Origin: Sulfurimonas sp. hsl 1-7
GTDB lineage: Bacteria; Campylobacterota; Campylobacteria; Campylobacterales; Sulfurimonadaceae
Length of the DNA: 64,000 nt
Assembly: GCF_030577135.1 (NCBI RefSeq)
Contig: NZ_JAUIRR010000001.1
Span: forward strand, 1-64,000
Direction of reading: 5' to 3'
Shown piece by piece: positions 1-64,000 of the stretch. Below the pieces are notes generated by a model, which was given only the letters and a program-made list of their open reading frames with translations, was not told where the DNA came from and ran no database searches. The translations under genes and the position numbers were made by a program. The number at the start of each line of letters is the position of its first letter. Position 1 is the first letter of the stretch.

Positions 1-836
1 TCATCTAGTGAATCTTTCCAGTATGGTATCTCTATATTGAATGTTTGTTTGATTTTTGATTTATTTAGTAAACTATAGTGTGGGCGCATTGCCGGTGTTG
101 GGTACTCTTTTGTCTCAATTGGTTTTATTTTACAATCAAGTTTTGCCATACGCATAATCTCTTTTGCAAAATCATACCAAGAAAGTACACCTTCATTTGA
201 ATAGTTATATATCTCTACATCTTGATTGTCTATTTTAGGTAATATTTCTAAGATAGCAAGAGCTAAATCTTTTGCATAAGTTGGAGTTCCAACTTGATCA
301 AAGATGACCCCTAAATTCTCTTTCTCTTTACCTAAACGAAGCATAGTCTTGACAAAGTTTGCACCATATGAGCTATATACCCATGACGTTCTAATAATTA
401 TAGAGTTTTTAGGATTAATCGTTTGAAGTGCTTGTTCACCATCAAGCTTTGTTTTTCCATATACACCGTTTGGAGCTACATTATCATCTTCACTATATGG
501 TTTATAGTTTTTTCCATCAAACACATAGTCAGTACTTACATGCACAAATTTGATGTTTTTTTCTTTTGCTAACTCTGCCATATTCTTAACAGCTATATGA
601 TTGACTAAATCTGCATTTATTTCATCAGACTCTGCTTTATCTACTGCTGTGTATGCTGCACAGTTTATGATAATGTCAATATTATTTTCTTGAATATAGC
701 TAGATAAAATATCTTTATCTGTAATATCCAAACTACTTCTATCTGTAAAAAAGTAATTTGCCGGATATTGGCTTGAGAGTTCTTTAATCTCAGAACCCAA
801 CTGACCATTAGAACCTGTTACTAAGATGTTATTCAT
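1..836 (-). CDS. rfbD: dTDP-4-dehydrorhamnose reductase (3' end cut by window)
   Basis: This reductase performs the last step of dTDP-L-rhamnose synthesis, reducing dTDP-4-keto-L-rhamnose with NAD(P)H in the cytoplasm. Translating the minus strand from the ATG at 836 gives about 278 residues before the window edge. They begin MNNILVTGSNGQLGSE, a Rossmann nucleotide-binding motif of the GxxGxxG type. Further on are INCAAYTAVDKAE, VHVSTDYVFDG and YGKTKLDGE, the last two holding the Tyr-x-x-x-Lys catalytic pair of extended short-chain reductases. The start overlaps the end of rfbC by 8 bases, so the two are translationally coupled at the end of the surface-polysaccharide operon. Only the last few residues and the stop are missing. 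rfbB is not visible and may lie outside the window. Confidence 0.93.
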   Translation of the reverse strand, partial: MNNILVTGSNGQLGSEIKELSSQYPANYFFTDRSSLDITDKDILSSYIQENNIDIIINCAAYTAVDKAESDEINADLVNHIAVKNMAELAKEKNIKFVHVSTDYVFDGKNYKPYSEDDNVAPNGVYGKTKLDGEQALQTINPKNSIIIRTSWVYSSYGANFVKTMLRLGKEKENLGVIFDQVGTPTYAKDLALAILEILPKIDNQDVEIYNYSNEGVLSWYDFAKEIMRMAKLDCKIKPIETKEYPTPAMRPHYSLLNKSKIKQTFNIEIPYWKDSLD

Positions 837-1404
837 AGTAATTGACTCCATACTCAAACAGGTCATCAGTTTCATTTAGCTTAGGTTGTACTTTATCTTT
901 TGCAGAAAGGTTTAGTTTTTCATGCGGTACTTGCCAATCTATGTCAATATCACTGTCATTAAACGCAATTCCACGATCACATTCAGGTGAATAGTAACTA
1001 TCAACTTTATAAGCAAATACAGTATTGTCTTCTAATACTACAAACCCATGAGCAAAGCCACGAGGTACTAAAAGCTGGCGTTTATTCTCGCTACTTAATT
1101 CAACTGCAACATGTTTACCAAATGTAGGTGAACCTTTTCTAATGTCTACTGCTACATCTAAAACTTTCCCTTGAATTACACGTACTAGTTTAGTTTGTGC
1201 ATGTGGTGGAAGTTGGTAGTGTAGACCACGAAGTACACCATACGAGCTTTTAGATTCGTTATCTTGACAGAAGTTAATTTTATACCCTAAAAACTCTTGA
1301 AGTTTATCTTCACGGAATGTTTCTACGAAGTAACCACGGTCATCTCCATGGACAGTTGGTTCACATATAACTACATCAGGAATATCAGTTCTTATAAAAT
1401 TCAT
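829..1404 (-). CDS. rfbC: dTDP-4-dehydrorhamnose 3,5-epimerase
   Basis: RmlC-type epimerase converting dTDP-4-keto-6-deoxyglucose to dTDP-4-keto-L-rhamnose. The 191-residue cupin protein is of normal family length. It carries the catalytic-His segment RGLHYQ (His about 62), the DVAVDIRKGSPTFG strand and the VPRGFAHGF motif. Near residue 137 lies YKVDSYYSPECDRGIAFND, the usual region of the catalytic Tyr. The ATG shares one base with the stop of rfbA upstream, and its 3' end overlaps rfbD, so rfbA-rfbC-rfbD read as one transcript. Confidence 0.96.
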   Translation of the reverse strand: MNFIRTDIPDVVICEPTVHGDDRGYFVETFREDKLQEFLGYKINFCQDNESKSSYGVLRGLHYQLPPHAQTKLVRVIQGKVLDVAVDIRKGSPTFGKHVAVELSSENKRQLLVPRGFAHGFVVLEDNTVFAYKVDSYYSPECDRGIAFNDSDIDIDWQVPHEKLNLSAKDKVQPKLNETDDLFEYGVNYYE

Positions 1405-2297
1405 TATCTCCCCATACCTCTTGGTTGATTCGCACGTTTAATAAGATATTGACCATATTGGTTTTTCTTGAGCGGTTCTGCCAGTTCTAGAAGCTCCTCT
1501 TTTGAAATATATCCCATCTCATATGCTATCTCTTCTATACATGCTACTTTTAAAGATTGACGGTTTTCAATAGTTTGGATAAAACTACTTGCTTCAAGAA
1601 GTGATTCATGTGTACCTGTATCGAGCCATGCATATCCACGTCCCATAGTTTTTACACGTAAGCGTTCCTCATCAAGATACATTTGATTAAGAGTAGTAAT
1701 CTCGAGTTCACCTCTATGAGATGGTTTTACCTCTTTCGCTTTTTTAACGACATCATTAGGATAAAAGTAAAGACCAACTACAGCATAGTTGCTTTTAGGT
1801 TCTTTGGGCTTTTCCTCTATACTTATAACATTTCCATTTTTATCAAACTCTGCAACACCATAACGTTCCGGATCATTTACATAGTAACCAAACACTGTAG
1901 CTTTACTTTCATTTTTAACATTTTTTACACTTTGCGCTAAAAGTTCTGTAAGTCCATGTCCATAAAAAATGTTATCTCCTAATACTAAACATGCATCATC
2001 ACCATCTAAAAACTCTTCACCAAGTATAAAAGCTTGAGCAAGCCCATCAGGACTAGGCTGTACGACATACTCAAACTTCATTCCAATGTCACTACCATCA
2101 CCAAGTAAGTTTTTAAAACTTTGTTGATCTTCCGGTGTCGAGATAATTAATACTTCCTTAATTCCTGCTAACATCAGTACTGAAAGTGGATAATAGATCA
2201 TAGGTTTATCATAAATTGGAGTTAACTGCTTGCTTACACCTCTTGTAATTGGATAGAGTCTTGTACCACTCCCTCCTGCTAATATTATACCTTTCAT
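1404..2297 (-). CDS. rfbA: Glucose-1-phosphate thymidylyltransferase
   Basis: RmlA makes dTDP-glucose from glucose-1-phosphate and dTTP, the entry step of dTDP-rhamnose synthesis. The 297-residue length fits the family. The N-terminus has the nucleotidyltransferase signature [20 protein letters not shown] with the following [23 protein letters not shown] holds the metal-binding Asp, and [19 protein letters not shown] and [17 protein letters not shown] are typical of RmlA. Its ATG overlaps the stop of the upstream glycosyltransferase by 4 bases, indicating coupling. Confidence 0.96.
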
Positions 2298-3142
2298 TGT
2301 TTGCCCTCCGTTAATTTTTTTAGACCATTAAGTGCACGTATTTGATTATCTTTTTGAGATTTTTGCATAATAGCTCTATTAATTTGTCCCTCCTTATCAC
2401 TAAAACGTTTAGGATGCCAAAGGTGGTAAATATTTGCTATATAACGGCACGATTTCATTTGTATACCTAGTGCTTTAAATCTCCATGTGATGTCTACATC
2501 TTCACCCTCACCGGGGTTAACAAAATCTTCATTAAAACCATTAATCGCTTCTAAATCAGTTTTATAACAAGAAAAATTACATCCTATAATATGGCGAATC
2601 TTTCTTGAGGATGTAAATTTATTTAGCAGTGAAGAGTAAAGTCCATCTTCATAATGATGCACACCATCAGAATGTAGTGAAAAGATATTCCAAAGATAGT
2701 TTTTTGAAATTTTGTCAATGGATATTTCATTCTTTAAAATAGCTTGTGAATATTTTTCACCGAGTTCTGATCTTTTGCCACAACAAACTTTATGAACTTC
2801 AGAACAATTAAAATGTCCCTTGACAAACTCTTTATGAGGAACAACATCTCCATCTATGAAAATAATATATTCACTCTGGGTATTTCTGATAGCATTATTC
2901 AAAGCTTTATTCTTTTGCCAACCTAAATCTTCTTGAGAAATATGTTTAAGATTTGGAATACTCAAGGACTCTATAAAGTTTTTCATTTCAATAGAATCAC
3001 CGTCTTCACTAATAATAATTTCATCAAGGGGATATGATTGATTTTGTAAAGAATTTAAAATAATCTCTAACGATTTTATATCTTTATAAACTGAAACTAT
3101 GATAGCAATACTTGAAGGTTTTTCTTGATGTTTTAATGTCAT
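2294..3142 (-). CDS. Family 2 glycosyltransferase with galactosyltransferase-type C-terminus
   Basis: A cytoplasmic GT-A fold glycosyltransferase of 282 residues. The N-terminus [20 protein letters not shown] is the GT2 nucleotide-sugar strand. [10 protein letters not shown] near residue 95 supplies the DxD-like metal motif. [14 protein letters not shown] near residue 210 is the acidic motif of the C-terminal galactosyltransferase (Glyco_transf_7) region that presents the catalytic base. No signal peptide or membrane helix is seen. It lies between two heptosyltransferase-like genes and the dTDP-rhamnose genes, so a role in building the LPS core or another surface glycan is likely. Donor and acceptor cannot be told from sequence. 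Confidence 0.85.
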
Positions 3143-3201
3143 TATTTCTCTTATTCTGTATTTTAGTTTATTTTATAAAAAATTTGTTTAAAACCTAGTT
3201 A

Positions 3202-4200
3202 TTAGAATAATTTCGTAGATTTAATTTTATTATATACCATTTCAGTCGTAATCTGTTTCATGCAAATATTGTTTTTACACTCTTTCATTGTTTTTGTATT
3301 GTAACAAGGTGAACAGTCTAATTGTAATGATATTATATTAACATTGTTGTCAGGTGATTTGTATGGTGAATCTGTAACAGGGTCATTTGGTCCCATTAGT
3401 ACATAAACAGGAGTGTTAACTGCTGCGGCAATATGCCCGACAGCTGAATCTGTACAAATAACAGCTTTTGCATATTTAATTACACTACAGAGTTCTTCAA
3501 TATTGTTTTTCCCGACAAGATCAAGTGTATTGCCTGGAAAAGGACGAAGTAAATTAAAAAACTGTTCTTCAGATTTTGTCCCAACAATTACTATTTGCAT
3601 CTCTTTTGCTAATTGTTCAGTCAGTTCGATCCATGAATGGTTTTCCCATGCTCGATGATTTACACCGGAACGGTTGACATGAGAATTACTAGGACTAAAG
3701 ACTATGTACTCTTTATTAAGATTATATTTTGAATTAATTTTCTCAAAGTCAAGTGTATGGACACTTGGAAAAGCTTTATCTAGATTTTTTTGAGATATTT
3801 TGGACTTTAAAAAAAGTTTTTGAGCCTCACCTCTGTTGATTTTTTTATTTGATTGAATAGTATTAAACTGGGCACCAATTTTTTCTTTTGCATTAATATT
3901 TTGAAGAAGATCGCGAAATTGCTTCCCATATTCAAAATTTATTAACAAGTCGTAAGTAGTTTTTCTAGAATAGTTGATGATTTTTCTTTTTTCCGTACTA
4001 AAAAAAGTGGGAACTTTTTTATACTTCAAGTTAAAAACTTTATGAACTCTTGTATCATTTTCTAGTAGTTTTCCACTTCCTGGTGTACAAACAAAATCTA
4101 TGAGCGTATCTTCCCCATATTCTAGAAGTAAAGCATCTATAACACTCGTTGCATAAACAAGATCACCTAAAGCTCCACATCTTATAACTAGTATTTTCAT
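3202..4200 (-). CDS. Family 9 glycosyltransferase (heptosyltransferase-like)
   Basis: A GT-B fold enzyme of 332 residues in the ADP-heptose:LPS heptosyltransferase family. RCGALGDLVYATSVIDALL at the N-terminus is the family start motif. Near residue 250, AVICTDSAVGHIAAAVNTPVYVLMGPNDP is the conserved donor-binding segment. The C-terminus has a cysteine-rich stretch (CSPCYNTKTMKECKNNICM) common in this family. It starts with ATG 4 bases after the stop of the next upstream GT9 gene, so the pair is co-transcribed. It probably adds a heptose or similar sugar to the LPS core; the exact linkage is unknown. Confidence 0.87.
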   Translation of the reverse strand: MKILVIRCGALGDLVYATSVIDALLLEYGEDTLIDFVCTPGSGKLLENDTRVHKVFNLKYKKVPTFFSTEKRKIINYSRKTTYDLLINFEYGKQFRDLLQNINAKEKIGAQFNTIQSNKKINRGEAQKLFLKSKISQKNLDKAFPSVHTLDFEKINSKYNLNKEYIVFSPSNSHVNRSGVNHRAWENHSWIELTEQLAKEMQIVIVGTKSEEQFFNLLRPFPGNTLDLVGKNNIEELCSVIKYAKAVICTDSAVGHIAAAVNTPVYVLMGPNDPVTDSPYKSPDNNVNIISLQLDCSPCYNTKTMKECKNNICMKQITTEMVYNKIKSTKLF

Positions 4201-4204
4201 AGAT

Positions 4205-5278
4205 TTAAGACTCCCGATAAAGATGTTGAATAATTTGTTGTGCGATATCAGCTAGTGAAAGTTGATTGATATCAATGTTTAAATTTTGTTCGCCAAGAGT
4301 TCCGTAGGCTGCAATGATGGTATGATTAAATAGTCCTATTGATCTGGCTTTGGAAGCAGCAGCTAAATGTAGAGGACCAGTATCAGCACTTATATAAGCA
4401 TCGCATGCTCTAAAAAATGCACCAAGTTCTCTAAGGTTTTTATTTGAATACTCGAGAATATCATCATTTAGTTTTGATGGAATATCAGGAGATAATATAT
4501 CAATAAATAAAAGATCATTTTTGAGTTCATTCATATGTATGATAAAGTCTTTCCACCAAGCATCTTCTATCTTTTTATCAAATCTGGCATTTCTAAAAAT
4601 TGCGATTACTTTTTTCGATGTTTGAACCTTATACTCTTGCAATAAGTTTTTAAGTACATCCTCCCCTTGTTCTATTTCTTGCGGAGTTAATTTAATATCT
4701 AGTTCTAGTGGATGTTGATAGTGTGATATCCCAAAACCATTAAGTATTTCTAATGGTTGTAAGCTCGCATGAGTAAATAAACCTTTATAAAGTGCTTTGT
4801 GAGTTACAGGTGCCCAACTTTTTTCATCGTTAAAGCTAAGGGTATACTTTGAATTTACAAATAATGTGACAATTTGAGAACTAAGTGAACGTGAGGAGAT
4901 ATTTATACAAAGATCATACTTTTTAGTTCTGGTATTTTTTATAAACTTTAAAAGTTGGAAAGGATGAACAAGCAGTTTTCTAGAAATATCTATAATCTGA
5001 TCTACATTTGGCATTGGACTTAATATTTTCCCGACATTCTGACTACCAATAAAAAGATCAATTTTAATATTTGGATTGTGTTCAGCTATTTCATTAATAA
5101 GGGGCGTTAAAAATATTATATTACCTATGCGGTAATTAGGACGTATCAGTGCAATAGTATCTATCTTTTTAATATCTAAAAGTTCTGTGTTTGCAGTAGA
5201 TGAAAATATTTTTGCTAAGAAAGAATTGAATAATGAATTGAATTTTCTTCTAAATTTTAAATGTAATGGTATATTCAT
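4205..5278 (-). CDS. Family 9 glycosyltransferase (heptosyltransferase-like)
   Basis: A second GT9 enzyme of 357 residues and the first gene of the minus-strand operon. ALIRPNYRIGNIIFLTPLINEI (residues about 43-64) is the family N-terminal motif, preceded by a basic stretch of about 40 residues that may contact the membrane. YISADTGPLHLAAASKARSIGLFN near residue 293 is the donor-binding motif of heptosyltransferases. It diverges from the ABC exporter gene at 5366 across an 87-base gap that must hold both promoters. Which sugar it transfers is not evident. Confidence 0.85.
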   Translation of the reverse strand: MNIPLHLKFRRKFNSLFNSFLAKIFSSTANTELLDIKKIDTIALIRPNYRIGNIIFLTPLINEIAEHNPNIKIDLFIGSQNVGKILSPMPNVDQIIDISRKLLVHPFQLLKFIKNTRTKKYDLCINISSRSLSSQIVTLFVNSKYTLSFNDEKSWAPVTHKALYKGLFTHASLQPLEILNGFGISHYQHPLELDIKLTPQEIEQGEDVLKNLLQEYKVQTSKKVIAIFRNARFDKKIEDAWWKDFIIHMNELKNDLLFIDILSPDIPSKLNDDILEYSNKNLRELGAFFRACDAYISADTGPLHLAAASKARSIGLFNHTIIAAYGTLGEQNLNIDINQLSLADIAQQIIQHLYRES

Positions 5279-5365
5279 AAGGTACTTTTTTATGCAATTA
5301 TACCAAATTAACTTTTAACTTGGATAGTTAGTGTAAAATATCGTTATTAATTACGGAGAAAATAT
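5279..5365. promoter_or_regulatory. Divergent promoter region, glycosyltransferase operon / ABC exporter
   Basis: An 87-base AT-rich gap between divergent genes. On the plus strand a TAAAAT -10-like box lies in tgtaaaata at about 5334, followed by the ribosome site acggaga at 5352-5358, six to eight bases before the TTG start at 5366. On the minus strand the promoter of the surface-polysaccharide operon must lie here too, but no clear box can be singled out. Confidence 0.4.
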
Positions 5366-7078
5366 TTGAAAGAGATTATTAAAAGATTTTGGCCCTATAT
5401 AAAAGAGTATAAACTTCATTATATTATGGTGTTTTTTGCAGGATTACTCATAATTGCTGCAACTGCTGGAAATGCACATATTATGAAACCGTTAATGGAT
5501 GATATGTTTATAGAGAAAAAAGAGGAGATGCTTTATCTTATTCCTCTTGGACTTATAGGAATTTATCTTACAAAAGCGGTTGGAAAATATATTCAAACTG
5601 TATTTATGGAGTATATCGGGCAAAGTATCATCACGCGATTCCGTGAGATCCTTTTAGAAAAGATGATATCTATGGATATGGCATATCTCTATCAAAACAG
5701 AAGTGGAGAACTAATCTCTAGAATTACCAATGATATTGGACGTATACAGTTTTTTGTCTCTAACATGCTGCCTGATATGTTCAGAGACCTTTTAGCAGTA
5801 ATTGCATTAATTGGATATGTAATATGGTTAAACCCATTACTTTCATTTTATGCATTGGTTGTAGTACCTGTTGTTATTTTACCAATAATTTCTATAGCAA
5901 AGAGATTAAAAAAGTATTCTCACCGATCGCAGGCAAAAAATGCCGATGTAGTTTCCCGTTTGACAGAGGTTTTTAATAACTCTGAAGTGATTAAAGCAAA
6001 CGCAACTGAGAAGTTTGAAATAGGGCGTTTTTCTGAGCACAACTGGCAGTTTTTCAAGATTAATATGAAAGCTATTTACGTCGGTGCAATAGTTTCTCCG
6101 ATCTTGGAAATTGTCGGTGTGTGTGGACTTGCAACGGTTATCTATGTTGGTGGACGTGAAGTGTATGATGGCAATATGACAGTAGGGGAATTTACGGCAT
6201 TTATCACTGCTATTATTTTAGTATTTGAACCGATCCGTAAACTCGGCGGGACATACTCAAAGATCCAAGATGCACTTGCAGCGAGTGAGAGGGTATTTGA
6301 AGTTTTAGATGAAGAGCCTAAAATCGTAAACGGTACAAAAGTTTTAGAAGATGATATTCATCAAATAGAGTTTAAAGATGTTTCACTTATGTATGAGGGT
6401 TCTTATGCACTTGATAATGTCAATATTACGATTAAAGAGGGGCAAAATATTGCCCTTGTTGGAGATAGTGGCGGTGGAAAGTCTACTTTTATCTCTATGT
6501 TGCTCCGTTTTTACGATCCGGATAACGGTATTGTAAAAATTAATGGTGAAGATATTAAAAACTATGATCTGAAATCTTTAAAACACCACATATCTTTTGT
6601 AACTCAAAGAATCTATATTTTCCAAGATACGCTTGCAGCAAATGTTGCTTACGGTGAAGAGAATATTGATGAGCAAAAAGTACTTCGAGCACTAGAACTT
6701 GCAGATGCACTTGGATTCGTTGATGAGCTTGAAAATGGAATAGATACAATGATGCATGAAGCGGGAACCAACCTTTCAGGTGGTCAGCGTCAACGTATAG
6801 CGATTGCCCGTGCAATTTATAAACACTCATCACTCATCCTCTTTGATGAAGCGACATCAGCTCTTGATAATGAGAGTGAAAAAAGGATACAAAAAGCACT
6901 TGACGAGTACACAAAAGATAAAATCACTATCACGATTGCACATAGATTAAGTACAATTGAACATGCAGATAAAATTTTAGTGATGCAAAAAGGGAAAATC
7001 GTAGCACAGGGCACACATCAGGAACTTTTAGAAAATTCGGATGTTTATCAAAGGTTGTCCGGAGAGATGAAACAGTAG
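5366..7078 (+). CDS. ABC transporter, fused permease and ATPase, MsbA/PglK type
   Basis: A half-transporter of 570 residues that works as a homodimer to flip a lipid-linked substrate across the inner membrane. Residues about 1-310 form a six-helix ABC type-1 exporter domain. The ATPase follows with Walker A GDSGGGKST (about residue 370), signature LSGGQRQRIAIARA, Walker B SLILFDEATSALD and the switch IAHRLST. The start is TTG, supported by an acggaga ribosome site. Length and domains fit both MsbA (lipid A core) and PglK (the N-glycan heptasaccharide flippase). The next-door polysaccharide genes favour a glycolipid, and pglB also occurs in this window about 54 kb away. Confidence 0.9.
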   Translation: MKEIIKRFWPYIKEYKLHYIMVFFAGLLIIAATAGNAHIMKPLMDDMFIEKKEEMLYLIPLGLIGIYLTKAVGKYIQTVFMEYIGQSIITRFREILLEKMISMDMAYLYQNRSGELISRITNDIGRIQFFVSNMLPDMFRDLLAVIALIGYVIWLNPLLSFYALVVVPVVILPIISIAKRLKKYSHRSQAKNADVVSRLTEVFNNSEVIKANATEKFEIGRFSEHNWQFFKINMKAIYVGAIVSPILEIVGVCGLATVIYVGGREVYDGNMTVGEFTAFITAIILVFEPIRKLGGTYSKIQDALAASERVFEVLDEEPKIVNGTKVLEDDIHQIEFKDVSLMYEGSYALDNVNITIKEGQNIALVGDSGGGKSTFISMLLRFYDPDNGIVKINGEDIKNYDLKSLKHHISFVTQRIYIFQDTLAANVAYGEENIDEQKVLRALELADALGFVDELENGIDTMMHEAGTNLSGGQRQRIAIARAIYKHSSLILFDEATSALDNESEKRIQKALDEYTKDKITITIAHRLSTIEHADKILVMQKGKIVAQGTHQELLENSDVYQRLSGEMKQ

Positions 7079-7100
7079 TCAATGAAATAAATATTTTATG

Positions 7101-7117
7101 TTTTTTTTTGCTATAAT
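7101..7117 (+). promoter_or_regulatory. Sigma-70 promoter of the HD-GYP/kinase operon
   Basis: A run of nine T followed by GC and TATAAT at 7112-7117 matches the Campylobacterota sigma-70 pattern, in which a T-rich tract replaces a defined -35 box. It lies about 22 bases before the start codon at 7139/7142, and an aaggaagg ribosome site sits at 7126-7133. Confidence 0.65.
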
Positions 7118-7138
7118 CTATAGCAAAGGAAGGGTGTT

Positions 7139-8191
7139 GTGATGGAATTAACTTACAATATATTAATTGTAGATGATATTAGTGATAATATTAAAGTAGC
7201 TATGAATATTCTCAAAGAGAATAACTATAACTTCTCTTTTGCCCTAAACGGTAAGGAAGCTTTAGAAATTGTAACAACTAAAAAGTTTGATCTTATCTTA
7301 TTGGATATTATGATGCCTGAAATGAACGGCTATGAAGTATGTCAACAACTCAAAGCTGATCCTCGTACACAAGATATCCCCGTTATTTTCCTCACTGCAA
7401 AAGCCGATGTTGACTCTATTACTGAAGGACTAAAACTCGGTGCAGTTGACTATATTACGAAACCTTTTCACTCTGAAGAGCTTATAGCAAGGGTTACAAC
7501 GCATTTAGAGTTGTACCATGCAAAAGAGGTTTTAAAACAAAATAATCTTGACCTGAACGTAAAGATTGTAGAACGTGAAAAAAGATATTTGAGTGAACTG
7601 GAACAAACACAAAAAGAGATCATCTATCTTTTAACAGAGTTGATGGAGTCAACTTCAGATGAAACAGGAAGGCATATTAAAAGAGTCGCTGATGCTTCAA
7701 AACTTTTAGCAACACTTCACGGTGCACTCAGTGAAGAGGAGATAAATGATGTTTACTTCGCTTCACCGCTTCACGATATCGGAAAAGTAACTATCCCCCA
7801 TGAAGTGTTAAATAAACCGGGTCGTTATACTGAAGAAGAGTTTAAAATTATGCAGGAACACACTACAAATGCACATAAATTCTTACAACATTCTCAAAGA
7901 AGATTGATCAAAGCAGGGGATATTATTGCTTACCAACACCATGAAAAATGGGATGGAACAGGGTATCCACAAGGTCTTGCAGGGGAGAAAATTCATATCT
8001 ATGCAAGGATTGTTGCTATTGCCGATGTATTGGATGCTTTAACGCACAAACGAGTATATAAAGACGCCTGGAGTTTTGAAGAGGTAGTTAAATATATTAT
8101 AGATCGTAAAGGGAAACAGTTTGATCCGTATCTGATCGAACTTTTTGAAAATAATATAGAAAGTTTTAAAGCAATTGTAGAAGAAGAGTAA
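7139..8191 (+). CDS. Response regulator with HD-GYP c-di-GMP phosphodiesterase domain
   Basis: A two-domain cytoplasmic regulator of 350 residues. The receiver (about 7-120) keeps the acidic pair VDD, the phosphoacceptor Asp in LILLDIMMPEMNG (residue 56) and the Lys of YITKPF. A linker helix leads to the HD-GYP domain (about 165-345), with HDIGK and HHEKWDGTGYPQGL intact, so it should hydrolyse c-di-GMP. Two starts are possible, GTG at 7139 or ATG at 7142; the ATG is better spaced from the ribosome site. Its stop overlaps the ATG of the hybrid kinase, so that kinase is its likely partner. Confidence 0.94.
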   Translation: MMELTYNILIVDDISDNIKVAMNILKENNYNFSFALNGKEALEIVTTKKFDLILLDIMMPEMNGYEVCQQLKADPRTQDIPVIFLTAKADVDSITEGLKLGAVDYITKPFHSEELIARVTTHLELYHAKEVLKQNNLDLNVKIVEREKRYLSELEQTQKEIIYLLTELMESTSDETGRHIKRVADASKLLATLHGALSEEEINDVYFASPLHDIGKVTIPHEVLNKPGRYTEEEFKIMQEHTTNAHKFLQHSQRRLIKAGDIIAYQHHEKWDGTGYPQGLAGEKIHIYARIVAIADVLDALTHKRVYKDAWSFEEVVKYIIDRKGKQFDPYLIELFENNIESFKAIVEEE

Positions 8192-11100
8192 TGAAACTAT
8201 TCTTTCAAGTTTACCTTTTATTTGTTGTTTTATCTACACAAATATGGGGTGATGTGGTTTTTACTCAGGAAGAAAAAAAGTATGTAAAAGAGCACCCGAT
8301 TGTAACACTGGGAAGTGATTATAGGTGGCCCCCTTTTGATTTTATTGACTCACACGATCGCCATAGCGGTTTATCTGAAGATTTTATTCGACTCATCGAG
8401 AAAAAAAGCGGTTTAAAGTTTCGAATAAAGTCTGAAGTATGGGCACAAGCACTTGAAAATGCAAAAGAAAAAAAATATGATGGACTTGTGTGTTCAGTAA
8501 AAACACATGAGAGGGAAAAATATTTTAACTTCACAACACCCTATTTGACAGTACCTATGGTTGTTATTACTCAGGTGGGTAAAGATATCCATACGATTAG
8601 GGACCTTAAAGGTAAAACAGTTTCTATAAATAAATCTTCTTACATTCATGAATGGTTACAAGAGAAACATCCAGAGATTAAAATTATTCCATCATCATCA
8701 AACGAGGAATCTTTAGAATGGGTCTCACTCGGTAAAGCTGATGCCTATATAGGAAACTTAGCAGTTGGAACTTACATAATCAATAAAAATATTTTAAACA
8801 ATTTACATATTGTAGAGAAGCTCAAAGAGTTTAGTACTTCTGTAAGTATCGCTATTGATAAAGACAATGTAACCTTGTTTAACATTATTCAAAAATCTGT
8901 TGCAGATGTAGAAGAAAATGAGATGCAGGCTATAAAATCAAAATGGAGCAAGAGTGCTGATTTTACGGGAAGTAGTTTACTTAATCTAACAAAAAAAGAA
9001 CTAAAGTGGATCAAAGAGCATAAGACAATACACTATGTGATCGATAACTATTGGGAACCCGTAGAGTTTCTTTCAAAAAATGACGGGAAATATTCAGGGA
9101 TAGCAAGTAGCTATATAGAACTGATTGCACAAAAAACAGGTTTAGAGTTTGTCCGTGTACCTACGAAAGAGTGGTCTCAAAGTGTAGAAGTCATCAACAC
9201 AAGAAAAGCAGATCTCTATACCTGTGTTGCGAAAACGCCTTCAAGAGAAAAGGTGGTTAACTTTACAAAGTCGTATATCGATATGCCTCTTGTTTTTGTA
9301 GCAAAACATAATGTAGAATTCATTACCGATATGCAGCAGTTAAATGATAAGAAAGTGGTACTGGTGAAAGGGTATGCCGTAAATGAACTTTTGAGAAAAG
9401 AGCATCCTAAAATCACTTACATTGAAGTGGACAACCTTACACAGGCCTTTAAAGCTATCGTTAACTCTAAAGCAGATGTGTATATTGACCTCTTACCGAT
9501 TGTAAGTAACTACATACAAAAAAAAGGTTTCTCAAATCTAAAAATATCAGGGACTACACCGTATCATCTCAAATTTCATATGGCTTTACGCAACGATTGG
9601 GATCCTTTAGGAGTAAAGATCTTTAACAAGGCGATCGACTCTATTACACCCGAAGAGAAAAATAAGATATATAACCGATGGGTGGATGTAAAATATGATA
9701 GACAGATCGACTACACAATTATTTTTGAAATAGCAGGGGTTCTTTTAGTACTCATTATTGCATCTTTATTTTGGAATAGGAAACTCTCTTTAGAGATAGG
9801 AAAAAGAAGAGAAGCGGAAGAGAAATTAAAAGATCTTAACAAACAGTTGATCGAAGCTATGAATGAGGCAAAGAGTGCTAGTGCGGCAAAGTCGACATTC
9901 CTCTCAAATATGAGTCACGAAATTCGAACCCCTATGAACTCAATTTTAGGTTTTACGGAACTTTTAGATGAACAGATCGAAGATAAAAAACTAAAGTCCT
10001 TTATTAAAACTATCCGTACATCTGGAAAGACTTTATTGGTACTTATTAACGATATTTTAGACCTCTCGAAAATTGAATCGGGGAAAATGGAGATCGTAAA
10101 GAAAAAAACAGACCTACATCAAGTATTGGAAGAGAGCATAGGGCTCTTTAAGTTGCAGGCAGAACAAAAAGGGCTTACTTTAGAACTTGAACTTGATCAA
10201 ATGATGCCTGAAGCAGTCATTGGTGATGGTGTACGCCTAAAACAGATCCTAATCAATTTGATCGGAAATGCTATGAAGTTTACCGATGAGGGATTTGTTA
10301 AAGTAAGTGCGAAGGTTTTACCTATTGAGGGACATTTAAGCAAAATAGACTTTATAATTCGAGTAAGTGATAGTGGGATAGGAATTAAAAAAGAGGCTCA
10401 GGAAAAGATCTTCCATCTATTTGAACAGCAAGAGAATCAAGATGTTAAGAAGTATGGAGGAACAGGATTAGGACTTTCTATTTGTCGTAAACTTGCACTT
10501 TTAATGGACGGGAATTTAGAAGTTGAAAGTGAGATCGGCAAAGGTGCAACTTTCATACTGACACTGAAAAATCTTCCGATTGCCTCTATGTATGATGAGG
10601 AGTCGGATAATGGTTTGGACTTTGATATATCTAGTTTAGAGTTTGATGAAGCGACAATATTGGTTGCCGATGATGTAGCTGAGAATAGATTGTTGGTAAA
10701 AGAGAGTTTCTCCGGTACGAAGATACATATAATTGAAGCGGTTGACGGTGAAGATGCACTGCAAAAGGTCAAAGAGAACAAAATTGATCTGATCTTTATG
10801 GATATACGAATGCCGAAACTTGACGGTTACAGTGCTACACGAATGATCAAAGAGGAGTTTCAGATCCCGGTTGTAGCATTAACAGCATCTATTATGCAGA
10901 GTGATATAGAGAAGTTAAAAGAGCAGCGTTTTGATGATTACCTAAGAAAACCGGTAGCAAAAAAAGAGCTATATCAGGTGGTTTCTAAGTACTTAAATTA
11001 CACGGCAGCAATCTCATCAGAAGAAAAAACAGAAGTTACTTCTGTGCAAAATGAGCAGGATATTACTGATTTTATTAAACAATTGCCTAAAGAACTTATT

Positions 11101-11301
11101 AAATTATTTCAAGATGCAAAAACGACAAATGATCTCTCTTTAATAGAAAATTTTGCTAAAACTCTTGAAGAGGAAGCACATAAATCTGAAGTTAGTTTTA
11201 TGGAAGAGTTTGCAAAAGATTTAAGTGAAAAAGTTGAGATGTTCGAGATCGAAGAGTTGAAGCAGATGTTACAGCAATTTGAGAAGATTATAGAAGAGTA
11301 G
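8191..11301 (+). CDS. Hybrid sensor histidine kinase with tandem periplasmic solute-binding domains
   Basis: A 1036-residue membrane kinase of BvgS-like build. A signal peptide (1-20) is followed by two family 3 solute-binding domains (about 27-250 and 270-500), one membrane helix (about 508-528) and a short coiled coil. Then come HisKA with phosphoacceptor His576 in NMSHEIRTP, an ATPase with GGTGLGLSI, and a C-terminal receiver with VADDVAEN and phosphoacceptor Asp871 in FMDIRMPKLDG. About 90 acidic, helical residues end the protein; no canonical Hpt motif is obvious there. The periplasmic pair suggests sensing of an amino acid or other small molecule. It is co-translated with the HD-GYP regulator, so the signal probably lowers c-di-GMP. 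The ligand is unknown. Confidence 0.94.
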   Translation: MKLFFQVYLLFVVLSTQIWGDVVFTQEEKKYVKEHPIVTLGSDYRWPPFDFIDSHDRHSGLSEDFIRLIEKKSGLKFRIKSEVWAQALENAKEKKYDGLVCSVKTHEREKYFNFTTPYLTVPMVVITQVGKDIHTIRDLKGKTVSINKSSYIHEWLQEKHPEIKIIPSSSNEESLEWVSLGKADAYIGNLAVGTYIINKNILNNLHIVEKLKEFSTSVSIAIDKDNVTLFNIIQKSVADVEENEMQAIKSKWSKSADFTGSSLLNLTKKELKWIKEHKTIHYVIDNYWEPVEFLSKNDGKYSGIASSYIELIAQKTGLEFVRVPTKEWSQSVEVINTRKADLYTCVAKTPSREKVVNFTKSYIDMPLVFVAKHNVEFITDMQQLNDKKVVLVKGYAVNELLRKEHPKITYIEVDNLTQAFKAIVNSKADVYIDLLPIVSNYIQKKGFSNLKISGTTPYHLKFHMALRNDWDPLGVKIFNKAIDSITPEEKNKIYNRWVDVKYDRQIDYTIIFEIAGVLLVLIIASLFWNRKLSLEIGKRREAEEKLKDLNKQLIEAMNEAKSASAAKSTFLSNMSHEIRTPMNSILGFTELLDEQIEDKKLKSFIKTIRTSGKTLLVLINDILDLSKIESGKMEIVKKKTDLHQVLEESIGLFKLQAEQKGLTLELELDQMMPEAVIGDGVRLKQILINLIGNAMKFTDEGFVKVSAKVLPIEGHLSKIDFIIRVSDSGIGIKKEAQEKIFHLFEQQENQDVKKYGGTGLGLSICRKLALLMDGNLEVESEIGKGATFILTLKNLPIASMYDEESDNGLDFDISSLEFDEATILVADDVAENRLLVKESFSGTKIHIIEAVDGEDALQKVKENKIDLIFMDIRMPKLDGYSATRMIKEEFQIPVVALTASIMQSDIEKLKEQRFDDYLRKPVAKKELYQVVSKYLNYTAAISSEEKTEVTSVQNEQDITDFIKQLPKELIKLFQDAKTTNDLSLIENFAKTLEEEAHKSEVSFMEEFAKDLSEKVEMFEIEELKQMLQQFEKIIEE

Positions 11302-11360
11302 AACTCTCTTTAATCGCTTTATTAGTCTTTTTTGGAGATAATCGCGGATACATATCACCG

Positions 11361-11431
11361 TTTTTAAAAGATAAAAAGAAGAGGACAAATCCTCCCTTCG
11401 GTCTGAGCCTCTTATTTTTACCTTTTAAAAA
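11361..11431 (+). repeat. Structured intergenic repeat, family 1, copy A
   Basis: A long imperfect palindrome fills the gap between the hybrid kinase and hemN. Arms 11361-11384 and 11408-11431 pair at 22 of 24 positions. The core at 11381-11411 holds GAGGA-CAAA-TCCTC, then CC-TTC-GG, then TCTGAGCCTC. The core is 28 of 31 bases identical to that of copy B at 59643-59673, while the outer arms of the two copies are unrelated in sequence. It may act as a bidirectional terminator, an RNA processing signal or a REP-like element. No protein-coding sequence is present in the 160-base gap. Confidence 0.75.
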
Positions 11432-11461
11432 CTACTTAAAGATGAAAGAAGAGGATAAGGG

Positions 11462-12832
11462 ATGTCATTAGACTTTGCAAAATTTATAAAATACTCAAAA
11501 CCGGGACCGAGATATACGTCATACCCGACAGCGTTGGAGTTTAGTGATGCCTTTGGTTACGATGAGTATATTAAAAAATTGGAAAATCAAGATGACTCTC
11601 GCCCTTTAAGTTTATACTTCCACCTTCCGTTTTGTAAAAATGCTTGTTATTTTTGTGGATGTAATGTTGTGTTTACCTCTAAAGAGGACAAGATGTTACG
11701 CTACATTGAGTACCTCAAGCGTGAATTAGAGATCCTCTCTAAGCATCTTAATATGAAACGTGAAGTGATTCAGATGCACTTTGGCGGTGGAACTCCGACA
11801 TTTTTCTCTGCGGAACAATTAAAAGTAGTAATTGACGAGATCAAATCATACTTTCCAAACTTTACAGATGATGCGGAGATCTCATGTGAGATAGACCCTC
11901 GCCATATCGATGAAGATCAGATGCGTGTAATGAGTGAAGCGGGATTTAACCGTGTAAGTTTCGGTATTCAGGACTTCAATGAAAAAGTGCAAGTGGCAGT
12001 GCACCGTGTTCAGCCCTATAACATCACGAAAAATGCAATGGATTTAGCACGTAAGTACAATATGGTTTCAGTGAATGTTGACCTTATTTACGGACTTCCG
12101 TATCAGTCACTCGATACTTTCAAAGAGACGTTAGAGCTTTCTTTGACTTTAAATCCTGACAGATTTGCAGTATTTAACTATGCACATGTGCCTTGGCTCA
12201 AGAAAACTATGCGTAAAATTGATGAAACAACGCTTCCTGAACCGGATGAAAAACTGCAGATTATGCAGTATACGATTGATTATCTGACAAGTCACGGATA
12301 CAAAATGGTTGGAATGGATCACTTTGCAAAACCTGAAGATGAACTTTTCCAAGCGATCGAGAAAGGGGAGCTTCACAGAAACTTCCAAGGCTATACTACA
12401 AAAGGTGGTGCTGACTTAATAGGAGTAGGGCTTACATCTATCGGTGAGGGTGTTGATTATTATGCGCAAAACCATAAAGATATGAAACTTTATGAAGAAG
12501 CAATTGATGCAGGAAAACTTCCATTTGAACGTGGTGTAATGCTCAGTGAAGATGATATGATCCGCCAATATGTGATCATGGAACTTATGAGTAACTTCAA
12601 GCTAGATATAAAAAGATTTGAATCTCTTTTCAATATCAACTTCAAAGAGTATTTTAAAGATGCCTTAGAAGAATTACAAACTTTTGCAGATGAAGATCTT
12701 ATAACGATAGATAATGATAAAATTGCATGTAGCCAAACGGGTACATTACTTATAAGAAATATTGCTATGCCTTTTGATGCATATATGCATCAGCATGCAG
12801 GCAGTAAAAAAACTTTTTCAAAAACGGTGTAG
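11462..12832 (+). CDS. hemN: Oxygen-independent coproporphyrinogen III oxidase
   Basis: A radical-SAM enzyme that oxidatively decarboxylates coproporphyrinogen III to protoporphyrinogen IX during anaerobic haem synthesis. The 456 residues match bacterial HemN. The N-terminal PGPRYTSYPTA motif and YFHLPFCKNACYFCGC carry the CxxxCxxC Fe-S ligands plus the extra Cys typical of HemN. HFGGGTPTFF and FNRVSFGIQDFN are SAM-binding segments. The C-terminal HemN domain has FQGYTTKGGADLIGVG. A ribosome site aagaggataagg precedes the ATG. The next gene starts 3 bases after its stop. Confidence 0.96.
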   Translation: MSLDFAKFIKYSKPGPRYTSYPTALEFSDAFGYDEYIKKLENQDDSRPLSLYFHLPFCKNACYFCGCNVVFTSKEDKMLRYIEYLKRELEILSKHLNMKREVIQMHFGGGTPTFFSAEQLKVVIDEIKSYFPNFTDDAEISCEIDPRHIDEDQMRVMSEAGFNRVSFGIQDFNEKVQVAVHRVQPYNITKNAMDLARKYNMVSVNVDLIYGLPYQSLDTFKETLELSLTLNPDRFAVFNYAHVPWLKKTMRKIDETTLPEPDEKLQIMQYTIDYLTSHGYKMVGMDHFAKPEDELFQAIEKGELHRNFQGYTTKGGADLIGVGLTSIGEGVDYYAQNHKDMKLYEEAIDAGKLPFERGVMLSEDDMIRQYVIMELMSNFKLDIKRFESLFNINFKEYFKDALEELQTFADEDLITIDNDKIACSQTGTLLIRNIAMPFDAYMHQHAGSKKTFSKTV

Positions 12833-12835
12833 AGT

Positions 12836-14128
12836 GTGAGTGTAGATAAAAAATTAGACGAGATATTTAATTTCGACCAGACTGCTGATGATTGTGTGAA
12901 ATGTGGGAAGTGTATCCCTGTTTGTACGATCCATAAAGTAAATGCAGATGAGGTGACATCACCTCGTGGATTTATTGACCTTTTAGGTGCCTATAAACGA
13001 GGGCACCTAGAGCTTGACAAAACTGCAAAAGATATATTTGAGAGTTGTTTTTTATGTACAAATTGTGTAGATGTTTGTCCAAAATCACTTCCTACAGATA
13101 TGGTAATCGAGCAAGCTCGTGCAGATATAGCGAAGAAGTTCGGTATCGCTTGGTATAAAAAACTTTTCTTTTTACTATTACGTCACCGCTGGTTAAATGA
13201 TCTTGCTTTTAAACTCGGTTGGGCATTCCAAACATGTGGATTTAAAATTAAATCAGATATAGATTCTATGAAGTCGCGTTTTAATCTACCGATGTTAAAA
13301 GTTGACAGACTTTTACCGAGTTTACGTAAAACGTCGTTTTTAAATGCATATCCTGAAAACATAGATAACGGCGGTAAGAGAAAAGTAGCTATATTTATAG
13401 GGTGTTTAGCAAACTATAACTACAGATCAATAGGAGATTCACTTTTAGAGATCTTAGATGTATTAGAGATCGATGCATTCTTGGCAAAAGATCAAAAATG
13501 TTGTGGAGCTCCTGCATACTTTACGGGAGATTTCGATACTGTTGATTATAATGCGAAGCACAATATCAGATATTTTGAATCTTTAGGGGACGATATAGAA
13601 GCTATCATAGTTCCTGAAGCTACTTGTAGTGCAATGCTAAAAATTGACTACGAGCACTTTTTCCACGATCAGCCGGACTGGAAAGCACGTGCAAAATCTG
13701 TAATGTCAAAAGTATATATGGCTACTGAATGGCTGCAAAACCATACAGATTTAGAGAAAATTTTAGAAGAGAAAAAACAAAATACAAGAATTGTAACTTA
13801 TCACGATCCGTGTCATGCAAGAAAGATGCAGGGCGTGTATCAAGAACCTAGAAACCTGATCTCTAAAAATTATAAAATTGTGGAGATGAGTGATCCAAAT
13901 GCATGTTGTGGTTTCGGTGGTATTACGATGCAGACTGAAAAACACCACTTTGCAAAAGCTGCGGGTGCTCCAAAAGCTGCTATGATTGAAAAAACGGGTG
14001 CAGATGTTGTTAGTGCCGAGTGTAGTGCTTGTCGTATGCAGATTAATGCATCTATGAACTATGCAGGAAATGAAACAACAGTATTTAAAAACCCTATTGA
14101 ACTGATCGCTGAGGCTCTGAAAAAATAA
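12836..14128 (+). CDS. Fe-S oxidoreductase of the GlpC/LutA/HdrB type (two 4Fe-4S plus CCG domains)
   Basis: A soluble or membrane-associated electron-transfer subunit of 430 residues. The first 80 residues hold two ferredoxin motifs, CVKCGKCIPVCTIHK and CFLCTNCVDVCPKSLP. Two cysteine-rich (CCG) domains follow, FIGCLANYNY...KCCGAPAYFTG and HDPCHARKMQG...ACCGFGG, then CSACRMQI. Such proteins act as the Fe-S subunit of glycolate, lactate or glycerol-3-phosphate oxidation or in heterodisulfide-reductase-like complexes. No partner dehydrogenase is next to it, so the electron donor is open. It starts with GTG 3 bases after hemN and shares one base with lgt. Confidence 0.85.
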   Translation: MSVDKKLDEIFNFDQTADDCVKCGKCIPVCTIHKVNADEVTSPRGFIDLLGAYKRGHLELDKTAKDIFESCFLCTNCVDVCPKSLPTDMVIEQARADIAKKFGIAWYKKLFFLLLRHRWLNDLAFKLGWAFQTCGFKIKSDIDSMKSRFNLPMLKVDRLLPSLRKTSFLNAYPENIDNGGKRKVAIFIGCLANYNYRSIGDSLLEILDVLEIDAFLAKDQKCCGAPAYFTGDFDTVDYNAKHNIRYFESLGDDIEAIIVPEATCSAMLKIDYEHFFHDQPDWKARAKSVMSKVYMATEWLQNHTDLEKILEEKKQNTRIVTYHDPCHARKMQGVYQEPRNLISKNYKIVEMSDPNACCGFGGITMQTEKHHFAKAAGAPKAAMIEKTGADVVSAECSACRMQINASMNYAGNETTVFKNPIELIAEALKK

Positions 14129-14901
14129 TGGAACATCTCATCTGGAGTGTTAATCCCGTAGCACTCTCTTTTGGCGGGATGCAGATATATTGGTACGGGA
14201 TACTTTTTGCTGCTGCAATTCTTGTCGGTTTAGAGATAATGAAATGGATATACAAACAAGAAAATAGAGATCTGCAAGAGCTTGACAGTATGTTCTTGTA
14301 TGTAGTAGTGGGCATTGTAATCGGTGCACGTTTGGGGCATTGTCTGTTTTATGAACCGGATTATTATTTAACACATCCATTAGAGATATTATATGTTTGG
14401 AAAGGCGGTTTAGCCTCTCACGGCGGTGGTCTTGGCGCATTGCTTGGGATCTATCTTTATAAACGAAAACATACACTAAACCTTTTATGGTTTTTAGACA
14501 AAATTGCCATCCCTACGGCATTTTTTGCATTTTTTGTCCGTATGGGTAACTTAATGAACTCCGAAATTTTAGGAAAAGTTAGCGATATCTCTTGGGCCGT
14601 TGTATTTAGCAGAGTTGACAATCTTCCGCGTCATCCGGCGCAACTCTACGAAGCACTCTCTTATCTTGTGATTGGAATTGTACTTTTTAGTCTCTATATA
14701 AAACTTCATGATAAATATAAAGACGGGTTTTTATTTGGTCTGTTTTTAACACTTGTCTTCATTGTTAGGTTTTTAGTGGAGTTTGTAAAAGAGAGACAAG
14801 CCGATTATGCGACAGATATGTTCCTCTCAACAGGGCAGTTATTGAGTATCCCTTTTATTATATTGGGGCTTTATTTGATCGTAAGAAGTTGTAAAAAGTG
14901 A
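14128..14901 (+). CDS. lgt: Prolipoprotein diacylglyceryl transferase
   Basis: An inner-membrane enzyme that transfers diacylglycerol from phosphatidylglycerol to the lipobox Cys of prolipoproteins. The 257 residues form about seven membrane helices. The family motifs are present: YWYGILFAAA near residue 21, GARLGHCLFYEPDYY near residue 68, WKGGLASHGGG with the essential HGG, the RMGNLMNSEILG signature near residue 138, and RHPAQLYEAL. The ATG overlaps the stop of the Fe-S protein by one base. Confidence 0.96.
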   Translation: MEHLIWSVNPVALSFGGMQIYWYGILFAAAILVGLEIMKWIYKQENRDLQELDSMFLYVVVGIVIGARLGHCLFYEPDYYLTHPLEILYVWKGGLASHGGGLGALLGIYLYKRKHTLNLLWFLDKIAIPTAFFAFFVRMGNLMNSEILGKVSDISWAVVFSRVDNLPRHPAQLYEALSYLVIGIVLFSLYIKLHDKYKDGFLFGLFLTLVFIVRFLVEFVKERQADYATDMFLSTGQLLSIPFIILGLYLIVRSCKK

Positions 14902-15185
14902 TCAAAGAGGTAGCTTTTGTCTACTTTATATTTATCAATATAAGCGCTTTTTTTATCTACAGTTTTGATAAATACCGCTCTACAAAAACAAAAGCATCGC
15001 GTATAAGCGAGAGGGAACTTCATGTGTTTTCACTGCTGGGCGGTTTTTTAGGTGCTACACTTGCAATGGCTCTTTTTCGACACAAAATAAGTAAAAACTC
15101 CTTTTTATATAAACACATAACTATAATGTTAGTGTGGATTTTAGGAGTTAGTTACTTTTTCTTGCGAGAGCTTTTCTCTTTGTGA
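14898..15185 (+). CDS. Small DUF1294 membrane protein
   Basis: A 95-residue integral membrane protein. FDKYRSTKTKASRISERELH, then LLGGFLGATLAMALFRHKISKNSF, match the DUF1294 family, in which a YDK and a GG(F/W)PGA-like motif recur. Three membrane helices are likely (about 6-21, 47-64 and 75-92). The start is GTG within GTGA, overlapping the lgt stop by 4 bases, so it is translated with lgt. Its 3' end overlaps the convergent DUF2062 gene by 34 bases. Function unknown. Confidence 0.8.
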   Translation: MIKEVAFVYFIFINISAFFIYSFDKYRSTKTKASRISERELHVFSLLGGFLGATLAMALFRHKISKNSFLYKHITIMLVWILGVSYFFLRELFSL

Positions 15186-15637
15186 ACTGAACTTCTCCAG
15201 AAATGATTCACGATAAAATATCCTACTGTTGAACCGATAACAGAATAGAGAACGGTTCCAAAATAAAGCGGAATGAAAATATCGTCTATATTCTCTGAGA
15301 ACCACTCTAGTGTCAGTTCAACAGGTTTTGGCTCTATCCCTAATATGTATGAACCTGTAAGATACTCCATATAATACATAGGCGGCATAGTAAAAGGATT
15401 ACTTAACCAACACATAGCAAGGGCAATTGGGACGTTAAATCGAAAGAATGGGACAAATAACAGTACTGCTGCCATCTGCATCGGCATAGGGATAAAGGCT
15501 ATGAAAAGACCTAAGAAAACCCCACGTGAGATCATTTTTCTGTTGCCTGAAAGATATTCAGGAGGTATTTTGTACTTCTTTATAAAATCGTTTAGTTTTT
15601 TATTTTTTGTCGTTTTTTTGAGCGTTTTTCTGAGCAT
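15152..15637 (-). CDS. DUF2062 domain membrane protein
   Basis: A 161-residue protein with a basic N-terminus (KTLKKTTKNKKLNDF) and three hydrophobic segments. FLGLFIAFIPMPMQMAAVLLFVPFF followed by RFNVPIALAMCWLSNPFTMPPMYY is the DUF2062 signature with its conserved NP. It is the only gene in the short space between the lgt operon and the GGDEF-EAL gene. The function of the family is not established. Confidence 0.82.
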   Translation of the reverse strand: MLRKTLKKTTKNKKLNDFIKKYKIPPEYLSGNRKMISRGVFLGLFIAFIPMPMQMAAVLLFVPFFRFNVPIALAMCWLSNPFTMPPMYYMEYLTGSYILGIEPKPVELTLEWFSENIDDIFIPLYFGTVLYSVIGSTVGYFIVNHFWRSSVHKEKSSRKKK

Positions 15638-15678
15638 ATAATCAAACTTATTATTTTTGTTTAATTATACTCAGATTT

Positions 15679-17589
15679 TTATAATTTTTCTTTAGGTTTT
15701 TCTATAAAATAGCCTTGAGACTTATCAACACCTAACTCTTTGAGTTTATTATCGATATCTTCATTTTCAACAAATTCACCGATTGTTTTAATATTCATCT
15801 CTTTTGCAAAGGAAACGATGATAGAGGTGATAAGTGCCGACTTTTTATCATGAACAATATTTTTAATGATGCTGCCGTCAATTTTAATATAGTCGGCTTG
15901 TAAGCGCATCAGGTACTCAAAGTTAGAATATCCTGTACCAAAATCATCAATAGAGATTTTAGCTCCGTAAGATTTTACATTATTGATAAACTTTTCAATA
16001 ACATCAAACTTCTCAATACTTTCAGTTTCTACAATTTCAAATGAGACTTTTTCTCCGATCCCGTACTTTTGAAGCGAATTAATAATAAACGCATTAATAT
16101 CAGGGTCTAGTATATCTTCAATCGTAATATTTACTGAAAAATAGAACTCTTTATCTTTGAAGTATTCAAAACTTTTATTAATTACGATTTTTGTTAAGTC
16201 TTTATAGAGTTTTGATTTTTTGGCAATCTCTAAAAACTTTTGAGGAGGGACAATATTTCCTTGCTCGTCAAGAAGTCTGATAAGCGTTTCATACTTGAAA
16301 ATAGTGTTTGTTTTATTGTCTTTGATCGCTTGATAGTATAAAATCACTCTATCGTGTTTTATAGCATCTTTAATCTCTTTAACCCATTTAAGATTGTTTT
16401 CATACTCTTGGTTCAGGGATATTGCTTCTGAATAAAGAACAATATGTTTAGAGTTTCTTTTTGCTGATTTTAAAGCCATACTTGAAGACTCTAAAAGAGA
16501 CTTATTCTCCTCTAAAGAGATACCGACAGAGATGCTCAGGCTAATATCCTGACCATCTATTGTAATAGGTCTATCATGAAGATATTTTATGAGATTTGCC
16601 ATATTGTTCTGTATAGTAACTGGATCACGCTCTTCTGAGAGGACAACAAATTCATCGCCGCCGAGTCTGTAAAGATCACAACTCTCTCGTTGTTCAATGG
16701 CACCCAGTAAAAATTCGCTAAATTTGATGAGTACTTTATCTCCAAAAACTTCACCATAGAGATTGTTAATCTGACTAAACTTATCTATATTAATAAGTAC
16801 CAATGAGTGTTGTACATTCTCATTCTTATCTCTAAAAAGTGCTTTTCTGTTTTTTAATCCTGTTAAAGTATCTGTATAGAGCAGTCTTGTAAGTGTCTCT
16901 TGTTTTTGTATAATCTCTGTAATGTCATAGCGGATCGCAATAAATTCTACAATATTATCGTCTTTGTCAAGTATAGGGGAGATGGCAGTTTCAACCCAGT
17001 ATGTCGAACCGTCTTTTGCTTGGTTTTTTAGCTGCCCGTGCCAAGTACGTTTGTCTAAGACAGTGTCCCAAATTTCTTTGTATACACTCGGGTCTGTTTC
17101 GGGGTGGCGTACTATGTTGTGCTTAGCACCCAGAGCTTCATTTGCATTGTATTGTGAGATCTTATAGAAATTTTCATTGGCAAAAGTGATGTTTCCTTCA
17201 AGATCTGTTTTTGTAACTATTAGATTTGTATCGATCGTTGTTTTATAACTTTGTAAAAAAGAGACATTGTTATTTACATCGGTTTTTGTTTGATTGATGA
17301 AATATTTTAAAAGTACATATATCCCTGAAAGTACGGCAGATGTGTTTATAAGGAATAAAAACTCTTTTAACGTGTAAGCGATAGTTCTCTTAGCTAAAAT
17401 AGGTTCTAGAGCAACAGAAAGACTCAAAAGGAGTAAAAATGCGATCAACCAATAAAAGGGCTCTTTTTTTTCAGTATAGAGTAATGCCATTATAGGTGCT
17501 AAGAATGCCCAAATCATAGTGTTACTACTATTTTCAAAACCACCTAAACTCCACATCATTAAGAATGGAAGTAAGAGCATTAAAATCAT
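15679..17589 (-). CDS. Membrane PAS-GGDEF-EAL c-di-GMP protein (start probably further upstream)
   Basis: From the first ATG the protein has 636 residues: membrane helices, a PAS domain (about 112-225) with its PAC repeat VEFIAIRYDITEI, a GGDEF domain with intact RLGGDEF, and an EAL domain. The EAL motif reads YETLIRL, while DDFGTGYS and YIKIDGS are intact, so both cyclase and phosphodiesterase activity are possible. The inhibitory-site position before GGDEF reads RESC instead of RxxD. The same frame stays open to 17829 and encodes more hydrophobic helices (for example LYFGQVIAASITLFYVV), so the true N-terminus probably lies there. No ATG, GTG or TTG exists in that extension. Confidence 0.88.
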   Translation of the reverse strand: MILMLLLPFLMMWSLGGFENSSNTMIWAFLAPIMALLYTEKKEPFYWLIAFLLLLSLSVALEPILAKRTIAYTLKEFLFLINTSAVLSGIYVLLKYFINQTKTDVNNNVSFLQSYKTTIDTNLIVTKTDLEGNITFANENFYKISQYNANEALGAKHNIVRHPETDPSVYKEIWDTVLDKRTWHGQLKNQAKDGSTYWVETAISPILDKDDNIVEFIAIRYDITEIIQKQETLTRLLYTDTLTGLKNRKALFRDKNENVQHSLVLINIDKFSQINNLYGEVFGDKVLIKFSEFLLGAIEQRESCDLYRLGGDEFVVLSEERDPVTIQNNMANLIKYLHDRPITIDGQDISLSISVGISLEENKSLLESSSMALKSAKRNSKHIVLYSEAISLNQEYENNLKWVKEIKDAIKHDRVILYYQAIKDNKTNTIFKYETLIRLLDEQGNIVPPQKFLEIAKKSKLYKDLTKIVINKSFEYFKDKEFYFSVNITIEDILDPDINAFIINSLQKYGIGEKVSFEIVETESIEKFDVIEKFINNVKSYGAKISIDDFGTGYSNFEYLMRLQADYIKIDGSIIKNIVHDKKSALITSIIVSFAKEMNIKTIGEFVENEDIDNKLKELGVDKSQGYFIEKPKEKL

Positions 17590-17937
17590 CTGTATTCTAA
17601 TAAGGGTATTTTCTCTGAGTACTTTTTTATTTAGTAAAAGAGTTACTAAAGAGATAACTACATAAAAAAGGGTAATACTTGCTGCAATTACCTGCCCAAA
17701 ATATAGATTTACTACCGACCAAATAAGGGCAAAAGGTAATATGAATTTTATAAGAGTAATGATCGAAATATTATGATGAGTATTTAAAATTGTTTTACCT
17801 TTGTTGATTGAAGTGATTATTTTTATAAATTATATCACAAAATTATCACTTTGCTATTCAATAGAAGATACTAAAGTATTATTATGTTAAAATATTATAA
17901 GAGATATATCTATACTTGTCAATAAAAAAGGTGAAAA

Positions 17938-19221
17938 ATGTCATTTGAAAAACTAGGAGTTTTTAAGCCTCTGTTAGATGCGATAAACGATCTTGGCTAT
18001 AGTGAGCCAACACTAATACAACAAAGAGCTATTCCGTTAGTTTTACAAAAAAAAGATCTTTTTGCAACAGCACAAACCGGAACCGGAAAAACAGCAGCAT
18101 TCGCTCTGCCACTTTTACAAAAATTAAGAAAAAAAGATGAAAATAAAGGTGTAAGAGGTGTAATTGTTTCTCCCACAAGAGAGTTAAGCGTACAAATTTA
18201 CGAAGATATTACCGCTTATGCAAAATATATGGATATTAAATGTGAAGCTATCATCAGCGGAAAAGATATCACAAAACAGATTCAACGTTTAAAAGGCGGG
18301 GCTGAAGTGATTGTCGCAACTCCGGGAAGACTGCTTGAGCTGACACAAAACGGACTGAAGCTGGATGATGTAGAAGTTTTTGTACTTGATGAAGCTGATC
18401 GTATGCTTGATATGGGATTTAGTAGAGATATTAAGGCTATTCATCCACTTTTACCAAAAAGACATCAAACACTACTTTTTTCAGCAACGTTTTCAGAAAA
18501 AGTAAGAAAACTATCAAAACTAATCCTTACATCACCTGCATTTATTGAAACTGCAAAGAAAAATACAACTGTAGATACTATTAATCAGGTAGCGTACTTG
18601 GTAGATGCTAATAGAAAAGCTGAGTTGTTAGCGTATTTGATAGGCTCGAGAAATTTCCCTCAAGTTTTAGTATTTACCAGAACAAAAGCGAGTGCAGATG
18701 TTTTAGGAAAAGAGCTTGAAAAAGATGGTCTAAAAGCGGGTGTAATTCACGGCGATAAAACAAAAGCAAACCGTCTCAAAACTTTAAAACAGTTTATGGA
18801 AGGGAAGTTCCGTGTACTGGTTGCTACAGATATCGCCTCTCGCGGGCTTGATATTGAAGAGCTACCGTATGTAATTAACTATGAACTTCCGTCTATTCCT
18901 GAGGATTATGTGCACCGTGTAGGGCGTACTGGTCGTGCAGGTCGCGAAGGGGAAGCTATCTCTTTACTTGATGTGTATGAGAAGTTTGAGATTCGTGATA
19001 TTGAAAAGCTGATCGGTCAAAAGATCGAGAAAGAGACGGTAGAAGGGTTTGAACCCGATCCAAATATTCGTAGAAAAGATGTTGATGAAGTAAAACTAAA
19101 ATCGGAACACAAAAAGCAAGACAAACGCTTTGTTGCGAAAAAAGCAGAGCCGAAGAAGACAACTGCCAAAACTGTAAAAATGGCAAAAAAAAGAAAAACT
19201 ACCAAAAGGGATCCACGCTAG
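17938..19221 (+). CDS. DEAD-box ATP-dependent RNA helicase, RhlE-like
   Basis: An RNA helicase of 427 residues that unwinds structured RNA, for example in ribosome assembly or mRNA decay. All motifs are present: Q motif PTLIQQRAIP, Walker A AQTGTGKT, PTRELSVQ, DEADRMLDMGF, SATF, TRTKASAD, ATDIASRGLDIE and HRVGRTGRAGR. The last 60 residues are a lysine-rich tail (KKTTAKTVKMAKKRKTTK) that probably binds RNA nonspecifically. A ggtg ribosome site precedes the ATG. The next gene starts at the base after its stop. Confidence 0.94.
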   Translation: MSFEKLGVFKPLLDAINDLGYSEPTLIQQRAIPLVLQKKDLFATAQTGTGKTAAFALPLLQKLRKKDENKGVRGVIVSPTRELSVQIYEDITAYAKYMDIKCEAIISGKDITKQIQRLKGGAEVIVATPGRLLELTQNGLKLDDVEVFVLDEADRMLDMGFSRDIKAIHPLLPKRHQTLLFSATFSEKVRKLSKLILTSPAFIETAKKNTTVDTINQVAYLVDANRKAELLAYLIGSRNFPQVLVFTRTKASADVLGKELEKDGLKAGVIHGDKTKANRLKTLKQFMEGKFRVLVATDIASRGLDIEELPYVINYELPSIPEDYVHRVGRTGRAGREGEAISLLDVYEKFEIRDIEKLIGQKIEKETVEGFEPDPNIRRKDVDEVKLKSEHKKQDKRFVAKKAEPKKTTAKTVKMAKKRKTTKRDPR

Positions 19222-19950
19222 TTGTTTGCAGATTATACTTTAGAGATTTTATATCAAGACGAGTATCTAGTCGCGATCAATAAACCAAGCGGACTTTTGG
19301 TACACAAGTCTATGATCGACAGACATGAGATCTATTATGCGATGAAGATGTTGCGTGATCAGATAGGGCAGTGGGTATATCCTATCCACCGTTTAGATAA
19401 ACCTACAAGCGGGGTGTTGCTCTTCGCCTTAGACAAAGAGAGTGCCCGCCTTTTAAATGAACAGTTCCGAGAACGTTCTCCCCAAAAAACTTACATAGCA
19501 GTGGTGCGTGGTTACTTAGAAGACGGCGTTATCGATTACCCGCTTAAAGAGAAGCTTGATAAGATTGCCGACAAGGATGCCAAAGAGGATAAAGAGGCAC
19601 AAGATGCGCTTACCCACTATAAAGTTCTTGATCAGATAGAGCTGCAAGCAACTGTAGGGAAATACGATACTGTTCGCTATTCCTTAGTGGAGCTGAGTCC
19701 AAAAACGGGACGCAAACATCAACTGCGTCGCCATATGAAACATATCTCCCATCATATTTTAGGAGATACAAAATATGGTCGGGGCGAACATAACAAGTTT
19801 ATCCGTAAGGAGTACAATGTGCATAGATTATTATTGCATTGTACACGTTTAGAATTTCTGCATCCCTATAATAATAGAGAATTAGTTATCGATGCAGAGT
19901 TCGATACGACATTTCAAGAATTATTTAAAAAATTTAATTGGAGTATATGA
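19222..19950 (+). CDS. truC: tRNA pseudouridine synthase C
   Basis: An RluA-family pseudouridine synthase of 242 residues. It closely follows E. coli TruC, which modifies tRNA position 65: LEILYQDEYLVAINKPSGLLVH, then HRLDKPTSGVLLFAL with the catalytic Asp, LDKIADKDAKEDKE, and LSPKTGRKHQLRRHMKHISH. It begins with TTG directly after the helicase stop; no better start is seen nearby. Its stop overlaps the start region of pepN, so helicase, truC and pepN form one operon. Confidence 0.87.
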   Translation: MFADYTLEILYQDEYLVAINKPSGLLVHKSMIDRHEIYYAMKMLRDQIGQWVYPIHRLDKPTSGVLLFALDKESARLLNEQFRERSPQKTYIAVVRGYLEDGVIDYPLKEKLDKIADKDAKEDKEAQDALTHYKVLDQIELQATVGKYDTVRYSLVELSPKTGRKHQLRRHMKHISHHILGDTKYGRGEHNKFIRKEYNVHRLLLHCTRLEFLHPYNNRELVIDAEFDTTFQELFKKFNWSI

Positions 19951-22511
19951 TGAGTAGTGAAGTACAAGAGATATTTTTAAAAGATTATAAACAACCGAGT
20001 TTTGCTATTGAAAGCGTAAATCTTACATTTGAGCTTTTTGAAGAGGAAACAAATGTAACAAATATTATGAAGTTTAAAAAGCTAGACGGGAGTTCAGAGC
20101 TTGTTTTAGATGCACAGGAATTGGAGCTAAAAGAGGTTGTTCTTGAGGGTGAGATACTTGGAAGTGACCGTTATACACATGATGAAGAAACGCTTACTAT
20201 TTCAAATGTACCACAGGAGTTTACTCTAGAGATCAGAAATAGAATCTATCCGCAAAAAAATACTGAACTAGAGGGGCTTTACAAATCTGGAGATATTTTT
20301 TGTACACAGTGTGAACCTGAAGGGTTCCGAAGAATCACACCATACCTTGATCGTCCTGATGTAATGAGTGTTTTTACTACAACTGTGATTGCAGAGAAAG
20401 AGAAGTATCCTATTCTTTTAGCAAACGGAAACAAGATCCATTGTCATGAGAGTTTCGATACACGTCATGGTGTAACATGGCACGATCCACACCCAAAACC
20501 TTCATACCTTTTTGCACTTGTAGCCGGAGACCTTGATTATATAACAGATAAGTTTGTAACTGCCGGCGGGAATGATGTTGAGTTAAATATCTATGTAGAT
20601 AAAGGTAATAGCGATAAAGCGGACCACGCTATGAAAAGTTTGGTAAACGCTATGAAGTGGGATGAGGAAAAGTATGGTCGTGAGTACGATCTAGACATCT
20701 ATAATATTGTTGCAGTTGACAGCTTTAACATGGGAGCTATGGAGAACAAAGGGTTAAACATATTTAACTCGGCATACGTACTTGCAGATGCAGATACTGC
20801 GACTGATGCAAACTTTATGGGGATCGAGTCTGTGATCGCACACGAGTATTTTCATAACTGGACGGGAAATAGAATTACGTGTAGAAACTGGTTCCAACTT
20901 ACACTAAAAGAGGGACTGACGGTATTTCGCGATCAGTGTTTCTCTGCAGATATGAACTCTCGCGAAGTACAGCGCATAGAGGATGTTAAAGCTTTAAGAG
21001 AGCGTCAGTTTGTAGAAGATGCATCTCCTACGGCGCATCCGATTCAGCCAAAGTCATATATCTCTATGAATAATTTCTATACTGCAACGGTCTATGAAAA
21101 GGGTGCTGAAGTTATCCGCATGTTACATACTATGCTTGGTGAAGAAAATTACAGAAAAGCGACTGATCTGTATTTTGAGAGTTTTGACGGTCAAGCGGTA
21201 ACAACGGATGATTTTTTATGGGCTATGAAAGAGTATGGAGAGTTTGATCTGGAACATTTCAAACTTTGGTACGATCAAAGCGGGACACCGAGTTTAGAGG
21301 TGAAAGAAAATTTCGAAGATGGAAAATATATCTTAACACTGACACAAAAAGTTCCAAACAAGGTAGACGGCTCACTCCAAAAGGCTATGTACTTCCCACT
21401 AAAAATTGCTCTGTTGGACCAAAACGGTACGGTAGTTGAAGAAAAGATGCTTATTGTTTCAAAAGAGAGTGAATCTTTTAGTTTTGAAGGTTTTACACAA
21501 AAGCCAATCATCTCAATCAACAGAGACTTTTCGGCACCGGTTATTATTGAACATCAAAATGTTGATTTCGCATTTTTAATGAAGCACGATACTAATAGTT
21601 TTACAAAATATGAAGCTGCGCAAGAGTTTGCCATTACAACACTATTTAAACTTATAGAGGATATTGAAAGTGATATTAGTGAATATTTAGAGGCATTTGG
21701 AGCACTGCTTGAACTAGATATGGATCTTTCATATAAAGCGCTTTTACTTGAACTCCCTTCAATCTCTACATTGATGCAAAAACAAAAAGTGGTTGATTTT
21801 GAACCTTTATATAAAGCAAAAGATAAACTTTCTTATGAAGTTGCTAAAAAATATGAAGCAAAACTGTTAAAACTTTATTTCCAAAATCATGAACCGCTCA
21901 ATAGTGAACTAGATAGTCAAAGCATTGGTAAGCGTGCATTGAAAAACAGAGTACTTTCTCTTTTAAGCGCTTTAGAATCAAAAGAGATAGCAACTGTTGC
22001 AAAAGAACAATATGAACATTCGTTAACTATGACAGACAGAATTACCGCTTTAGATGTTTTAGAGTCAATTGATGCCCGGTTGAGTGAAATAGCTTTTAAT
22101 AACTTCTATAATAGATACAAAAATAACACTTTAGTGATGAATAAATATTTTGCACTCTTAGCAGCATCACCAAGAGAGGGTGTGCTTGATCGAGTGATGG
22201 CATTGCAAAATGATGAGGTGTATGATGAAAAAGTTCCAAATCTTGTACGTTCACTTATAGGTGTTTTTGCAAGAAATTATAAATATTTTCACGCTAAAGA
22301 CGGATATGGGTATAAATTTTTAAGTGATAAGATTATTGAGATAGATAAAATAAACCCTCAAATGGGCTCAGCCCTTGCAGGAGCATTCAAAATTTACCCG
22401 AAAATGATTGAATCTAACAAAAAATTGATGAAGAATGCTTTAGAATGTATCATATCTACACAAGATATTTCAAAAAATACATTTGAAATCGTAAGTAAAA
22501 TTTTAAAGTAA
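19950..22511 (+). CDS. pepN: Aminopeptidase N (M1 family)
   Basis: A zinc aminopeptidase of about 853 residues that removes N-terminal residues from cytoplasmic peptides. The substrate-binding motif is GAMENKGLNIF. The zinc site is HEYFHNWTGNR with the distal Glu in LKEGLTVFRDQ. The C-terminal helical domain is complete, as in the E. coli PepN (DUF3458) branch. Three starts compete: TTG 19938, ATG 19947 and ATG 19950. I choose 19950 because ggag at 19940-19943 is best spaced from it and the resulting MSSEVQEIFLKDYKQPSF aligns with the E. coli N-terminus. Confidence 0.94.
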   Translation: MSSEVQEIFLKDYKQPSFAIESVNLTFELFEEETNVTNIMKFKKLDGSSELVLDAQELELKEVVLEGEILGSDRYTHDEETLTISNVPQEFTLEIRNRIYPQKNTELEGLYKSGDIFCTQCEPEGFRRITPYLDRPDVMSVFTTTVIAEKEKYPILLANGNKIHCHESFDTRHGVTWHDPHPKPSYLFALVAGDLDYITDKFVTAGGNDVELNIYVDKGNSDKADHAMKSLVNAMKWDEEKYGREYDLDIYNIVAVDSFNMGAMENKGLNIFNSAYVLADADTATDANFMGIESVIAHEYFHNWTGNRITCRNWFQLTLKEGLTVFRDQCFSADMNSREVQRIEDVKALRERQFVEDASPTAHPIQPKSYISMNNFYTATVYEKGAEVIRMLHTMLGEENYRKATDLYFESFDGQAVTTDDFLWAMKEYGEFDLEHFKLWYDQSGTPSLEVKENFEDGKYILTLTQKVPNKVDGSLQKAMYFPLKIALLDQNGTVVEEKMLIVSKESESFSFEGFTQKPIISINRDFSAPVIIEHQNVDFAFLMKHDTNSFTKYEAAQEFAITTLFKLIEDIESDISEYLEAFGALLELDMDLSYKALLLELPSISTLMQKQKVVDFEPLYKAKDKLSYEVAKKYEAKLLKLYFQNHEPLNSELDSQSIGKRALKNRVLSLLSALESKEIATVAKEQYEHSLTMTDRITALDVLESIDARLSEIAFNNFYNRYKNNTLVMNKYFALLAASPREGVLDRVMALQNDEVYDEKVPNLVRSLIGVFARNYKYFHAKDGYGYKFLSDKIIEIDKINPQMGSALAGAFKIYPKMIESNKKLMKNALECIISTQDISKNTFEIVSKILK

Positions 22512-22681
22512 AATAAGTTTTTCAAATTAATCATAGTTGTTCAGTGCCATACTTTAGGAATTTAAAAAAAATTATGTAGAGTATAACTTTACGAAATAGT
22601 AAATTTTAAGCTTTTTATTGTGATAATAATGTGATTTTATTCTGTTAAAGTTGTATTAGAACTTATTAAAAGGGAAGGTTT
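22512..22681 (+). promoter_or_regulatory. Leader and presumed promoter of the SQR-type flavoprotein operon
   Basis: A 170-base AT-rich gap with no open frame of note. A strong promoter is expected for this gene, but no unambiguous -10 box can be chosen among several AT-rich candidates. A good ribosome site, aagggaagg, ends 5 bases before the ATG at 22682. Confidence 0.3.
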
Positions 22682-24151
22682 ATGGCAAGATTAGTCGTAC
22701 TTGGTGGTGGTGTTGCAGGTCATACTGCAGCTACATTCGCCGCAAAATGGTTAGGTTCAGCACACGAAGTTGTGGTTGTGACTCCAAATGCAAAATGGAA
22801 CTGGATTCCGTCAAACATTTGGGTTGGTGTTGGTGAGATGTCAAAAGAGGAAGTAACTTTTGAATTAGCTCCTGTTTATGCAAAAGCAGGTATCACATAT
22901 AAGCAAGCTAAAGCAGTTTCATTAAATCCGGAAGGAAGTGAAGCAACTGATAAGCCTTTTGTAACTATTGAATATACTGGACAAGACAAGGTTGGGGAGT
23001 CTGAAAACGTAGAGTATGATTACATCATTAATGCTACTGGTCCAAAACTAAATTTTGGTGCAACTCCTGGTCTAGGTGAAGGAAGTGAGATCGGTGAGCA
23101 TACAGTATCTGTATGTACAGCTGATCACGCAGTTCACGCATCTGAAGAGTTTGCGAAGTGTATCGAAAAGATGAAAAACGGTGAACGCCAAAAATTCTTA
23201 ATCGGAACAGGCCACGGTATGTGTACATGTCAAGGTGCTGCTTTTGAGTACATCTTCAATATTGAACATGAATTAAGAAAAGCTGGTGTTCGTGACATGG
23301 CAGATATGAAATGGATCTCAAACGAGTCGTTCTTAGGTGACTTCGGGATGGGTGGACTTCATATGAAAGTTGGCGGTTATGTAGTAAGCTCTAAACTTTT
23401 TGCTGAATCACTTTATGCTGAAAGAGATGTAGAGTGGTTAATCGGTGCACACGTATCAAAAGTTGAGAAGGGAAAACTTAACTATGAGCTTCTTGATGGA
23501 ACATTCGGTGAAGAAGAGTTTGACTTTGCAATGCTTATTCCACCGTTTGCAGGTGTTGGCTTAAAAGCTTACAATAAAGCGGGTGAAGATATTACTGATG
23601 TAGTCTTTGCTCCAAACGGATTTATGAAAGTTGATGCTGACTATACTGCTAAGCCTTATGCTGAGTGGAAAGCTAGTGACTGGCCAAGAACATACCAAAA
23701 CCCGACATACCCAAATATGTTTGCAGCAGGTATCGCTTTTGCACCACCGCATCTTATCTCTCAGCCGATGAGTTCACCAAACGGAACTCCTATCAATCCT
23801 ACTCCGCCAAGAACTGGTATGCCTGCTGGTATCATCGGTAAAGCGGTAGCTCACTCTGTATGTGATCTAATCACTAAGGGTGAAGGTGCTCATTTACATG
23901 AAGCTTCTATGGCTGAGATGGGTGCTGCATGTGTTGCATCTGCAGGTAAAGGTTGGTTTGACGGACAAGCGGCTGCAATGACTGTTTATCCTGTTGTACC
24001 AGATTTTGAAAAATATCCTGGAACTGGACGTGATACAGATTATACATTCGGTGAAATCGGTCTTGCTGGGCACTGGATTAAACATATTCTTCACTATATG
24101 TTTATCTACAAAGCGAAGCTAAATCCAGGCTGGACAATGATTCCAGAATAA
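22682..24151 (+). CDS. Sulfide:quinone oxidoreductase-type FAD flavoprotein
   Basis: A 489-residue flavoprotein related to sulfide:quinone oxidoreductase and flavocytochrome c sulfide dehydrogenase. The FAD-binding start is VVLGGGVAGHTAATFAAK, and a second dinucleotide region holds IIPPFAGVG-like sequence (LIPPFAGVG near residue 285) with TYPNMFAAGIAFAPPH. Cysteines in GHGMCTCQGAAFEY and VCTADHA are candidates for sulfur handling. The C-terminal WIKHILHYMFIYKAKLNPGW is amphipathic and may dock to the membrane face. No signal peptide is present. Sulfide oxidation to polysulfide with quinone reduction is the likely reaction. The SQR subtype is uncertain. A 53-residue gene follows in the same operon. 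Confidence 0.78.
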   Translation: MARLVVLGGGVAGHTAATFAAKWLGSAHEVVVVTPNAKWNWIPSNIWVGVGEMSKEEVTFELAPVYAKAGITYKQAKAVSLNPEGSEATDKPFVTIEYTGQDKVGESENVEYDYIINATGPKLNFGATPGLGEGSEIGEHTVSVCTADHAVHASEEFAKCIEKMKNGERQKFLIGTGHGMCTCQGAAFEYIFNIEHELRKAGVRDMADMKWISNESFLGDFGMGGLHMKVGGYVVSSKLFAESLYAERDVEWLIGAHVSKVEKGKLNYELLDGTFGEEEFDFAMLIPPFAGVGLKAYNKAGEDITDVVFAPNGFMKVDADYTAKPYAEWKASDWPRTYQNPTYPNMFAAGIAFAPPHLISQPMSSPNGTPINPTPPRTGMPAGIIGKAVAHSVCDLITKGEGAHLHEASMAEMGAACVASAGKGWFDGQAAAMTVYPVVPDFEKYPGTGRDTDYTFGEIGLAGHWIKHILHYMFIYKAKLNPGWTMIPE

Positions 24152-24166
24152 TAGAAGGAGTATAAA

Positions 24167-24328
24167 ATGAAACACGAAGAAAAAAACTTTGCAAAAAGTA
24201 GAGACTTTAACTTAACTATGATTCCAGGAAAGTTCGCAAGAGCTATGAGAACATGTGTTATTTATCAGTTTCTTAGATTTTTAGTTATCAATATTAAGAT
24301 GCTAATCGTAGTGAGTAAAAGTCACTAA
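24167..24328 (+). CDS. 53-residue protein co-transcribed with the SQR-type flavoprotein
   Basis: A short frame with ATG at 24167 and TAA at 24326-24328, preceded by a strong ribosome site aaggag at 24155-24160 with 6-base spacing. It begins 15 bases after the flavoprotein stop. The protein has a charged N-terminus (MKHEEKNFAKSRDF), then TMIPGKFARAMRTC, and a hydrophobic helix YQFLRFLVINIKMLIVV ending in SKSH. It looks like a single-helix membrane or amphipathic partner, perhaps anchoring the flavoprotein or giving quinone access. I recognise no family. Confidence 0.72.
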   Translation: MKHEEKNFAKSRDFNLTMIPGKFARAMRTCVIYQFLRFLVINIKMLIVVSKSH

Positions 24329-24334
24329 ATTTTT

Positions 24335-24364
24335 CTATCTAAGCTATGTTTTTAGCTTAGATAG
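24335..24364 (+). terminator. Stem-loop after the flavoprotein operon
   Basis: CTATCTAAGCTA at 24335-24346 and TAGCTTAGATAG at 24353-24364 form a perfect 12-bp stem with a 6-base loop. It begins 6 bases after the small gene. There is no clear T-tract on the 3' side, so it may protect the mRNA 3' end or attenuate transcription instead of acting as a strict intrinsic terminator. Confidence 0.55.
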
Positions 24365-24389
24365 TACACAGAATGAAAAAAAGTAAGAG

Positions 24390-25202
24390 ATGGTAAAAGA
24401 GTTAATAAAATATCCAACTCCGCTCAGTGTTGAGTATGGAATAAATGTACGTGAATTTGATGAAAAATTATTTTCCTTAATAGATGATCTCAAAGATACT
24501 ATAAATGAAAATAATTTAAAAGCATTATCGGCTTTTCAAATAGGGAACTATTTAAATGTTATAGTTTTAAAAAATGAAGATGGTAGTTTTTTAGAACTTA
24601 TCAATCCTAAAGTGATCGCTCATAGCGGGGAAGTTACTACAGTAGAAACTACATCGTATTATGATAACTTAAGCGCTCAGGTAACGCGTTATGAGAATAT
24701 TAGCGTTATATACCAAAATAGAGCAGGTGAAAATCAAGTTTTAAAAGCTGAAGGTGATCTGGCAATTATTCTACAGAGAAAAATTGATTATACATTTGGT
24801 TCAACATTTATAAATAAGTTGTCAAAAGAGGAAAAACAAAGATTTGAAGGAAGCTTGGAATTTGGTTCTGATATAGGGTATGAGAACTATTGTCCAACAA
24901 CATTTTTTAAAGATAAAATTATAAGATTTATAAATATTATAATAGCTTTACTTTTTTTCGTTTTTGTAATATCATTCTTGGTAGAAGATAAGAAAATGTT
25001 ATCTGACATTTGGCAGTATCAACTATATACATCATATTTTATAGGTCTCATGACTATTGTATATATCGTTTACGGTAGATATGAAGGGTTACAATATAAA
25101 ACGTGTACAAGTTGTCAAATAGGTAATATTTTAGGGACGGCATTTATCGCAATGGTAAAACTATCTGCAGTGATGACACTTTCTTATATCTTCGTAAAAT
25201 AA
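24390..25202 (+). CDS. Membrane-anchored peptide-deformylase-like pseudoenzyme
   Basis: The first 150 of 270 residues follow the peptide deformylase fold. LKALSAFQIG (44-52) stands for motif 1, ETTSY (86-90) for EGCLS, and QRKIDYTFGSTFINKLS (129-145) for QHExDHLxGxLFxDRLS. The catalytic Cys is lost and both zinc His and the Glu are replaced (Arg, Lys, Tyr), so it cannot bind the catalytic metal. Three membrane helices follow (about 174-196, 213-231, 247-268) with a CxxC in CTSCQIGN between the last two. It lies 13 bases before a hybrid kinase, so a sensory or scaffold role is possible. Function unknown. Confidence 0.72.
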   Translation: MVKELIKYPTPLSVEYGINVREFDEKLFSLIDDLKDTINENNLKALSAFQIGNYLNVIVLKNEDGSFLELINPKVIAHSGEVTTVETTSYYDNLSAQVTRYENISVIYQNRAGENQVLKAEGDLAIILQRKIDYTFGSTFINKLSKEEKQRFEGSLEFGSDIGYENYCPTTFFKDKIIRFINIIIALLFFVFVISFLVEDKKMLSDIWQYQLYTSYFIGLMTIVYIVYGRYEGLQYKTCTSCQIGNILGTAFIAMVKLSAVMTLSYIFVK

Positions 25203-25215
25203 AGATATTAAAGAA

Positions 25216-27507
25216 ATGAAAATGGCAGAAAATATAGGCTCTTTATATGAGTGTAAAGATATCTTTTCTAAATCAAAACAGAGTATATTGCAGCAATGGG
25301 TTAGCTATGATACCTCGGCGGAGATTTTACAACTTCATAAGATAGATAAAGATTACTTTATTGAAACGTATGGAAGTGGCGTTTTTGACTATTTTATGGG
25401 TGTAATCTCTGGAGAAGTACAAATAGGCAACTGTCCTGTTATGCAAAACTTTTTGAGCTATTTGAAAAACAGAGAAATTAGTGCCGATGAGCTCTTTGAA
25501 TTATGTAGTCATTTTAGACGCTCAATGATCGACTTCTCTTACGATGCAAAGATTAACTCTAAAGAGGTTTTTGATGCAATCTCTTACATCTTCGATCAAA
25601 ATTTCCGCGGTATTCTAAAGTACTATACAGACGTAATTTTTCAAAAACTTGTTGATGCGAGACAAGAAGCTCTTATAGCATCACAAGCAAAAGAGTATTT
25701 TTTATCGAATATGTCACATGAGATACGCACACCTTTAAATGCGATTCTCGGTTTTGTAAATCTCCTTTTAGATGACGATCTTCCAAAAAAACATAGAAAC
25801 TATTTGGATATTATATTGAACAGCGGAGAAAATCTTTTAAGTATTATTAATGATATTTTAGACTTTTCAAAACTCAGAAGCGGAGAGTTCCATATTGAGC
25901 CAAAAGTGTTCTCTCTTCATGATGAGATCTCGCATACTATGGAGTTATTTGTAGCAAGTGCAAAGATGAAAAATATTACTATAACTTCATTTATCGATCC
26001 TAAAATACCACTTCAATTAGAGGGAGATATTTTAAGAATCAAACAAATACTCTCCAACTTTTTAAGTAATGCTATTAAGTTTACACCTTCAGACGGGCAT
26101 ATTCACATAGAAGCAAATTGTAAAGATCAAGTCTTGAAAATTTCTGTTGAAGATAACGGAATAGGGATCTCTCAAGAGGATAAAGAGAATATCTTTTTAG
26201 CTTTTGGACAAGCTCAATTTGCAAAAGAGAGTAGAAGTGACGGAACCGGCTTGGGACTTTCAATATCTTGTCAGTTGGCAGAGTTGATGGGTGGAGATGT
26301 TGGAGTAGAGTCGGAAGTAGATCAAGGAAGCCTTTTTTGGATGAAGATCCCGGTAGAGATTCATACAGATGAACATCTATACTTTGAAGAGGTGGAAAAA
26401 CTTAAAAACTTTAAAGTTGCAGTATATGCAAAAAACTATTCTCTTAACTATAAACACAAGTCATTTCTAAACTATGCAGAAGTGTTCAATATGGATATTG
26501 CCATAGTTAACTCTTTAGATTTAGAGTATGACATATGTATATTTTTACATGAAGAGTTAACTTCGGAAGATATGAGCAAAATAATTAACTCCGATAAAAA
26601 GTTTATTAGTATAGTTTCTCAAGAGTGTGACATTTACGATAATTATATGCATACAAATACTATCTCTTTCCCTTTGTATTGCGAAAAATTGAAAGTTGCT
26701 TTTGAGGAGCTTTTATATCCTCAGGAGTATTTAGAACACAGAAAGAAGATCTCTAAACACTTTAAAGGGAATATTTTAGTAGCTGAGGATAATGAGGCAA
26801 ATCAGGAACTTATTAAAATCATACTCTCAAAATACGGTTTGGAGTTTGATATTGTCAATAATGGTCTTGATGCTATTGAGTTATATAAAATCAATAGATA
26901 TGACCTTATTTTAATGGATGAACAGATGCCAAAAATGGATGGCACGCAAGCGGTTGAAAAGATAAGAGAGTTTGAAAAAGAGAACGATTTGGAACATACA
27001 CCTATCTCTGCATTGACAGCAAATGTTTTAAAAGGTGCTAGAGAAAAAGGGCTGTTACACGGATATGATGCATTTTTAGGAAAACCTATTGTTTTAAAAG
27101 ACTTAGAAAATCTTTTTGATACATTTTTAGAACCTGACTATACACATCTTTCAGTTGATCAGAGTAAGAGTTCATCCGATGTTAAGATACTCGGTTTAGA
27201 TGCAAAAGCACTCACAAAAGAGTTAATGTTAAGTATTGATGAATTAACAATGTTAGTCGATCTTTTTGTGACTAAAATGCAACAAGTTTTACCTGAACTA
27301 CAAGAGGCTATAGAGAAAAAAGATTACTACAAAATAGCTAAAAAAGCACATAATATTAAAGGCTCTAGCGGTAATTTTAGAATAGAGTTTTTACAAAAGA
27401 CAGCAAGTGAAATGGAAGAGATGGCCAAAAAAGAGGAATCTTTTTATGACTATGAAGGAAATTTCTTGAAAATGAAAGAGGCTATAGAAGCTATAAAAAT
27501 TTTATAG
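25216..27507 (+). CDS. Hybrid histidine kinase with receiver and Hpt domains
   Basis: A 763-residue kinase with no obvious membrane helix. An N-terminal helical sensor region of about 150 residues, of unknown family, is followed by HisKA with His168 in NMSHEIRTP and an ATPase with DGTGLGLSI. A degenerate receiver-like stretch (about 395-500) comes next, then a complete receiver (ILVAEDNEAN, Asp568 in LILMDEQMPKMDG, LGKP) and a C-terminal Hpt domain with His712 in KKAHNIKGSSGNF. All elements of a His-Asp-His phosphorelay are in one chain. It follows the deformylase-like gene closely and faces a PhoB-type regulator gene tail to tail, its likely final acceptor. Confidence 0.92.
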   Translation: MKMAENIGSLYECKDIFSKSKQSILQQWVSYDTSAEILQLHKIDKDYFIETYGSGVFDYFMGVISGEVQIGNCPVMQNFLSYLKNREISADELFELCSHFRRSMIDFSYDAKINSKEVFDAISYIFDQNFRGILKYYTDVIFQKLVDARQEALIASQAKEYFLSNMSHEIRTPLNAILGFVNLLLDDDLPKKHRNYLDIILNSGENLLSIINDILDFSKLRSGEFHIEPKVFSLHDEISHTMELFVASAKMKNITITSFIDPKIPLQLEGDILRIKQILSNFLSNAIKFTPSDGHIHIEANCKDQVLKISVEDNGIGISQEDKENIFLAFGQAQFAKESRSDGTGLGLSISCQLAELMGGDVGVESEVDQGSLFWMKIPVEIHTDEHLYFEEVEKLKNFKVAVYAKNYSLNYKHKSFLNYAEVFNMDIAIVNSLDLEYDICIFLHEELTSEDMSKIINSDKKFISIVSQECDIYDNYMHTNTISFPLYCEKLKVAFEELLYPQEYLEHRKKISKHFKGNILVAEDNEANQELIKIILSKYGLEFDIVNNGLDAIELYKINRYDLILMDEQMPKMDGTQAVEKIREFEKENDLEHTPISALTANVLKGAREKGLLHGYDAFLGKPIVLKDLENLFDTFLEPDYTHLSVDQSKSSSDVKILGLDAKALTKELMLSIDELTMLVDLFVTKMQQVLPELQEAIEKKDYYKIAKKAHNIKGSSGNFRIEFLQKTASEMEEMAKKEESFYDYEGNFLKMKEAIEAIKIL

Positions 27508-27514
27508 AGTTTTT

Positions 27515-28267
27515 TTACTCTTCGATATAATATCCGATTCCGGATGCATTCTTAATAATGTCTGTTTCAAGTTTATTTCTAAGTCTCCATACAAGTGTAC
27601 GGACACTGTTTTCTGTAGCACCTTTGTCTTCCCAAACATAATTTACGGCTTGTTCAAACGTTACTACAGAACCGAGTTGTGCTACCAATAGTCTTAAAAA
27701 AGCGTTCTCTTTTTTTGTAAGTTTTAACTTCTTTCCATGATAAAACGTTTCACAGATACTAATATCTAGGTGATAGTCGTCTCCAAAAGGGACAATAGGT
27801 TCATCAGAAGAGCGTTTTGCATAAAGCATTTTTTCGAGATTCATTTTATCAACTTTTAGTGTGTCGATATCATGTTTTCTCTCGTTTTCTACCTGGAATT
27901 TGAACAAAGCCATTTGAATTGTAGCATGTAGTGAATTCGGATCAAAAGGTTTTACAATGTATCCGTAAGGTTCTGTCACTTTTGCTCTTGTAATTATCTC
28001 ATCATCAGTGTAAGAAGTGAGGTAGATAAAGGGAATGTTATAGTTCTCTTTTATATATTTGGCAAGTTCAATTCCGTCATCACTCTCTTGTAAAGAGATA
28101 TCGATAATAACTACACTCGGACGATGTGTAGATATCTTGATCTTAGCCTGTTCAATGTTATCACATACTCCAACTACACTGTAGCCGTGTTTTTGTAAAG
28201 ATATGTTGAGATTAAGTGACGTTATTTCATCATCTTCAACAACTAGTATTTTATCTTTAGTATTCAT
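27515..28267 (-). CDS. OmpR/PhoB-type response regulator
   Basis: A DNA-binding regulator of 250 residues. The receiver has VVEDDE, phosphoacceptor Asp56 in VIIDISLQESDDG, and the Lys in YIVKPF. The C-terminal winged helix (about 165-250) has LTKKENAFLRLLV, then TENSVRTLVWRLRNKL with the recognition helix, and ends IGYYIEE. Its 3' end lies 8 bases from that of the hybrid kinase, so the two are probable partners. Targets are unknown; it diverges from the msrBA gene. Confidence 0.9.
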   Translation of the reverse strand: MNTKDKILVVEDDEITSLNLNISLQKHGYSVVGVCDNIEQAKIKISTHRPSVVIIDISLQESDDGIELAKYIKENYNIPFIYLTSYTDDEIITRAKVTEPYGYIVKPFDPNSLHATIQMALFKFQVENERKHDIDTLKVDKMNLEKMLYAKRSSDEPIVPFGDDYHLDISICETFYHGKKLKLTKKENAFLRLLVAQLGSVVTFEQAVNYVWEDKGATENSVRTLVWRLRNKLETDIIKNASGIGYYIEE

Positions 28268-28430
28268 CTTTACACTTCCTATATCAAAAAAAAATGATTA
28301 ATATGTGATAACACAATATCTAAAATTATAATATAACTTTTTTTTATTTACAATACTTAATCTAAATAAGTGTAAAATTTGTTACAAAATGATACTAACA
28401 GATTATAATATAATCTCAAAAGGATTGATA
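28268..28430. promoter_or_regulatory. Divergent promoter region, response regulator / MsrBA
   Basis: A 163-base AT-rich gap between divergent genes. The plus strand shows TATAAT-like sequence within attataatataac near 28326 and again in gattataatataatc near 28401. A ribosome site aaagga at about 28419 precedes the chosen start of msrBA. No inverted repeat clear enough to call an operator was found. Confidence 0.4.
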
Positions 28431-29357
28431 ATGCGCTTATTTATGACGTTTCTATTAGTAGTATATGCAAGTATTATATCTGCAAATGAAGTAAAAAAAT
28501 TACCGAAATTAGAACTAAAACCTTTAACAGAAAAAGAAAAATCTGTAATTATTTATAAGGGTACGGAGAGACCTTTTAGCGGAAAATATTATAATTTTGA
28601 TGAAAACGGTACATACTATTGTAAACAATGCGGTGCAAAACTTTTTTATTCAAAAGATAAGTTTCACAGCGGGTGTGGTTGGCCTAGTTTTGATGATGAA
28701 ATTGAAGGAGCCGTAAAGAAAGTAAAAGATGCCGACGGTAAAAGAGTAGAGATATTATGTGCAAGATGCGGAGCACATCTAGGTCATGTTTTTGAAGGGG
28801 AGGGGCTTACAGATAAAAATAGAAGATATTGTGTAAACTCTATCTCTTTAGATTTTCAAAAAGCTGATCATAACACTCTAAAAAAAGCTTATTTCGCAGG
28901 GGGATGTTTCTGGGGAGTTGAGTATTATCTTGAAAAGAAAAAAGGGGTAATGAGTGTCGTATCCGGTTATATGGGTGGAGATAAGCCAAATCCTAGTTAT
29001 AGAGATGTATCACATGGAGATAGCGGTTATCTGGAGACTGTAGAGGTGACTTACGATGCAACTCAGGTTGATTATGAAACATTGGCAAAACTCTTTTTTG
29101 AGATCCATGATCCAACGCAAAAAGACGGGCAGGGACCAGATATTGGAACACAGTACAGTTCAGCTATTTTTGTCTCTAATCTAAATGAGAGAAAAATAGT
29201 GCAGAAATTGATCAAGCTTTTAGAGTTAAAAGGGTATGATGTCGCTACAACTATTCGAGATAAAAAAGAGTTTTATGAGGCTGAAAAGTATCATCAAGAC
29301 TATTATGACAGAAAAGGGAAAAAACCGTATTGTCACGGTTATGTAAAAAGATTTTAA
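28431..29357 (+). CDS. msrBA: Exported methionine sulfoxide reductase, MsrB-MsrA fusion
   Basis: A bifunctional repair enzyme that reduces both diastereomers of methionine sulfoxide in periplasmic proteins. From the ATG at 28431 it has a signal peptide (MRLFMTFLLVVYASIISA). MsrB comes first, with zinc pairs CKQCGAK and CARCGAHLGH and the catalytic Cys in RRYCVNSISL. MsrA follows with the catalytic GGCFWGVEYY and DPTQKDGQGPDIGTQY. An upstream in-frame ATG at 28389 would add 14 residues in front of the signal peptide. I prefer 28431 because it has a spaced aaagga ribosome site and a clean signal sequence. The order B then A differs from the A-B order of neisserial PilB. Confidence 0.93.
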   Translation: MRLFMTFLLVVYASIISANEVKKLPKLELKPLTEKEKSVIIYKGTERPFSGKYYNFDENGTYYCKQCGAKLFYSKDKFHSGCGWPSFDDEIEGAVKKVKDADGKRVEILCARCGAHLGHVFEGEGLTDKNRRYCVNSISLDFQKADHNTLKKAYFAGGCFWGVEYYLEKKKGVMSVVSGYMGGDKPNPSYRDVSHGDSGYLETVEVTYDATQVDYETLAKLFFEIHDPTQKDGQGPDIGTQYSSAIFVSNLNERKIVQKLIKLLELKGYDVATTIRDKKEFYEAEKYHQDYYDRKGKKPYCHGYVKRF

Positions 29358-29369
29358 AAGGTAGAATAA

Positions 29370-29579
29370 TTGATAGAATATGTTTTAATGGATGAGTATA
29401 TAGAGTTATATAAACTAATCAAACTTTTAGACTTGGTAGACAGCGGAGCTGAAGCTAAACAACTGGTTGCTCATGAGTATGTATTTAGAAACGGTGAACT
29501 TGAAACAAGAAAAAGAGCAAAAATTGTTAAAGGCGATGTTTTAACGATAGGTGATGAAGTAACTATAAAAGTTGTGTAA
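29370..29579 (+). CDS. S4 domain RNA-binding protein, YbcJ-like
   Basis: A 69-residue protein made of one S4 domain. YIELYKLIKLLDLVDSGAEAKQLV, then VFRNGELETRKRAKIVKGDVLTI, are the alphaL-type RNA-binding core found in YbcJ/YaaA-like proteins. The start is TTG, preceded by a weak aaggtag site. It begins 12 bases after msrBA and is convergent with the DUF445 gene 4 bases away. It probably binds structured RNA or ribosomes. Confidence 0.82.
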   Translation: MIEYVLMDEYIELYKLIKLLDLVDSGAEAKQLVAHEYVFRNGELETRKRAKIVKGDVLTIGDEVTIKVV

Positions 29580-29583
29580 ACTT

Positions 29584-30312
29584 TTATAGTACAAATGAAC
29601 TTATAAGCCCTATAACTCCTCCAAATACTCCGCCCCAAACAACAAGCCATTCAAGATGTTCACGAATCAGTTTCTGTACTAATTCTTTTACCATTTGCGG
29701 TGTAAGTTCATTCAGTCTTGTATCTATTACGGTTTCAATAGAGTTAAGAATGTCTTCGTTTAATGAAGAGCTTTTAAGATGTTTATCAAGTGTTTGTGCA
29801 AAACTTTCAGAAGAGACAATAGTTATCATCGCTGACTTTAGTTTATTTGTAAAAGGTTCGCGTAGCCCCTCTAACGCTTTTTCTCCGCCAAACATACCAA
29901 GCATACCGCCAAAAGGGGAATCCATTACGGTTTTGGTAAGTGCATCATAAGCAGGGGAAAAATCACTCTCTTCAATGATCGGAGTTAAGTCTATCTTCTT
30001 CTCCTCATTTTGAAAGAAGTTTTCCAACTGCTCTTTTGTAAAAAACTGCTCCATTAAAAGGTTTTTGATCGCACTTTTAAATGCTTCAAAACGTGAAAGA
30101 ATCACTCCAGAACCATAAAGAAAAGGAACTTTTTCAAAAAGCATATGGACCGCTAGTTGATTTGTAAGGGCACCTGAGAGTGCAAAAAGACCCGTAAAGA
30201 GTAAACTTGAAGCAACTAAAGGATCTAAACCTGGCATATAAGATAAAGCGATGAATAGTATTGCGGTAAAGTTAGTTATAAAACTTTTATTTAATATCAA
30301 ATTATTCTCCAA
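29584..30312 (-). CDS. DUF445 family membrane protein
   Basis: A 242-residue protein with two hydrophobic segments near the N-terminus (about 11-48), a long charged helical middle and a C-terminal membrane helix (about 222-241). GALTNQLAVHMLFEKVPFLYGSGV is the family signature, in which a conserved N-x-x-A-[IV] segment precedes a short loop. The homologue YheB of Bacillus has no defined biochemical role. It diverges from the hypothetical gene at 30367. Confidence 0.75.
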   Translation of the reverse strand: MENNLILNKSFITNFTAILFIALSYMPGLDPLVASSLLFTGLFALSGALTNQLAVHMLFEKVPFLYGSGVILSRFEAFKSAIKNLLMEQFFTKEQLENFFQNEEKKIDLTPIIEESDFSPAYDALTKTVMDSPFGGMLGMFGGEKALEGLREPFTNKLKSAMITIVSSESFAQTLDKHLKSSSLNEDILNSIETVIDTRLNELTPQMVKELVQKLIREHLEWLVVWGGVFGGVIGLISSFVL

Positions 30313-30366
30313 ATTTTTGGGTAATTATATATAAAAATAGTATTATTACAAAAAAATGAGGCTGAT

Positions 30367-30840
30367 ATGAAAGAAGAAACATATAGATTATTTGAAACAG
30401 CTACAATTGATGAGATCGTCGATACAATTCTTAGAGAGCTGGATACAAGAAATGAATCTCCTTTTTGGAAAGAGAAGGTTGGACCGTTTTCCAATGCGGT
30501 CTTATCTGTACTTATCCCTTTAAGAGATAGCGGTATTTTATTTGACCCGCAAGGTGACAAAACAGAGCTCTTAACACCTGAACTGTTTTTAGAGTGGAGT
30601 GATTTTGTATCGTTAAAGATGTTAGTTTTTACAATAGCAAAATCAAATGAGGCAAATCAACTACTTAGAACAAAGTTAAGCGAAGAAGATTGTAATAAAT
30701 ATACACCTATAGACCTTGAAGCACTTGGAACTTACTTGAGTAAATATAGTGTGAATTTAGAGAATGAAGCACTTGACTTTCCAATAGCGAACTATAACTT
30801 ACATCAAGGTGTAAGCAACGTTATAAAATCATTACTATAG
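30367..30840 (+). CDS. Hypothetical protein
   Basis: A 157-residue acidic, mostly helical cytoplasmic protein with no signal peptide or membrane helix. It has no motif that I recognise. Good codon use, an ATG after the gaggctgat ribosome site and a terminator-like hairpin just after the stop support it as a real gene. It stands alone between DUF445 and sodB. Confidence 0.7.
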   Translation: MKEETYRLFETATIDEIVDTILRELDTRNESPFWKEKVGPFSNAVLSVLIPLRDSGILFDPQGDKTELLTPELFLEWSDFVSLKMLVFTIAKSNEANQLLRTKLSEEDCNKYTPIDLEALGTYLSKYSVNLENEALDFPIANYNLHQGVSNVIKSLL

Positions 30841-30854
30841 TGAGATAGAGTCTA

Positions 30855-30874
30855 GGGAGTCTTGTAAGACTCCC
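30855..30874 (+). terminator. Hairpin between the hypothetical gene and sodB
   Basis: GGGAGTCT, loop TGTA, AGACTCCC form a perfect 8-bp GC-rich stem 14 bases after the stop of the upstream gene. The following bases (ttatgcagttt) are only moderately T-rich. It separates that gene from the sodB promoter at 30899. Confidence 0.6.
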
Positions 30875-30889
30875 TTATGCAGTTTGTAA

Positions 30890-30904
30890 AAAATAAGCTA
30901 TAAT
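30890..30904 (+). promoter_or_regulatory. Promoter of sodB
   Basis: Extended -10 sequence GC-TATAAT with TATAAT at 30899-30904, about 31 bases before the sodB ATG. This matches the other T/A-rich promoters in the window. A ggagg ribosome site lies at 30925-30929. Confidence 0.55.
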
Positions 30905-30935
30905 GATTTTAAGAGATACATTATGGAGGCCTATT

Positions 30936-31622
30936 ATGAAACATTCATTACCTGCTTTACCGTATAAATCAGATGCTCTAGAACCTTTTTTATCGGAGCA
31001 AACATTACTTTTCCATCATAAAAAACATCATGCAGGATATGTTAATAAACTCAATAGTTTGATCGAGGGTACAGATTACGAAACTATGAGCTTAGAGTAT
31101 ATTATCTCACAGTCCGAGGGTGCTATTTTTAATAATGCAGCACAAATATTCAACCATAACTTTTATTGGAATTGTCTCTCTCCTACAAAGACAACACCAT
31201 CAGATGCTCTTGCACAAAAGATATCTGAAGTGTTTGGAAGTATGGAAAAGTTTAAAGAAGAGTTTTTAAATGCTGCCGTTGGTAATTTCGGTTCAGGATG
31301 GACATGGCTGATCATCGATCAGCATGAACATCTAAAAATTGTAAATACATCCAATGCCAATACACCTATTGCACATTCACAAACACCGCTTTTAACTTGT
31401 GATGTCTGGGAACATGCATATTATCTTGATTATAAAAATGAACGTCTAAAATACCTTGAAGGGTTTTGGGAACACATTAACTGGGACAATGTATCAAAAG
31501 TATATGCAGACAAAGAACATCTGAATGTGATTGGTCTTGCAGGGATTGTAAATAACGATCCTGATGATCTTATGTCGGATTATTTGGATGAATTGCAACA
31601 TCAAGAAGAGACTTCTTCTTGA
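30936..31622 (+). CDS. sodB: Superoxide dismutase, iron type
   Basis: Detoxifies superoxide to peroxide and oxygen in the cytoplasm. From ATG 30936 the protein is 228 residues. It shows HKKHHAGYVNKLN with a metal His, FNNAAQIFNHNFYWNCL with the second His, NFGSGWTWLI, and DVWEHAYYLDYKN with the last Asp and His ligands. The Ala-Gln pair in NNAAQIFNH is typical of iron enzymes. I chose this start because the ggagg site sits 6 bases before it; the earlier in-frame ATG at 30903 overlaps the promoter. The tail after the fold (about 25 acidic residues, DPDDLMSDYLDE) is a little longer than usual. Confidence 0.93.
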   Translation: MKHSLPALPYKSDALEPFLSEQTLLFHHKKHHAGYVNKLNSLIEGTDYETMSLEYIISQSEGAIFNNAAQIFNHNFYWNCLSPTKTTPSDALAQKISEVFGSMEKFKEEFLNAAVGNFGSGWTWLIIDQHEHLKIVNTSNANTPIAHSQTPLLTCDVWEHAYYLDYKNERLKYLEGFWEHINWDNVSKVYADKEHLNVIGLAGIVNNDPDDLMSDYLDELQHQEETSS

Positions 31623-31626
31623 GTTT

Positions 31627-31743
31627 TTAATAAAATATCAGATATAAAAATCCCCATAATAAAAAGATGAGGAAACTTAATACTGCAAAAGTGATTACTA
31701 CGCGCAGTGTAAAGTGAAATAAAAACTTGAAAAAGCTTTTCAT
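31627..31743 (-). CDS. 38-residue single-helix membrane protein coupled to the rhodanese gene
   Basis: A short minus-strand frame whose ATG at 31741-31743 overlaps the TGA of the rhodanese gene as ATGA, the usual sign of translational coupling. It encodes a basic N-terminus (MKSFFKFLFHFTLR) and a hydrophobic stretch of about 24 residues, VVITFAVLSFLIFLLWGFLY, ending LIFY. The stop is at 31627-31629. It is too short for most gene callers. No family is recognised; a small inner-membrane partner of the exported rhodanese is a reasonable guess. Confidence 0.55.
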   Translation of the reverse strand: MKSFFKFLFHFTLRVVITFAVLSFLIFLLWGFLYLIFY

Positions 31744-32138
31744 CTTTTATATGGATATGTTATGAGTTTTAATCCTCTGGTTGCATAATCCATCCCGCCT
31801 TGAAGATTGATCACTTTGTAGCCTAATTTTTCAGACATCCAAGGTCCCACTAGCGATGTACGGCTTCCCGTATGACAAATGATTGCAAACGGTTTTGAAG
31901 TATCCACTTTTGCATTGAGCTCTTTTAGGAAGTTGTCTATATTATATCCGCCACGCTGATCGAAGAACATAATAGGGATAGCACCTTTTAATAAACCTGT
32001 TTCTCTCCATTCAGGCGGAGTTCTGATATCTACGATAGGTGTCTTAGAATCTAGTAGCTCTTGAGTGATATATTGACTTTTATAATCAGCAAATAAAGAG
32101 ATTGTAAGAAGAGTTAAAGTTAAGAAAATTCTTTTCAA
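31740..32138 (-). CDS. Exported rhodanese-domain protein
   Basis: A single-domain rhodanese of about 132 residues with a signal peptide (LKRIFLTLTLLTISLFA then DYKSQ). VDIRTPPEWRETGLLKGAIPI is the CH2 strand, and the active-site loop CHTGSRT holds the persulfide Cys. I start it at TTG 32138, seven bases after a ggag ribosome site. The longer frame from 32225 would place about 29 residues, including an extra hydrophobic run, ahead of this signal sequence and would overlap the divergent gene at 32197. It probably handles sulfane sulfur in the periplasm, in keeping with a sulfur oxidiser. Confidence 0.83.
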   Translation of the reverse strand: MKRIFLTLTLLTISLFADYKSQYITQELLDSKTPIVDIRTPPEWRETGLLKGAIPIMFFDQRGGYNIDNFLKELNAKVDTSKPFAIICHTGSRTSLVGPWMSEKLGYKVINLQGGMDYATRGLKLITYPYKR

Positions 32139-32196
32139 TTTTTTTCTCCAAAATAAAATTGTATAATTATAACTACTTAACACAAATAGGATCATA
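32139..32196. promoter_or_regulatory. Divergent promoter, rhodanese / hypothetical gene
   Basis: In this 58-base gap TATAAT occurs on both strands, at 32162-32167 on the plus strand and as its complement at 32166-32171 for the minus strand. The two promoters therefore overlap nearly back to back. Confidence 0.45.
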
Positions 32197-32568
32197 ATGG
32201 CAGCCTCTAAAAAAGCGATAGACAATGCAAACAGACTACGATATATAAGGGCATTGGAAAGATTTCATAAAAGTATCAACTCATACCTTGCAAACACTGA
32301 TGATTTATCAAAAGAGAAGTTTGTAAAAAAAGTTGAGAATGGTATGAAACTTTTAAATCGAGTTGAAGAGGTACAACTTTATAAAGGTGAATTGCAAGAT
32401 CTGCAAACTTTAGTAAAAAAGATAATCGCCTATAAAGAGAGTGATGAAGATATTGAAAAAATTAAAGAAGAGATCACCTATGCTTCAAATCAGCTAGATA
32501 AAAGTAAAAATGCCAGACGTTATAAAAAAGACAAGCATTCCCAGTCAAAATATCAAGACTGGGAATAG
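32197..32568 (+). CDS. Hypothetical charged helical protein
   Basis: A 123-residue, highly charged protein with predicted continuous helices (for example RLRYIRALERFHKSINSYL and ELQDLQTLVKKIIAYKE). The C-terminus is basic (KNARRYKKDKHSQSK). No signal peptide, membrane helix or known motif. The start has an agga ribosome site. It is convergent with the chemoreceptor gene. Function unknown. Confidence 0.68.
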   Translation: MAASKKAIDNANRLRYIRALERFHKSINSYLANTDDLSKEKFVKKVENGMKLLNRVEEVQLYKGELQDLQTLVKKIIAYKESDEDIEKIKEEITYASNQLDKSKNARRYKKDKHSQSKYQDWE

Positions 32569-32584
32569 AGAAAGTTTTTGAGGT

Positions 32585-34516
32585 TTATCCCTCTACTTGA
32601 TTTACATCTTTCCCATGTGCTTCAATAATCATACTATCTAGTAGATCAAAGAGTTCGTGAGATGCTTTTTCCATCGTATCAAAGTTTTCAATGATAGTTT
32701 GCTCATGTTCTAAGACTACTTGTTCCGGATTTGCCATCTCTACATAGTGAAGATTAACATTCGCTTTATCATGAACTATAGCATGAACAGACTCAGATTT
32801 TTTATAAGATGTTGTATAGCTGAATCTGCGTTTTCCTTCATTATTATGCCATTTTCCAAGGTTACATTCATTATGCGATGTAGGATTAAGCGTTTTCTGA
32901 AGTGTCATTAAAGAGTTATATGCACGTGCTTTGTAAAGGATGTGATCAATTTTAGCAAGTACAATAAAGATGCTGTTTTCCATATGGTAAGACTGATCAA
33001 CAATTTTTGCAGAGTTTGAACTGAGTTCAACCAATGTATCTTCAAACTGTTCGATTTTCTCTGTTGAGTCATCTACCGTTACTTTCATCGCTTCAGAACT
33101 CTCTTGGATCTCATTCATACCTTGTTGTAAAGATTTGATAGAGACTGAGATTTCACTTGTAGCTTTATGAGTTCTTTCAGCCAGTTTTCTTACTTCGTCC
33201 GCAACAACTGCGAATCCACGGCCGTGTTCACCTGCACGAGCAGCTTCAATAGCAGCATTAAGTGCAAGAAGATTCGTTTGATCTGCAATATCCGTAATAA
33301 GGTCGATAACCGTAGTGATACTACTTGTTTGAGCAGCTAACTCTTCTATGCTGCCATTGTTAGTAGTTACTTGTTGGTGCAGCGTGTGTAACTCTTCAAC
33401 TACTGCAGTGATATTGTCGCGTGAATCGTTTGCTAAATTAGACGCGTGTTTCGTTGATGAAGTTACAGCTTTTAAGTTTTCTATATTTGTTTGTAGATTT
33501 GTTTGGATAAGACTTAACGACTCTGTAACCTGCGTGCTTTTTACACTCAGTTTAGAGTTAAGTGCATCACGTTTCCCTTTTTGGTGTTGTTCTTTCATAA
33601 AGTCAATGCTTTGTGAAACACTGTCAATAGCTAAAATAAACTCACCTTTTAATCCCTCAGAAGAGATAGGTTTTGAAAAATCACCTTTTGATGCGTTTGT
33701 AATAGTAATATTGATCTCACTGATAAGTTTCTCAACATGTTCTAGAAGTTCAGCAAGATGGCTTCCCATGATGCCGAGTTCTGTTTTATCATCTGCAGCA
33801 ATATTGCATTTATGTGAGAAATCACCGTTTGCCGAGTATGTAATTAAATCTGTAAAGTTTTCTATACCCGAAGTGATAGATTTTCTAATGAATGCAGCAG
33901 CAATTAAAACAATCAGACCTACAAAAACGCCTGCAATGAATACAAAGTATTTGTAAAAAGATATTTTTGTTTGCATATCTCTTGAATCGTTATTGAGTGC
34001 ATCTTGTCTTAGTTTTGCAAGCTCTTTGAAATATTTTCTAGATTTTTCTGCATAAGGCGTTAAATTCTTTCTATATTTTTCATATATTTCAGCTTTAGAG
34101 TTTTTGATCTCCTCAGGAGTAAGTGAAGAAACCATTTTATATGCGTTGTCTAAAAATAAAAGTGTTGAATCTTTTGCTTTGACAGATAACTCATAAGAAC
34201 TATCATTTTCCAAAAGTGCATCAAGTGCTTCAAAATCTTTTTTAATGTTATCAATAGTTGTACGTAATTTTTCTAGATCTTTTTCGCGATCACCACCGAG
34301 CATTACAGCTCTATCTGTTCTACTAACATAGTTCATGTTCTTTTCTATCTTAAGTGTTAGTAAACCAGCTTGTAAAGAACTTTTATGAAGCTTTTCATAG
34401 TCACTGTCTATATCACTCATAGCAAAAAATACAAATGCTGTAGCAGCTAAAATTGCAAATGTCGCTATTGCGATGAGGTAGTTCATTTTTTGTTTAATAC
34501 TTAAACTTTTGAACAT
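32585..34516 (-). CDS. Methyl-accepting chemotaxis protein with C-terminal CZB-type domain
   Basis: A 643-residue chemoreceptor. Membrane helices lie at about 12-34 and 190-213 around a helical periplasmic sensor of about 150 residues. HAMP segments follow, then the signalling domain with the tip [20 protein letters not shown] and [14 protein letters not shown]. The last 100 residues contain NECNLGKWH and later His residues in the pattern of CZB zinc-binding domains, which sense zinc or hypochlorous acid in other bacteria. The ligand of the periplasmic part is unknown. It is divergent from gdhA. Confidence 0.9.
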
Positions 34517-34604
34517 AGTTATTCCACCTTTTTCCGTTTTGTGTTGCTATTCTAACACATAGAGGTGGATTCTTAGATTAAAGCATCTTTAATTTTCAAA
34601 AAAA

Positions 34605-34624
34605 AATCTCTTTTGTGATACAAT
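34605..34624 (+). promoter_or_regulatory. Promoter of gdhA
   Basis: TGATACAAT with TACAAT at 34619-34624 follows an A/T-rich tract (aaaaaaaatctcttttg). It lies about 50 bases before the gdhA start, and aaggtgg at about 34663 serves as the ribosome site. Confidence 0.45.
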
Positions 34625-34673
34625 TAGCAGCATAAAAAATATTAATAAACATTTACTAATTCAAGGTGGAAAA

Positions 34674-36029
34674 ATGAGCTTTGCCGAGTCAGAGATTCAA
34701 AAATTTAAAAATTCTAACTGTGCTGAAAACAATGTGTTTTATCAAGCATTGGATGAGGTTATATACTCTATATCTCCATTATTGGAGTCTGATAAAAAGT
34801 ACGCAGAGCATTCTATTTTAGAACGTTTGGTTGTTCCAGACAGAATCATAAAATTTAAAGTAACGTGGCTGGACGATAAGAACCAAGTTCAAGTAAATAC
34901 CGGATACCGTGTGCAGTTTAATAACGCTTTAGGACCATATAAAGGAGGTCTTCGTTTTCATCCAACTGTGAATGAAGGGATTTTAAAATTTTTAGGCTTC
35001 GAGCAGATCTTAAAAAACTCCTTAACAGGTTTACCGATCGGTGGAGCTAAAGGTGGAAGTGACTTTGATCCAAAAGGGAAAAGTGACTCTGAAATTATGA
35101 AATTTTGTAAATCTTTTATGATCGAACTTCACAAATACATAGGACCGCGTATGGATGTTCCTGCAGGGGATATCGGTGTCGGTAGTCGTGAAATAGGGTA
35201 CCTTTTTGGAGAGTATAAAAAGATAACTTCTACATATGAAGGGGTTCTTACAGGAAAACCTTTCTTTTTCGGAGGTTCTTTAATGCGTCCAGAAGCAACA
35301 GGTTACGGTGCCGTTTATTTTACTGAGACTATGTTGGATATGGAGGGGAAAGAGCCGTTAAAAGGTCAGATCTGTACGGTAAGCGGAGCAGGGAATGTTG
35401 CTCTGCATGCTATTGAAAAACTTTATCATATCGGTGCACTGCCGGTGAGCTGTTCAGACTCTAGCGGAACTATTTATGATTCAAGAGGAGTTGATTTAGA
35501 GCTTTTAAAAGATATTAAGCTTGAAAAACGTCTCTCTTTAGAAAAATATTTAGAAACGCACCCTGAAGCAAAATATATTACTGTTGATGAATACCCAGAA
35601 GGTGGCCATGCAGTTTGGGACATCCCTTGTTATGCGGCTTTCCCTTGTGCTACACAAAATGAACTTACGGAAGTTGATGCTAAAAACCTCATAGAAAACG
35701 GTTGTATAAGTGTAACCGAAGGTGCAAATATGCCTTCAACTCCTGAAGCTATAGAACTTTTACAATCACATAAACTTTGTTTCGCACCTGCAAAAGCGGC
35801 AAATGCCGGTGGAGTAGTTGTAAGTGAATTCGAGATGAGTCAAAACGCTTCAATGAGTAAATGGAGTTTTGAAAAAGTTGATGAGAAGTTAAAATCAACA
35901 ATGCAGATGATCTGTAAAAGGGTAGCACTAACAGCTAAAGACTACGGCGTTGAAGGAAACTATGTTGACGGAGCTAACATCGCGGGATTTAAAAAAGTTG
36001 CTGACGCTATGATCGCAGAGGGTATCTAG
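34674..36029 (+). CDS. gdhA: Glutamate dehydrogenase (NADP type)
   Basis: Hexameric enzyme joining 2-oxoglutarate and ammonia to glutamate, or the reverse. The 451 residues match the bacterial NADP-specific class. GPYKGGLRFHPTVNEGILKFLGFEQ and LPIGGAKGGSDFDPKGKS carry the substrate Lys residues. DVPAGDIGVGSREIGYLFG holds the catalytic Asp. The Rossmann motif is VSGAGNVALHAIEKL. It starts with ATG after aaggtgg. The mechanosensitive channel gene follows 9 bases downstream and is probably co-transcribed. Confidence 0.96.
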   Translation: MSFAESEIQKFKNSNCAENNVFYQALDEVIYSISPLLESDKKYAEHSILERLVVPDRIIKFKVTWLDDKNQVQVNTGYRVQFNNALGPYKGGLRFHPTVNEGILKFLGFEQILKNSLTGLPIGGAKGGSDFDPKGKSDSEIMKFCKSFMIELHKYIGPRMDVPAGDIGVGSREIGYLFGEYKKITSTYEGVLTGKPFFFGGSLMRPEATGYGAVYFTETMLDMEGKEPLKGQICTVSGAGNVALHAIEKLYHIGALPVSCSDSSGTIYDSRGVDLELLKDIKLEKRLSLEKYLETHPEAKYITVDEYPEGGHAVWDIPCYAAFPCATQNELTEVDAKNLIENGCISVTEGANMPSTPEAIELLQSHKLCFAPAKAANAGGVVVSEFEMSQNASMSKWSFEKVDEKLKSTMQMICKRVALTAKDYGVEGNYVDGANIAGFKKVADAMIAEGI

Positions 36030-36038
36030 GTAAATTTA

Positions 36039-37844
36039 ATGAAAAAAATACTGTTTTTATTTGTAATCATTTTTTCAAGTAGTTTAATCGCTGCATCCTA
36101 TTCTACATTTATAGATGCACAGCTACAAAACTATTATAAAATGGACGATAACAATATATCTGAAGAAGAGATTCAACAGATATTGCAAGATGAAAATAGG
36201 CTTTATAATAATGCTTTAACAACGTTATTGGTTGATAGAAATAAGTATATAAAAGAGTTCGCAAAATATGAGCAAAAGATCTTTTCATTACAAAAAATTA
36301 TTGCAATTAACAAGCGTGCGGGGAATAGTACAGCCGTACTTAGAGATGAGGTGCAATTAAAATCATATCAGATCTTACGTAGCCAAGGAAAAATGTTAAA
36401 AGATATTCTTTTCGCTTTGGATAAACCGAGCCTTGAGATGTTTGAAAATCAGTTGACTACACTGGTTAATCAAAATCAAGCAGAGATTTTGAAAATAGAT
36501 GATACTAACTATAAAGAGTACTTTTCTTGGCCAGCAGATTCAAAGGTTGTAGTCGATCTTCAGGCAAATGTGAAAGAGTACTATGCACTTTTAGAGTTAA
36601 ACAGAGATATTATAGTTTATCTTTACCGTCTTAAAGATAAGATGTATGGACTCAATAAGTATGAAAAATACCATTTAATTCAAGTAGTCTATACTTTAGA
36701 TTCTTTAGAATTTTTTCAACCTTTCAACAATCTGCTTGAAAAATACGGTTTAGATGTTACTAAACTATTAATGATGATTATGTTAAGTGTCATTGTTTAT
36801 ATCTTACGAAAAATTGCTTTATTTGCGTTGCGAAATATTATGTCGCAAATTGCGTATTTAAAGGAGTACTCTGAACGTATCGTTGTAAAGCTGATTAAAC
36901 CGATTGATAGTTTATTTATTATTATCAATATAAATTTACTGATATACCTTTACAATAATTTTAGTTCGATAGACCCTTTAACAAGAGGGTTCAATATAAT
37001 CTATGGTTTTTATGCAACCTATATTCTTTACATTATTGTAAACAGAGTAGCAACAATTAAACTCCGTTCCATAGATACGACAAGTAAAAACATCAAAAAA
37101 GACATCATAAACGTCAGTATTAAAATTATTAACTTTGTAATTTTAATTATTGGTATATTGCTGGCACTTTATTTTGCGGGAGTAGATTTAACAACTGTAC
37201 TTTCAGGTTTAGGTATCGGTGGATTTGCTCTTGCATTTGCAGCCAAAGATACAATATCTAACTTTTTTGGAACGGTATCTATCCTTTTTTCTGATGTGTT
37301 CTCACAAGGGGATTGGATTGCTATAGATGACAAAGAGGGTGTCGTTGTTGAGATCGGGCTTAGGGTAACTACGATCAGAACATTTGACAATGCCCTTATC
37401 GCCATACCAAACGGTACATTTGCTTCAAAAGATGTCAAGAACTGGAACAAACGTAAAGTTGGTAGAAGAATCAAGATGAACATTGGGGTGAAGTATAGTT
37501 CAAAATCGGATGATATTAAAAGAGCAGTTGCACAGATCAAAGAGATGTTACTGGCACATCCGGATATCGCTACGCCAAATACAAAGTATGAGTATAAAAA
37601 AGAGGAGATGACTAAGCTTGTTTCCAAAGATGATTTAGAAGGGGTGAAAACAAATTTACTTGTCTATCTAGACCAGTTCTCATCTTCAAGTATCGATATC
37701 TTAATATATTGTTTTTCGAAGTCTGTAATGTGGGAAGACTGGTTAAAAACAAAAGAGGATGTGATGCATAAAATAATGAAGATACTTGAGGAGAATTCCT
37801 TAGAATTTGCGTTCCCGTCGCTCTCTGTGTATCAAGAAAAATAA
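36039..37844 (+). CDS. MscS-family mechanosensitive ion channel with long periplasmic N-terminus
   Basis: A 601-residue channel. A signal peptide (1-18) precedes a helical periplasmic region to about residue 235. Four to five membrane helices follow, the last being the pore helix VLSGLGIGGFALAFAAKDTISNFFGT. The MscS beta domain comes next, SDVFSQGDWIAIDDKEGVVVEIGLRVTTIRTFDN and IAIPNGTFASKDVKNWN. It probably opens on membrane tension during hypo-osmotic shock. The extra N-terminus puts it with the larger YbdG/MscM-like members instead of the 286-residue MscS. Confidence 0.9.
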   Translation: MKKILFLFVIIFSSSLIAASYSTFIDAQLQNYYKMDDNNISEEEIQQILQDENRLYNNALTTLLVDRNKYIKEFAKYEQKIFSLQKIIAINKRAGNSTAVLRDEVQLKSYQILRSQGKMLKDILFALDKPSLEMFENQLTTLVNQNQAEILKIDDTNYKEYFSWPADSKVVVDLQANVKEYYALLELNRDIIVYLYRLKDKMYGLNKYEKYHLIQVVYTLDSLEFFQPFNNLLEKYGLDVTKLLMMIMLSVIVYILRKIALFALRNIMSQIAYLKEYSERIVVKLIKPIDSLFIIININLLIYLYNNFSSIDPLTRGFNIIYGFYATYILYIIVNRVATIKLRSIDTTSKNIKKDIINVSIKIINFVILIIGILLALYFAGVDLTTVLSGLGIGGFALAFAAKDTISNFFGTVSILFSDVFSQGDWIAIDDKEGVVVEIGLRVTTIRTFDNALIAIPNGTFASKDVKNWNKRKVGRRIKMNIGVKYSSKSDDIKRAVAQIKEMLLAHPDIATPNTKYEYKKEEMTKLVSKDDLEGVKTNLLVYLDQFSSSSIDILIYCFSKSVMWEDWLKTKEDVMHKIMKILEENSLEFAFPSLSVYQEK

Positions 37845-37861
37845 ATAATCTTTATTTTAGT

Positions 37862-37876
37862 ATTTTATGATAAAAT
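37862..37876 (+). promoter_or_regulatory. Promoter of the TorD/ferredoxin cluster
   Basis: TTTTATGATAAAAT with a TAAAAT -10 box at 37871-37876 lies 36 bases before the torD-like start. aaagaga at about 37901 serves as ribosome site. It fits the T-rich extended -10 pattern. Confidence 0.45.
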
Positions 37877-37911
37877 CTCCAATTCGAAAATTTATTAGCT
37901 AAAGAGAATTT

Positions 37912-38529
37912 ATGGAAGAAACACAAGCAAGAATAAATATTTATGCTTTATTATCACGTATATTACTACAAGAATTAGATCTTGAGACTCTTAACATCAT
38001 CAAAAATGATGAAAATATTTTAGAGTTTTTCCCGGTTTTAAAAGAGTGGGAACCATTCTATACTATGGATGAAAAAACGCTTCTGGATGAGCATATTAAT
38101 CCTGATTTTGTAAACCTGTCTATTTTACACTTGATCCCTTATGAGACGTTTTACACACGCGAAGATCAAATGATAGAAACTGGCGGTGCAAACCCGGTTA
38201 CTGATATCTACAGTGCATATGATTTTATGGTTGACTATGAAGCTGCACGTACGGTTTCATCTGACCATATCGGTGTAGAGTTAGAGTTTATGCATCACCT
38301 TGCAAAAGCGGAATTAAAAGCGATTGAAGAGGGTGATGAAGAAGCTGTAGCGGAACTTAGACGCGTACAACACGACTTTTTAAATAAACATCTTATTAAA
38401 TGGGCACCACTGTACTTGATCAACATGAAATATGAATCAAGAACACCGCTTTACTACGAAGCTGCAGATATGGCTTTAGAGTTTATCTTAAGTGATAACG
38501 AATATCTTACAAAAGAGACGCACGCATAG
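37912..38529 (+). CDS. TorD/DmsD-family redox enzyme maturation chaperone
   Basis: A 205-residue all-helical cytoplasmic chaperone. Members bind twin-arginine leader peptides and the apo form of molybdenum enzymes before export. The family motif is SDHIGVELEFMHHLAKAE near residue 120; ARINIYALLSRILL at the N-terminus and the C-terminal helix YEAADMALEFIL also fit. The gene begins a four-gene unit with a polyferredoxin. In Campylobacterota such a gene is typical of formate dehydrogenase loci, but no molybdenum enzyme is encoded next to it here. Confidence 0.82.
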   Translation: MEETQARINIYALLSRILLQELDLETLNIIKNDENILEFFPVLKEWEPFYTMDEKTLLDEHINPDFVNLSILHLIPYETFYTREDQMIETGGANPVTDIYSAYDFMVDYEAARTVSSDHIGVELEFMHHLAKAELKAIEEGDEEAVAELRRVQHDFLNKHLIKWAPLYLINMKYESRTPLYYEAADMALEFILSDNEYLTKETHA

Positions 38530-38530
38530 T

Positions 38531-39631
38531 ATGATTAACTTAAATGCAGGTTTATGTGTTCGCTCGCTTAGTATAGATAGTGAGTGTAATAGATGTGAAG
38601 TGGTATGTCCGACAAATGCTATAGTTATTCAGCAAGGCAAAACACTTCCTGCAATCAATTTTTCTGAGTGTGTAACTTGTGGAGCCTGCGGGGCAGTTTG
38701 TCCAAGTGAAGCACTTACTATGGATGAGTTTTCCCCTACAGATTTTTTCTTTGATTTTGTACAGGAAAAGGATCCTCTTATATCATGTCGTAAAAATGTT
38801 CCTTGTATAGCAGCACTGAGCGTTGAGCATATTATTTCACTTGCAGTACTTAAAAAAGAGCTTGTGTTTGATATGGGACATTGTGGTGAGTGTGAAATAG
38901 CCTCTACATGTAAAGCTCAGATAGAAGCAAATTTTGAAGAAGCTACATACATCTTAGAAGCGATGGAGAATGATGCTGTTATCTCTATGGAAGATATTAA
39001 GTATGAAAACTCTGAAGAAACTATGGCTGATCGTAGAGAGTTTTTAAACTCGTTAAATCTTAAAACTGTTGCAAAAGCAAGAAAATCTTTTGAAGATGAG
39101 GTGCAAAAAGCAACTGATGAACTAGTAGAACATAATCTACAAAAAACAGATATTGCACTTTTAAAGAAAAAGATTATTCCGGAAAGAAGAAAGATTTTTT
39201 TTACTGCAATCAAAAGAGCGCCAAAACCTTCACAGTTTCATGTAATTGATGCTACAGAGGTAAGTTTTACTTCACAAAAGTTGATGGATGAAGAGGCTTG
39301 TACAGCATGTCAAATGTGTTATAGGGTTTGTCCAACAGGAGCACTGAGCTCTGATGTAAAAAATTCTAAGATAGACTTTGACCCATTTTTATGTATTAAG
39401 TGTCATATATGTCATGATGTATGTGCCCCTGATGCAATAACACTTTCAAGCTCTTATAAAGTAAAAGAGTTTTTTGAACCTGAAGTGGTAAACCTTATCG
39501 GTTTTAATGTAAAAAGATGTAATGAATGTAATGTGATCTTTAGTACGACAGGTGATGAAAAACTGTGTTACAGATGTAAATGTGAAGATGAAGAAGCCCG
39601 AGAACTATGGGGAATTACGGAGAAATATTAG
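38531..39631 (+). CDS. Multi-cluster ferredoxin with C-terminal zinc-ribbon-like motif
   Basis: A cysteine-rich electron carrier of about 366 residues. It has CNRCEVVCPTNAI and CVTCGACGAVCPSEAL, then a middle region with two further Cys groups (CRKNVPC and CGECEIASTC), then CTACQMCYRVCPTGAL and CIKCHICHDVCAPDAI. The C-terminus CNECNVI...CYRCKCE looks like a zinc ribbon. At least four [4Fe-4S] clusters are expected. I start it at ATG 38531, one base after the TorD stop; the longer frame from 38492 overlaps torD by 38 bases without need. It probably passes electrons to or from a molybdenum enzyme such as formate dehydrogenase. Confidence 0.86.
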   Translation: MINLNAGLCVRSLSIDSECNRCEVVCPTNAIVIQQGKTLPAINFSECVTCGACGAVCPSEALTMDEFSPTDFFFDFVQEKDPLISCRKNVPCIAALSVEHIISLAVLKKELVFDMGHCGECEIASTCKAQIEANFEEATYILEAMENDAVISMEDIKYENSEETMADRREFLNSLNLKTVAKARKSFEDEVQKATDELVEHNLQKTDIALLKKKIIPERRKIFFTAIKRAPKPSQFHVIDATEVSFTSQKLMDEEACTACQMCYRVCPTGALSSDVKNSKIDFDPFLCIKCHICHDVCAPDAITLSSSYKVKEFFEPEVVNLIGFNVKRCNECNVIFSTTGDEKLCYRCKCEDEEARELWGITEKY

Positions 39632-39635
39632 AACT

Positions 39636-40391
39636 ATGATGAATAATGATAATAAAATATCTAACCAAACAAAACTCTTTGGTTATATCGGTGAACATGC
39701 AGGGGTAAGTAGATTTTCTGCAATCATCAACAAAATGTTTAAAGAGAACAACGATGATGTGATGATGATCCCTATGAATATTCGCGAAGATGATCTTTAT
39801 TTTACTGTGAGCAACATGAAACAGTCTCACGTAAACGGTGCAGTGATCTCAAGCGAATATGTTACAGATGTAGTGGAGATCGTCGATGATGCATCCTCAC
39901 TTGTGAAGCGTAGCGGGATGTGTGATATCATCTATCGTGAAGATCAAACACTTAGAGGGGATATTTTCTCTATTCGTGTTTTAACAGAACATCTTAAAGA
40001 CCTCTATGCTTCGAAAATTGCGATCATCGGTACGAACCATTATGCAAAAGCATTTTCATTCTTAGCATGTGGATTTAACGTGAGCTATTTTAACGATAGT
40101 CTTGAAGAGCTTTTAGCTTTTACACAAGAAGTTGAGATAAGCGATGCCGATATCAATAGAATAGCATCTGATTTAAAAGTAGATTTTTCAGAGTTTGATG
40201 CAGTGTTGGATTTTTCAAGTATGAATGATCTTTCAATGATCGAAAAACTTGGAAAATATAATCTTGATATGAAAAATACAAAACAGTTCTCAGCACTTAA
40301 AAAACGTGCAGATGAACTAAATGCATCATATACAAGTTATGATGACTTATTAGAAAAATTAACAAAAAAAGCGTATAGTTTAATTAAGTAA
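39636..40391 (+). CDS. Shikimate-dehydrogenase-like (AroE fold) pseudoenzyme
   Basis: About 252 residues from ATG 39636, starting 4 bases after the ferredoxin stop. The layout follows AroE: LFGYIGEHAGVSRFSAIIN matches the LFGxPxxHSxSPxIHN start, SHVNGAVISSEY matches GxNVTxPxK, RSGMCDIIYREDQTLRGD matches GAVNTxxxxdgxLxGxNTD, and SKIAIIGTNHYAKAF the Rossmann turn. The Ser pair, catalytic Lys, Asn and Asp are all missing, so shikimate reduction is unlikely. The gene is embedded in the TorD/ferredoxin unit, suggesting an assembly or regulatory role there. The assignment rests on pattern alone. Confidence 0.62.
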   Translation: MMNNDNKISNQTKLFGYIGEHAGVSRFSAIINKMFKENNDDVMMIPMNIREDDLYFTVSNMKQSHVNGAVISSEYVTDVVEIVDDASSLVKRSGMCDIIYREDQTLRGDIFSIRVLTEHLKDLYASKIAIIGTNHYAKAFSFLACGFNVSYFNDSLEELLAFTQEVEISDADINRIASDLKVDFSEFDAVLDFSSMNDLSMIEKLGKYNLDMKNTKQFSALKKRADELNASYTSYDDLLEKLTKKAYSLIK

Positions 40392-40401
40392 AGGAAAAAA
40401 T

Positions 40402-40908
40402 ATGAATCATGAAGATTTAGCTGATTTAAGAGCAGAGTTCGATAAATTTGTACAAGAGAAGTGTTCACTTGAACCTGAACAAAATGGTGCTCAAAATCCG
40501 GATATCGGGGATAAAGAGGATGAAGAGCCTGTTCCACAGTTTGTTGATGCATTAACTGAAAAACTGTTAGCACCGGCAATTAGCGGTGTATATCTTTCAC
40601 GTTTAGATATTAAAAGAATTGCAGAAGGGATCGATGAATCACTTCCTATCAAAGAGCGTTTAAAAATGGTAAGAGCTCTTTTTAGACATACTACATCAAA
40701 AGATTATTTAAGAACGGCATTTGATGAAATTAACAAACATATCAACGGACGTGTGTTAATTTATAATCAACTTGCAGAAGCATTTCCTGCATCTAAAACT
40801 GTTTTCGAAGAAAACATTGTTAAAGCGGAAAAAACAAAAAAGATGTTTGAGCAAATTATAGAAGATTTTGAAGAGATCGAACCTACTGACGATCCAATGT
40901 TTATTTAA
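40402..40908 (+). CDS. Hypothetical protein of the TorD/ferredoxin cluster
   Basis: A 168-residue acidic, helical, soluble protein. It has an acidic linker (NPDIGDKEDEEP, about 33-44) and ends in EEIEPTDDPMFI. No signal peptide, Cys motif or known domain. It follows the AroE-like gene by 10 bases with aaagga as ribosome site and is the last gene of the unit. Function unknown; the operon suggests a part in redox enzyme assembly. Confidence 0.7.
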   Translation: MNHEDLADLRAEFDKFVQEKCSLEPEQNGAQNPDIGDKEDEEPVPQFVDALTEKLLAPAISGVYLSRLDIKRIAEGIDESLPIKERLKMVRALFRHTTSKDYLRTAFDEINKHINGRVLIYNQLAEAFPASKTVFEENIVKAEKTKKMFEQIIEDFEEIEPTDDPMFI

Positions 40909-40918
40909 AAGGAAAATA

Positions 40919-40973
40919 GCAACGTAACTTCTGCGTTGCGTGGAAATGTAACTCTCTTTTTTAGAAGAGAGTT
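40919..40973. terminator. Convergent terminator hairpins
   Basis: Two hairpins lie between the convergent genes. GCAACG/CGTTGC (40919-40924 with 40934-40939) is 6 bp. AACTCTCTT/AAGAGAGTT (40950-40958 with 40965-40973) is a perfect 9-bp stem with a TTTTAG loop that overlaps the stop of pgpA at 40961. They probably end transcription from both sides. Confidence 0.6.
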
Positions 40974-41467
40974 TCCAGTTGTAACCAACCTTGCCAAAGT
41001 AGGGCAGAAGTGATTCCTGCTGCAAATCCTGCGATGATATCATCACCCATTACACCAATACCACCTTTTGCTTCTCTGTCAATTTTACCTATAATAGAAG
41101 GCTTTGTAATATCGAAATATCTAAAAAGTACAAAAGAGAGTAATGACTGGATTAAAAAACCGTTTTCAATATTCATCACTTCGGGCATAGCTACACTCAT
41201 AGCCGGTGCAACTGAGAGTGCAAACCACATACCTGCAAGTTCATCGATTACAATTTTTTGATTGTCATGGATACCTGATTTCTCTTCATAACTGTTGATA
41301 GCTTTGATCGCTATAACAGAGATAAGAAGTGTCGCTAAAAAGAGTGTACTCGCTCCAAAATAGATAAGTATGAGCATACCTAAAGGGAGTGATACTAACG
41401 TACCGACAGTCCCGGGTGCTTTAGGAGAAAGTCCACTGTAACCTAAGGTTAAAAAAAACCAATTCAT
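40961..41467 (-). CDS. pgpA: Phosphatidylglycerophosphatase A
   Basis: Inner-membrane phosphatase that converts phosphatidylglycerophosphate to phosphatidylglycerol. The 168 residues contain the N-terminal LGYSGLSPKAPGTVGTLVSLPLG, then EEKSGIHDNQKIVIDELAGMWFAL with the acidic catalytic residues, the DITKPSIIGKIDREAKGGIGVMGDDIIAG signature, and hydrophobic segments between. It starts 8 bases after the stop of the ATP-sulfurylase-like gene and so is co-transcribed with it. Confidence 0.92.
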   Translation of the reverse strand: MNWFFLTLGYSGLSPKAPGTVGTLVSLPLGMLILIYFGASTLFLATLLISVIAIKAINSYEEKSGIHDNQKIVIDELAGMWFALSVAPAMSVAMPEVMNIENGFLIQSLLSFVLFRYFDITKPSIIGKIDREAKGGIGVMGDDIIAGFAAGITSALLWQGWLQLETLF

Positions 41468-41475
41468 TAAATTCC

Positions 41476-42666
41476 TTATGTAAGTGAAGTTGTTTGATAA
41501 AGTTTCATCAACTCAAGATAAAAATCTTTTTCCGTATGCTCTTCAAGCAGTCCCGTAACAGGGAAAGTATCGTAGTAAAGCTTTTCAAGATTTTTAAATC
41601 GGTTGACAAATAGTTTCGATAAGATAAACGAAGATATCTCTTTTCTAATAAGTACTGCAGGCGGAAGCAGTCCATACTCAAGTATCTCTAGAATAGAATC
41701 TGCATGATATGAGATTTGATGGTGTTGCCCGTGTGGACAAGTGTTTTTACTTACAAGTGTACGACACTGGTCACAGTAAACATATTCACTTGCAACGGTA
41801 ATATCTATCTCTATCCCCATCACTCTGTCTACAATAGATTTGTTTGAGTTACAATCATAAAACATTCCAAGACCTGCATGGTTACGTCCAATTGTTAATC
41901 TATTACATCCGTAATTTTTTGCAACTATGGCATCAATGATGATCTCATTGTAGCCTGCAAAAATATAACTGTTTTCCAATGGTACGATAATCACTTTACT
42001 TTTTGGAAGATAGTTGTTTATAAAGTATTCCAGTGATTCTTTTCTGATGTCGAAACTAAGATTTGCATTATCGTAAGGTTTCAGCAAGAATATTACTAAC
42101 AGATCTGTATTCTCTAACGTCTGACGAATCAGTTTTTCATGTGCACGGTGTAGAGGATTAGCCCCCATCACAAGAGAAGTGACATGTTTAGCTCCGAGTA
42201 ACTCTTTTGCTTTTTTGATCGCTTCTTTAGATTCGTTCTCTTTCTGCTCAATAAGCTCATACTCACCGCAAATAGCATATTTTCCAAGACGTTTTAGAGT
42301 TGCCATAACACCGGGATGGGTATGATCATCTGTCCCATAGATATGTTTTACACGATCTTTTGGATCGATTGAGAATATCTCATCAATAACCATTGTCGCA
42401 TATTCTATACCGTCACAAAGAATTAAGACCTCTTCACCTTTTTTTAGTGACTTGATCACCTCTTCATTCTTTTTCCCTGATGGAGCTAAAATAAACGGGA
42501 AAGGAAAAGTTTTACCATCAATAAGTCCTGTACGTAGAACCTCTTTAGACTCAGCTTCGTTCATAAGTTTTGTAACCGGTAATAACAGTCCGTCTTTTAC
42601 AAGTTCTAATGCAGAAGCAGCCTCTTTATCTATATATAGGGTTTTATTTTTTCTTGATGATGTCAT
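41476..42666 (-). CDS. ATP-sulfurylase (sulfate adenylyltransferase) homologue with altered active site
   Basis: A 396-residue protein of the Sat/PUA-like fold. The N-terminal part holds GKTFPFPFILAP. The nucleotidyltransferase part holds NPLHRAHEKLI (about 170-180) with the HxxH motif, and GRNHAGLG near residue 265. A zinc-ribbon-like segment (CDQCRTLVSKNTCPHG) and LPPAVLIRKEIS follow, as in bacterial Sat. In active enzymes the HxxH motif is preceded by QxRN; here it reads MGAN (167-170), so the sulfate-binding Gln and Arg are absent, and GRDHAG reads GRNHAG. It may be an enzyme for another substrate or a divergent Sat. It overlaps the upstream regulator by 23 bases. Confidence 0.72.
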   Translation of the reverse strand: MTSSRKNKTLYIDKEAASALELVKDGLLLPVTKLMNEAESKEVLRTGLIDGKTFPFPFILAPSGKKNEEVIKSLKKGEEVLILCDGIEYATMVIDEIFSIDPKDRVKHIYGTDDHTHPGVMATLKRLGKYAICGEYELIEQKENESKEAIKKAKELLGAKHVTSLVMGANPLHRAHEKLIRQTLENTDLLVIFLLKPYDNANLSFDIRKESLEYFINNYLPKSKVIIVPLENSYIFAGYNEIIIDAIVAKNYGCNRLTIGRNHAGLGMFYDCNSNKSIVDRVMGIEIDITVASEYVYCDQCRTLVSKNTCPHGQHHQISYHADSILEILEYGLLPPAVLIRKEISSFILSKLFVNRFKNLEKLYYDTFPVTGLLEEHTEKDFYLELMKLYQTTSLT

Positions 42667-43531
42667 ATTTCTTACGTTTCTCCCATAAGCTTTTACGACT
42701 GATACCTAGCTTTTTCGAGAGTTCAGTGTCAGGATACTTATCTTGATAATTTAATACTATATATTTTACATAGTCTTCAATTGGGAGTATTTCATTTTTA
42801 TCAAATACATTACTCTCACTTTTTATCTCAACAACCCTGTGCTCAACTTCATCAATTTTATCCGTTGAAGATATAATTGCTTTTTTATCTGCTATCAGTT
42901 CACAAAAAGTTTTTTTATCGGTTTTTTTCAAAGCCTGATAATCTATAAGATAAATTATACTGTTTTGTGGGAGGTTTTCGATCTCTGTTAACGCTTTTGG
43001 ATCACTAAGTGTTACGAAATGTATAGGTAGGTTCTGTACTCTGGCATATTCAAATGCAAAAGCATCTGCATATTTTTGAAAATTTGAAGAGATAAAAAGT
43101 GGAAGTTCAACATTTTCTAAAGAGATCTCATTTTTAGCATTTGCAAATGTATAATCTAGATACTTCTCATACGCTAAATTACGTTTTTTTAGTCTTTCAT
43201 AGTCTTGATAATGATCTATCTTTCTTACAAGTTCTTCGATCATAAACGGTTTTAATATGTAGTCTTTTGCTCCGGCACTTAACGGTTTTGAAACAGTGTC
43301 ATTACTAATGTAAGAAACCATTAAAATAACAATAGAGTTTTTAAATGTCTCTATAACAGGATTGAAATCTTGACCATTTATATTGGTAGATAAAAGTACC
43401 ACGTCGTAGTTGTTGCCACGAATCGCATCTTTTGTTGATGTACACATCTCACATACATGTCCAAGTTCACCTAGCTTTGTTGCTATACTTTGTGCTAAAT
43501 ATACTTCGTTTTCTATAATTAATATCTTCAC
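42644..43531 (-). CDS. Response-regulator-like protein with degenerate receiver and Fis-type HTH
   Basis: A 295-residue protein. The N-terminal receiver fold (MKILIIENEVYLAQSIATKL to about residue 115) keeps the Lys94 in YILKPF. The phosphoacceptor Asp is replaced by Ser48 in VVLLSTNING, and the usual acidic pair reads EN. A middle domain of about 130 residues has no AAA motifs. The C-terminus TELSKKLGISRKSLWEKRKKY is a Fis-like helix-turn-helix as in NtrC-type activators. It probably regulates transcription by a phosphorylation-independent signal. It starts 1 base after the stop of ispDF. Confidence 0.8.
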   Translation of the reverse strand: MKILIIENEVYLAQSIATKLGELGHVCEMCTSTKDAIRGNNYDVVLLSTNINGQDFNPVIETFKNSIVILMVSYISNDTVSKPLSAGAKDYILKPFMIEELVRKIDHYQDYERLKKRNLAYEKYLDYTFANAKNEISLENVELPLFISSNFQKYADAFAFEYARVQNLPIHFVTLSDPKALTEIENLPQNSIIYLIDYQALKKTDKKTFCELIADKKAIISSTDKIDEVEHRVVEIKSESNVFDKNEILPIEDYVKYIVLNYQDKYPDTELSKKLGISRKSLWEKRKKYDIIKKK

Positions 43532-43532
43532 T

Positions 43533-44651
43533 TTATATCTTCCAATTAAAATATTTTAAATTTGCATTTGACCAAACACCAACACCTTCAGCTCTTCCTA
43601 TAAATCCGAGCTTTTCAGTAGTTGTTGCTTTTATATTGATCTTAGATTTTTCAATCTGCATAACAGATGAAAGAGTTTCTCTCATCTTATCTTTGTACGA
43701 ACCTATGCGTGGCTTTTGTGCCGCAATAGTGAGATCAACATTGACTATTACATAGCCAAAGTTATTTATTTTTGAGACAACTCTTTTGAGTAACTCTTTT
43801 GAGTCTATCCCTTTGTATTGATCGTCATTATCAGGAAACATCATACCTATATCACCCATTCCGGCAGCACCGAGCAGGGCATCTATAAGGGAATGTATCG
43901 CTACATCTCCGTCACTATGTGCCTTAAATCCAAAATCAGAGTCAATCTTCACTCCGCCAAGCCACATTTCACCTTTAGTATCAAAAGCATGAACATCAAA
44001 TCCATTTCCACTTAAAATATCATTTGACGGTGCATCTAGACACGGTATCTTATTCAGATCTTCAATGTAGGTGATCTTATGTGCTTGTTCATCACCTAAA
44101 ATAAATTTTCTTGAACCACCATGTGCAACGATAGCACTACTTTCATCAGTAAACTCTTTGTCTGTTTCAAGAGCACTTTGTAAAACTTCTGTTTTTGAGA
44201 GTTGCGGTGTCTGCAGACGTTTGACTTTGTCTCTATCTATAGTAGTATCATCATACACTATAGTATCTGTTGCTTTGAGGTAAGGAACAACGCAGTCGGC
44301 ATCGGCATGATTATCTATAATTTTGTTTAAAAGTTCTTCGCTTACACATGCTCTGGCAATATCACTTACTAAAACATATTCACTCTGAACATGAGATAAC
44401 GCATTTTTGAGCGATTGTTGTCTTGTTGTTCCACCTGTTACAAAATGGTATGAAGCATAGTTTTTCATAAAATTGATATCATCATCTGAAGCAACAATAA
44501 TAATCTTTGAAAATTTTTGTGTCTTTTCAAAGTTTTTCGCAACATAGTACCATAACGGTTTATCTTCAATACGTAACCATTGCTTTTTAACCTCCATCTC
44601 AAATCTAGTGGAGTTTCCAGCAGCAAGTAATACAAGTGTCAAGTTAGACAA
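43533..44651 (-). CDS. ispDF: Bifunctional IspD/IspF isoprenoid synthesis enzyme
   Basis: One protein carries two steps of the methylerythritol phosphate pathway. IspD (about 1-210) has LVLLAAGNSTRFEMEVKKQW, then YVLVSDIARACVSEELL and a threonine- and Asp-rich nucleotide site. IspF (about 215-372) has GNGFDVHAFDTKGEMWLGGV, with Asp and His metal ligands, AHSDGDVAIHSLIDALLGAAGMGDIG, and ATTTEKLGFIGRAEGVGVWS. The fusion is typical of Campylobacterota. It is the first gene of the minus-strand unit with the receiver-like regulator, the ATP-sulfurylase homologue and pgpA. It is divergent from thiC. Confidence 0.95.
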   Translation of the reverse strand: MSNLTLVLLAAGNSTRFEMEVKKQWLRIEDKPLWYYVAKNFEKTQKFSKIIIVASDDDINFMKNYASYHFVTGGTTRQQSLKNALSHVQSEYVLVSDIARACVSEELLNKIIDNHADADCVVPYLKATDTIVYDDTTIDRDKVKRLQTPQLSKTEVLQSALETDKEFTDESSAIVAHGGSRKFILGDEQAHKITYIEDLNKIPCLDAPSNDILSGNGFDVHAFDTKGEMWLGGVKIDSDFGFKAHSDGDVAIHSLIDALLGAAGMGDIGMMFPDNDDQYKGIDSKELLKRVVSKINNFGYVIVNVDLTIAAQKPRIGSYKDKMRETLSSVMQIEKSKINIKATTTEKLGFIGRAEGVGVWSNANLKYFNWKI

Positions 44652-46189
<1,538 letters not shown>

Positions 46190-46216
46190 AATTTTAGAAA
46201 AGGAAATAAAATTATT

Positions 46217-47392
46217 ATGACTGAAGAAATTGTAAAATCAGCACTTTCAAAAGTTATGTATCCGGGTTTTACTAAGGATATCGTAACTTTTGGATTTGTA
46301 AAAGATATCGTAATTAGCGGAACTGATGTTAGCTGTACTGTTGACATCACTTCATCAGCTCCTGAAGTAGCACAGCAAATCACTGACGAAGCTACTACTG
46401 AGTTAAAAAGAGCGGGAGCTGCAAATGTAAACGTAAACATTAAAGCACCTGTAATGCCGAGAGAATCTTCTTCTCGTGGTAAAAACATCGCTCCACAAGT
46501 GAAAAACTTCCTAATGGTAAGTTCTGGTAAAGGTGGTGTTGGGAAATCAACAACATCTGTAAATGTTGCTGTTTCACTTGCTAAGATGGGTAAAAAAGTT
46601 GGTCTTTTAGATGCAGATATCTATGGTCCAAACGTTCCTCGTATGCTTGGTGTATCTGATGTAAAACCTGAAGTGAACGGAAATAAAGTACTTCCTATTA
46701 AAGCATACGGTATCGAGATGATGTCTATGGGTTCACTTATGGAAGAGGGACAATCTTTAATCTGGCGTGGTGCTATGATCATGAAAGCGATCGAGCAGTT
46801 CTTACGTGACATTTTATGGTCAGAGTTAGATGTATTAGTTATCGATATGCCACCGGGAACTGGTGACGCTCAGCTTACTTTAGCGCAAAGTGTACCTGTA
46901 ACTGCCGGTTTAACAGTTACAACTCCACAAAGCGTATCTTTAGATGATTCTCGCCGTTCATTAGATATGTTCAAAAAACTGAACATTCCTATTGCAGGTG
47001 TTATTGAAAACATGAGTGGATTCATCGCTCCGGATACTGGTGTAGAATACGATATTTTCGGTAAAGGTACATCTGAGCCAATGGCAAAAGAGTTCGATAC
47101 TGAAATCATCTCTGAGATCCCTATTGAACCAGCTATTAGAACTGGTGGTGACGAAGGGAAACCTGTAAGTTTTGTAGCACCTGAGAGTGAAAGTGCAAAA
47201 CGTTATATGAAAGCTGCTGAGTCTATCTGGGCTTTCATTGAAGATATCAATGCAAAAGGTGGTGTTGATAACGCTGCCGTTCAACCAACTACGCCTCCAG
47301 GTGTAAGTGCATGTTCAACAGGTGGAGCTTCGTCAGCTGCCCCACAACAATCTAGCGGCGGAAGCTGCGGAACAGGATGTGGTTGTCACTAA
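46217..47392 (+). CDS. mrp: Mrp/ApbC iron-sulfur cluster carrier ATPase
   Basis: A 391-residue P-loop carrier that delivers Fe-S clusters to target enzymes. The N-terminal MIP18/DUF59-like domain (1-90) precedes a deviant Walker A, SSGKGGVGKSTTSVNVA. Then come LLDADIYGPNVPRMLG, VIDMPPGTGDAQLTL and ENMSGF. Instead of the common CxxC before the end, the tail after residue 370 is Ser/Gly/Cys-rich (ACSTGG...SCGTGCGCH) with five Cys, which may bind the transferred cluster. It is next to thiC, whose product needs an Fe-S cluster. Mrp also supports Fe-S respiratory enzymes in relatives. Confidence 0.94.
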   Translation: MTEEIVKSALSKVMYPGFTKDIVTFGFVKDIVISGTDVSCTVDITSSAPEVAQQITDEATTELKRAGAANVNVNIKAPVMPRESSSRGKNIAPQVKNFLMVSSGKGGVGKSTTSVNVAVSLAKMGKKVGLLDADIYGPNVPRMLGVSDVKPEVNGNKVLPIKAYGIEMMSMGSLMEEGQSLIWRGAMIMKAIEQFLRDILWSELDVLVIDMPPGTGDAQLTLAQSVPVTAGLTVTTPQSVSLDDSRRSLDMFKKLNIPIAGVIENMSGFIAPDTGVEYDIFGKGTSEPMAKEFDTEIISEIPIEPAIRTGGDEGKPVSFVAPESESAKRYMKAAESIWAFIEDINAKGGVDNAAVQPTTPPGVSACSTGGASSAAPQQSSGGSCGTGCGCH

Positions 47393-47501
47393 GGTGACAC
47401 CCCGTTCTCCACTTTTTACTTTTCCTCTCTTTTACAAACAAATCTTATTTAACAAACTATAATTAACATTAATGTAACAAATAACATATACAATAACAGC
47501 T

Positions 47502-47611
47502 TCAGGGTAAAAGGGATTACTTTTTTCTACTACGCCAAAAAAAGAAAGAAAAAAGTAGTTATACAGTACACGCAAACAAAAACAACTTCTTGCTACGACC
47601 TCCTTTTATCC
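47502..47611 (+). repeat. Structured element family 2, copy 1, in the leader of the bd-like oxidase operon
   Basis: An apparent RNA structure in the 242-base gap between mrp and the bd-like subunit gene. A closing stem pairs 47505-47514 with 47602-47611 (10 bp, one G-U). Inside it, a 13-bp stem pairs 47516-47528 with 47547-47559 (one G-U) around the loop actacgccaaaaaaagaa. After an 8-base linker comes ACACGCAAA (47568-47576) and later AACTTC. Copy 2 follows the second oxidase gene. The element ends 24 bases before the GTG start, with the ribosome site aaggag between. It could be a leader regulator, a processing signal or a mobile hairpin. The rest of the gap shows nothing I can name. Confidence 0.7.
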
Positions 47612-47634
47612 TAATTTTATATTAAGGAGCAGTT

Positions 47635-48972
47635 GTGGATACAATAGGACAATTTCCATTGTTTTATTTTCCGGAGTATGGAAGTGCTTGGATGATGGGT
47701 ATTACAGGTACTATACACATTTTAGCGTCACATACTTCTGTCGGTGCGGCAATGTTATTTGCCTTTTTAGCTTATAAAGGGTACAAGGAAAATACTACAG
47801 AGTATTTACCGTATATGAAAAAATACGGGATGTTTTTACTTATCTTCTCATATGTTATAGGTTCTATCACAGGGCCGGGGATTTGGTATACGGCAACAGC
47901 CGCGAGTCCAAGAGGAATTAGTGCACTTATACATAACTTCGTATGGGTATGGGCAACAGAATGGGTGTTTTTTGTTTATGAGGTTATAGGTGTTTTTGCC
48001 GTTGTATATTTTATTAATAAAGTAGATATACGTACACATCTAAAACTGACATATACATTTGCACTTGCTTCGGTTGGAACACTTGCCTTAATCATCGGTA
48101 TTATCAGTTTTATGATGTGGCCTGGTAATGAAGCATTTTACTTAAGCGGAAGTGCTAGTGACGGTTTCTTTGGAATAAATACATTCCCGCATATGTTTTT
48201 AAGAATCGGTTTTATGATTATGATGTCTGGTGTTATTGGTCTTGTGATTGCAAGTGCTATGAAAAAAGAGAACTTAGAACTTTCACGCGAGTTGACTAAA
48301 AAAATGGGCTATGTAAGTTTACTTGGTGGTTTTGTTACGATGTTCTTTTTTATGTGGTATATGGGAACTTTACCGGAAAATGCTCATGCAGTATTTAATG
48401 TTTCAAAAGAGAGTATTCTTCAAAGTAGAATTATACTTACAATAGTCTTTTCACTCTACTTTATACTGGCTATTGCCAAACCAAACTTTATCAATCCTAT
48501 TTTTGCTTCAACAATGATTGTAGTAATTTTAATCGCAGGACTTTGGCCAGGTGAGAAATTACGTGAATCAATGAGAAAACCTTACGTTGCAGGTCAATAT
48601 ATGTACTCAAACCAGATTGTAAGCCGTGATGTTCCAGGAAAAGGGATCAAAAGTGAGTTACCTGTTATTGCTGAAAAAGGATTATTACAAGTAAATCCTT
48701 TTATTCCTGATAACTTAAGAGTGATCACTGCTGAGAATAAACTTGAAGCCGGAAAACTTTTAGCAAAACTATCCTGCTCAAACTGTCATTCATTAGAAAA
48801 AACAGGGGTATATAGACCGTTAAAAGATAGATTAACCGGTATGGATAAAGATGGAATAAAATCTATCCTTTATGCAATAGGTGCAGGCGGAATCTCTTAT
48901 ATGCCGAAACTTCAATTGCCAGAACATGAATACGATGCGATTGCAGAGTATCTTGCATCACAACACTACTAA
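47635..48972 (+). CDS. Cytochrome bd-family-like membrane subunit with C-terminal c-type haem
   Basis: A 445-residue inner-membrane protein with about nine helices and no signal peptide. The first helices follow CydA: MGITGTIHILASHTSVGAAM with His28 and His33, WATEWVFFVYEVIGVF with Glu109, and NTFPHMFLRIG with His186. These stand where E. coli CydA has His19, Glu107 and His186. The Q-loop of quinol oxidases is absent. Instead the C-terminus carries a cytochrome c motif, CSNCH (381-385), with Met in YMPKLQLP as a possible sixth ligand. This fits bd-superfamily members with haem c. Oxygen reduction fed by a cytochrome or quinol is likely. It starts with GTG after aaggag. Confidence 0.74.
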   Translation: MDTIGQFPLFYFPEYGSAWMMGITGTIHILASHTSVGAAMLFAFLAYKGYKENTTEYLPYMKKYGMFLLIFSYVIGSITGPGIWYTATAASPRGISALIHNFVWVWATEWVFFVYEVIGVFAVVYFINKVDIRTHLKLTYTFALASVGTLALIIGIISFMMWPGNEAFYLSGSASDGFFGINTFPHMFLRIGFMIMMSGVIGLVIASAMKKENLELSRELTKKMGYVSLLGGFVTMFFFMWYMGTLPENAHAVFNVSKESILQSRIILTIVFSLYFILAIAKPNFINPIFASTMIVVILIAGLWPGEKLRESMRKPYVAGQYMYSNQIVSRDVPGKGIKSELPVIAEKGLLQVNPFIPDNLRVITAENKLEAGKLLAKLSCSNCHSLEKTGVYRPLKDRLTGMDKDGIKSILYAIGAGGISYMPKLQLPEHEYDAIAEYLASQHY

Positions 48973-48986
48973 GAAGGAGGATTTTT

Positions 48987-50180
48987 ATGGATGCATCAAC
49001 ATTATTAGCTCTTCGTGACCCTGCAGGGATCCCTTTTTATCCAGTAGTTTTTCAAGGGCTTTATATTTTAACTTGGGCTTTACATGCCGCATTTGTTTTT
49101 CTTTCACTCGGATCGATGGGATTATCGCTTTATGGAACAACGAGACAAACAAGTGATTCGAACTGGAAAATTTTAACTCCTCATTTATTACAAACAGGAA
49201 AGATTAGTGTCTCATTATTAATTGTACTAGGTGTAGCACCATTACTCTTTACTCAGGTTATTTATGATCCAAACTGGTATGTTGCAAATACATTGTCAGG
49301 TATGTGGGTTTTTACATTTATTTATGCTTTAATTGCAGGATACGTTATGTACTATTGGTATTATTATGCAAATCATGCAAAAGAGGGCAGTGGCAAGCTT
49401 ATCGGTATTATTTCGTTTGCTATTTTAGTTTTTGCCGGTATTTTAATGCATAACTTTGCCGTTACCTCAATTATGCCAAACGAGTGGATGGAAATGTACG
49501 CTCCAAATGGTGTTGTAGATACAAGTGGAACAACGCTAAATATAGACTTTATTAGACTAATATTTATGTTAAGTTTGTGTATCCCTGTAGTTGGCGTATT
49601 TTTACAAAACTATAGTAAGTTTATTAGTACAAGGGATGATTTTTCTAATGAGTTAAAAACATATACAGCACATCTAGGTACAAAAATTGGTTTATACGGT
49701 TTAGTACTCAGTGCAATACTTTTTGTTGCTTGGATGTTTCAAGTCGATTATTTAACAAATCCGGTTGTAATTGCTACAGTTTTGGGTGTAGTAGTATTAC
49801 TATTTATGATCGCTAACAATAAAAACAGCTATATTACTACAGGCGTATTAGTTATTGTTGCTATCTTAATATCCACTGTAAGAGAAGTGATTAGATATGA
49901 GATCATGGCAGAGCTGGGATACAATATTTACGATTACACTGTAAATCTTGAGATACCGTCTATTACAATGTTCTTGCTTACGTTCTTAATTATGGGTGGA
50001 GTGGGTGTTGCTTACATTTTAACTATGGCTTGGAAAGTTGGTAAAACACAAGGCGTTTTTGATGGGACAAAAGAAAAAACAGTAAATAAATTAGCTAACT
50101 ATACAATTAGTATTATGGTTGTTTGGATGGTGGTTTATTTTGGATGGGGTATGTTTACGCTTTTTAGCAATACATTATAA
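48987..50180 (+). CDS. Second bd-family-like membrane subunit
   Basis: A 397-residue protein of about nine to ten membrane helices, starting 14 bases after the haem-c subunit with aaggagg as ribosome site. YILTWALHAAFVFLSLGSMG (His33) resembles the first CydA helix with its haem-ligand His, suggesting a CydA-derived partner (the A' type of CydAA' oxidases) more than a classical CydB. Later helices hold GILMHNFAV and IREVIRYEI-like polar residues. It probably forms a heterodimer with the upstream protein. I infer a bd-type terminal oxidase complex, but the sequence is diverged. Confidence 0.66.
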   Translation: MDASTLLALRDPAGIPFYPVVFQGLYILTWALHAAFVFLSLGSMGLSLYGTTRQTSDSNWKILTPHLLQTGKISVSLLIVLGVAPLLFTQVIYDPNWYVANTLSGMWVFTFIYALIAGYVMYYWYYYANHAKEGSGKLIGIISFAILVFAGILMHNFAVTSIMPNEWMEMYAPNGVVDTSGTTLNIDFIRLIFMLSLCIPVVGVFLQNYSKFISTRDDFSNELKTYTAHLGTKIGLYGLVLSAILFVAWMFQVDYLTNPVVIATVLGVVVLLFMIANNKNSYITTGVLVIVAILISTVREVIRYEIMAELGYNIYDYTVNLEIPSITMFLLTFLIMGGVGVAYILTMAWKVGKTQGVFDGTKEKTVNKLANYTISIMVVWMVVYFGWGMFTLFSNTL

Positions 50181-50182
50181 GA

Positions 50183-50259
50183 TCAGGAGGGTTTGTACCT
50201 CTCTACTACGCCAATAGAAAGAGAGGTACAAACACACATTACACGCAAATGTAACTTCC
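50183..50259 (+). repeat. Structured element family 2, copy 2, after the bd-like oxidase genes
   Basis: It begins 2 bases after the stop of the second oxidase gene. A perfect 13-bp stem pairs 50192-50204 with 50220-50232 around the loop actacgccaatagaa. An 8-base linker is followed by ACACGCAAA (50241-50249), and GGAGG (50186-50190) can close on CTTCC (50255-50259). Loop, linker length and ACACGCAAA match copy 1 at 47502, but the stem arms are different in sequence. ACACGCAAA itself sits in a small TTACA/TGTAA hairpin here. Confidence 0.7.
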
Positions 50260-50278
50260 AATTATAACATGTTTTAAG

Positions 50279-50352
50279 AGGGGAAATGAGAAATTTTTCC
50301 CTCTATAATTCTCTTGTTTTTATGGGAAAGGGGATTAGAAATCCTCCCCTTT
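50279..50352. terminator. Convergent terminator hairpins
   Basis: Two hairpins lie between the oxidase operon and the minus-strand diguanylate cyclase. AGAGGG with CCCTCT (about 50277-50304) stands first. Then AAAGGGGATT pairs with AATCCTCCCCTTT (about 50327-50352, with a two-base bulge) and overlaps the cyclase stop at 50335. They are suited to stop transcription in both directions. Confidence 0.5.
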
Positions 50353-52176
50353 AAACATATCTGCTTGGAACTCTACTATTTTATTTCTACCAGTATTTTT
50401 TGCTTCGTACAAGGCAGTATCTGCAAATTTGATTGTTTTCCAAATGCTGTCTGCATCATCAGGGTATTTTGCAATACCGATACTAATAGTCTTTTTCATC
50501 GTTTCACCCATTCCAACATCAAAAGTAAGTGCAGCAAATGACTGGTGGATTTTTGCAGCAACATTTAAAGCACCTTCAGCTGTTGCATTGTGAAGTAGTA
50601 TTAAGAACTCTTCTCCACCGTAACGTATTGCCAGATCAGCTTCGCGTATACTTTTTTTGAGAACGTTTGCAAGCTCTACAATAACTTTATCACCCAGATC
50701 GTGTCCATAGGTGTCATTTACCATTTTAAAGAAGTCGACATCAAGCATTAATACTGTGTATGTTTCATCTTTACGATTTGCTTGAGAGATAACTTGATCG
50801 ATAAACTCTTCTAAAAATCTTCTATTGTATAAACCTGTCATCCCGTCTCTTAAAGATGTATCACGCAGTTTTGCTGTAAGAATTCTACTCTCAATTACAG
50901 GTTTCGCAGCTTCTAGATAGTTCTTTATACTAGGTGTTTTCGCATTAATCTGACTAACTTCACTCTCATTTTTTGCTGCTATGTTAAGTACTATACTATA
51001 GTCATCATTGATACTAAAAGGGATACAAACATAAAAACCGTCTTGTTTATGACATGCTTGACACAGATCAATATACTCTGTAGAGATTACATCTGATTGT
51101 GTTCTAAAAGCACGGCATAAGCTTGCATTGTGATTTACATGATCGCTACACATTGCTTTATCTGTAGATGAATAGATCAGTTTTCTCTCATGAGTAGATT
51201 GATTGACTTGGTAGAATGCAAACTCATGAATATCAAATTTATACTCAAGCGCATCAATAAATCTTTTGTAAACAGTCTCTTTATCGAGGTCTAGTTCAAT
51301 AGTCTTTTTAAATTTATAGATATCCGAGAGTTCACCTATAATAGATTTTGCTTCCTGCAGAGGATCTTTTGAAGCGACACACCCTTGAGGGATAAAGGTA
51401 GAGAGGTTGTATTTGATATTTCCAAATGTCTCTTGCATCTTGCTAAAAAGAGTATTGAGTTGTTCTGCAATGTTTCTTGCGTCACCTTTTACATTAGTAA
51501 AAAATGTATGTGTAAAGTCACCGCTGTATGCTTTTGTAATACCCTCTTGCATACTTGAGAAAAGTTTCATATACGGAGATACATAATGGTTAAGTAAAAA
51601 TAATACGATTACGATAAATCCAAGGTTGATCGCAAGAATTTTTAAGATAGTAACCATTCCGGCATTACGCATATTTGTAATGTCAAACTCCATACTGATC
51701 GCACCGAGCGTTTCACCTCTTTGTACATTATGACACTGTAAACAGTTTGGTTGAGATGTTGTTGCAATATAAGGAACTGAGACTCTTAAAATAATTGAAT
51801 CTGTTCCCTCTTGAATAGTTTGCACTATTTTACCGCTTTGCAGCGTCTCTTTATCTATTTCGTCACGAAGTGTTTCACTTGAAAAACCTTGACCGTATTG
51901 TTTAGTTACAAGTGGTGAACGTACAATCCATAAAGATTTTACTTCACTATGATTGTTGGAGATCTGGTCTAAGAAGTATTGACGTTTATCCATCATATCG
52001 TTTACCATATGTGCAGTTAAACCGTCTTTTACTATAGCAGCCGTCATAGTTGCTTTTTCAGTAGCACCTTTAATACTGTATTCTCTAAAATTTAGAGATA
52101 CATTTACTATTGTAGCAATAGCTAATGCTAGCAACATGATTGTGACTATAAATAATAACTTAAACTTTGTCCCCAT
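50335..52176 (-). CDS. Diguanylate cyclase with periplasmic haem-c sensor domain
   Basis: A 613-residue membrane protein that makes c-di-GMP. After an N-terminal helix (about 6-28) comes a periplasmic Tll0287/DUF3365-like domain with CLQCH (145-149), a covalent haem c site. A second helix (about 178-198) and a HAMP-like linker follow. The cytoplasmic GAF-like region has its own Cys groups (LCRAF, LCQACHKQDGFYVC). The GGDEF domain ends the protein with RYGGEEF and an intact inhibitory site READ. The haem suggests sensing of redox state or a gas such as NO or O2. It is next to the bd-like oxidase and starts 5 bases after glmS. Confidence 0.88.
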   Translation of the reverse strand: MGTKFKLLFIVTIMLLALAIATIVNVSLNFREYSIKGATEKATMTAAIVKDGLTAHMVNDMMDKRQYFLDQISNNHSEVKSLWIVRSPLVTKQYGQGFSSETLRDEIDKETLQSGKIVQTIQEGTDSIILRVSVPYIATTSQPNCLQCHNVQRGETLGAISMEFDITNMRNAGMVTILKILAINLGFIVIVLFLLNHYVSPYMKLFSSMQEGITKAYSGDFTHTFFTNVKGDARNIAEQLNTLFSKMQETFGNIKYNLSTFIPQGCVASKDPLQEAKSIIGELSDIYKFKKTIELDLDKETVYKRFIDALEYKFDIHEFAFYQVNQSTHERKLIYSSTDKAMCSDHVNHNASLCRAFRTQSDVISTEYIDLCQACHKQDGFYVCIPFSINDDYSIVLNIAAKNESEVSQINAKTPSIKNYLEAAKPVIESRILTAKLRDTSLRDGMTGLYNRRFLEEFIDQVISQANRKDETYTVLMLDVDFFKMVNDTYGHDLGDKVIVELANVLKKSIREADLAIRYGGEEFLILLHNATAEGALNVAAKIHQSFAALTFDVGMGETMKKTISIGIAKYPDDADSIWKTIKFADTALYEAKNTGRNKIVEFQADMFKGEDF

Positions 52177-52181
52177 ATATT

Positions 52182-53996
52182 CTACTCCACTGTAACGCTT
52201 TTTGCTAGGTTCCTTGGCATGTCAACATCATTACCTAATCTTATAGAAACCTCTAATGACAACAATTGTACCACAACCATCATCTCAAAAAACTCTAACA
52301 TGTAAGATTCGTGCTTTTTTGTTGCAATAAAGTCGTCTGCCTTTTCAAATTGTAACGGACTGATAGCACAAATTGTTGAATCTCGTGCGCTGAGCTCTTC
52401 AACATTGCTTTTTGATTTCTCATATAGCATATGTTCAGGGAGTAAAGCAATTGTAAAAAGTTCCGGATCGGCAAGTGCAATAGGTCCATGTTTCATCTCT
52501 CCGCTTGGATAACCTTCTGCATGAAGATATGAGATCTCTTTGAGCTTTAAAGCACCTTCTAGTGCTAACGGATAGAAGATATCTCTTCCTATAAAGAAAA
52601 ATCCATGACCGTGTAGATATCTTTTCGAGAGTCTTTTAATCTTTTCATGGATCTCATCGCGTACTTTTACTGAAGCCGGAACCTGACGGATAAGTTCAAT
52701 CTGTTTTGCGATCTCTGTTTTATCTAACGTACCTCTGAGGTTTGCCAGATGAAGTGATAACATCCAAAAAATAGTTACCTGTGTAGCAAATGCTTTTGTT
52801 GATGCAACCCCTTTTTCAACACCTGCACGCGTTAAAATCGTTGCATCTGAAAGTCTTACCATAGAAGAGTTGTCTACATTACATATAGTAAGAGTTTTTA
52901 AACCGGCATTTTTTGCCATTTTTAATGTTTCTAATGTATCGGCAGTTTCACCGCTTTGAGAGATAGCGACAAACAGTGTATCTTCTGTCATGATCGGTTC
53001 ACGATATCTAAATTCACTTGCAATTTCAACAGATGTTTTCACTCTTGCATAACGTTCAAACAGATATGAAGCCGAGAGTGCTGCGTGGTAACTTGTTCCA
53101 CAGGCACACAGTTTGATCTCATTAATCCCATTAAAGAGTTCTGGGTCAAGTTCTTCAAATATTACATCATCAGTTCCGAGTCTTCCAAGTAAAGTATCTG
53201 TAATAACATTACTTTGTTCATAGATCTCTTTTTCCATAAAAAATCTAAATCCGTCTTTTTGTGCCGAGAGTTTATTAGTTGAGAGTTTTGTAAAATGAGG
53301 TTGTTTTTCTTGTTTATTTTTATTGAAAATTTTGATCTCATTTGGTGTAACGTAGCCATAATCTCCGTCATCAAAATAGTTGACATCCTCACAATGACCG
53401 ATTAGTGGAGTATCTGATGATGCAAAATATTTTTCGTTCTCTTTATTTCTTCCCACAAGCATAGGTGAACCTAACTTTGCAAAAAATATAGTATCTTCTT
53501 TTGATTTTGTAACAAGTAAGATAGCATACGCACCTTGAAGCTGAGAAATTGTTTGTTCAAACGCCTCAAATTCAGATGTAGCAGTTTTTAGGTTTTTTTC
53601 AAATTGGTGTACGATCACTTCCGTATCTGTCTGGCTTAAAAACTTTACACCATCACTTTCCAACTCTTTTTTTAGTTCTGCATAATTTTCAATAATACCG
53701 TTATGAACTACGTAAGAACATTCACCCAAATGGGGGTGTGCATTTAGCTCTGTCGGTTTTCCGTGCGTAGCCCATCTTGTATGTCCGATACCCACTGCAA
53801 AATGTTCTGTTTTAAAATCTTTTGTTTTTTCTTCAAGATTGACTAACTTCCCTACAGCTTTGAAATTGTTAAATTCACCATCGCTTAAAACTGCAATTCC
53901 CGCTGAGTCATATCCTCTGTATTCAAGTTCTTTTAAACCGTCTAATAAAATCTCTTTTGTATTATTTTTTCCTATATAACCGACTATTCCACACAT
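52182..53996 (-). CDS. glmS: Glutamine-fructose-6-phosphate aminotransferase
   Basis: Makes glucosamine-6-phosphate from fructose-6-phosphate and glutamine, the first step to peptidoglycan and LPS amino sugars. The 604 residues include the N-terminal nucleophile CGIVGYIGKNNTKEILLDGLKELEYRGYDS, the glutaminase segments HTRWATHGKPTELNAHPH and DTEVIVH, and two SIS sugar-isomerase domains with CGTSYHAALSA and SQSGETADTL. It ends PRNLAKSVTVE as in the family. No glmS ribozyme is seen upstream, as expected outside Gram-positives. Confidence 0.97.
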   Translation of the reverse strand: MCGIVGYIGKNNTKEILLDGLKELEYRGYDSAGIAVLSDGEFNNFKAVGKLVNLEEKTKDFKTEHFAVGIGHTRWATHGKPTELNAHPHLGECSYVVHNGIIENYAELKKELESDGVKFLSQTDTEVIVHQFEKNLKTATSEFEAFEQTISQLQGAYAILLVTKSKEDTIFFAKLGSPMLVGRNKENEKYFASSDTPLIGHCEDVNYFDDGDYGYVTPNEIKIFNKNKQEKQPHFTKLSTNKLSAQKDGFRFFMEKEIYEQSNVITDTLLGRLGTDDVIFEELDPELFNGINEIKLCACGTSYHAALSASYLFERYARVKTSVEIASEFRYREPIMTEDTLFVAISQSGETADTLETLKMAKNAGLKTLTICNVDNSSMVRLSDATILTRAGVEKGVASTKAFATQVTIFWMLSLHLANLRGTLDKTEIAKQIELIRQVPASVKVRDEIHEKIKRLSKRYLHGHGFFFIGRDIFYPLALEGALKLKEISYLHAEGYPSGEMKHGPIALADPELFTIALLPEHMLYEKSKSNVEELSARDSTICAISPLQFEKADDFIATKKHESYMLEFFEMMVVVQLLSLEVSIRLGNDVDMPRNLAKSVTVE

Positions 53997-54015
53997 ATGT
54001 ACAACCCTAAAAAAC

Positions 54016-56529
54016 TTATTTTGTTAAAAATTTGTAAATTTCATCAGCATTATTGCATATATTATTTTGTTTTTCCATTAAGAAACTGTCTCTGACTTTA
54101 AATTTACTCGAATGAATTTTTGCACTGACGATATTAATATTTAGCTGCTCGAATTTATGCATCACATATGCAAGCAGTCCAATCTGATTTTTCGTTTGTA
54201 TATTGATCTCAGCATGTGTTAATGAATGCTCACAATCGATAGTAATATCACTTTTTTTAATCTCAATGTTACGAAGTTTAACCTCTTTAGACATATCAAA
54301 AGCATCTTCAACCATAATCTTAATATCTTCAAGAATACTCGGATCAACATTTTGTGTAAAATCTATTTTAAAATATTTTACATTATCAAAGAGAGTAAAA
54401 ATTTCCATTGATGCAACATCAAGATGTGAGAGTGTTGAGAGTAAATAACCAACATTGAGAGGAATTCTTCTAAAGATCTCGATTGTTAAAGAGTTCTCAT
54501 TTTGGATATTGTAACTATAATCTTTTGTCTCTTGTGCCTGTTGTGCAATTTTTAGAATATTTTGCGGTGTATTTTTAAAGAAAAAGAGGTTGGAAACAAC
54601 AGATAAAATTTTATTTTGCAACACTCTTGGAAGCGTTTTAAACTCTTCAAGGTTTTTTACCTTTTTTTCAATAATGACACGTTTTTTGGCATCTGTTATA
54701 CGCTCTTTATTTTGCGCAACCTCTAAAGCACTTGTGTAGAGTTCGTAAAGGAGTTTTGCACTAAAGACTGTATATGTTTTTCCGCCAACTCCGTCAACTC
54801 CGTTGATATCCGCATAAGTAAGTACGTAAAGGAGTTTGAGATTTTTTTCATCTCCGACATTCGACATGAATTTATAAAGTGTTTTTTCATTGTGAATGTT
54901 GTCTTTAAATGCAACAGAACTCATAAGTATATGGTGCTTTACAAGTGTGATAGCGCGTGACGTATCTTCTCCGTCAAGTTGCATTTTTTTTGCAAACTGA
55001 GCTACGAGTTTTGCTCCCACTTCACTGTGATCTTGTTTTCTCCCTTTTCCGCTATCGTGTAAGAAAACAACTATTTTAAGTAAAAACTTCTCTTTTTCAT
55101 CCATTGAATCATATAAACTTTTGATAAAAGGTTCTTTAATGTTTTCAAGCGCTTCTATACATTTTACAGAGTGCAGATCTACCGGAAAATGGTGATATCC
55201 GTCAAACTGTGGCAGATGAAGTACTTTTTTAAAGTTAGGAAACAGCTCATGGAGTATCCCTGCGTCATAAAAAAGTTTTAAAAATGAATAGATGTGTTCT
55301 TTTTTCAAAAGCTTTTTAATCAGAGTATATGTTTTTTGTTTGAGTGGGTGGGAAATTGTCGTATATGTAAACTGATTTAAAAAACCGGCATCAAACTTAT
55401 AATCTTGATCTTCAAGGTTAATCAGAAGTTCTAAAAGCTCATTGATAGGTCTCGGTTTTAGATTATAAGATGCAAAAAGTCTGTCATCTCGTTTATAGAT
55501 CCCTTTTTGAATTCTACATTTGCGGAACTCTGAAATATTATGTTTATCGTAAATAAAACTACGCACCATTTTTTTTACAAAGATTTGGGTAAAGTTATTG
55601 ACACGCCATCCAGCTTCAAGCACTTTACTTGAAAGCTTTTTTTGATTTGAAAATCCTAAAAGTTTTGTAACCTGAGGAATATGTTCAAGTCTAAGGGTGT
55701 CTTCTTGTTTCCCCGTTATAAGATGCAGGGCACTTCGAACACGGAAGAGCAGTTCTATAGCGATTCGATACTCTCTATACTCTTCATCGGTAAACAATTC
55801 CCCGCTTAGCTCTTTGATAGATTCGATTCCGTAAATAGTTTTCGCTATCCAATAGATCAGTTGAGCATCACGAAGTCCGCCGACACCCTCTTTGATATTC
55901 GGTTCCATTGAGATTGAGAACCTTTTTCTTCTCCCTTGGGCTTCTTCGATCTTGTTTAAAATAAACTCTTTTTGCTGATAGAGTCTCATCTTATGCAGTT
56001 CACGTGTAGTTGCATGCCAAGTAAAAGAGGAACCGCAGATGAAGCGAGATTCCATTAAAGATGTTCTAATTGTAATATCTTCATTAGAAGCTTTAAAAAG
56101 ATCTTGTACTTCATGAACGCGATGTCCCAGTTTCAGTCCTGCATCGAGTGCCAAATAAAAAAGTTTTTCTATAATGAGTTCGGTATTGTATCCGTGTACA
56201 TCTTCATAAACGATCAAAAGGTCTATATCACTGTGGACACATAGTTGTTCCCGCCCGTAACTTCCAAGTGCAACAACTGCTATAGGTATAGAGCTTCTCA
56301 TAGGGAGATAGTTCCCAAATGTACGTCTAAGTACGGTTTTATACATTAACTCAATGATAGAGTCGAGCTTTTTTGTATGTCGTACGAGAAAGTCTTTTCC
56401 TTGGTTTTTTTCAAAAAGCTGGTCTAAAGAGTCTTTATATTCTTTTATATACTGTTTAAAAAGTTTTGAAAGTTCGAAGTCTGAACCATTGTTTTCTATG
56501 ATGTTTTCAATTTGCAATAATATATCCAT
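54016..56529 (-). CDS. glnD: PII uridylyltransferase / uridylyl-removing enzyme
   Basis: A nitrogen sensor of about 837 residues that uridylylates PII when nitrogen is low and removes UMP when glutamine is high. The nucleotidyltransferase domain has GSYGREQLCVHSDIDLL, and EPNIKEGVGGLRDAQLIYW follows. The HD domain has FLHDSGKGRKQDHSEVG. The C-terminus holds ACT-like regions, the last being QIGLLAYVMHKFEQLNINIVSAKIHS. I start it at ATG 56529. The longer frame from TTG 56580 would run through the promoter of the opposite gene and add 17 residues without homology. Its PII partner is not in the window. Confidence 0.92.
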   Translation of the reverse strand: MDILLQIENIIENNGSDFELSKLFKQYIKEYKDSLDQLFEKNQGKDFLVRHTKKLDSIIELMYKTVLRRTFGNYLPMRSSIPIAVVALGSYGREQLCVHSDIDLLIVYEDVHGYNTELIIEKLFYLALDAGLKLGHRVHEVQDLFKASNEDITIRTSLMESRFICGSSFTWHATTRELHKMRLYQQKEFILNKIEEAQGRRKRFSISMEPNIKEGVGGLRDAQLIYWIAKTIYGIESIKELSGELFTDEEYREYRIAIELLFRVRSALHLITGKQEDTLRLEHIPQVTKLLGFSNQKKLSSKVLEAGWRVNNFTQIFVKKMVRSFIYDKHNISEFRKCRIQKGIYKRDDRLFASYNLKPRPINELLELLINLEDQDYKFDAGFLNQFTYTTISHPLKQKTYTLIKKLLKKEHIYSFLKLFYDAGILHELFPNFKKVLHLPQFDGYHHFPVDLHSVKCIEALENIKEPFIKSLYDSMDEKEKFLLKIVVFLHDSGKGRKQDHSEVGAKLVAQFAKKMQLDGEDTSRAITLVKHHILMSSVAFKDNIHNEKTLYKFMSNVGDEKNLKLLYVLTYADINGVDGVGGKTYTVFSAKLLYELYTSALEVAQNKERITDAKKRVIIEKKVKNLEEFKTLPRVLQNKILSVVSNLFFFKNTPQNILKIAQQAQETKDYSYNIQNENSLTIEIFRRIPLNVGYLLSTLSHLDVASMEIFTLFDNVKYFKIDFTQNVDPSILEDIKIMVEDAFDMSKEVKLRNIEIKKSDITIDCEHSLTHAEINIQTKNQIGLLAYVMHKFEQLNINIVSAKIHSSKFKVRDSFLMEKQNNICNNADEIYKFLTK

Positions 56530-56545
56530 GGTTTTAATTATATAC

Positions 56546-56561
56546 CAAATTTTGCTATAAT
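56546..56561 (+). promoter_or_regulatory. Promoter of the LsrK-type operon
   Basis: TTTTGC followed by TATAAT at 56556-56561, 23 bases before the ATG at 56585, matches the strong extended -10 pattern seen at 7112. No operator repeat or LsrR-like regulator gene is present beside it. Confidence 0.6.
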
Positions 56562-56584
56562 CATCTAAAAAATTGGACAAAAAG

Positions 56585-56872
56585 ATGGCAATTACAAAAA
56601 GAGTGACTTTTATAGCAAAAGAAGGGTGTGAAGAGAAAATGAAAGAGCTTCTTTCAGCAATGGTAGTACCTAGTAAAGCTGAAAAAGGTTGTGTTTTTTA
56701 CGAGATCGTACAATATGAAAATAATAGAAGAAAATTTATGGCGATAGAAACATGGGCAGATGAAGCAGCACTTGACGGGCACAGAGCCTCTGCACATTAT
56801 GCTGTGTATAAATCATCGTATGAACCGTATTGTGAAGAAAAGTATACAGATGAATTAGAGGTATTAGGGTAG
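56585..56872 (+). CDS. ABM-family (LsrG/YgiN-like) small protein
   Basis: A 95-residue dimeric ferredoxin-like (antibiotic biosynthesis monooxygenase) fold protein. VTFIAKEGCEEKMKELLSAM, then SKAEKGCVFYEIVQ and FMAIETWADEAALDGHRAS, are the family strands with the conserved His. LsrG, which isomerises phospho-DPD in autoinducer-2 breakdown, belongs to this fold. The position at the head of an operon with LsrK makes that role attractive but unproven. A quinol monooxygenase or plain ABM role is possible. The start is ATG 56585; the TTG 12 bases earlier lacks a ribosome site. Confidence 0.72.
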   Translation: MAITKRVTFIAKEGCEEKMKELLSAMVVPSKAEKGCVFYEIVQYENNRRKFMAIETWADEAALDGHRASAHYAVYKSSYEPYCEEKYTDELEVLG

Positions 56873-56875
56873 GAT

Positions 56876-58039
56876 ATGAAAAATTTATGGAATGATAAAA
56901 ACGCTTCAGAGTGTAAAGATGAACTAGATTTTAGAGTTTATACATCAAACCTTTTGGGTAAAAATGATGAACTGGTATTACATGGTGGTGGTAACACTTC
57001 TGTCAAAGTCGATAACCTCCTATATGTAAAAGGAAGTGGTTGGAATCTTGTTGATATTGAACGAGAAGGTTTCTCTCCGGTTAATATGGATGCACTTTTA
57101 GATATGGCAAAGCTTGAAACTTTAAGTGATAGTGATATGGTGAGATTACAACGTGCTGCAATGACAAATCAAGATGCACCAAATCCATCTGTAGAAGCTA
57201 TTTTACATGCACTAATCCCTTACAAGTTTGTTGACCATACACATGCTGATGCTGTTGTGACTATCTCTAACTCAGTAAAAGGGAAAGAGCATATTGAAAA
57301 GTTATATCCAAACTTTTTAATCGTTGATTATGTGATGCCTGGATTTGAATTGGCACATAAAATTTATGAGATGACAAAAGATATTAACTGGGACTCAATC
57401 GAAGGGATTATCTTACATAATCACGGAATCTTTACTTTTGATAATGATGCCAAAAAATCGTACGATAAAATGATCGAAGCGGTAACAAAAGCGGAAGAGT
57501 TTTTAGAAGAAAATGCTCAACTTGAGATTCAAAGAAGCTACGAGCACAGTGGTTGTGACATTGCAAAGATTACAAAAGTGTTTTCAAAGTACAAAGGGTA
57601 TGAAGTTCATCTCAATATCAACCAATCACCTTTAGCATCTTTTTATGCTTCACAACCAAACTTAAAAGAGTTTGCATCTCGCGGAGTATTAACACCAGAG
57701 CATATCATTCGTACAAAACGAGCACCTCTTGTGATGGAAGATACAAATCTTGAAGCTGGAATTGAGAACTATATTAAAGAGTATGAAGAGTACTATATGC
57801 GCTATGAAGATGGTGAGATGATGATTAATCCTGCCCCTAATTATATGATTATTAAAAACTTAGCTGTAATCTCTTTTGGAGCGACGAAAAAAGAGGCTGA
57901 TATTGTTAACGATATAGTTGAACATACTATGAAAGCCGTATTGCAAGCTGATAAATTAGGCGGTTATGTAAGTATTAGCGAAAAAGATAGTTTTGCTATG
58001 GAATACTGGGAATTAGAACAGGCGAAACTAAAAAAATAA
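56876..58039 (+). CDS. Class II aldolase/adducin-domain protein, RhaD-like
   Basis: A zinc aldolase of 387 residues. VLHGGGNTSVKVDN is the phosphate-binding loop. The zinc ligands are HTHADAVV (HxH) and a third His in LHNHGIFTF. The chain resembles the aldolase half of bifunctional rhamnulose-1-phosphate aldolase/short-chain dehydrogenase proteins, without the dehydrogenase half. It starts 3 bases after the ABM gene and overlaps the LsrK start by one base. In this operon it may cleave the phosphorylated five-carbon product into DHAP and a two-carbon unit, replacing the thiolase LsrF; that is inference. Confidence 0.83.
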   Translation: MKNLWNDKNASECKDELDFRVYTSNLLGKNDELVLHGGGNTSVKVDNLLYVKGSGWNLVDIEREGFSPVNMDALLDMAKLETLSDSDMVRLQRAAMTNQDAPNPSVEAILHALIPYKFVDHTHADAVVTISNSVKGKEHIEKLYPNFLIVDYVMPGFELAHKIYEMTKDINWDSIEGIILHNHGIFTFDNDAKKSYDKMIEAVTKAEEFLEENAQLEIQRSYEHSGCDIAKITKVFSKYKGYEVHLNINQSPLASFYASQPNLKEFASRGVLTPEHIIRTKRAPLVMEDTNLEAGIENYIKEYEEYYMRYEDGEMMINPAPNYMIIKNLAVISFGATKKEADIVNDIVEHTMKAVLQADKLGGYVSISEKDSFAMEYWELEQAKLKK

Positions 58040-59604
58040 TGGATAAATATTTACTCGCAATAGATGCCGGAACGGGAAGTATCCGTGCGGTACTTTTTGA
58101 TACTTTAGGGAATCAGATCGCAGTATCACAACAAGAGTGGACACACCTTGAAGAAGAGGGTGTACCCAACTCTATGAGTTTTGATTTCAGAACAAACTGG
58201 CAGCTTACGTGTGAGTGTATTTCAGATGTGATCACTTGTTCATCTATTGATCCAAAAGATATATTAGCCCTTAGTGCTACAAGTATGCGTGAGGGGATAG
58301 TCCTATATGATAAAGAGGGAAATGAGCTTTGGGGTGTGGCAAATGTGGATGCACGTGCCTCAAAAGAGGTAGAGTATCTTAAAGAGAATTTTTCAGGCTT
58401 AGAGGAGAAGTTTTACCAAGAAAGTGGGCAAACTTTTGCTCTTGGTGCTTTGCCGCGTCTATTGTGGCTGAAAAACAATAGAGCAGATCTCTATGAAAAA
58501 GTTGCATCTATCTCTATGATCGGAGATTGGATTTTAGCAAAACTCTCAGGTGTGATCGCATCTGATCCGAGTAACGGTGGCACTACGGGAATTTTTAGTT
58601 TACAAAATCGCACTTGGAATGCAGGTATGGCGAGTGAAATTGGTCTAAAAGATACAATCTTTCCTCCTGTATTAGAAGTTGGTGAAGTAGTGGGGAATGT
58701 AACACCGGAAGCTTCAAAACAGACTCGACTCGATCCATCTACTAAAGTGGTAATGGGTGGCGGTGATGTGCAGCTTGGCTCAGCGGGACTTGGCGTAGTG
58801 AAAGAGGGTGATGTAGCAGTTCTGGGCGGGAGTTTTTGGCAGCAGGTAGTGAACATTAGTTCATTGACAAAACCGCCTAAAGATATGGGATTACGTGTCA
58901 ATCCCCATGTAGTTCAAGGGCTCTCGCAAGCAGAGGGAATTACGTTTTTCTCAGGGCTTATTATGAGATGGTTTCGGGATGCTTTTTGTGATCTGGAGAA
59001 GTTGGAAGCTGATAAGAGTGGAAAAGATGTGTATGCGTTCATGGAAGAGAAAGCTATGCAGATTCCTGCCGGCTCGTATGGGATTTTACCGATTTTTTCG
59101 GATAGTATGAAGTATGGGAAATGGTACCATGCATCTCCGAGTTTTTTAAACCTTTCACTTGAGAGTGAGAAGTCAAACAAGTACTCAATGTTTCGATCTT
59201 TAGAAGAAAATGCGGCAATTGTTTCAAGTATTAATCTAGAAAACATTAAAAAGTTTAGCGGTGTAGAGTTTAATGAGATAGTATTTGCAGGCGGGGCCAG
59301 CAAGGGTACCCTTTGGTCACAGATACTTTCAGATGTTACGGGTTATACAGTGAAAATTCCAAAAGTAACGGAAGCAACGGCACTTGGTGCGGCGATGGCA
59401 GCGGGTGTGGGAGCCGGAGTTTATGACTCTTTGGTGGAAGCTTCGCAAAAATTGGTAGAGTGGGATAAAACTTTTACACCAAACTTGGAAAACAAAAAAG
59501 TTTATGATGAACTAAAAGAAAAATGGCAAAGTGCTTATGAAGTACAATTAAAGCTAGTTGATGATAATATCACGACTTCAATGTGGAAGGCTCCTGGGGT
59601 TTAA
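58039..59604 (+). CDS. lsrK: Autoinducer-2 kinase (FGGY family)
   Basis: A sugar kinase of 521 residues. It resembles enterobacterial LsrK along its whole length: LLAIDAGTGSIRAVLFD, NWQLTCECISD, SMREGIVLYDKEGNELW, ANVDARA, ALPRLLWL, GGGDVQLGSAGLGVV, GGSFWQQVVN, MRWFRDAFC, FSDSMKYGKWYHASPSF, FAGGASKGTLWSQIL and the C-terminal TTSMWKAPGV. LsrK phosphorylates DPD, the AI-2 precursor, on C5 in the cytoplasm. No Lsr transporter, LsrR or LsrF gene is nearby. Specificity for DPD is inferred from similarity; another deoxy-sugar is the alternative. Confidence 0.87.
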   Translation: MDKYLLAIDAGTGSIRAVLFDTLGNQIAVSQQEWTHLEEEGVPNSMSFDFRTNWQLTCECISDVITCSSIDPKDILALSATSMREGIVLYDKEGNELWGVANVDARASKEVEYLKENFSGLEEKFYQESGQTFALGALPRLLWLKNNRADLYEKVASISMIGDWILAKLSGVIASDPSNGGTTGIFSLQNRTWNAGMASEIGLKDTIFPPVLEVGEVVGNVTPEASKQTRLDPSTKVVMGGGDVQLGSAGLGVVKEGDVAVLGGSFWQQVVNISSLTKPPKDMGLRVNPHVVQGLSQAEGITFFSGLIMRWFRDAFCDLEKLEADKSGKDVYAFMEEKAMQIPAGSYGILPIFSDSMKYGKWYHASPSFLNLSLESEKSNKYSMFRSLEENAAIVSSINLENIKKFSGVEFNEIVFAGGASKGTLWSQILSDVTGYTVKIPKVTEATALGAAMAAGVGAGVYDSLVEASQKLVEWDKTFTPNLENKKVYDELKEKWQSAYEVQLKLVDDNITTSMWKAPGV

Positions 59605-59620
59605 AAAAAACTGCTGGAGG

Positions 59621-59694
59621 GTTCTTTTTATATTATTTCTTAGAGGACGAATCCTCGCTTCGCTCTGAGCCTCACGAAATAATCTAAAAAGAAC
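59621..59694 (+). repeat. Structured intergenic repeat, family 1, copy B
   Basis: In the 141-base gap between lsrK and mqnE, arms 59621-59639 and 59676-59694 pair at 18 of 19 positions. They enclose the core 59643-59673 with GAGGA-CGAA-TCCTC, GC-TTC-GC and TCTGAGCCTC. The core differs from copy A (11381-11411) at 3 of 31 positions, two of which exchange a C-G for a G-C pair. The arms share no clear sequence with those of copy A. Both copies lie between genes of the same direction. Confidence 0.75.
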
Positions 59695-59745
59695 GGGAAA
59701 ATGTTATTAAACCCTATAGAAAAGTAAAAAGATACAGAGGAAAAG

Positions 59746-60780
59746 ATGGATAGAATAGATTTCGATACAGCACTAAAACTTTACGATGAAGACCTTTTCG
59801 TACTCGGTGAGATGGCAGATAAAAAGCGTAAAGAACTTCACGGCAATAAAACATACTTCAATATTAACCGCCATATAAATCCGACAAATATATGTGCAGA
59901 TGTATGTAAGTTTTGTGCGTATGCAGCAAATAGAAAAAATCCAAATCCTTATACAATGACACACGAAGAGATTATGGAGATTGTGGATAAGATTGTAGAA
60001 GACGGTGTGAAAGAGGTGCACATTGTTTCAGCGCATAATCCGGATACGGGAATAGAGTGGTATCTTGATATTTTTAGAAAGATCAAAGATAAATATCCGC
60101 AACTTCATGTAAAAGCACTGACTGCTGCTGAGGTTGATTTCCTTGCTCGCCATTACGGCAAAACATATGATGAGATTCTTGATATGATGGTTGAAGCGGG
60201 AGTAGATTCTATGCCGGGCGGCGGTGCTGAGATCTTTGATGAAAAAGTACGCGATTACATCTGTAAAGGGAAAGTAACGTCTGACCAGTGGATAGAGATC
60301 CATAAAAAATGGCATGAACGCGGGAAAAAATCAAATGTTACTATGTTATTCGGTCATGTAGAAAACCGTGAACATAGAATTGATCATATGATGCGTATCC
60401 GCAAACTTCAAGATCAAACGGGTGGCTTTAACTGCTTTATCCCTCTTGTGTATCAGACTGAAAATAATTATCTAAAAATTGAACATCCAATCACTGCCGA
60501 TGAGGTACTTCGTACTATGGCAATTTCTCGTTTAGTATTAGATAATGTACCGAACTTAAAAGCGTACTGGGTAACTTCAACGGTAAATCTGGCACTAGTA
60601 GCACAAGAGTTTGGTGCAAATGACCTTGACGGTACTATCCAAAAAGAGTCTATTAACTCTGCTGCGGGTGCTAAGAGTGCAAACGGGATTGAGCTTGATG
60701 ATTTCGTAGGACTGATAAAAGACAGCGGTTTTACACCGGTTGAGAGAGACAGTATCTATAACGAGATTAAGGTTTGGTAG
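59746..60780 (+). CDS. mqnE: Aminodeoxyfutalosine synthase (menaquinone synthesis)
   Basis: A radical-SAM enzyme of 344 residues that joins the MqnA product with SAM to make aminodeoxyfutalosine in the futalosine route to menaquinone, the quinone of Campylobacterota. NRHINPTNICADVCKFCAYA gives the CxxxCxxC cluster ligands. HIVSAHNPDTGIEWYLDIF, KALTAAEVDFLAR, GVDSMPGGGAEIF, KSNVTMLFGHVENREHRIDH and GGFNCFIPLVYQ are typical of MqnE more than of MqnC. A gaggaaaag ribosome site precedes the ATG. A glycosyltransferase starts directly after the stop. Confidence 0.93.
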   Translation: MDRIDFDTALKLYDEDLFVLGEMADKKRKELHGNKTYFNINRHINPTNICADVCKFCAYAANRKNPNPYTMTHEEIMEIVDKIVEDGVKEVHIVSAHNPDTGIEWYLDIFRKIKDKYPQLHVKALTAAEVDFLARHYGKTYDEILDMMVEAGVDSMPGGGAEIFDEKVRDYICKGKVTSDQWIEIHKKWHERGKKSNVTMLFGHVENREHRIDHMMRIRKLQDQTGGFNCFIPLVYQTENNYLKIEHPITADEVLRTMAISRLVLDNVPNLKAYWVTSTVNLALVAQEFGANDLDGTIQKESINSAAGAKSANGIELDDFVGLIKDSGFTPVERDSIYNEIKVW

Positions 60781-61602
60781 TTGGATATAACGGTCGTTAT
60801 TCCAACTTATAACCGTTACCGCTTTTTAAAAAGGGCGATAACTTCCGTCCTTGCACAAACATACCAGCCAAAAGAGATCATTGTTGTTGATGATGGCTCA
60901 ATTGATGAAACTTTCCAAATACAAACAGACTTTCCACAAATAAAATATATCTATCAAGAGAATAAAGGTGTTTCATCTGCTAGAAATATAGGGATTAAAC
61001 ATTCAAGTTGTAACTGGATCGCATTTTTAGATTCCGATGATGTTTTTGAAAAAGAAAAACTACAAAAACAAGTTGGTTTTCATAAACAAAATGCAGGGAT
61101 ATTAATGAGCTATACGGATGAGATATGGATACGAGATTCTCAAGAGATCAATATTCCAAAAAAATTTCAAAAAATAGGAAAAGATATTTTTACAGAAAAC
61201 CTCTCTTATTGTAATATTGCTCCATCTTCAGCCTTGATACATAAAACAGTTTTTGACAATGTCGGTAGATTTGATGAGTCTTTAGAAGTATGTGAGGATT
61301 ATGATCTCTGGCTTCGCATAATGATACGATATGAAATTAAACTATTAAATGAAAAACTGATAAAAAAATATGCAGGACATGAAGATCAGTTAAGCTTTAA
61401 ACATTGGGGAATGGATAGATTTCGTGTAGTTTCTTTAGAAAAACTATTGAAAATAACAACCTCACAAGAAAAAACCTCAAAAATTAAAGAGGAACTTTTA
61501 AAAAAGTATGAATTGTTACTAAAGGGTGCAATCAAATATGATAAAATACATGACATTTCAATATATAGGGATAAGATTGCAAACTTTATCAAAAGAGACT
61601 AA
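60781..61602 (+). CDS. Family 2 glycosyltransferase
   Basis: A GT-A enzyme of 273 residues. ITVVIPTYNRYRFLKRAITSVLAQ, then EIIVVDDGSIDETF, IKYIYQENKGVSSARNIGIKHS and IAFLDSDDVFEKEKL are the donor-binding and DxD motifs. VCEDYDLWLRIMIR holds the catalytic-base region. The start is TTG immediately after the mqnE stop. Its 3' end overlaps pglB, so it is coupled to the oligosaccharyltransferase and probably adds a sugar to the lipid-linked N-glycan. The sugar is unknown. Confidence 0.88.
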   Translation: MDITVVIPTYNRYRFLKRAITSVLAQTYQPKEIIVVDDGSIDETFQIQTDFPQIKYIYQENKGVSSARNIGIKHSSCNWIAFLDSDDVFEKEKLQKQVGFHKQNAGILMSYTDEIWIRDSQEINIPKKFQKIGKDIFTENLSYCNIAPSSALIHKTVFDNVGRFDESLEVCEDYDLWLRIMIRYEIKLLNEKLIKKYAGHEDQLSFKHWGMDRFRVVSLEKLLKITTSQEKTSKIKEELLKKYELLLKGAIKYDKIHDISIYRDKIANFIKRD

Positions 61603-63679
61603 ATTAACGATATTTTATATTGTTTTAGCGTATATATTCTCAATTGCTATGAGATTTATTTGGGTAAATCAGTTTAATGGATATGAACCGTTTCATTTTA
61701 ACGGACAGTTTATGATCAACACAAATGACGGGTATTTATGGGCTGAAGGTGCAAGAGATATACTTGGCGGAATTTATAGAGATGTAGACCAAACTCCTGT
61801 AGCAGAAGCACCCGCAGTTTTAACGGCATTTTTTGTAAAAATACTGCCATTTTCTTTTGAAACTGTTATTTTTTATATGCCCGCTTTTCTCTCTTCTTTA
61901 ATTGTTATCCCTATTATTTTAATAGCAAGATTGCTTAAAAACTTGGAGATGGGGCTAATTGCTGCATTGTTGGCTTCAATTGCATGGAGCTACTATAACC
62001 GTACAATGGCAGGCTATTACGATACGGATATGCTCAATATCGTACTTCCTATGTTTTTATTATGGTCAATTATCTGGGCGGTAAAAACGGATCAAAATAT
62101 CTATCTTCTTTTAACAGCTTTAGATATCTTGGTATATAGATGGTGGTATCCGCAAAGTTATTCTCTAGAGTTTGCATTTTTCGGTTTAATCCTTGCATGT
62201 ACACTTATCTTTGACCGTAAAAATATCTTTAACTATAAACTGCTTGCAATTATGATGTTTGCTATGATGGGACTTGATGGTTACACAAGACTTACTTTGG
62301 TAGTAGTATCGTTTTATATTTTTACTCAAGAAAAGTTTGATAAATATGTATATTACATCTTAGGTGCTGCTATAGCAACATTTTTTGTTACAGGTGGATT
62401 TAATCCTATATGGATACAACTTAAAGGGTATGTATTTAAAGATAGTGTAAGTGTAGCTGAACAAGGTTTACACCTTCATTTCTTTACCGTAATGCAGACA
62501 ATTCGTGAAGCGGGACAAATCCCTTTTGAAATGTTTGCAAACCGTATAAGCGGTAATGTTATTGTCTTTATAATTTCATTATTAGGGTATGGATATCTAC
62601 TCTTTAAACATAGAATTATGCTGCTTTCATTACCGTTAGTGGGACTTGGCTTTTTAGCATATGTAGGGGGACTTAGATTTACTGTTTATGCAGTTCCTGT
62701 TTTAGCATTTGGAGTTGCATTCTTGATTACGGAACTTGCTCAAAAAATGCCTACACAAAAGTTAAAATATCTCTCAATGATTACATTTACTTTACTTATC
62801 TTACTTCCAAACTATAAGCATATAGATGATTATAAAGTTCCGACTGTTTTTAATGCAGAAGAAGTGAAGGTACTCGAGCAACTAAAGAGTATTGCAAATC
62901 CAAATGACTACACTATAGCATGGTGGGATTATGGATATCCTATCCGTTATTATGCAGATACACAAACATTAATAGACGGTGGAAAACACAGCGGTAGTGT
63001 AAACTTCCCTGTAAGTTTTATTTTAACGCATCCTCAAGATGCAGCTGCTAAGATGGCTCGTTTAGATGTGGAGTATACGGAGAAAAAACTCCTCGGGGAT
63101 AAAAATCAGACCCATTTTTCAAATATTGAAGAGATTACGAAAGATTATGGATTTAATAATACAAATCTTTTTTTAAATGAGCTTACCAAAGATATCAAGT
63201 TACCAAAGAAAACAACAGATATTTATCTCTATTTACCGTTTAGAATGCTTAATATTTATCCGACAGTGACATATTTTTCAAATATCAATTTAATGAACGG
63301 TGTGCAAGGGAAGCAGCCTCTTTTCTTCCAAAGCAGAAATTTTAAAGATACAGGAGAGAAACTTTTACTTGGAGGTAATGTTTCTTTAAACAAAAGTGAC
63401 TTAACACTGACACTTGGGAAGAAAACTGTACCGATTAGAAGATTTGTAAAAACTGTATATGGTCAAGATAATAAGGTGCATGTAGAGTCACAACTTGTGA
63501 ATTTTACATCCGATATAAGCTTGATTTATCTTGCTTCTTACAATATATTTTTAGTTGTAGATGAAGCAACATATAACTCTACATATATACAACTGTTTGT
63601 CTTAGAAAACTATGATAAAGAACTATATGAGATGGTGATTAACACTGTAGGTGCGAAAGTATTTAAGCTAAAAATTTAA
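61577..63679 (+). CDS. pglB: PglB-type oligosaccharyltransferase
   Basis: A membrane enzyme of about 700 residues that transfers a lipid-linked glycan to Asn of D/E-x-N-x-S/T sequons in the periplasm. It follows Campylobacter PglB end to end: thirteen helices, TNDGYLWAEGARD with a metal Asp, RTMAGYYDTDMLNIVLPMF, YRWWYPQSYSLEFA, and the WWDYGYPIRYYADTQTLIDGG sequon-binding site, ending AKVFKLKI. I start it at TTG 61577, with aggg 6 bases upstream, because this gives the same N-terminal length as C. jejuni PglB. GTG 61526 and ATG 61538 or 61550 are alternatives that lengthen the overlap with the glycosyltransferase. Confidence 0.92.
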   Translation: MQTLSKETKLTIFYIVLAYIFSIAMRFIWVNQFNGYEPFHFNGQFMINTNDGYLWAEGARDILGGIYRDVDQTPVAEAPAVLTAFFVKILPFSFETVIFYMPAFLSSLIVIPIILIARLLKNLEMGLIAALLASIAWSYYNRTMAGYYDTDMLNIVLPMFLLWSIIWAVKTDQNIYLLLTALDILVYRWWYPQSYSLEFAFFGLILACTLIFDRKNIFNYKLLAIMMFAMMGLDGYTRLTLVVVSFYIFTQEKFDKYVYYILGAAIATFFVTGGFNPIWIQLKGYVFKDSVSVAEQGLHLHFFTVMQTIREAGQIPFEMFANRISGNVIVFIISLLGYGYLLFKHRIMLLSLPLVGLGFLAYVGGLRFTVYAVPVLAFGVAFLITELAQKMPTQKLKYLSMITFTLLILLPNYKHIDDYKVPTVFNAEEVKVLEQLKSIANPNDYTIAWWDYGYPIRYYADTQTLIDGGKHSGSVNFPVSFILTHPQDAAAKMARLDVEYTEKKLLGDKNQTHFSNIEEITKDYGFNNTNLFLNELTKDIKLPKKTTDIYLYLPFRMLNIYPTVTYFSNINLMNGVQGKQPLFFQSRNFKDTGEKLLLGGNVSLNKSDLTLTLGKKTVPIRRFVKTVYGQDNKVHVESQLVNFTSDISLIYLASYNIFLVVDEATYNSTYIQLFVLENYDKELYEMVINTVGAKVFKLKI

Positions 63680-63696
63680 ATGATAAAGGACGAAAA

Positions 63697-64000
63697 ATGA
63701 TAAGAAAATGTTTATTCCCGGCAGCAGGATACGGTACAAGGTTTTTACCGGCAACAAAAGCAATGCCAAAAGAGATGTTACCGATTCTAACTAAACCGCT
63801 CATTCAGTATGGTGTAGAAGAAGCGATGGAAGCCGGATGTGATGTTATGGCAATTATTACGGGACGCGGTAAACGTGCCATTACAGATCATTTTGATATC
63901 TCTTATGAGTTAGAACATCAGATACAGGGTTCATCTAAAGAAAAAATGTTAGATGGTATACGTAATATTATTAAAAACTGTACATTTACATATACTCGTC
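63697..64000 (+). CDS. galU: UTP-glucose-1-phosphate uridylyltransferase (5' part, cut by window)
   Basis: Starts with ATG 63697 after an aaagga ribosome site, 17 bases downstream of pglB. The visible 101 residues begin MIRKCLFPAAGYGTRFLPAT, then KAMPKEMLPILTKPLIQYGVEEAMEAG, the GalU signature. IITGRGKRAITDHFD follows. The enzyme makes UDP-glucose for surface glycans. The frame runs off the right edge. Confidence 0.94.
   Translation, partial: MIRKCLFPAAGYGTRFLPATKAMPKEMLPILTKPLIQYGVEEAMEAGCDVMAIITGRGKRAITDHFDISYELEHQIQGSSKEKMLDGIRNIIKNCTFTYTR

Follow-up and report, generated by a model that had tools for sequence, protein, structure and literature searches.

The oxidase operon and its two structured elements

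The window, meaning the whole 64-kb stretch of DNA analyzed here, carries an oxidase operon that is accessory and rare in the genus (Table 1). Pfam returned no match to the membrane part of subunit I, and the C terminus gave a weak cytochrome c match. In Foldseek, the top nine matches were all bd oxidases (probability 0.89 to 1.00), at E values above 0.001, TM scores of about 0.3 to 0.5, and a mean pLDDT of 62.5. From this structural modeling, the oxidase looks like a relative of cytochrome bd, which would need no copper. A 52%-identical homologue is found near the methanobactin gene mbnF on the plasmid pMSC49c of the methanotroph Methylosinus, where a homologue of the bd-like oxidase operon (L216, 5001-11329) adjoins feoB, a sensor/response-regulator pair, and mbnF.

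Two copies of a structured element accompany the operon. Both have a 13-bp hairpin (P2) whose loop begins ACTACGCCAA and ends AGAA, an 8-nt linker, ACACGCAAA, and AACTTC; the loop spans 18 nt in copy 1 and 15 nt in copy 2. A preliminary description had reported two structured copies with the same loop and linker and different stems, and the sequence confirms this. Its account of the stems needs slight correction: the arms, said to share no sequence, are unlike except for three loop-proximal pairs (TCT/AGA) common to both copies, and the full pairing, 13 bp in each, includes one G-U in copy 1. It had not described the outer helix P1, the alternative pairing of the Shine-Dalgarno (SD) sequence, or the promoter box.

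What sets this element apart from chance? Judged by fold energy alone, copy 1 is unremarkable, little better than shuffled sequence (z of -1.2), and copy 2 is extreme (z of -7.6). A 13-bp stem with a loop of 12 to 25 nt occurs at 5 places in the window versus 1 to 7 in shuffled windows, and stem length by itself is not significant for this AT-rich DNA. The joint pattern CTACGCCAA..AGAA..ACACGCAAA is present twice in the window genome and absent from 227 other members of the family. The feature beyond chance is the unpaired frame common to both copies, not the stem. At other ACTACGCCAA and TACACGCAAA sites in the window genome, the element is not formed.

Downstream of copy 2 lie a second strong hairpin and then a convergent GGDEF gene; an open reading frame of about 22 codons on the same strand as the element overlaps that gene and was not taken as a gene. 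As for copy 2, it might influence where transcripts end, be left over from a downstream gene since lost, or be a functionless duplicate. That the two copies together bracket or define the operon finds no support: both are absent from the orthologous oxidase operons examined, the leader copies of other genomes precede a different gene, and no role can be assigned to copy 2.

Table 1. Features of the oxidase locus (positions in the window) and, in the last row, inverted loops in other genomes
Feature	Position	Strand	Remarks
Promoter-proximal box TTAACATTAATGTAACA (TTAACA-N5-KTAACA)	47463..47479	+	Only relaxed match in the 64-kb window
-10-like sequence TATACAAT	47487..47494	+	From sequence; predicted transcript start about 47500
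Copy 1 of the element	47504..47629	+	TCAGG-GTAAAA-GGG precedes the 5' arm of P2
P1 5' strand AGGGTAAAAGG, copy 1	47504..47514	+	11-bp outer helix with 47602-47612 in the minimum-energy fold
P2 hairpin, copy 1, 13-bp stem, loop ACTACGCCAAAAAAAGAA	47516..47559	+	5' arm 47516-47528, loop 47529-47546, 3' arm 47547-47559
Conserved junction, copy 1	47560..47576	+	8-nt linker TATACAGT, then ACACGCAAA (47568-47576), followed by AACTTC; homologues approximately CACAnnnTTACAC-CGYAAA
Switch strand	47600..47612	+	Anti-SD CTCCTT (47600-47605), overlapping P1 3' strand CCTTTTATCCT (47602-47612)
Shine-Dalgarno AAGGAG	47624..47629	+	From sequence
Oxidase subunit I	47635..48972	+	Cytochrome-bd-like membrane domain and C-terminal cytochrome c domain
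Oxidase subunit II	48987..50180	+	Conserved membrane partner, no Pfam family; adjoins subunit I in 4/4 orthologous loci
Copy 2 of the element	50183..50259	+	Starts 3 nt past the stop codon of the last oxidase gene with TCAGG-A-GGG; 91.8 bits with covariance model R1
P2 hairpin, copy 2, 13-bp stem, loop ACTACGCCAATAGAA	50192..50232	+	5' arm 50192-50204, loop 50205-50219, 3' arm 50220-50232
Junction, copy 2, CACACATT-ACACGCAAA and TGTAACTTCC	50233..50259	+	8-nt linker, ACACGCAAA (50241-50249), AACTTC
Short P1-like pairing, copy 2	50186..50190 with 50255..50259	+	GGAGG/CTTCC
Inverted P2 loops	L168 4326-4401, L172 8115-8190, L173		G579, G672, G475

A rare RNA family ahead of TonB receptor genes

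The first lead to further copies was a weak blastn match of copy 2 (E of 0.6) to the Sulfurovum mangrovi plasmid NZ_CP087125, where an element with the same loop and linker but another stem lies upstream of a TonB receptor gene. Covariance models built from two, three, and eight sequences were then run against overlapping draws that together covered more than 700 Campylobacterota genomes, a search that was not exhaustive and whose E values are rough. It brought to nine the copies beyond the window, all in Sulfurovum-type Campylobacterota, a designation inferred from the S. mangrovi record and the common receptor family. The genuine members are G510, G500, G667, G666 (two copies, the second with a drifted loop), G579, G672, and G475, plus the S. 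mangrovi plasmid. Every one lies in a leader directly upstream of a single family of TonB receptors. The preliminary description had proposed such a search, with many copies and covarying stems to count as support; the stems do covary, though the family is rarer than that, with eight genomes among the more than 700 scanned plus one plasmid record.

All other matches listed were rejected on reading, including those of models R2 and R3 in G114, G547, G600, G658, G676, G709, G638, G630, and G586. Within the family, model R1 gave six weak matches besides the two copies of the window genome, and these lack the motif. Viral contigs held 73 and 49 pattern matches, mostly in one coding family and none with the flanking stem and linker; a phage collection gave no match to the element, and the matches of copy 1 among plasmids were chance ones. 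A different palindrome, TACTTTTTCTTTTTTGTACTACGACAAAAGAGAAAGAAGTA, at G676 C5:47219-47288 (L159) is superficially like copy 1 and was taken as unrelated. Rfam 15 has no match at the element up to an E of 5, and near homologues gave sub-threshold matches only. That the element is no known riboswitch or ribozyme thus holds as far as Rfam 15 reaches, and the nine further copies and their covariation bear out the earlier proposal that the RNA is functional, its stem covarying and its unpaired bases fixed. The RNA family is real, cis-regulatory, and undescribed.

The RNA is not obligatory for the genes it precedes, as most receptor homologues and the orthologous oxidase operons do without it. Receptor homologues with E values of 1e-100 or lower occur in 25 genomes of that bacterial family, and the element in only seven. 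In genus g55, the homologues keep long leaders, some with a similar stem, and lack the loop motif. In the window genome itself, the promoter box of copy 1 also stands ahead of a receptor gene of this family (G000 C5:125449, L241), whose leader spans 49 nt and lacks the element. The element's receptor is closest, among solved structures, to PQQ transporters; no close relationship to a solved copper receptor was found, and NCBIfam scores were below cut-offs. Its gene neighbors encode Fer4_5 polyferredoxins, DsbD_2, and DUF4198-like proteins. In S. mangrovi, the receptor gene that follows the element is divided between two reading frames (L093 3058-4131 and 4173-5309). In G667 and G666, genes for an HgdB/HgdC-like dehydratase component and activator lie upstream of the receptor (L169 1810-3894 and L171 180-1406, oriented loci).

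Covarying helices and a predicted SD switch

In an alignment of eight copies, 93.1% of P2 cells are paired, with double changes at 9/13 pairs and none of 500 shuffles as good; the alignment was fitted to the P2 stem, which favors P2 somewhat, and the signal collapses when the partner strand is slid by 1 to 3 columns. When nine leaders, receptor and oxidase alike, were folded without constraints, P1 was part of the minimum-energy structure each time. Its strands are AGGGUAAAAGG/CCUUUUAUCCU in copy 1 and GCAAAAAGAGG/CCUCUUUUUGC and relatives elsewhere. Across ten leaders, 10/10 pairs are kept (100/100 cells), with double changes at 6/10 positions and none of 2,000 re-dealt strands equaling this; because the register of these strands was chosen by hand and by eye, P1 covariation is weighted below that of P2. 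A third, inner helix, P3, starting from CGYAAA, is predicted in most leaders, and a test of its covariation gave no support. A leader RNA should combine covarying helices with conserved unpaired bases, a combination seen for P2 and P1 and not for P3.

Where does P1 lie relative to the ribosome site? Its 3' strand ends just 5' of the SD and contains or overlaps the SD complement. In copy 1, the alternative pairing joins CUCCUU (47600-47605) to AAGGAG (47624-47629), and the RNAalifold consensus independently picks a CUCUUU/AAGGAG hairpin. With P1 allowed, mean predicted SD pairing is 0.01 to 0.14 in the S. mangrovi, G510, G579, G500, and G667 leaders and a substantial 0.70 in copy 1, a value that depends on the exact transcript start, starts having been placed from -10-like sequences. 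With the P1 5' strand blocked, it is predicted to rise to 0.98 in copy 1 and to 0.88 to 0.97 in four homologous leaders. The exception is G667, where little trapping is predicted (0.27). By prediction, then, blocking P1 traps the SD in five of the six leaders modeled and weakly in G667, so the closing helix and the expression platform exclude one another. Copy 1 is the leader of the oxidase operon, as proposed, with an anatomy that could control translation. From these folds, we infer a translational switch with the P1-P2 junction as its sensing part. P1 is the stronger of the competing helices, so the default state is probably open; a signal that inactivates would fit the anatomy as well as one that activates.

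The promoter box and its gene set

A box of two direct hexamer repeats precedes copy 1 and 22 TonB receptor genes, always at spacing N5 and at no other spacing from 2 to 6; the pattern was relaxed so as to include copy 1. It is also upstream of 2/3 orthologous oxidase operons, which lack the RNA. Genome-wide, sites outnumber those of reversed-pattern controls in four genomes (8 versus 1, 3 versus 1, 8 versus 0, and 10 versus 2). In two of the genomes, the window genome and G500, the box lies beside ccoN of the copper cbb3 oxidase. The set further includes NosZ (669 bits, cut-off 625), NosL, ExbB (above cut-off), SafE/DsbD_2-like proteins, the element's receptor family, and a partial receptor sequence whose best family, below cut-off, is TonB-copper. 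Judged by these sequences, the box probably marks a copper-economy regulon. Nine copies of the RNA lead one TonB receptor family and copy 1 leads the oxidase, and both share the box; the homologues therefore lead functionally related genes.

The architecture recalls the HP1043/HsrA box of Helicobacter pylori, TTTAAG-N5-TTTAAG (PMC5253667): both are promoter boxes of Campylobacterota in which a hexamer is directly repeated at an 11-bp interval. The hexamer here, in contrast, is TTAACA, and the gene set is copper related.

Inverted loops

Three genomes (G579, G672, and G475) have, between the P2 arms, the reverse complement of the G510 segment, inverted relative to all other copies as well. Loop orientation is therefore dispensable or switchable in these genomes. 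In a protein tree, the forward G510 is sister to the inverted G579 (100/98), an arrangement that would require two flips or more; a nucleotide tree does not resolve the grouping. The inverted loop is unchanged among three species with 87 to 92% receptor-gene identity, a constancy that is weak evidence of constraint. Two explanations offer themselves: replication accidents turn short palindromes around, with the leader tolerant of the change, or the switch is phase variable. Small hairpin-loop inversions are known from chloroplast DNA, where a loop between short inverted arms is likewise found in either orientation among related genomes; here, unlike there, the loop is a conserved motif in a bacterial leader.

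A leader RNA in copper limitation?

On balance, we lean toward reading the element as a switch-like family of cis-regulatory leader RNAs of Campylobacterota that acts in a copper-limitation regulon. P1 would close a junction holding the long P2 hairpin, with its conserved loop CUACGCCAAUAGAA, and then the conserved strand CACAnnnUUACAC-CGYAAA; the fixed unpaired bases are the likely recognition surface. Because the P1 3' strand contains or overlaps the anti-SD, P1 and SD sequestration would be mutually exclusive: with P1 formed the ribosome site would be free, and with P1 open it would be trapped. Translation of the controlled gene would therefore depend on a ligand or protein that stabilizes the P1-P2 junction or breaks it; that gene would be the copper-free bd-type oxidase in the window and the TonB receptor of a copper-type regulon in relatives. 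Copper limitation is the best single reading of the signal, given the company of genes under the box, the mbnF neighbor of the homologous oxidase, and the published link between bd oxidase and copper uptake. Bordetella can grow without copper by means of a bd oxidase, and its copper TonB receptor is under post-transcriptional copper control (PMC12914433); in Mycobacterium tuberculosis, bd oxidase backs up copper shortage (PMC12140626).

Might the signal instead be oxygen, redox state, iron, or nickel, with the RNA in a wider respiratory or metal regulon? The box also stands ahead of genes of unclear role (lipoproteins, a cytochrome cd1-like protein), its architecture resembles that of the essential HP1043 regulator, and DUF4198-like proteins adjoin the receptors. 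This reading is nevertheless somewhat unlikely, as NosZ, NosL, ccoN, and a TonB-copper-like receptor in one box set favor copper, and a cell short of copper would be expected to respond with TonB-ExbB uptake and a copper-free oxidase. Fixed loops displayed on long stems of free sequence are typical of protein or kissing-loop sites, and a protein or small RNA bound in trans to the exposed P2 loop could control the SD with no small-molecule ligand. Copper control of the Bordetella receptor, moreover, uses a translated leader rather than a riboswitch (PMC12914433). The strand after the hairpin (CACAnnnTTACAC, GYAAA) is conserved too, however, and we consider such trans binding unlikely. Improbable, in turn, is a more ambitious version of the copper reading, in which this would be the first class of RNA to sense copper status directly, as Cu(I) or a copper complex, and to place both copper uptake and a copper-free oxidase under its control, with the DNA-flippable loop making it a phase-variable switch.

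Could the hairpins merely stabilize mRNA ends or terminate transcription? The position of copy 2, just past the last stop codon and followed by a second hairpin before the convergent gene, would suit that role, but the other ten copies are 5' leaders, P2 has no U-run after it, and stability needs neither fixed loop nor linker, so the proposal is quite improbable. The least probable reading, and a very doubtful one, is that of mobile or self-inserting palindromic DNA (REP-like or integron-like) whose hairpins have no RNA role. Two copies around an accessory operon rare in the genus, orthologous operons without them, and loops flipped between their arms in three genomes would fit. Against this, the 2.28-Mb genome holds only two copies, and every other copy is found in the leader of one gene family, at a constant position and with P1 and SD pairing kept; the many dispersed copies or cassette array of integron attC or REP-type elements were not found.

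How does the favored leader RNA compare with known systems? Like translational riboswitches that exchange P1 for anti-SD pairing, it is a 5' leader with a P1-closed junction, conserved unpaired bases, and a P1 3' strand that competes with pairing to the ribosome site; unlike them, it has no Rfam family match, a very narrow distribution, and only a putative ligand. By analogy, it may resemble the CruR leader of CrtA/BfrG in Bordetella (PMC12914433), where control of a copper-tied TonB receptor is also post-transcriptional and bd oxidase supports growth at low copper. CruR, however, is a translated upstream reading frame, whereas the conserved leader here is an RNA with covarying helices, and among solved structures its receptor is nearest to PQQ transporters.

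We know of no copper-sensing RNA, and a small literature search returned none. Campylobacterota are poor in known riboswitches; in a transcriptome study of Campylobacter jejuni, the TPP riboswitch was the sole riboswitch among leaders (PMC3847290). The inverted loops offer a natural experiment on which bases of the RNA matter. Tied to copper economy by its promoter box and gene content, the covarying leader RNA offers a concrete, testable candidate case in which RNA may govern metal uptake and the choice of oxidase in bacteria that cycle sulfur and nitrogen.
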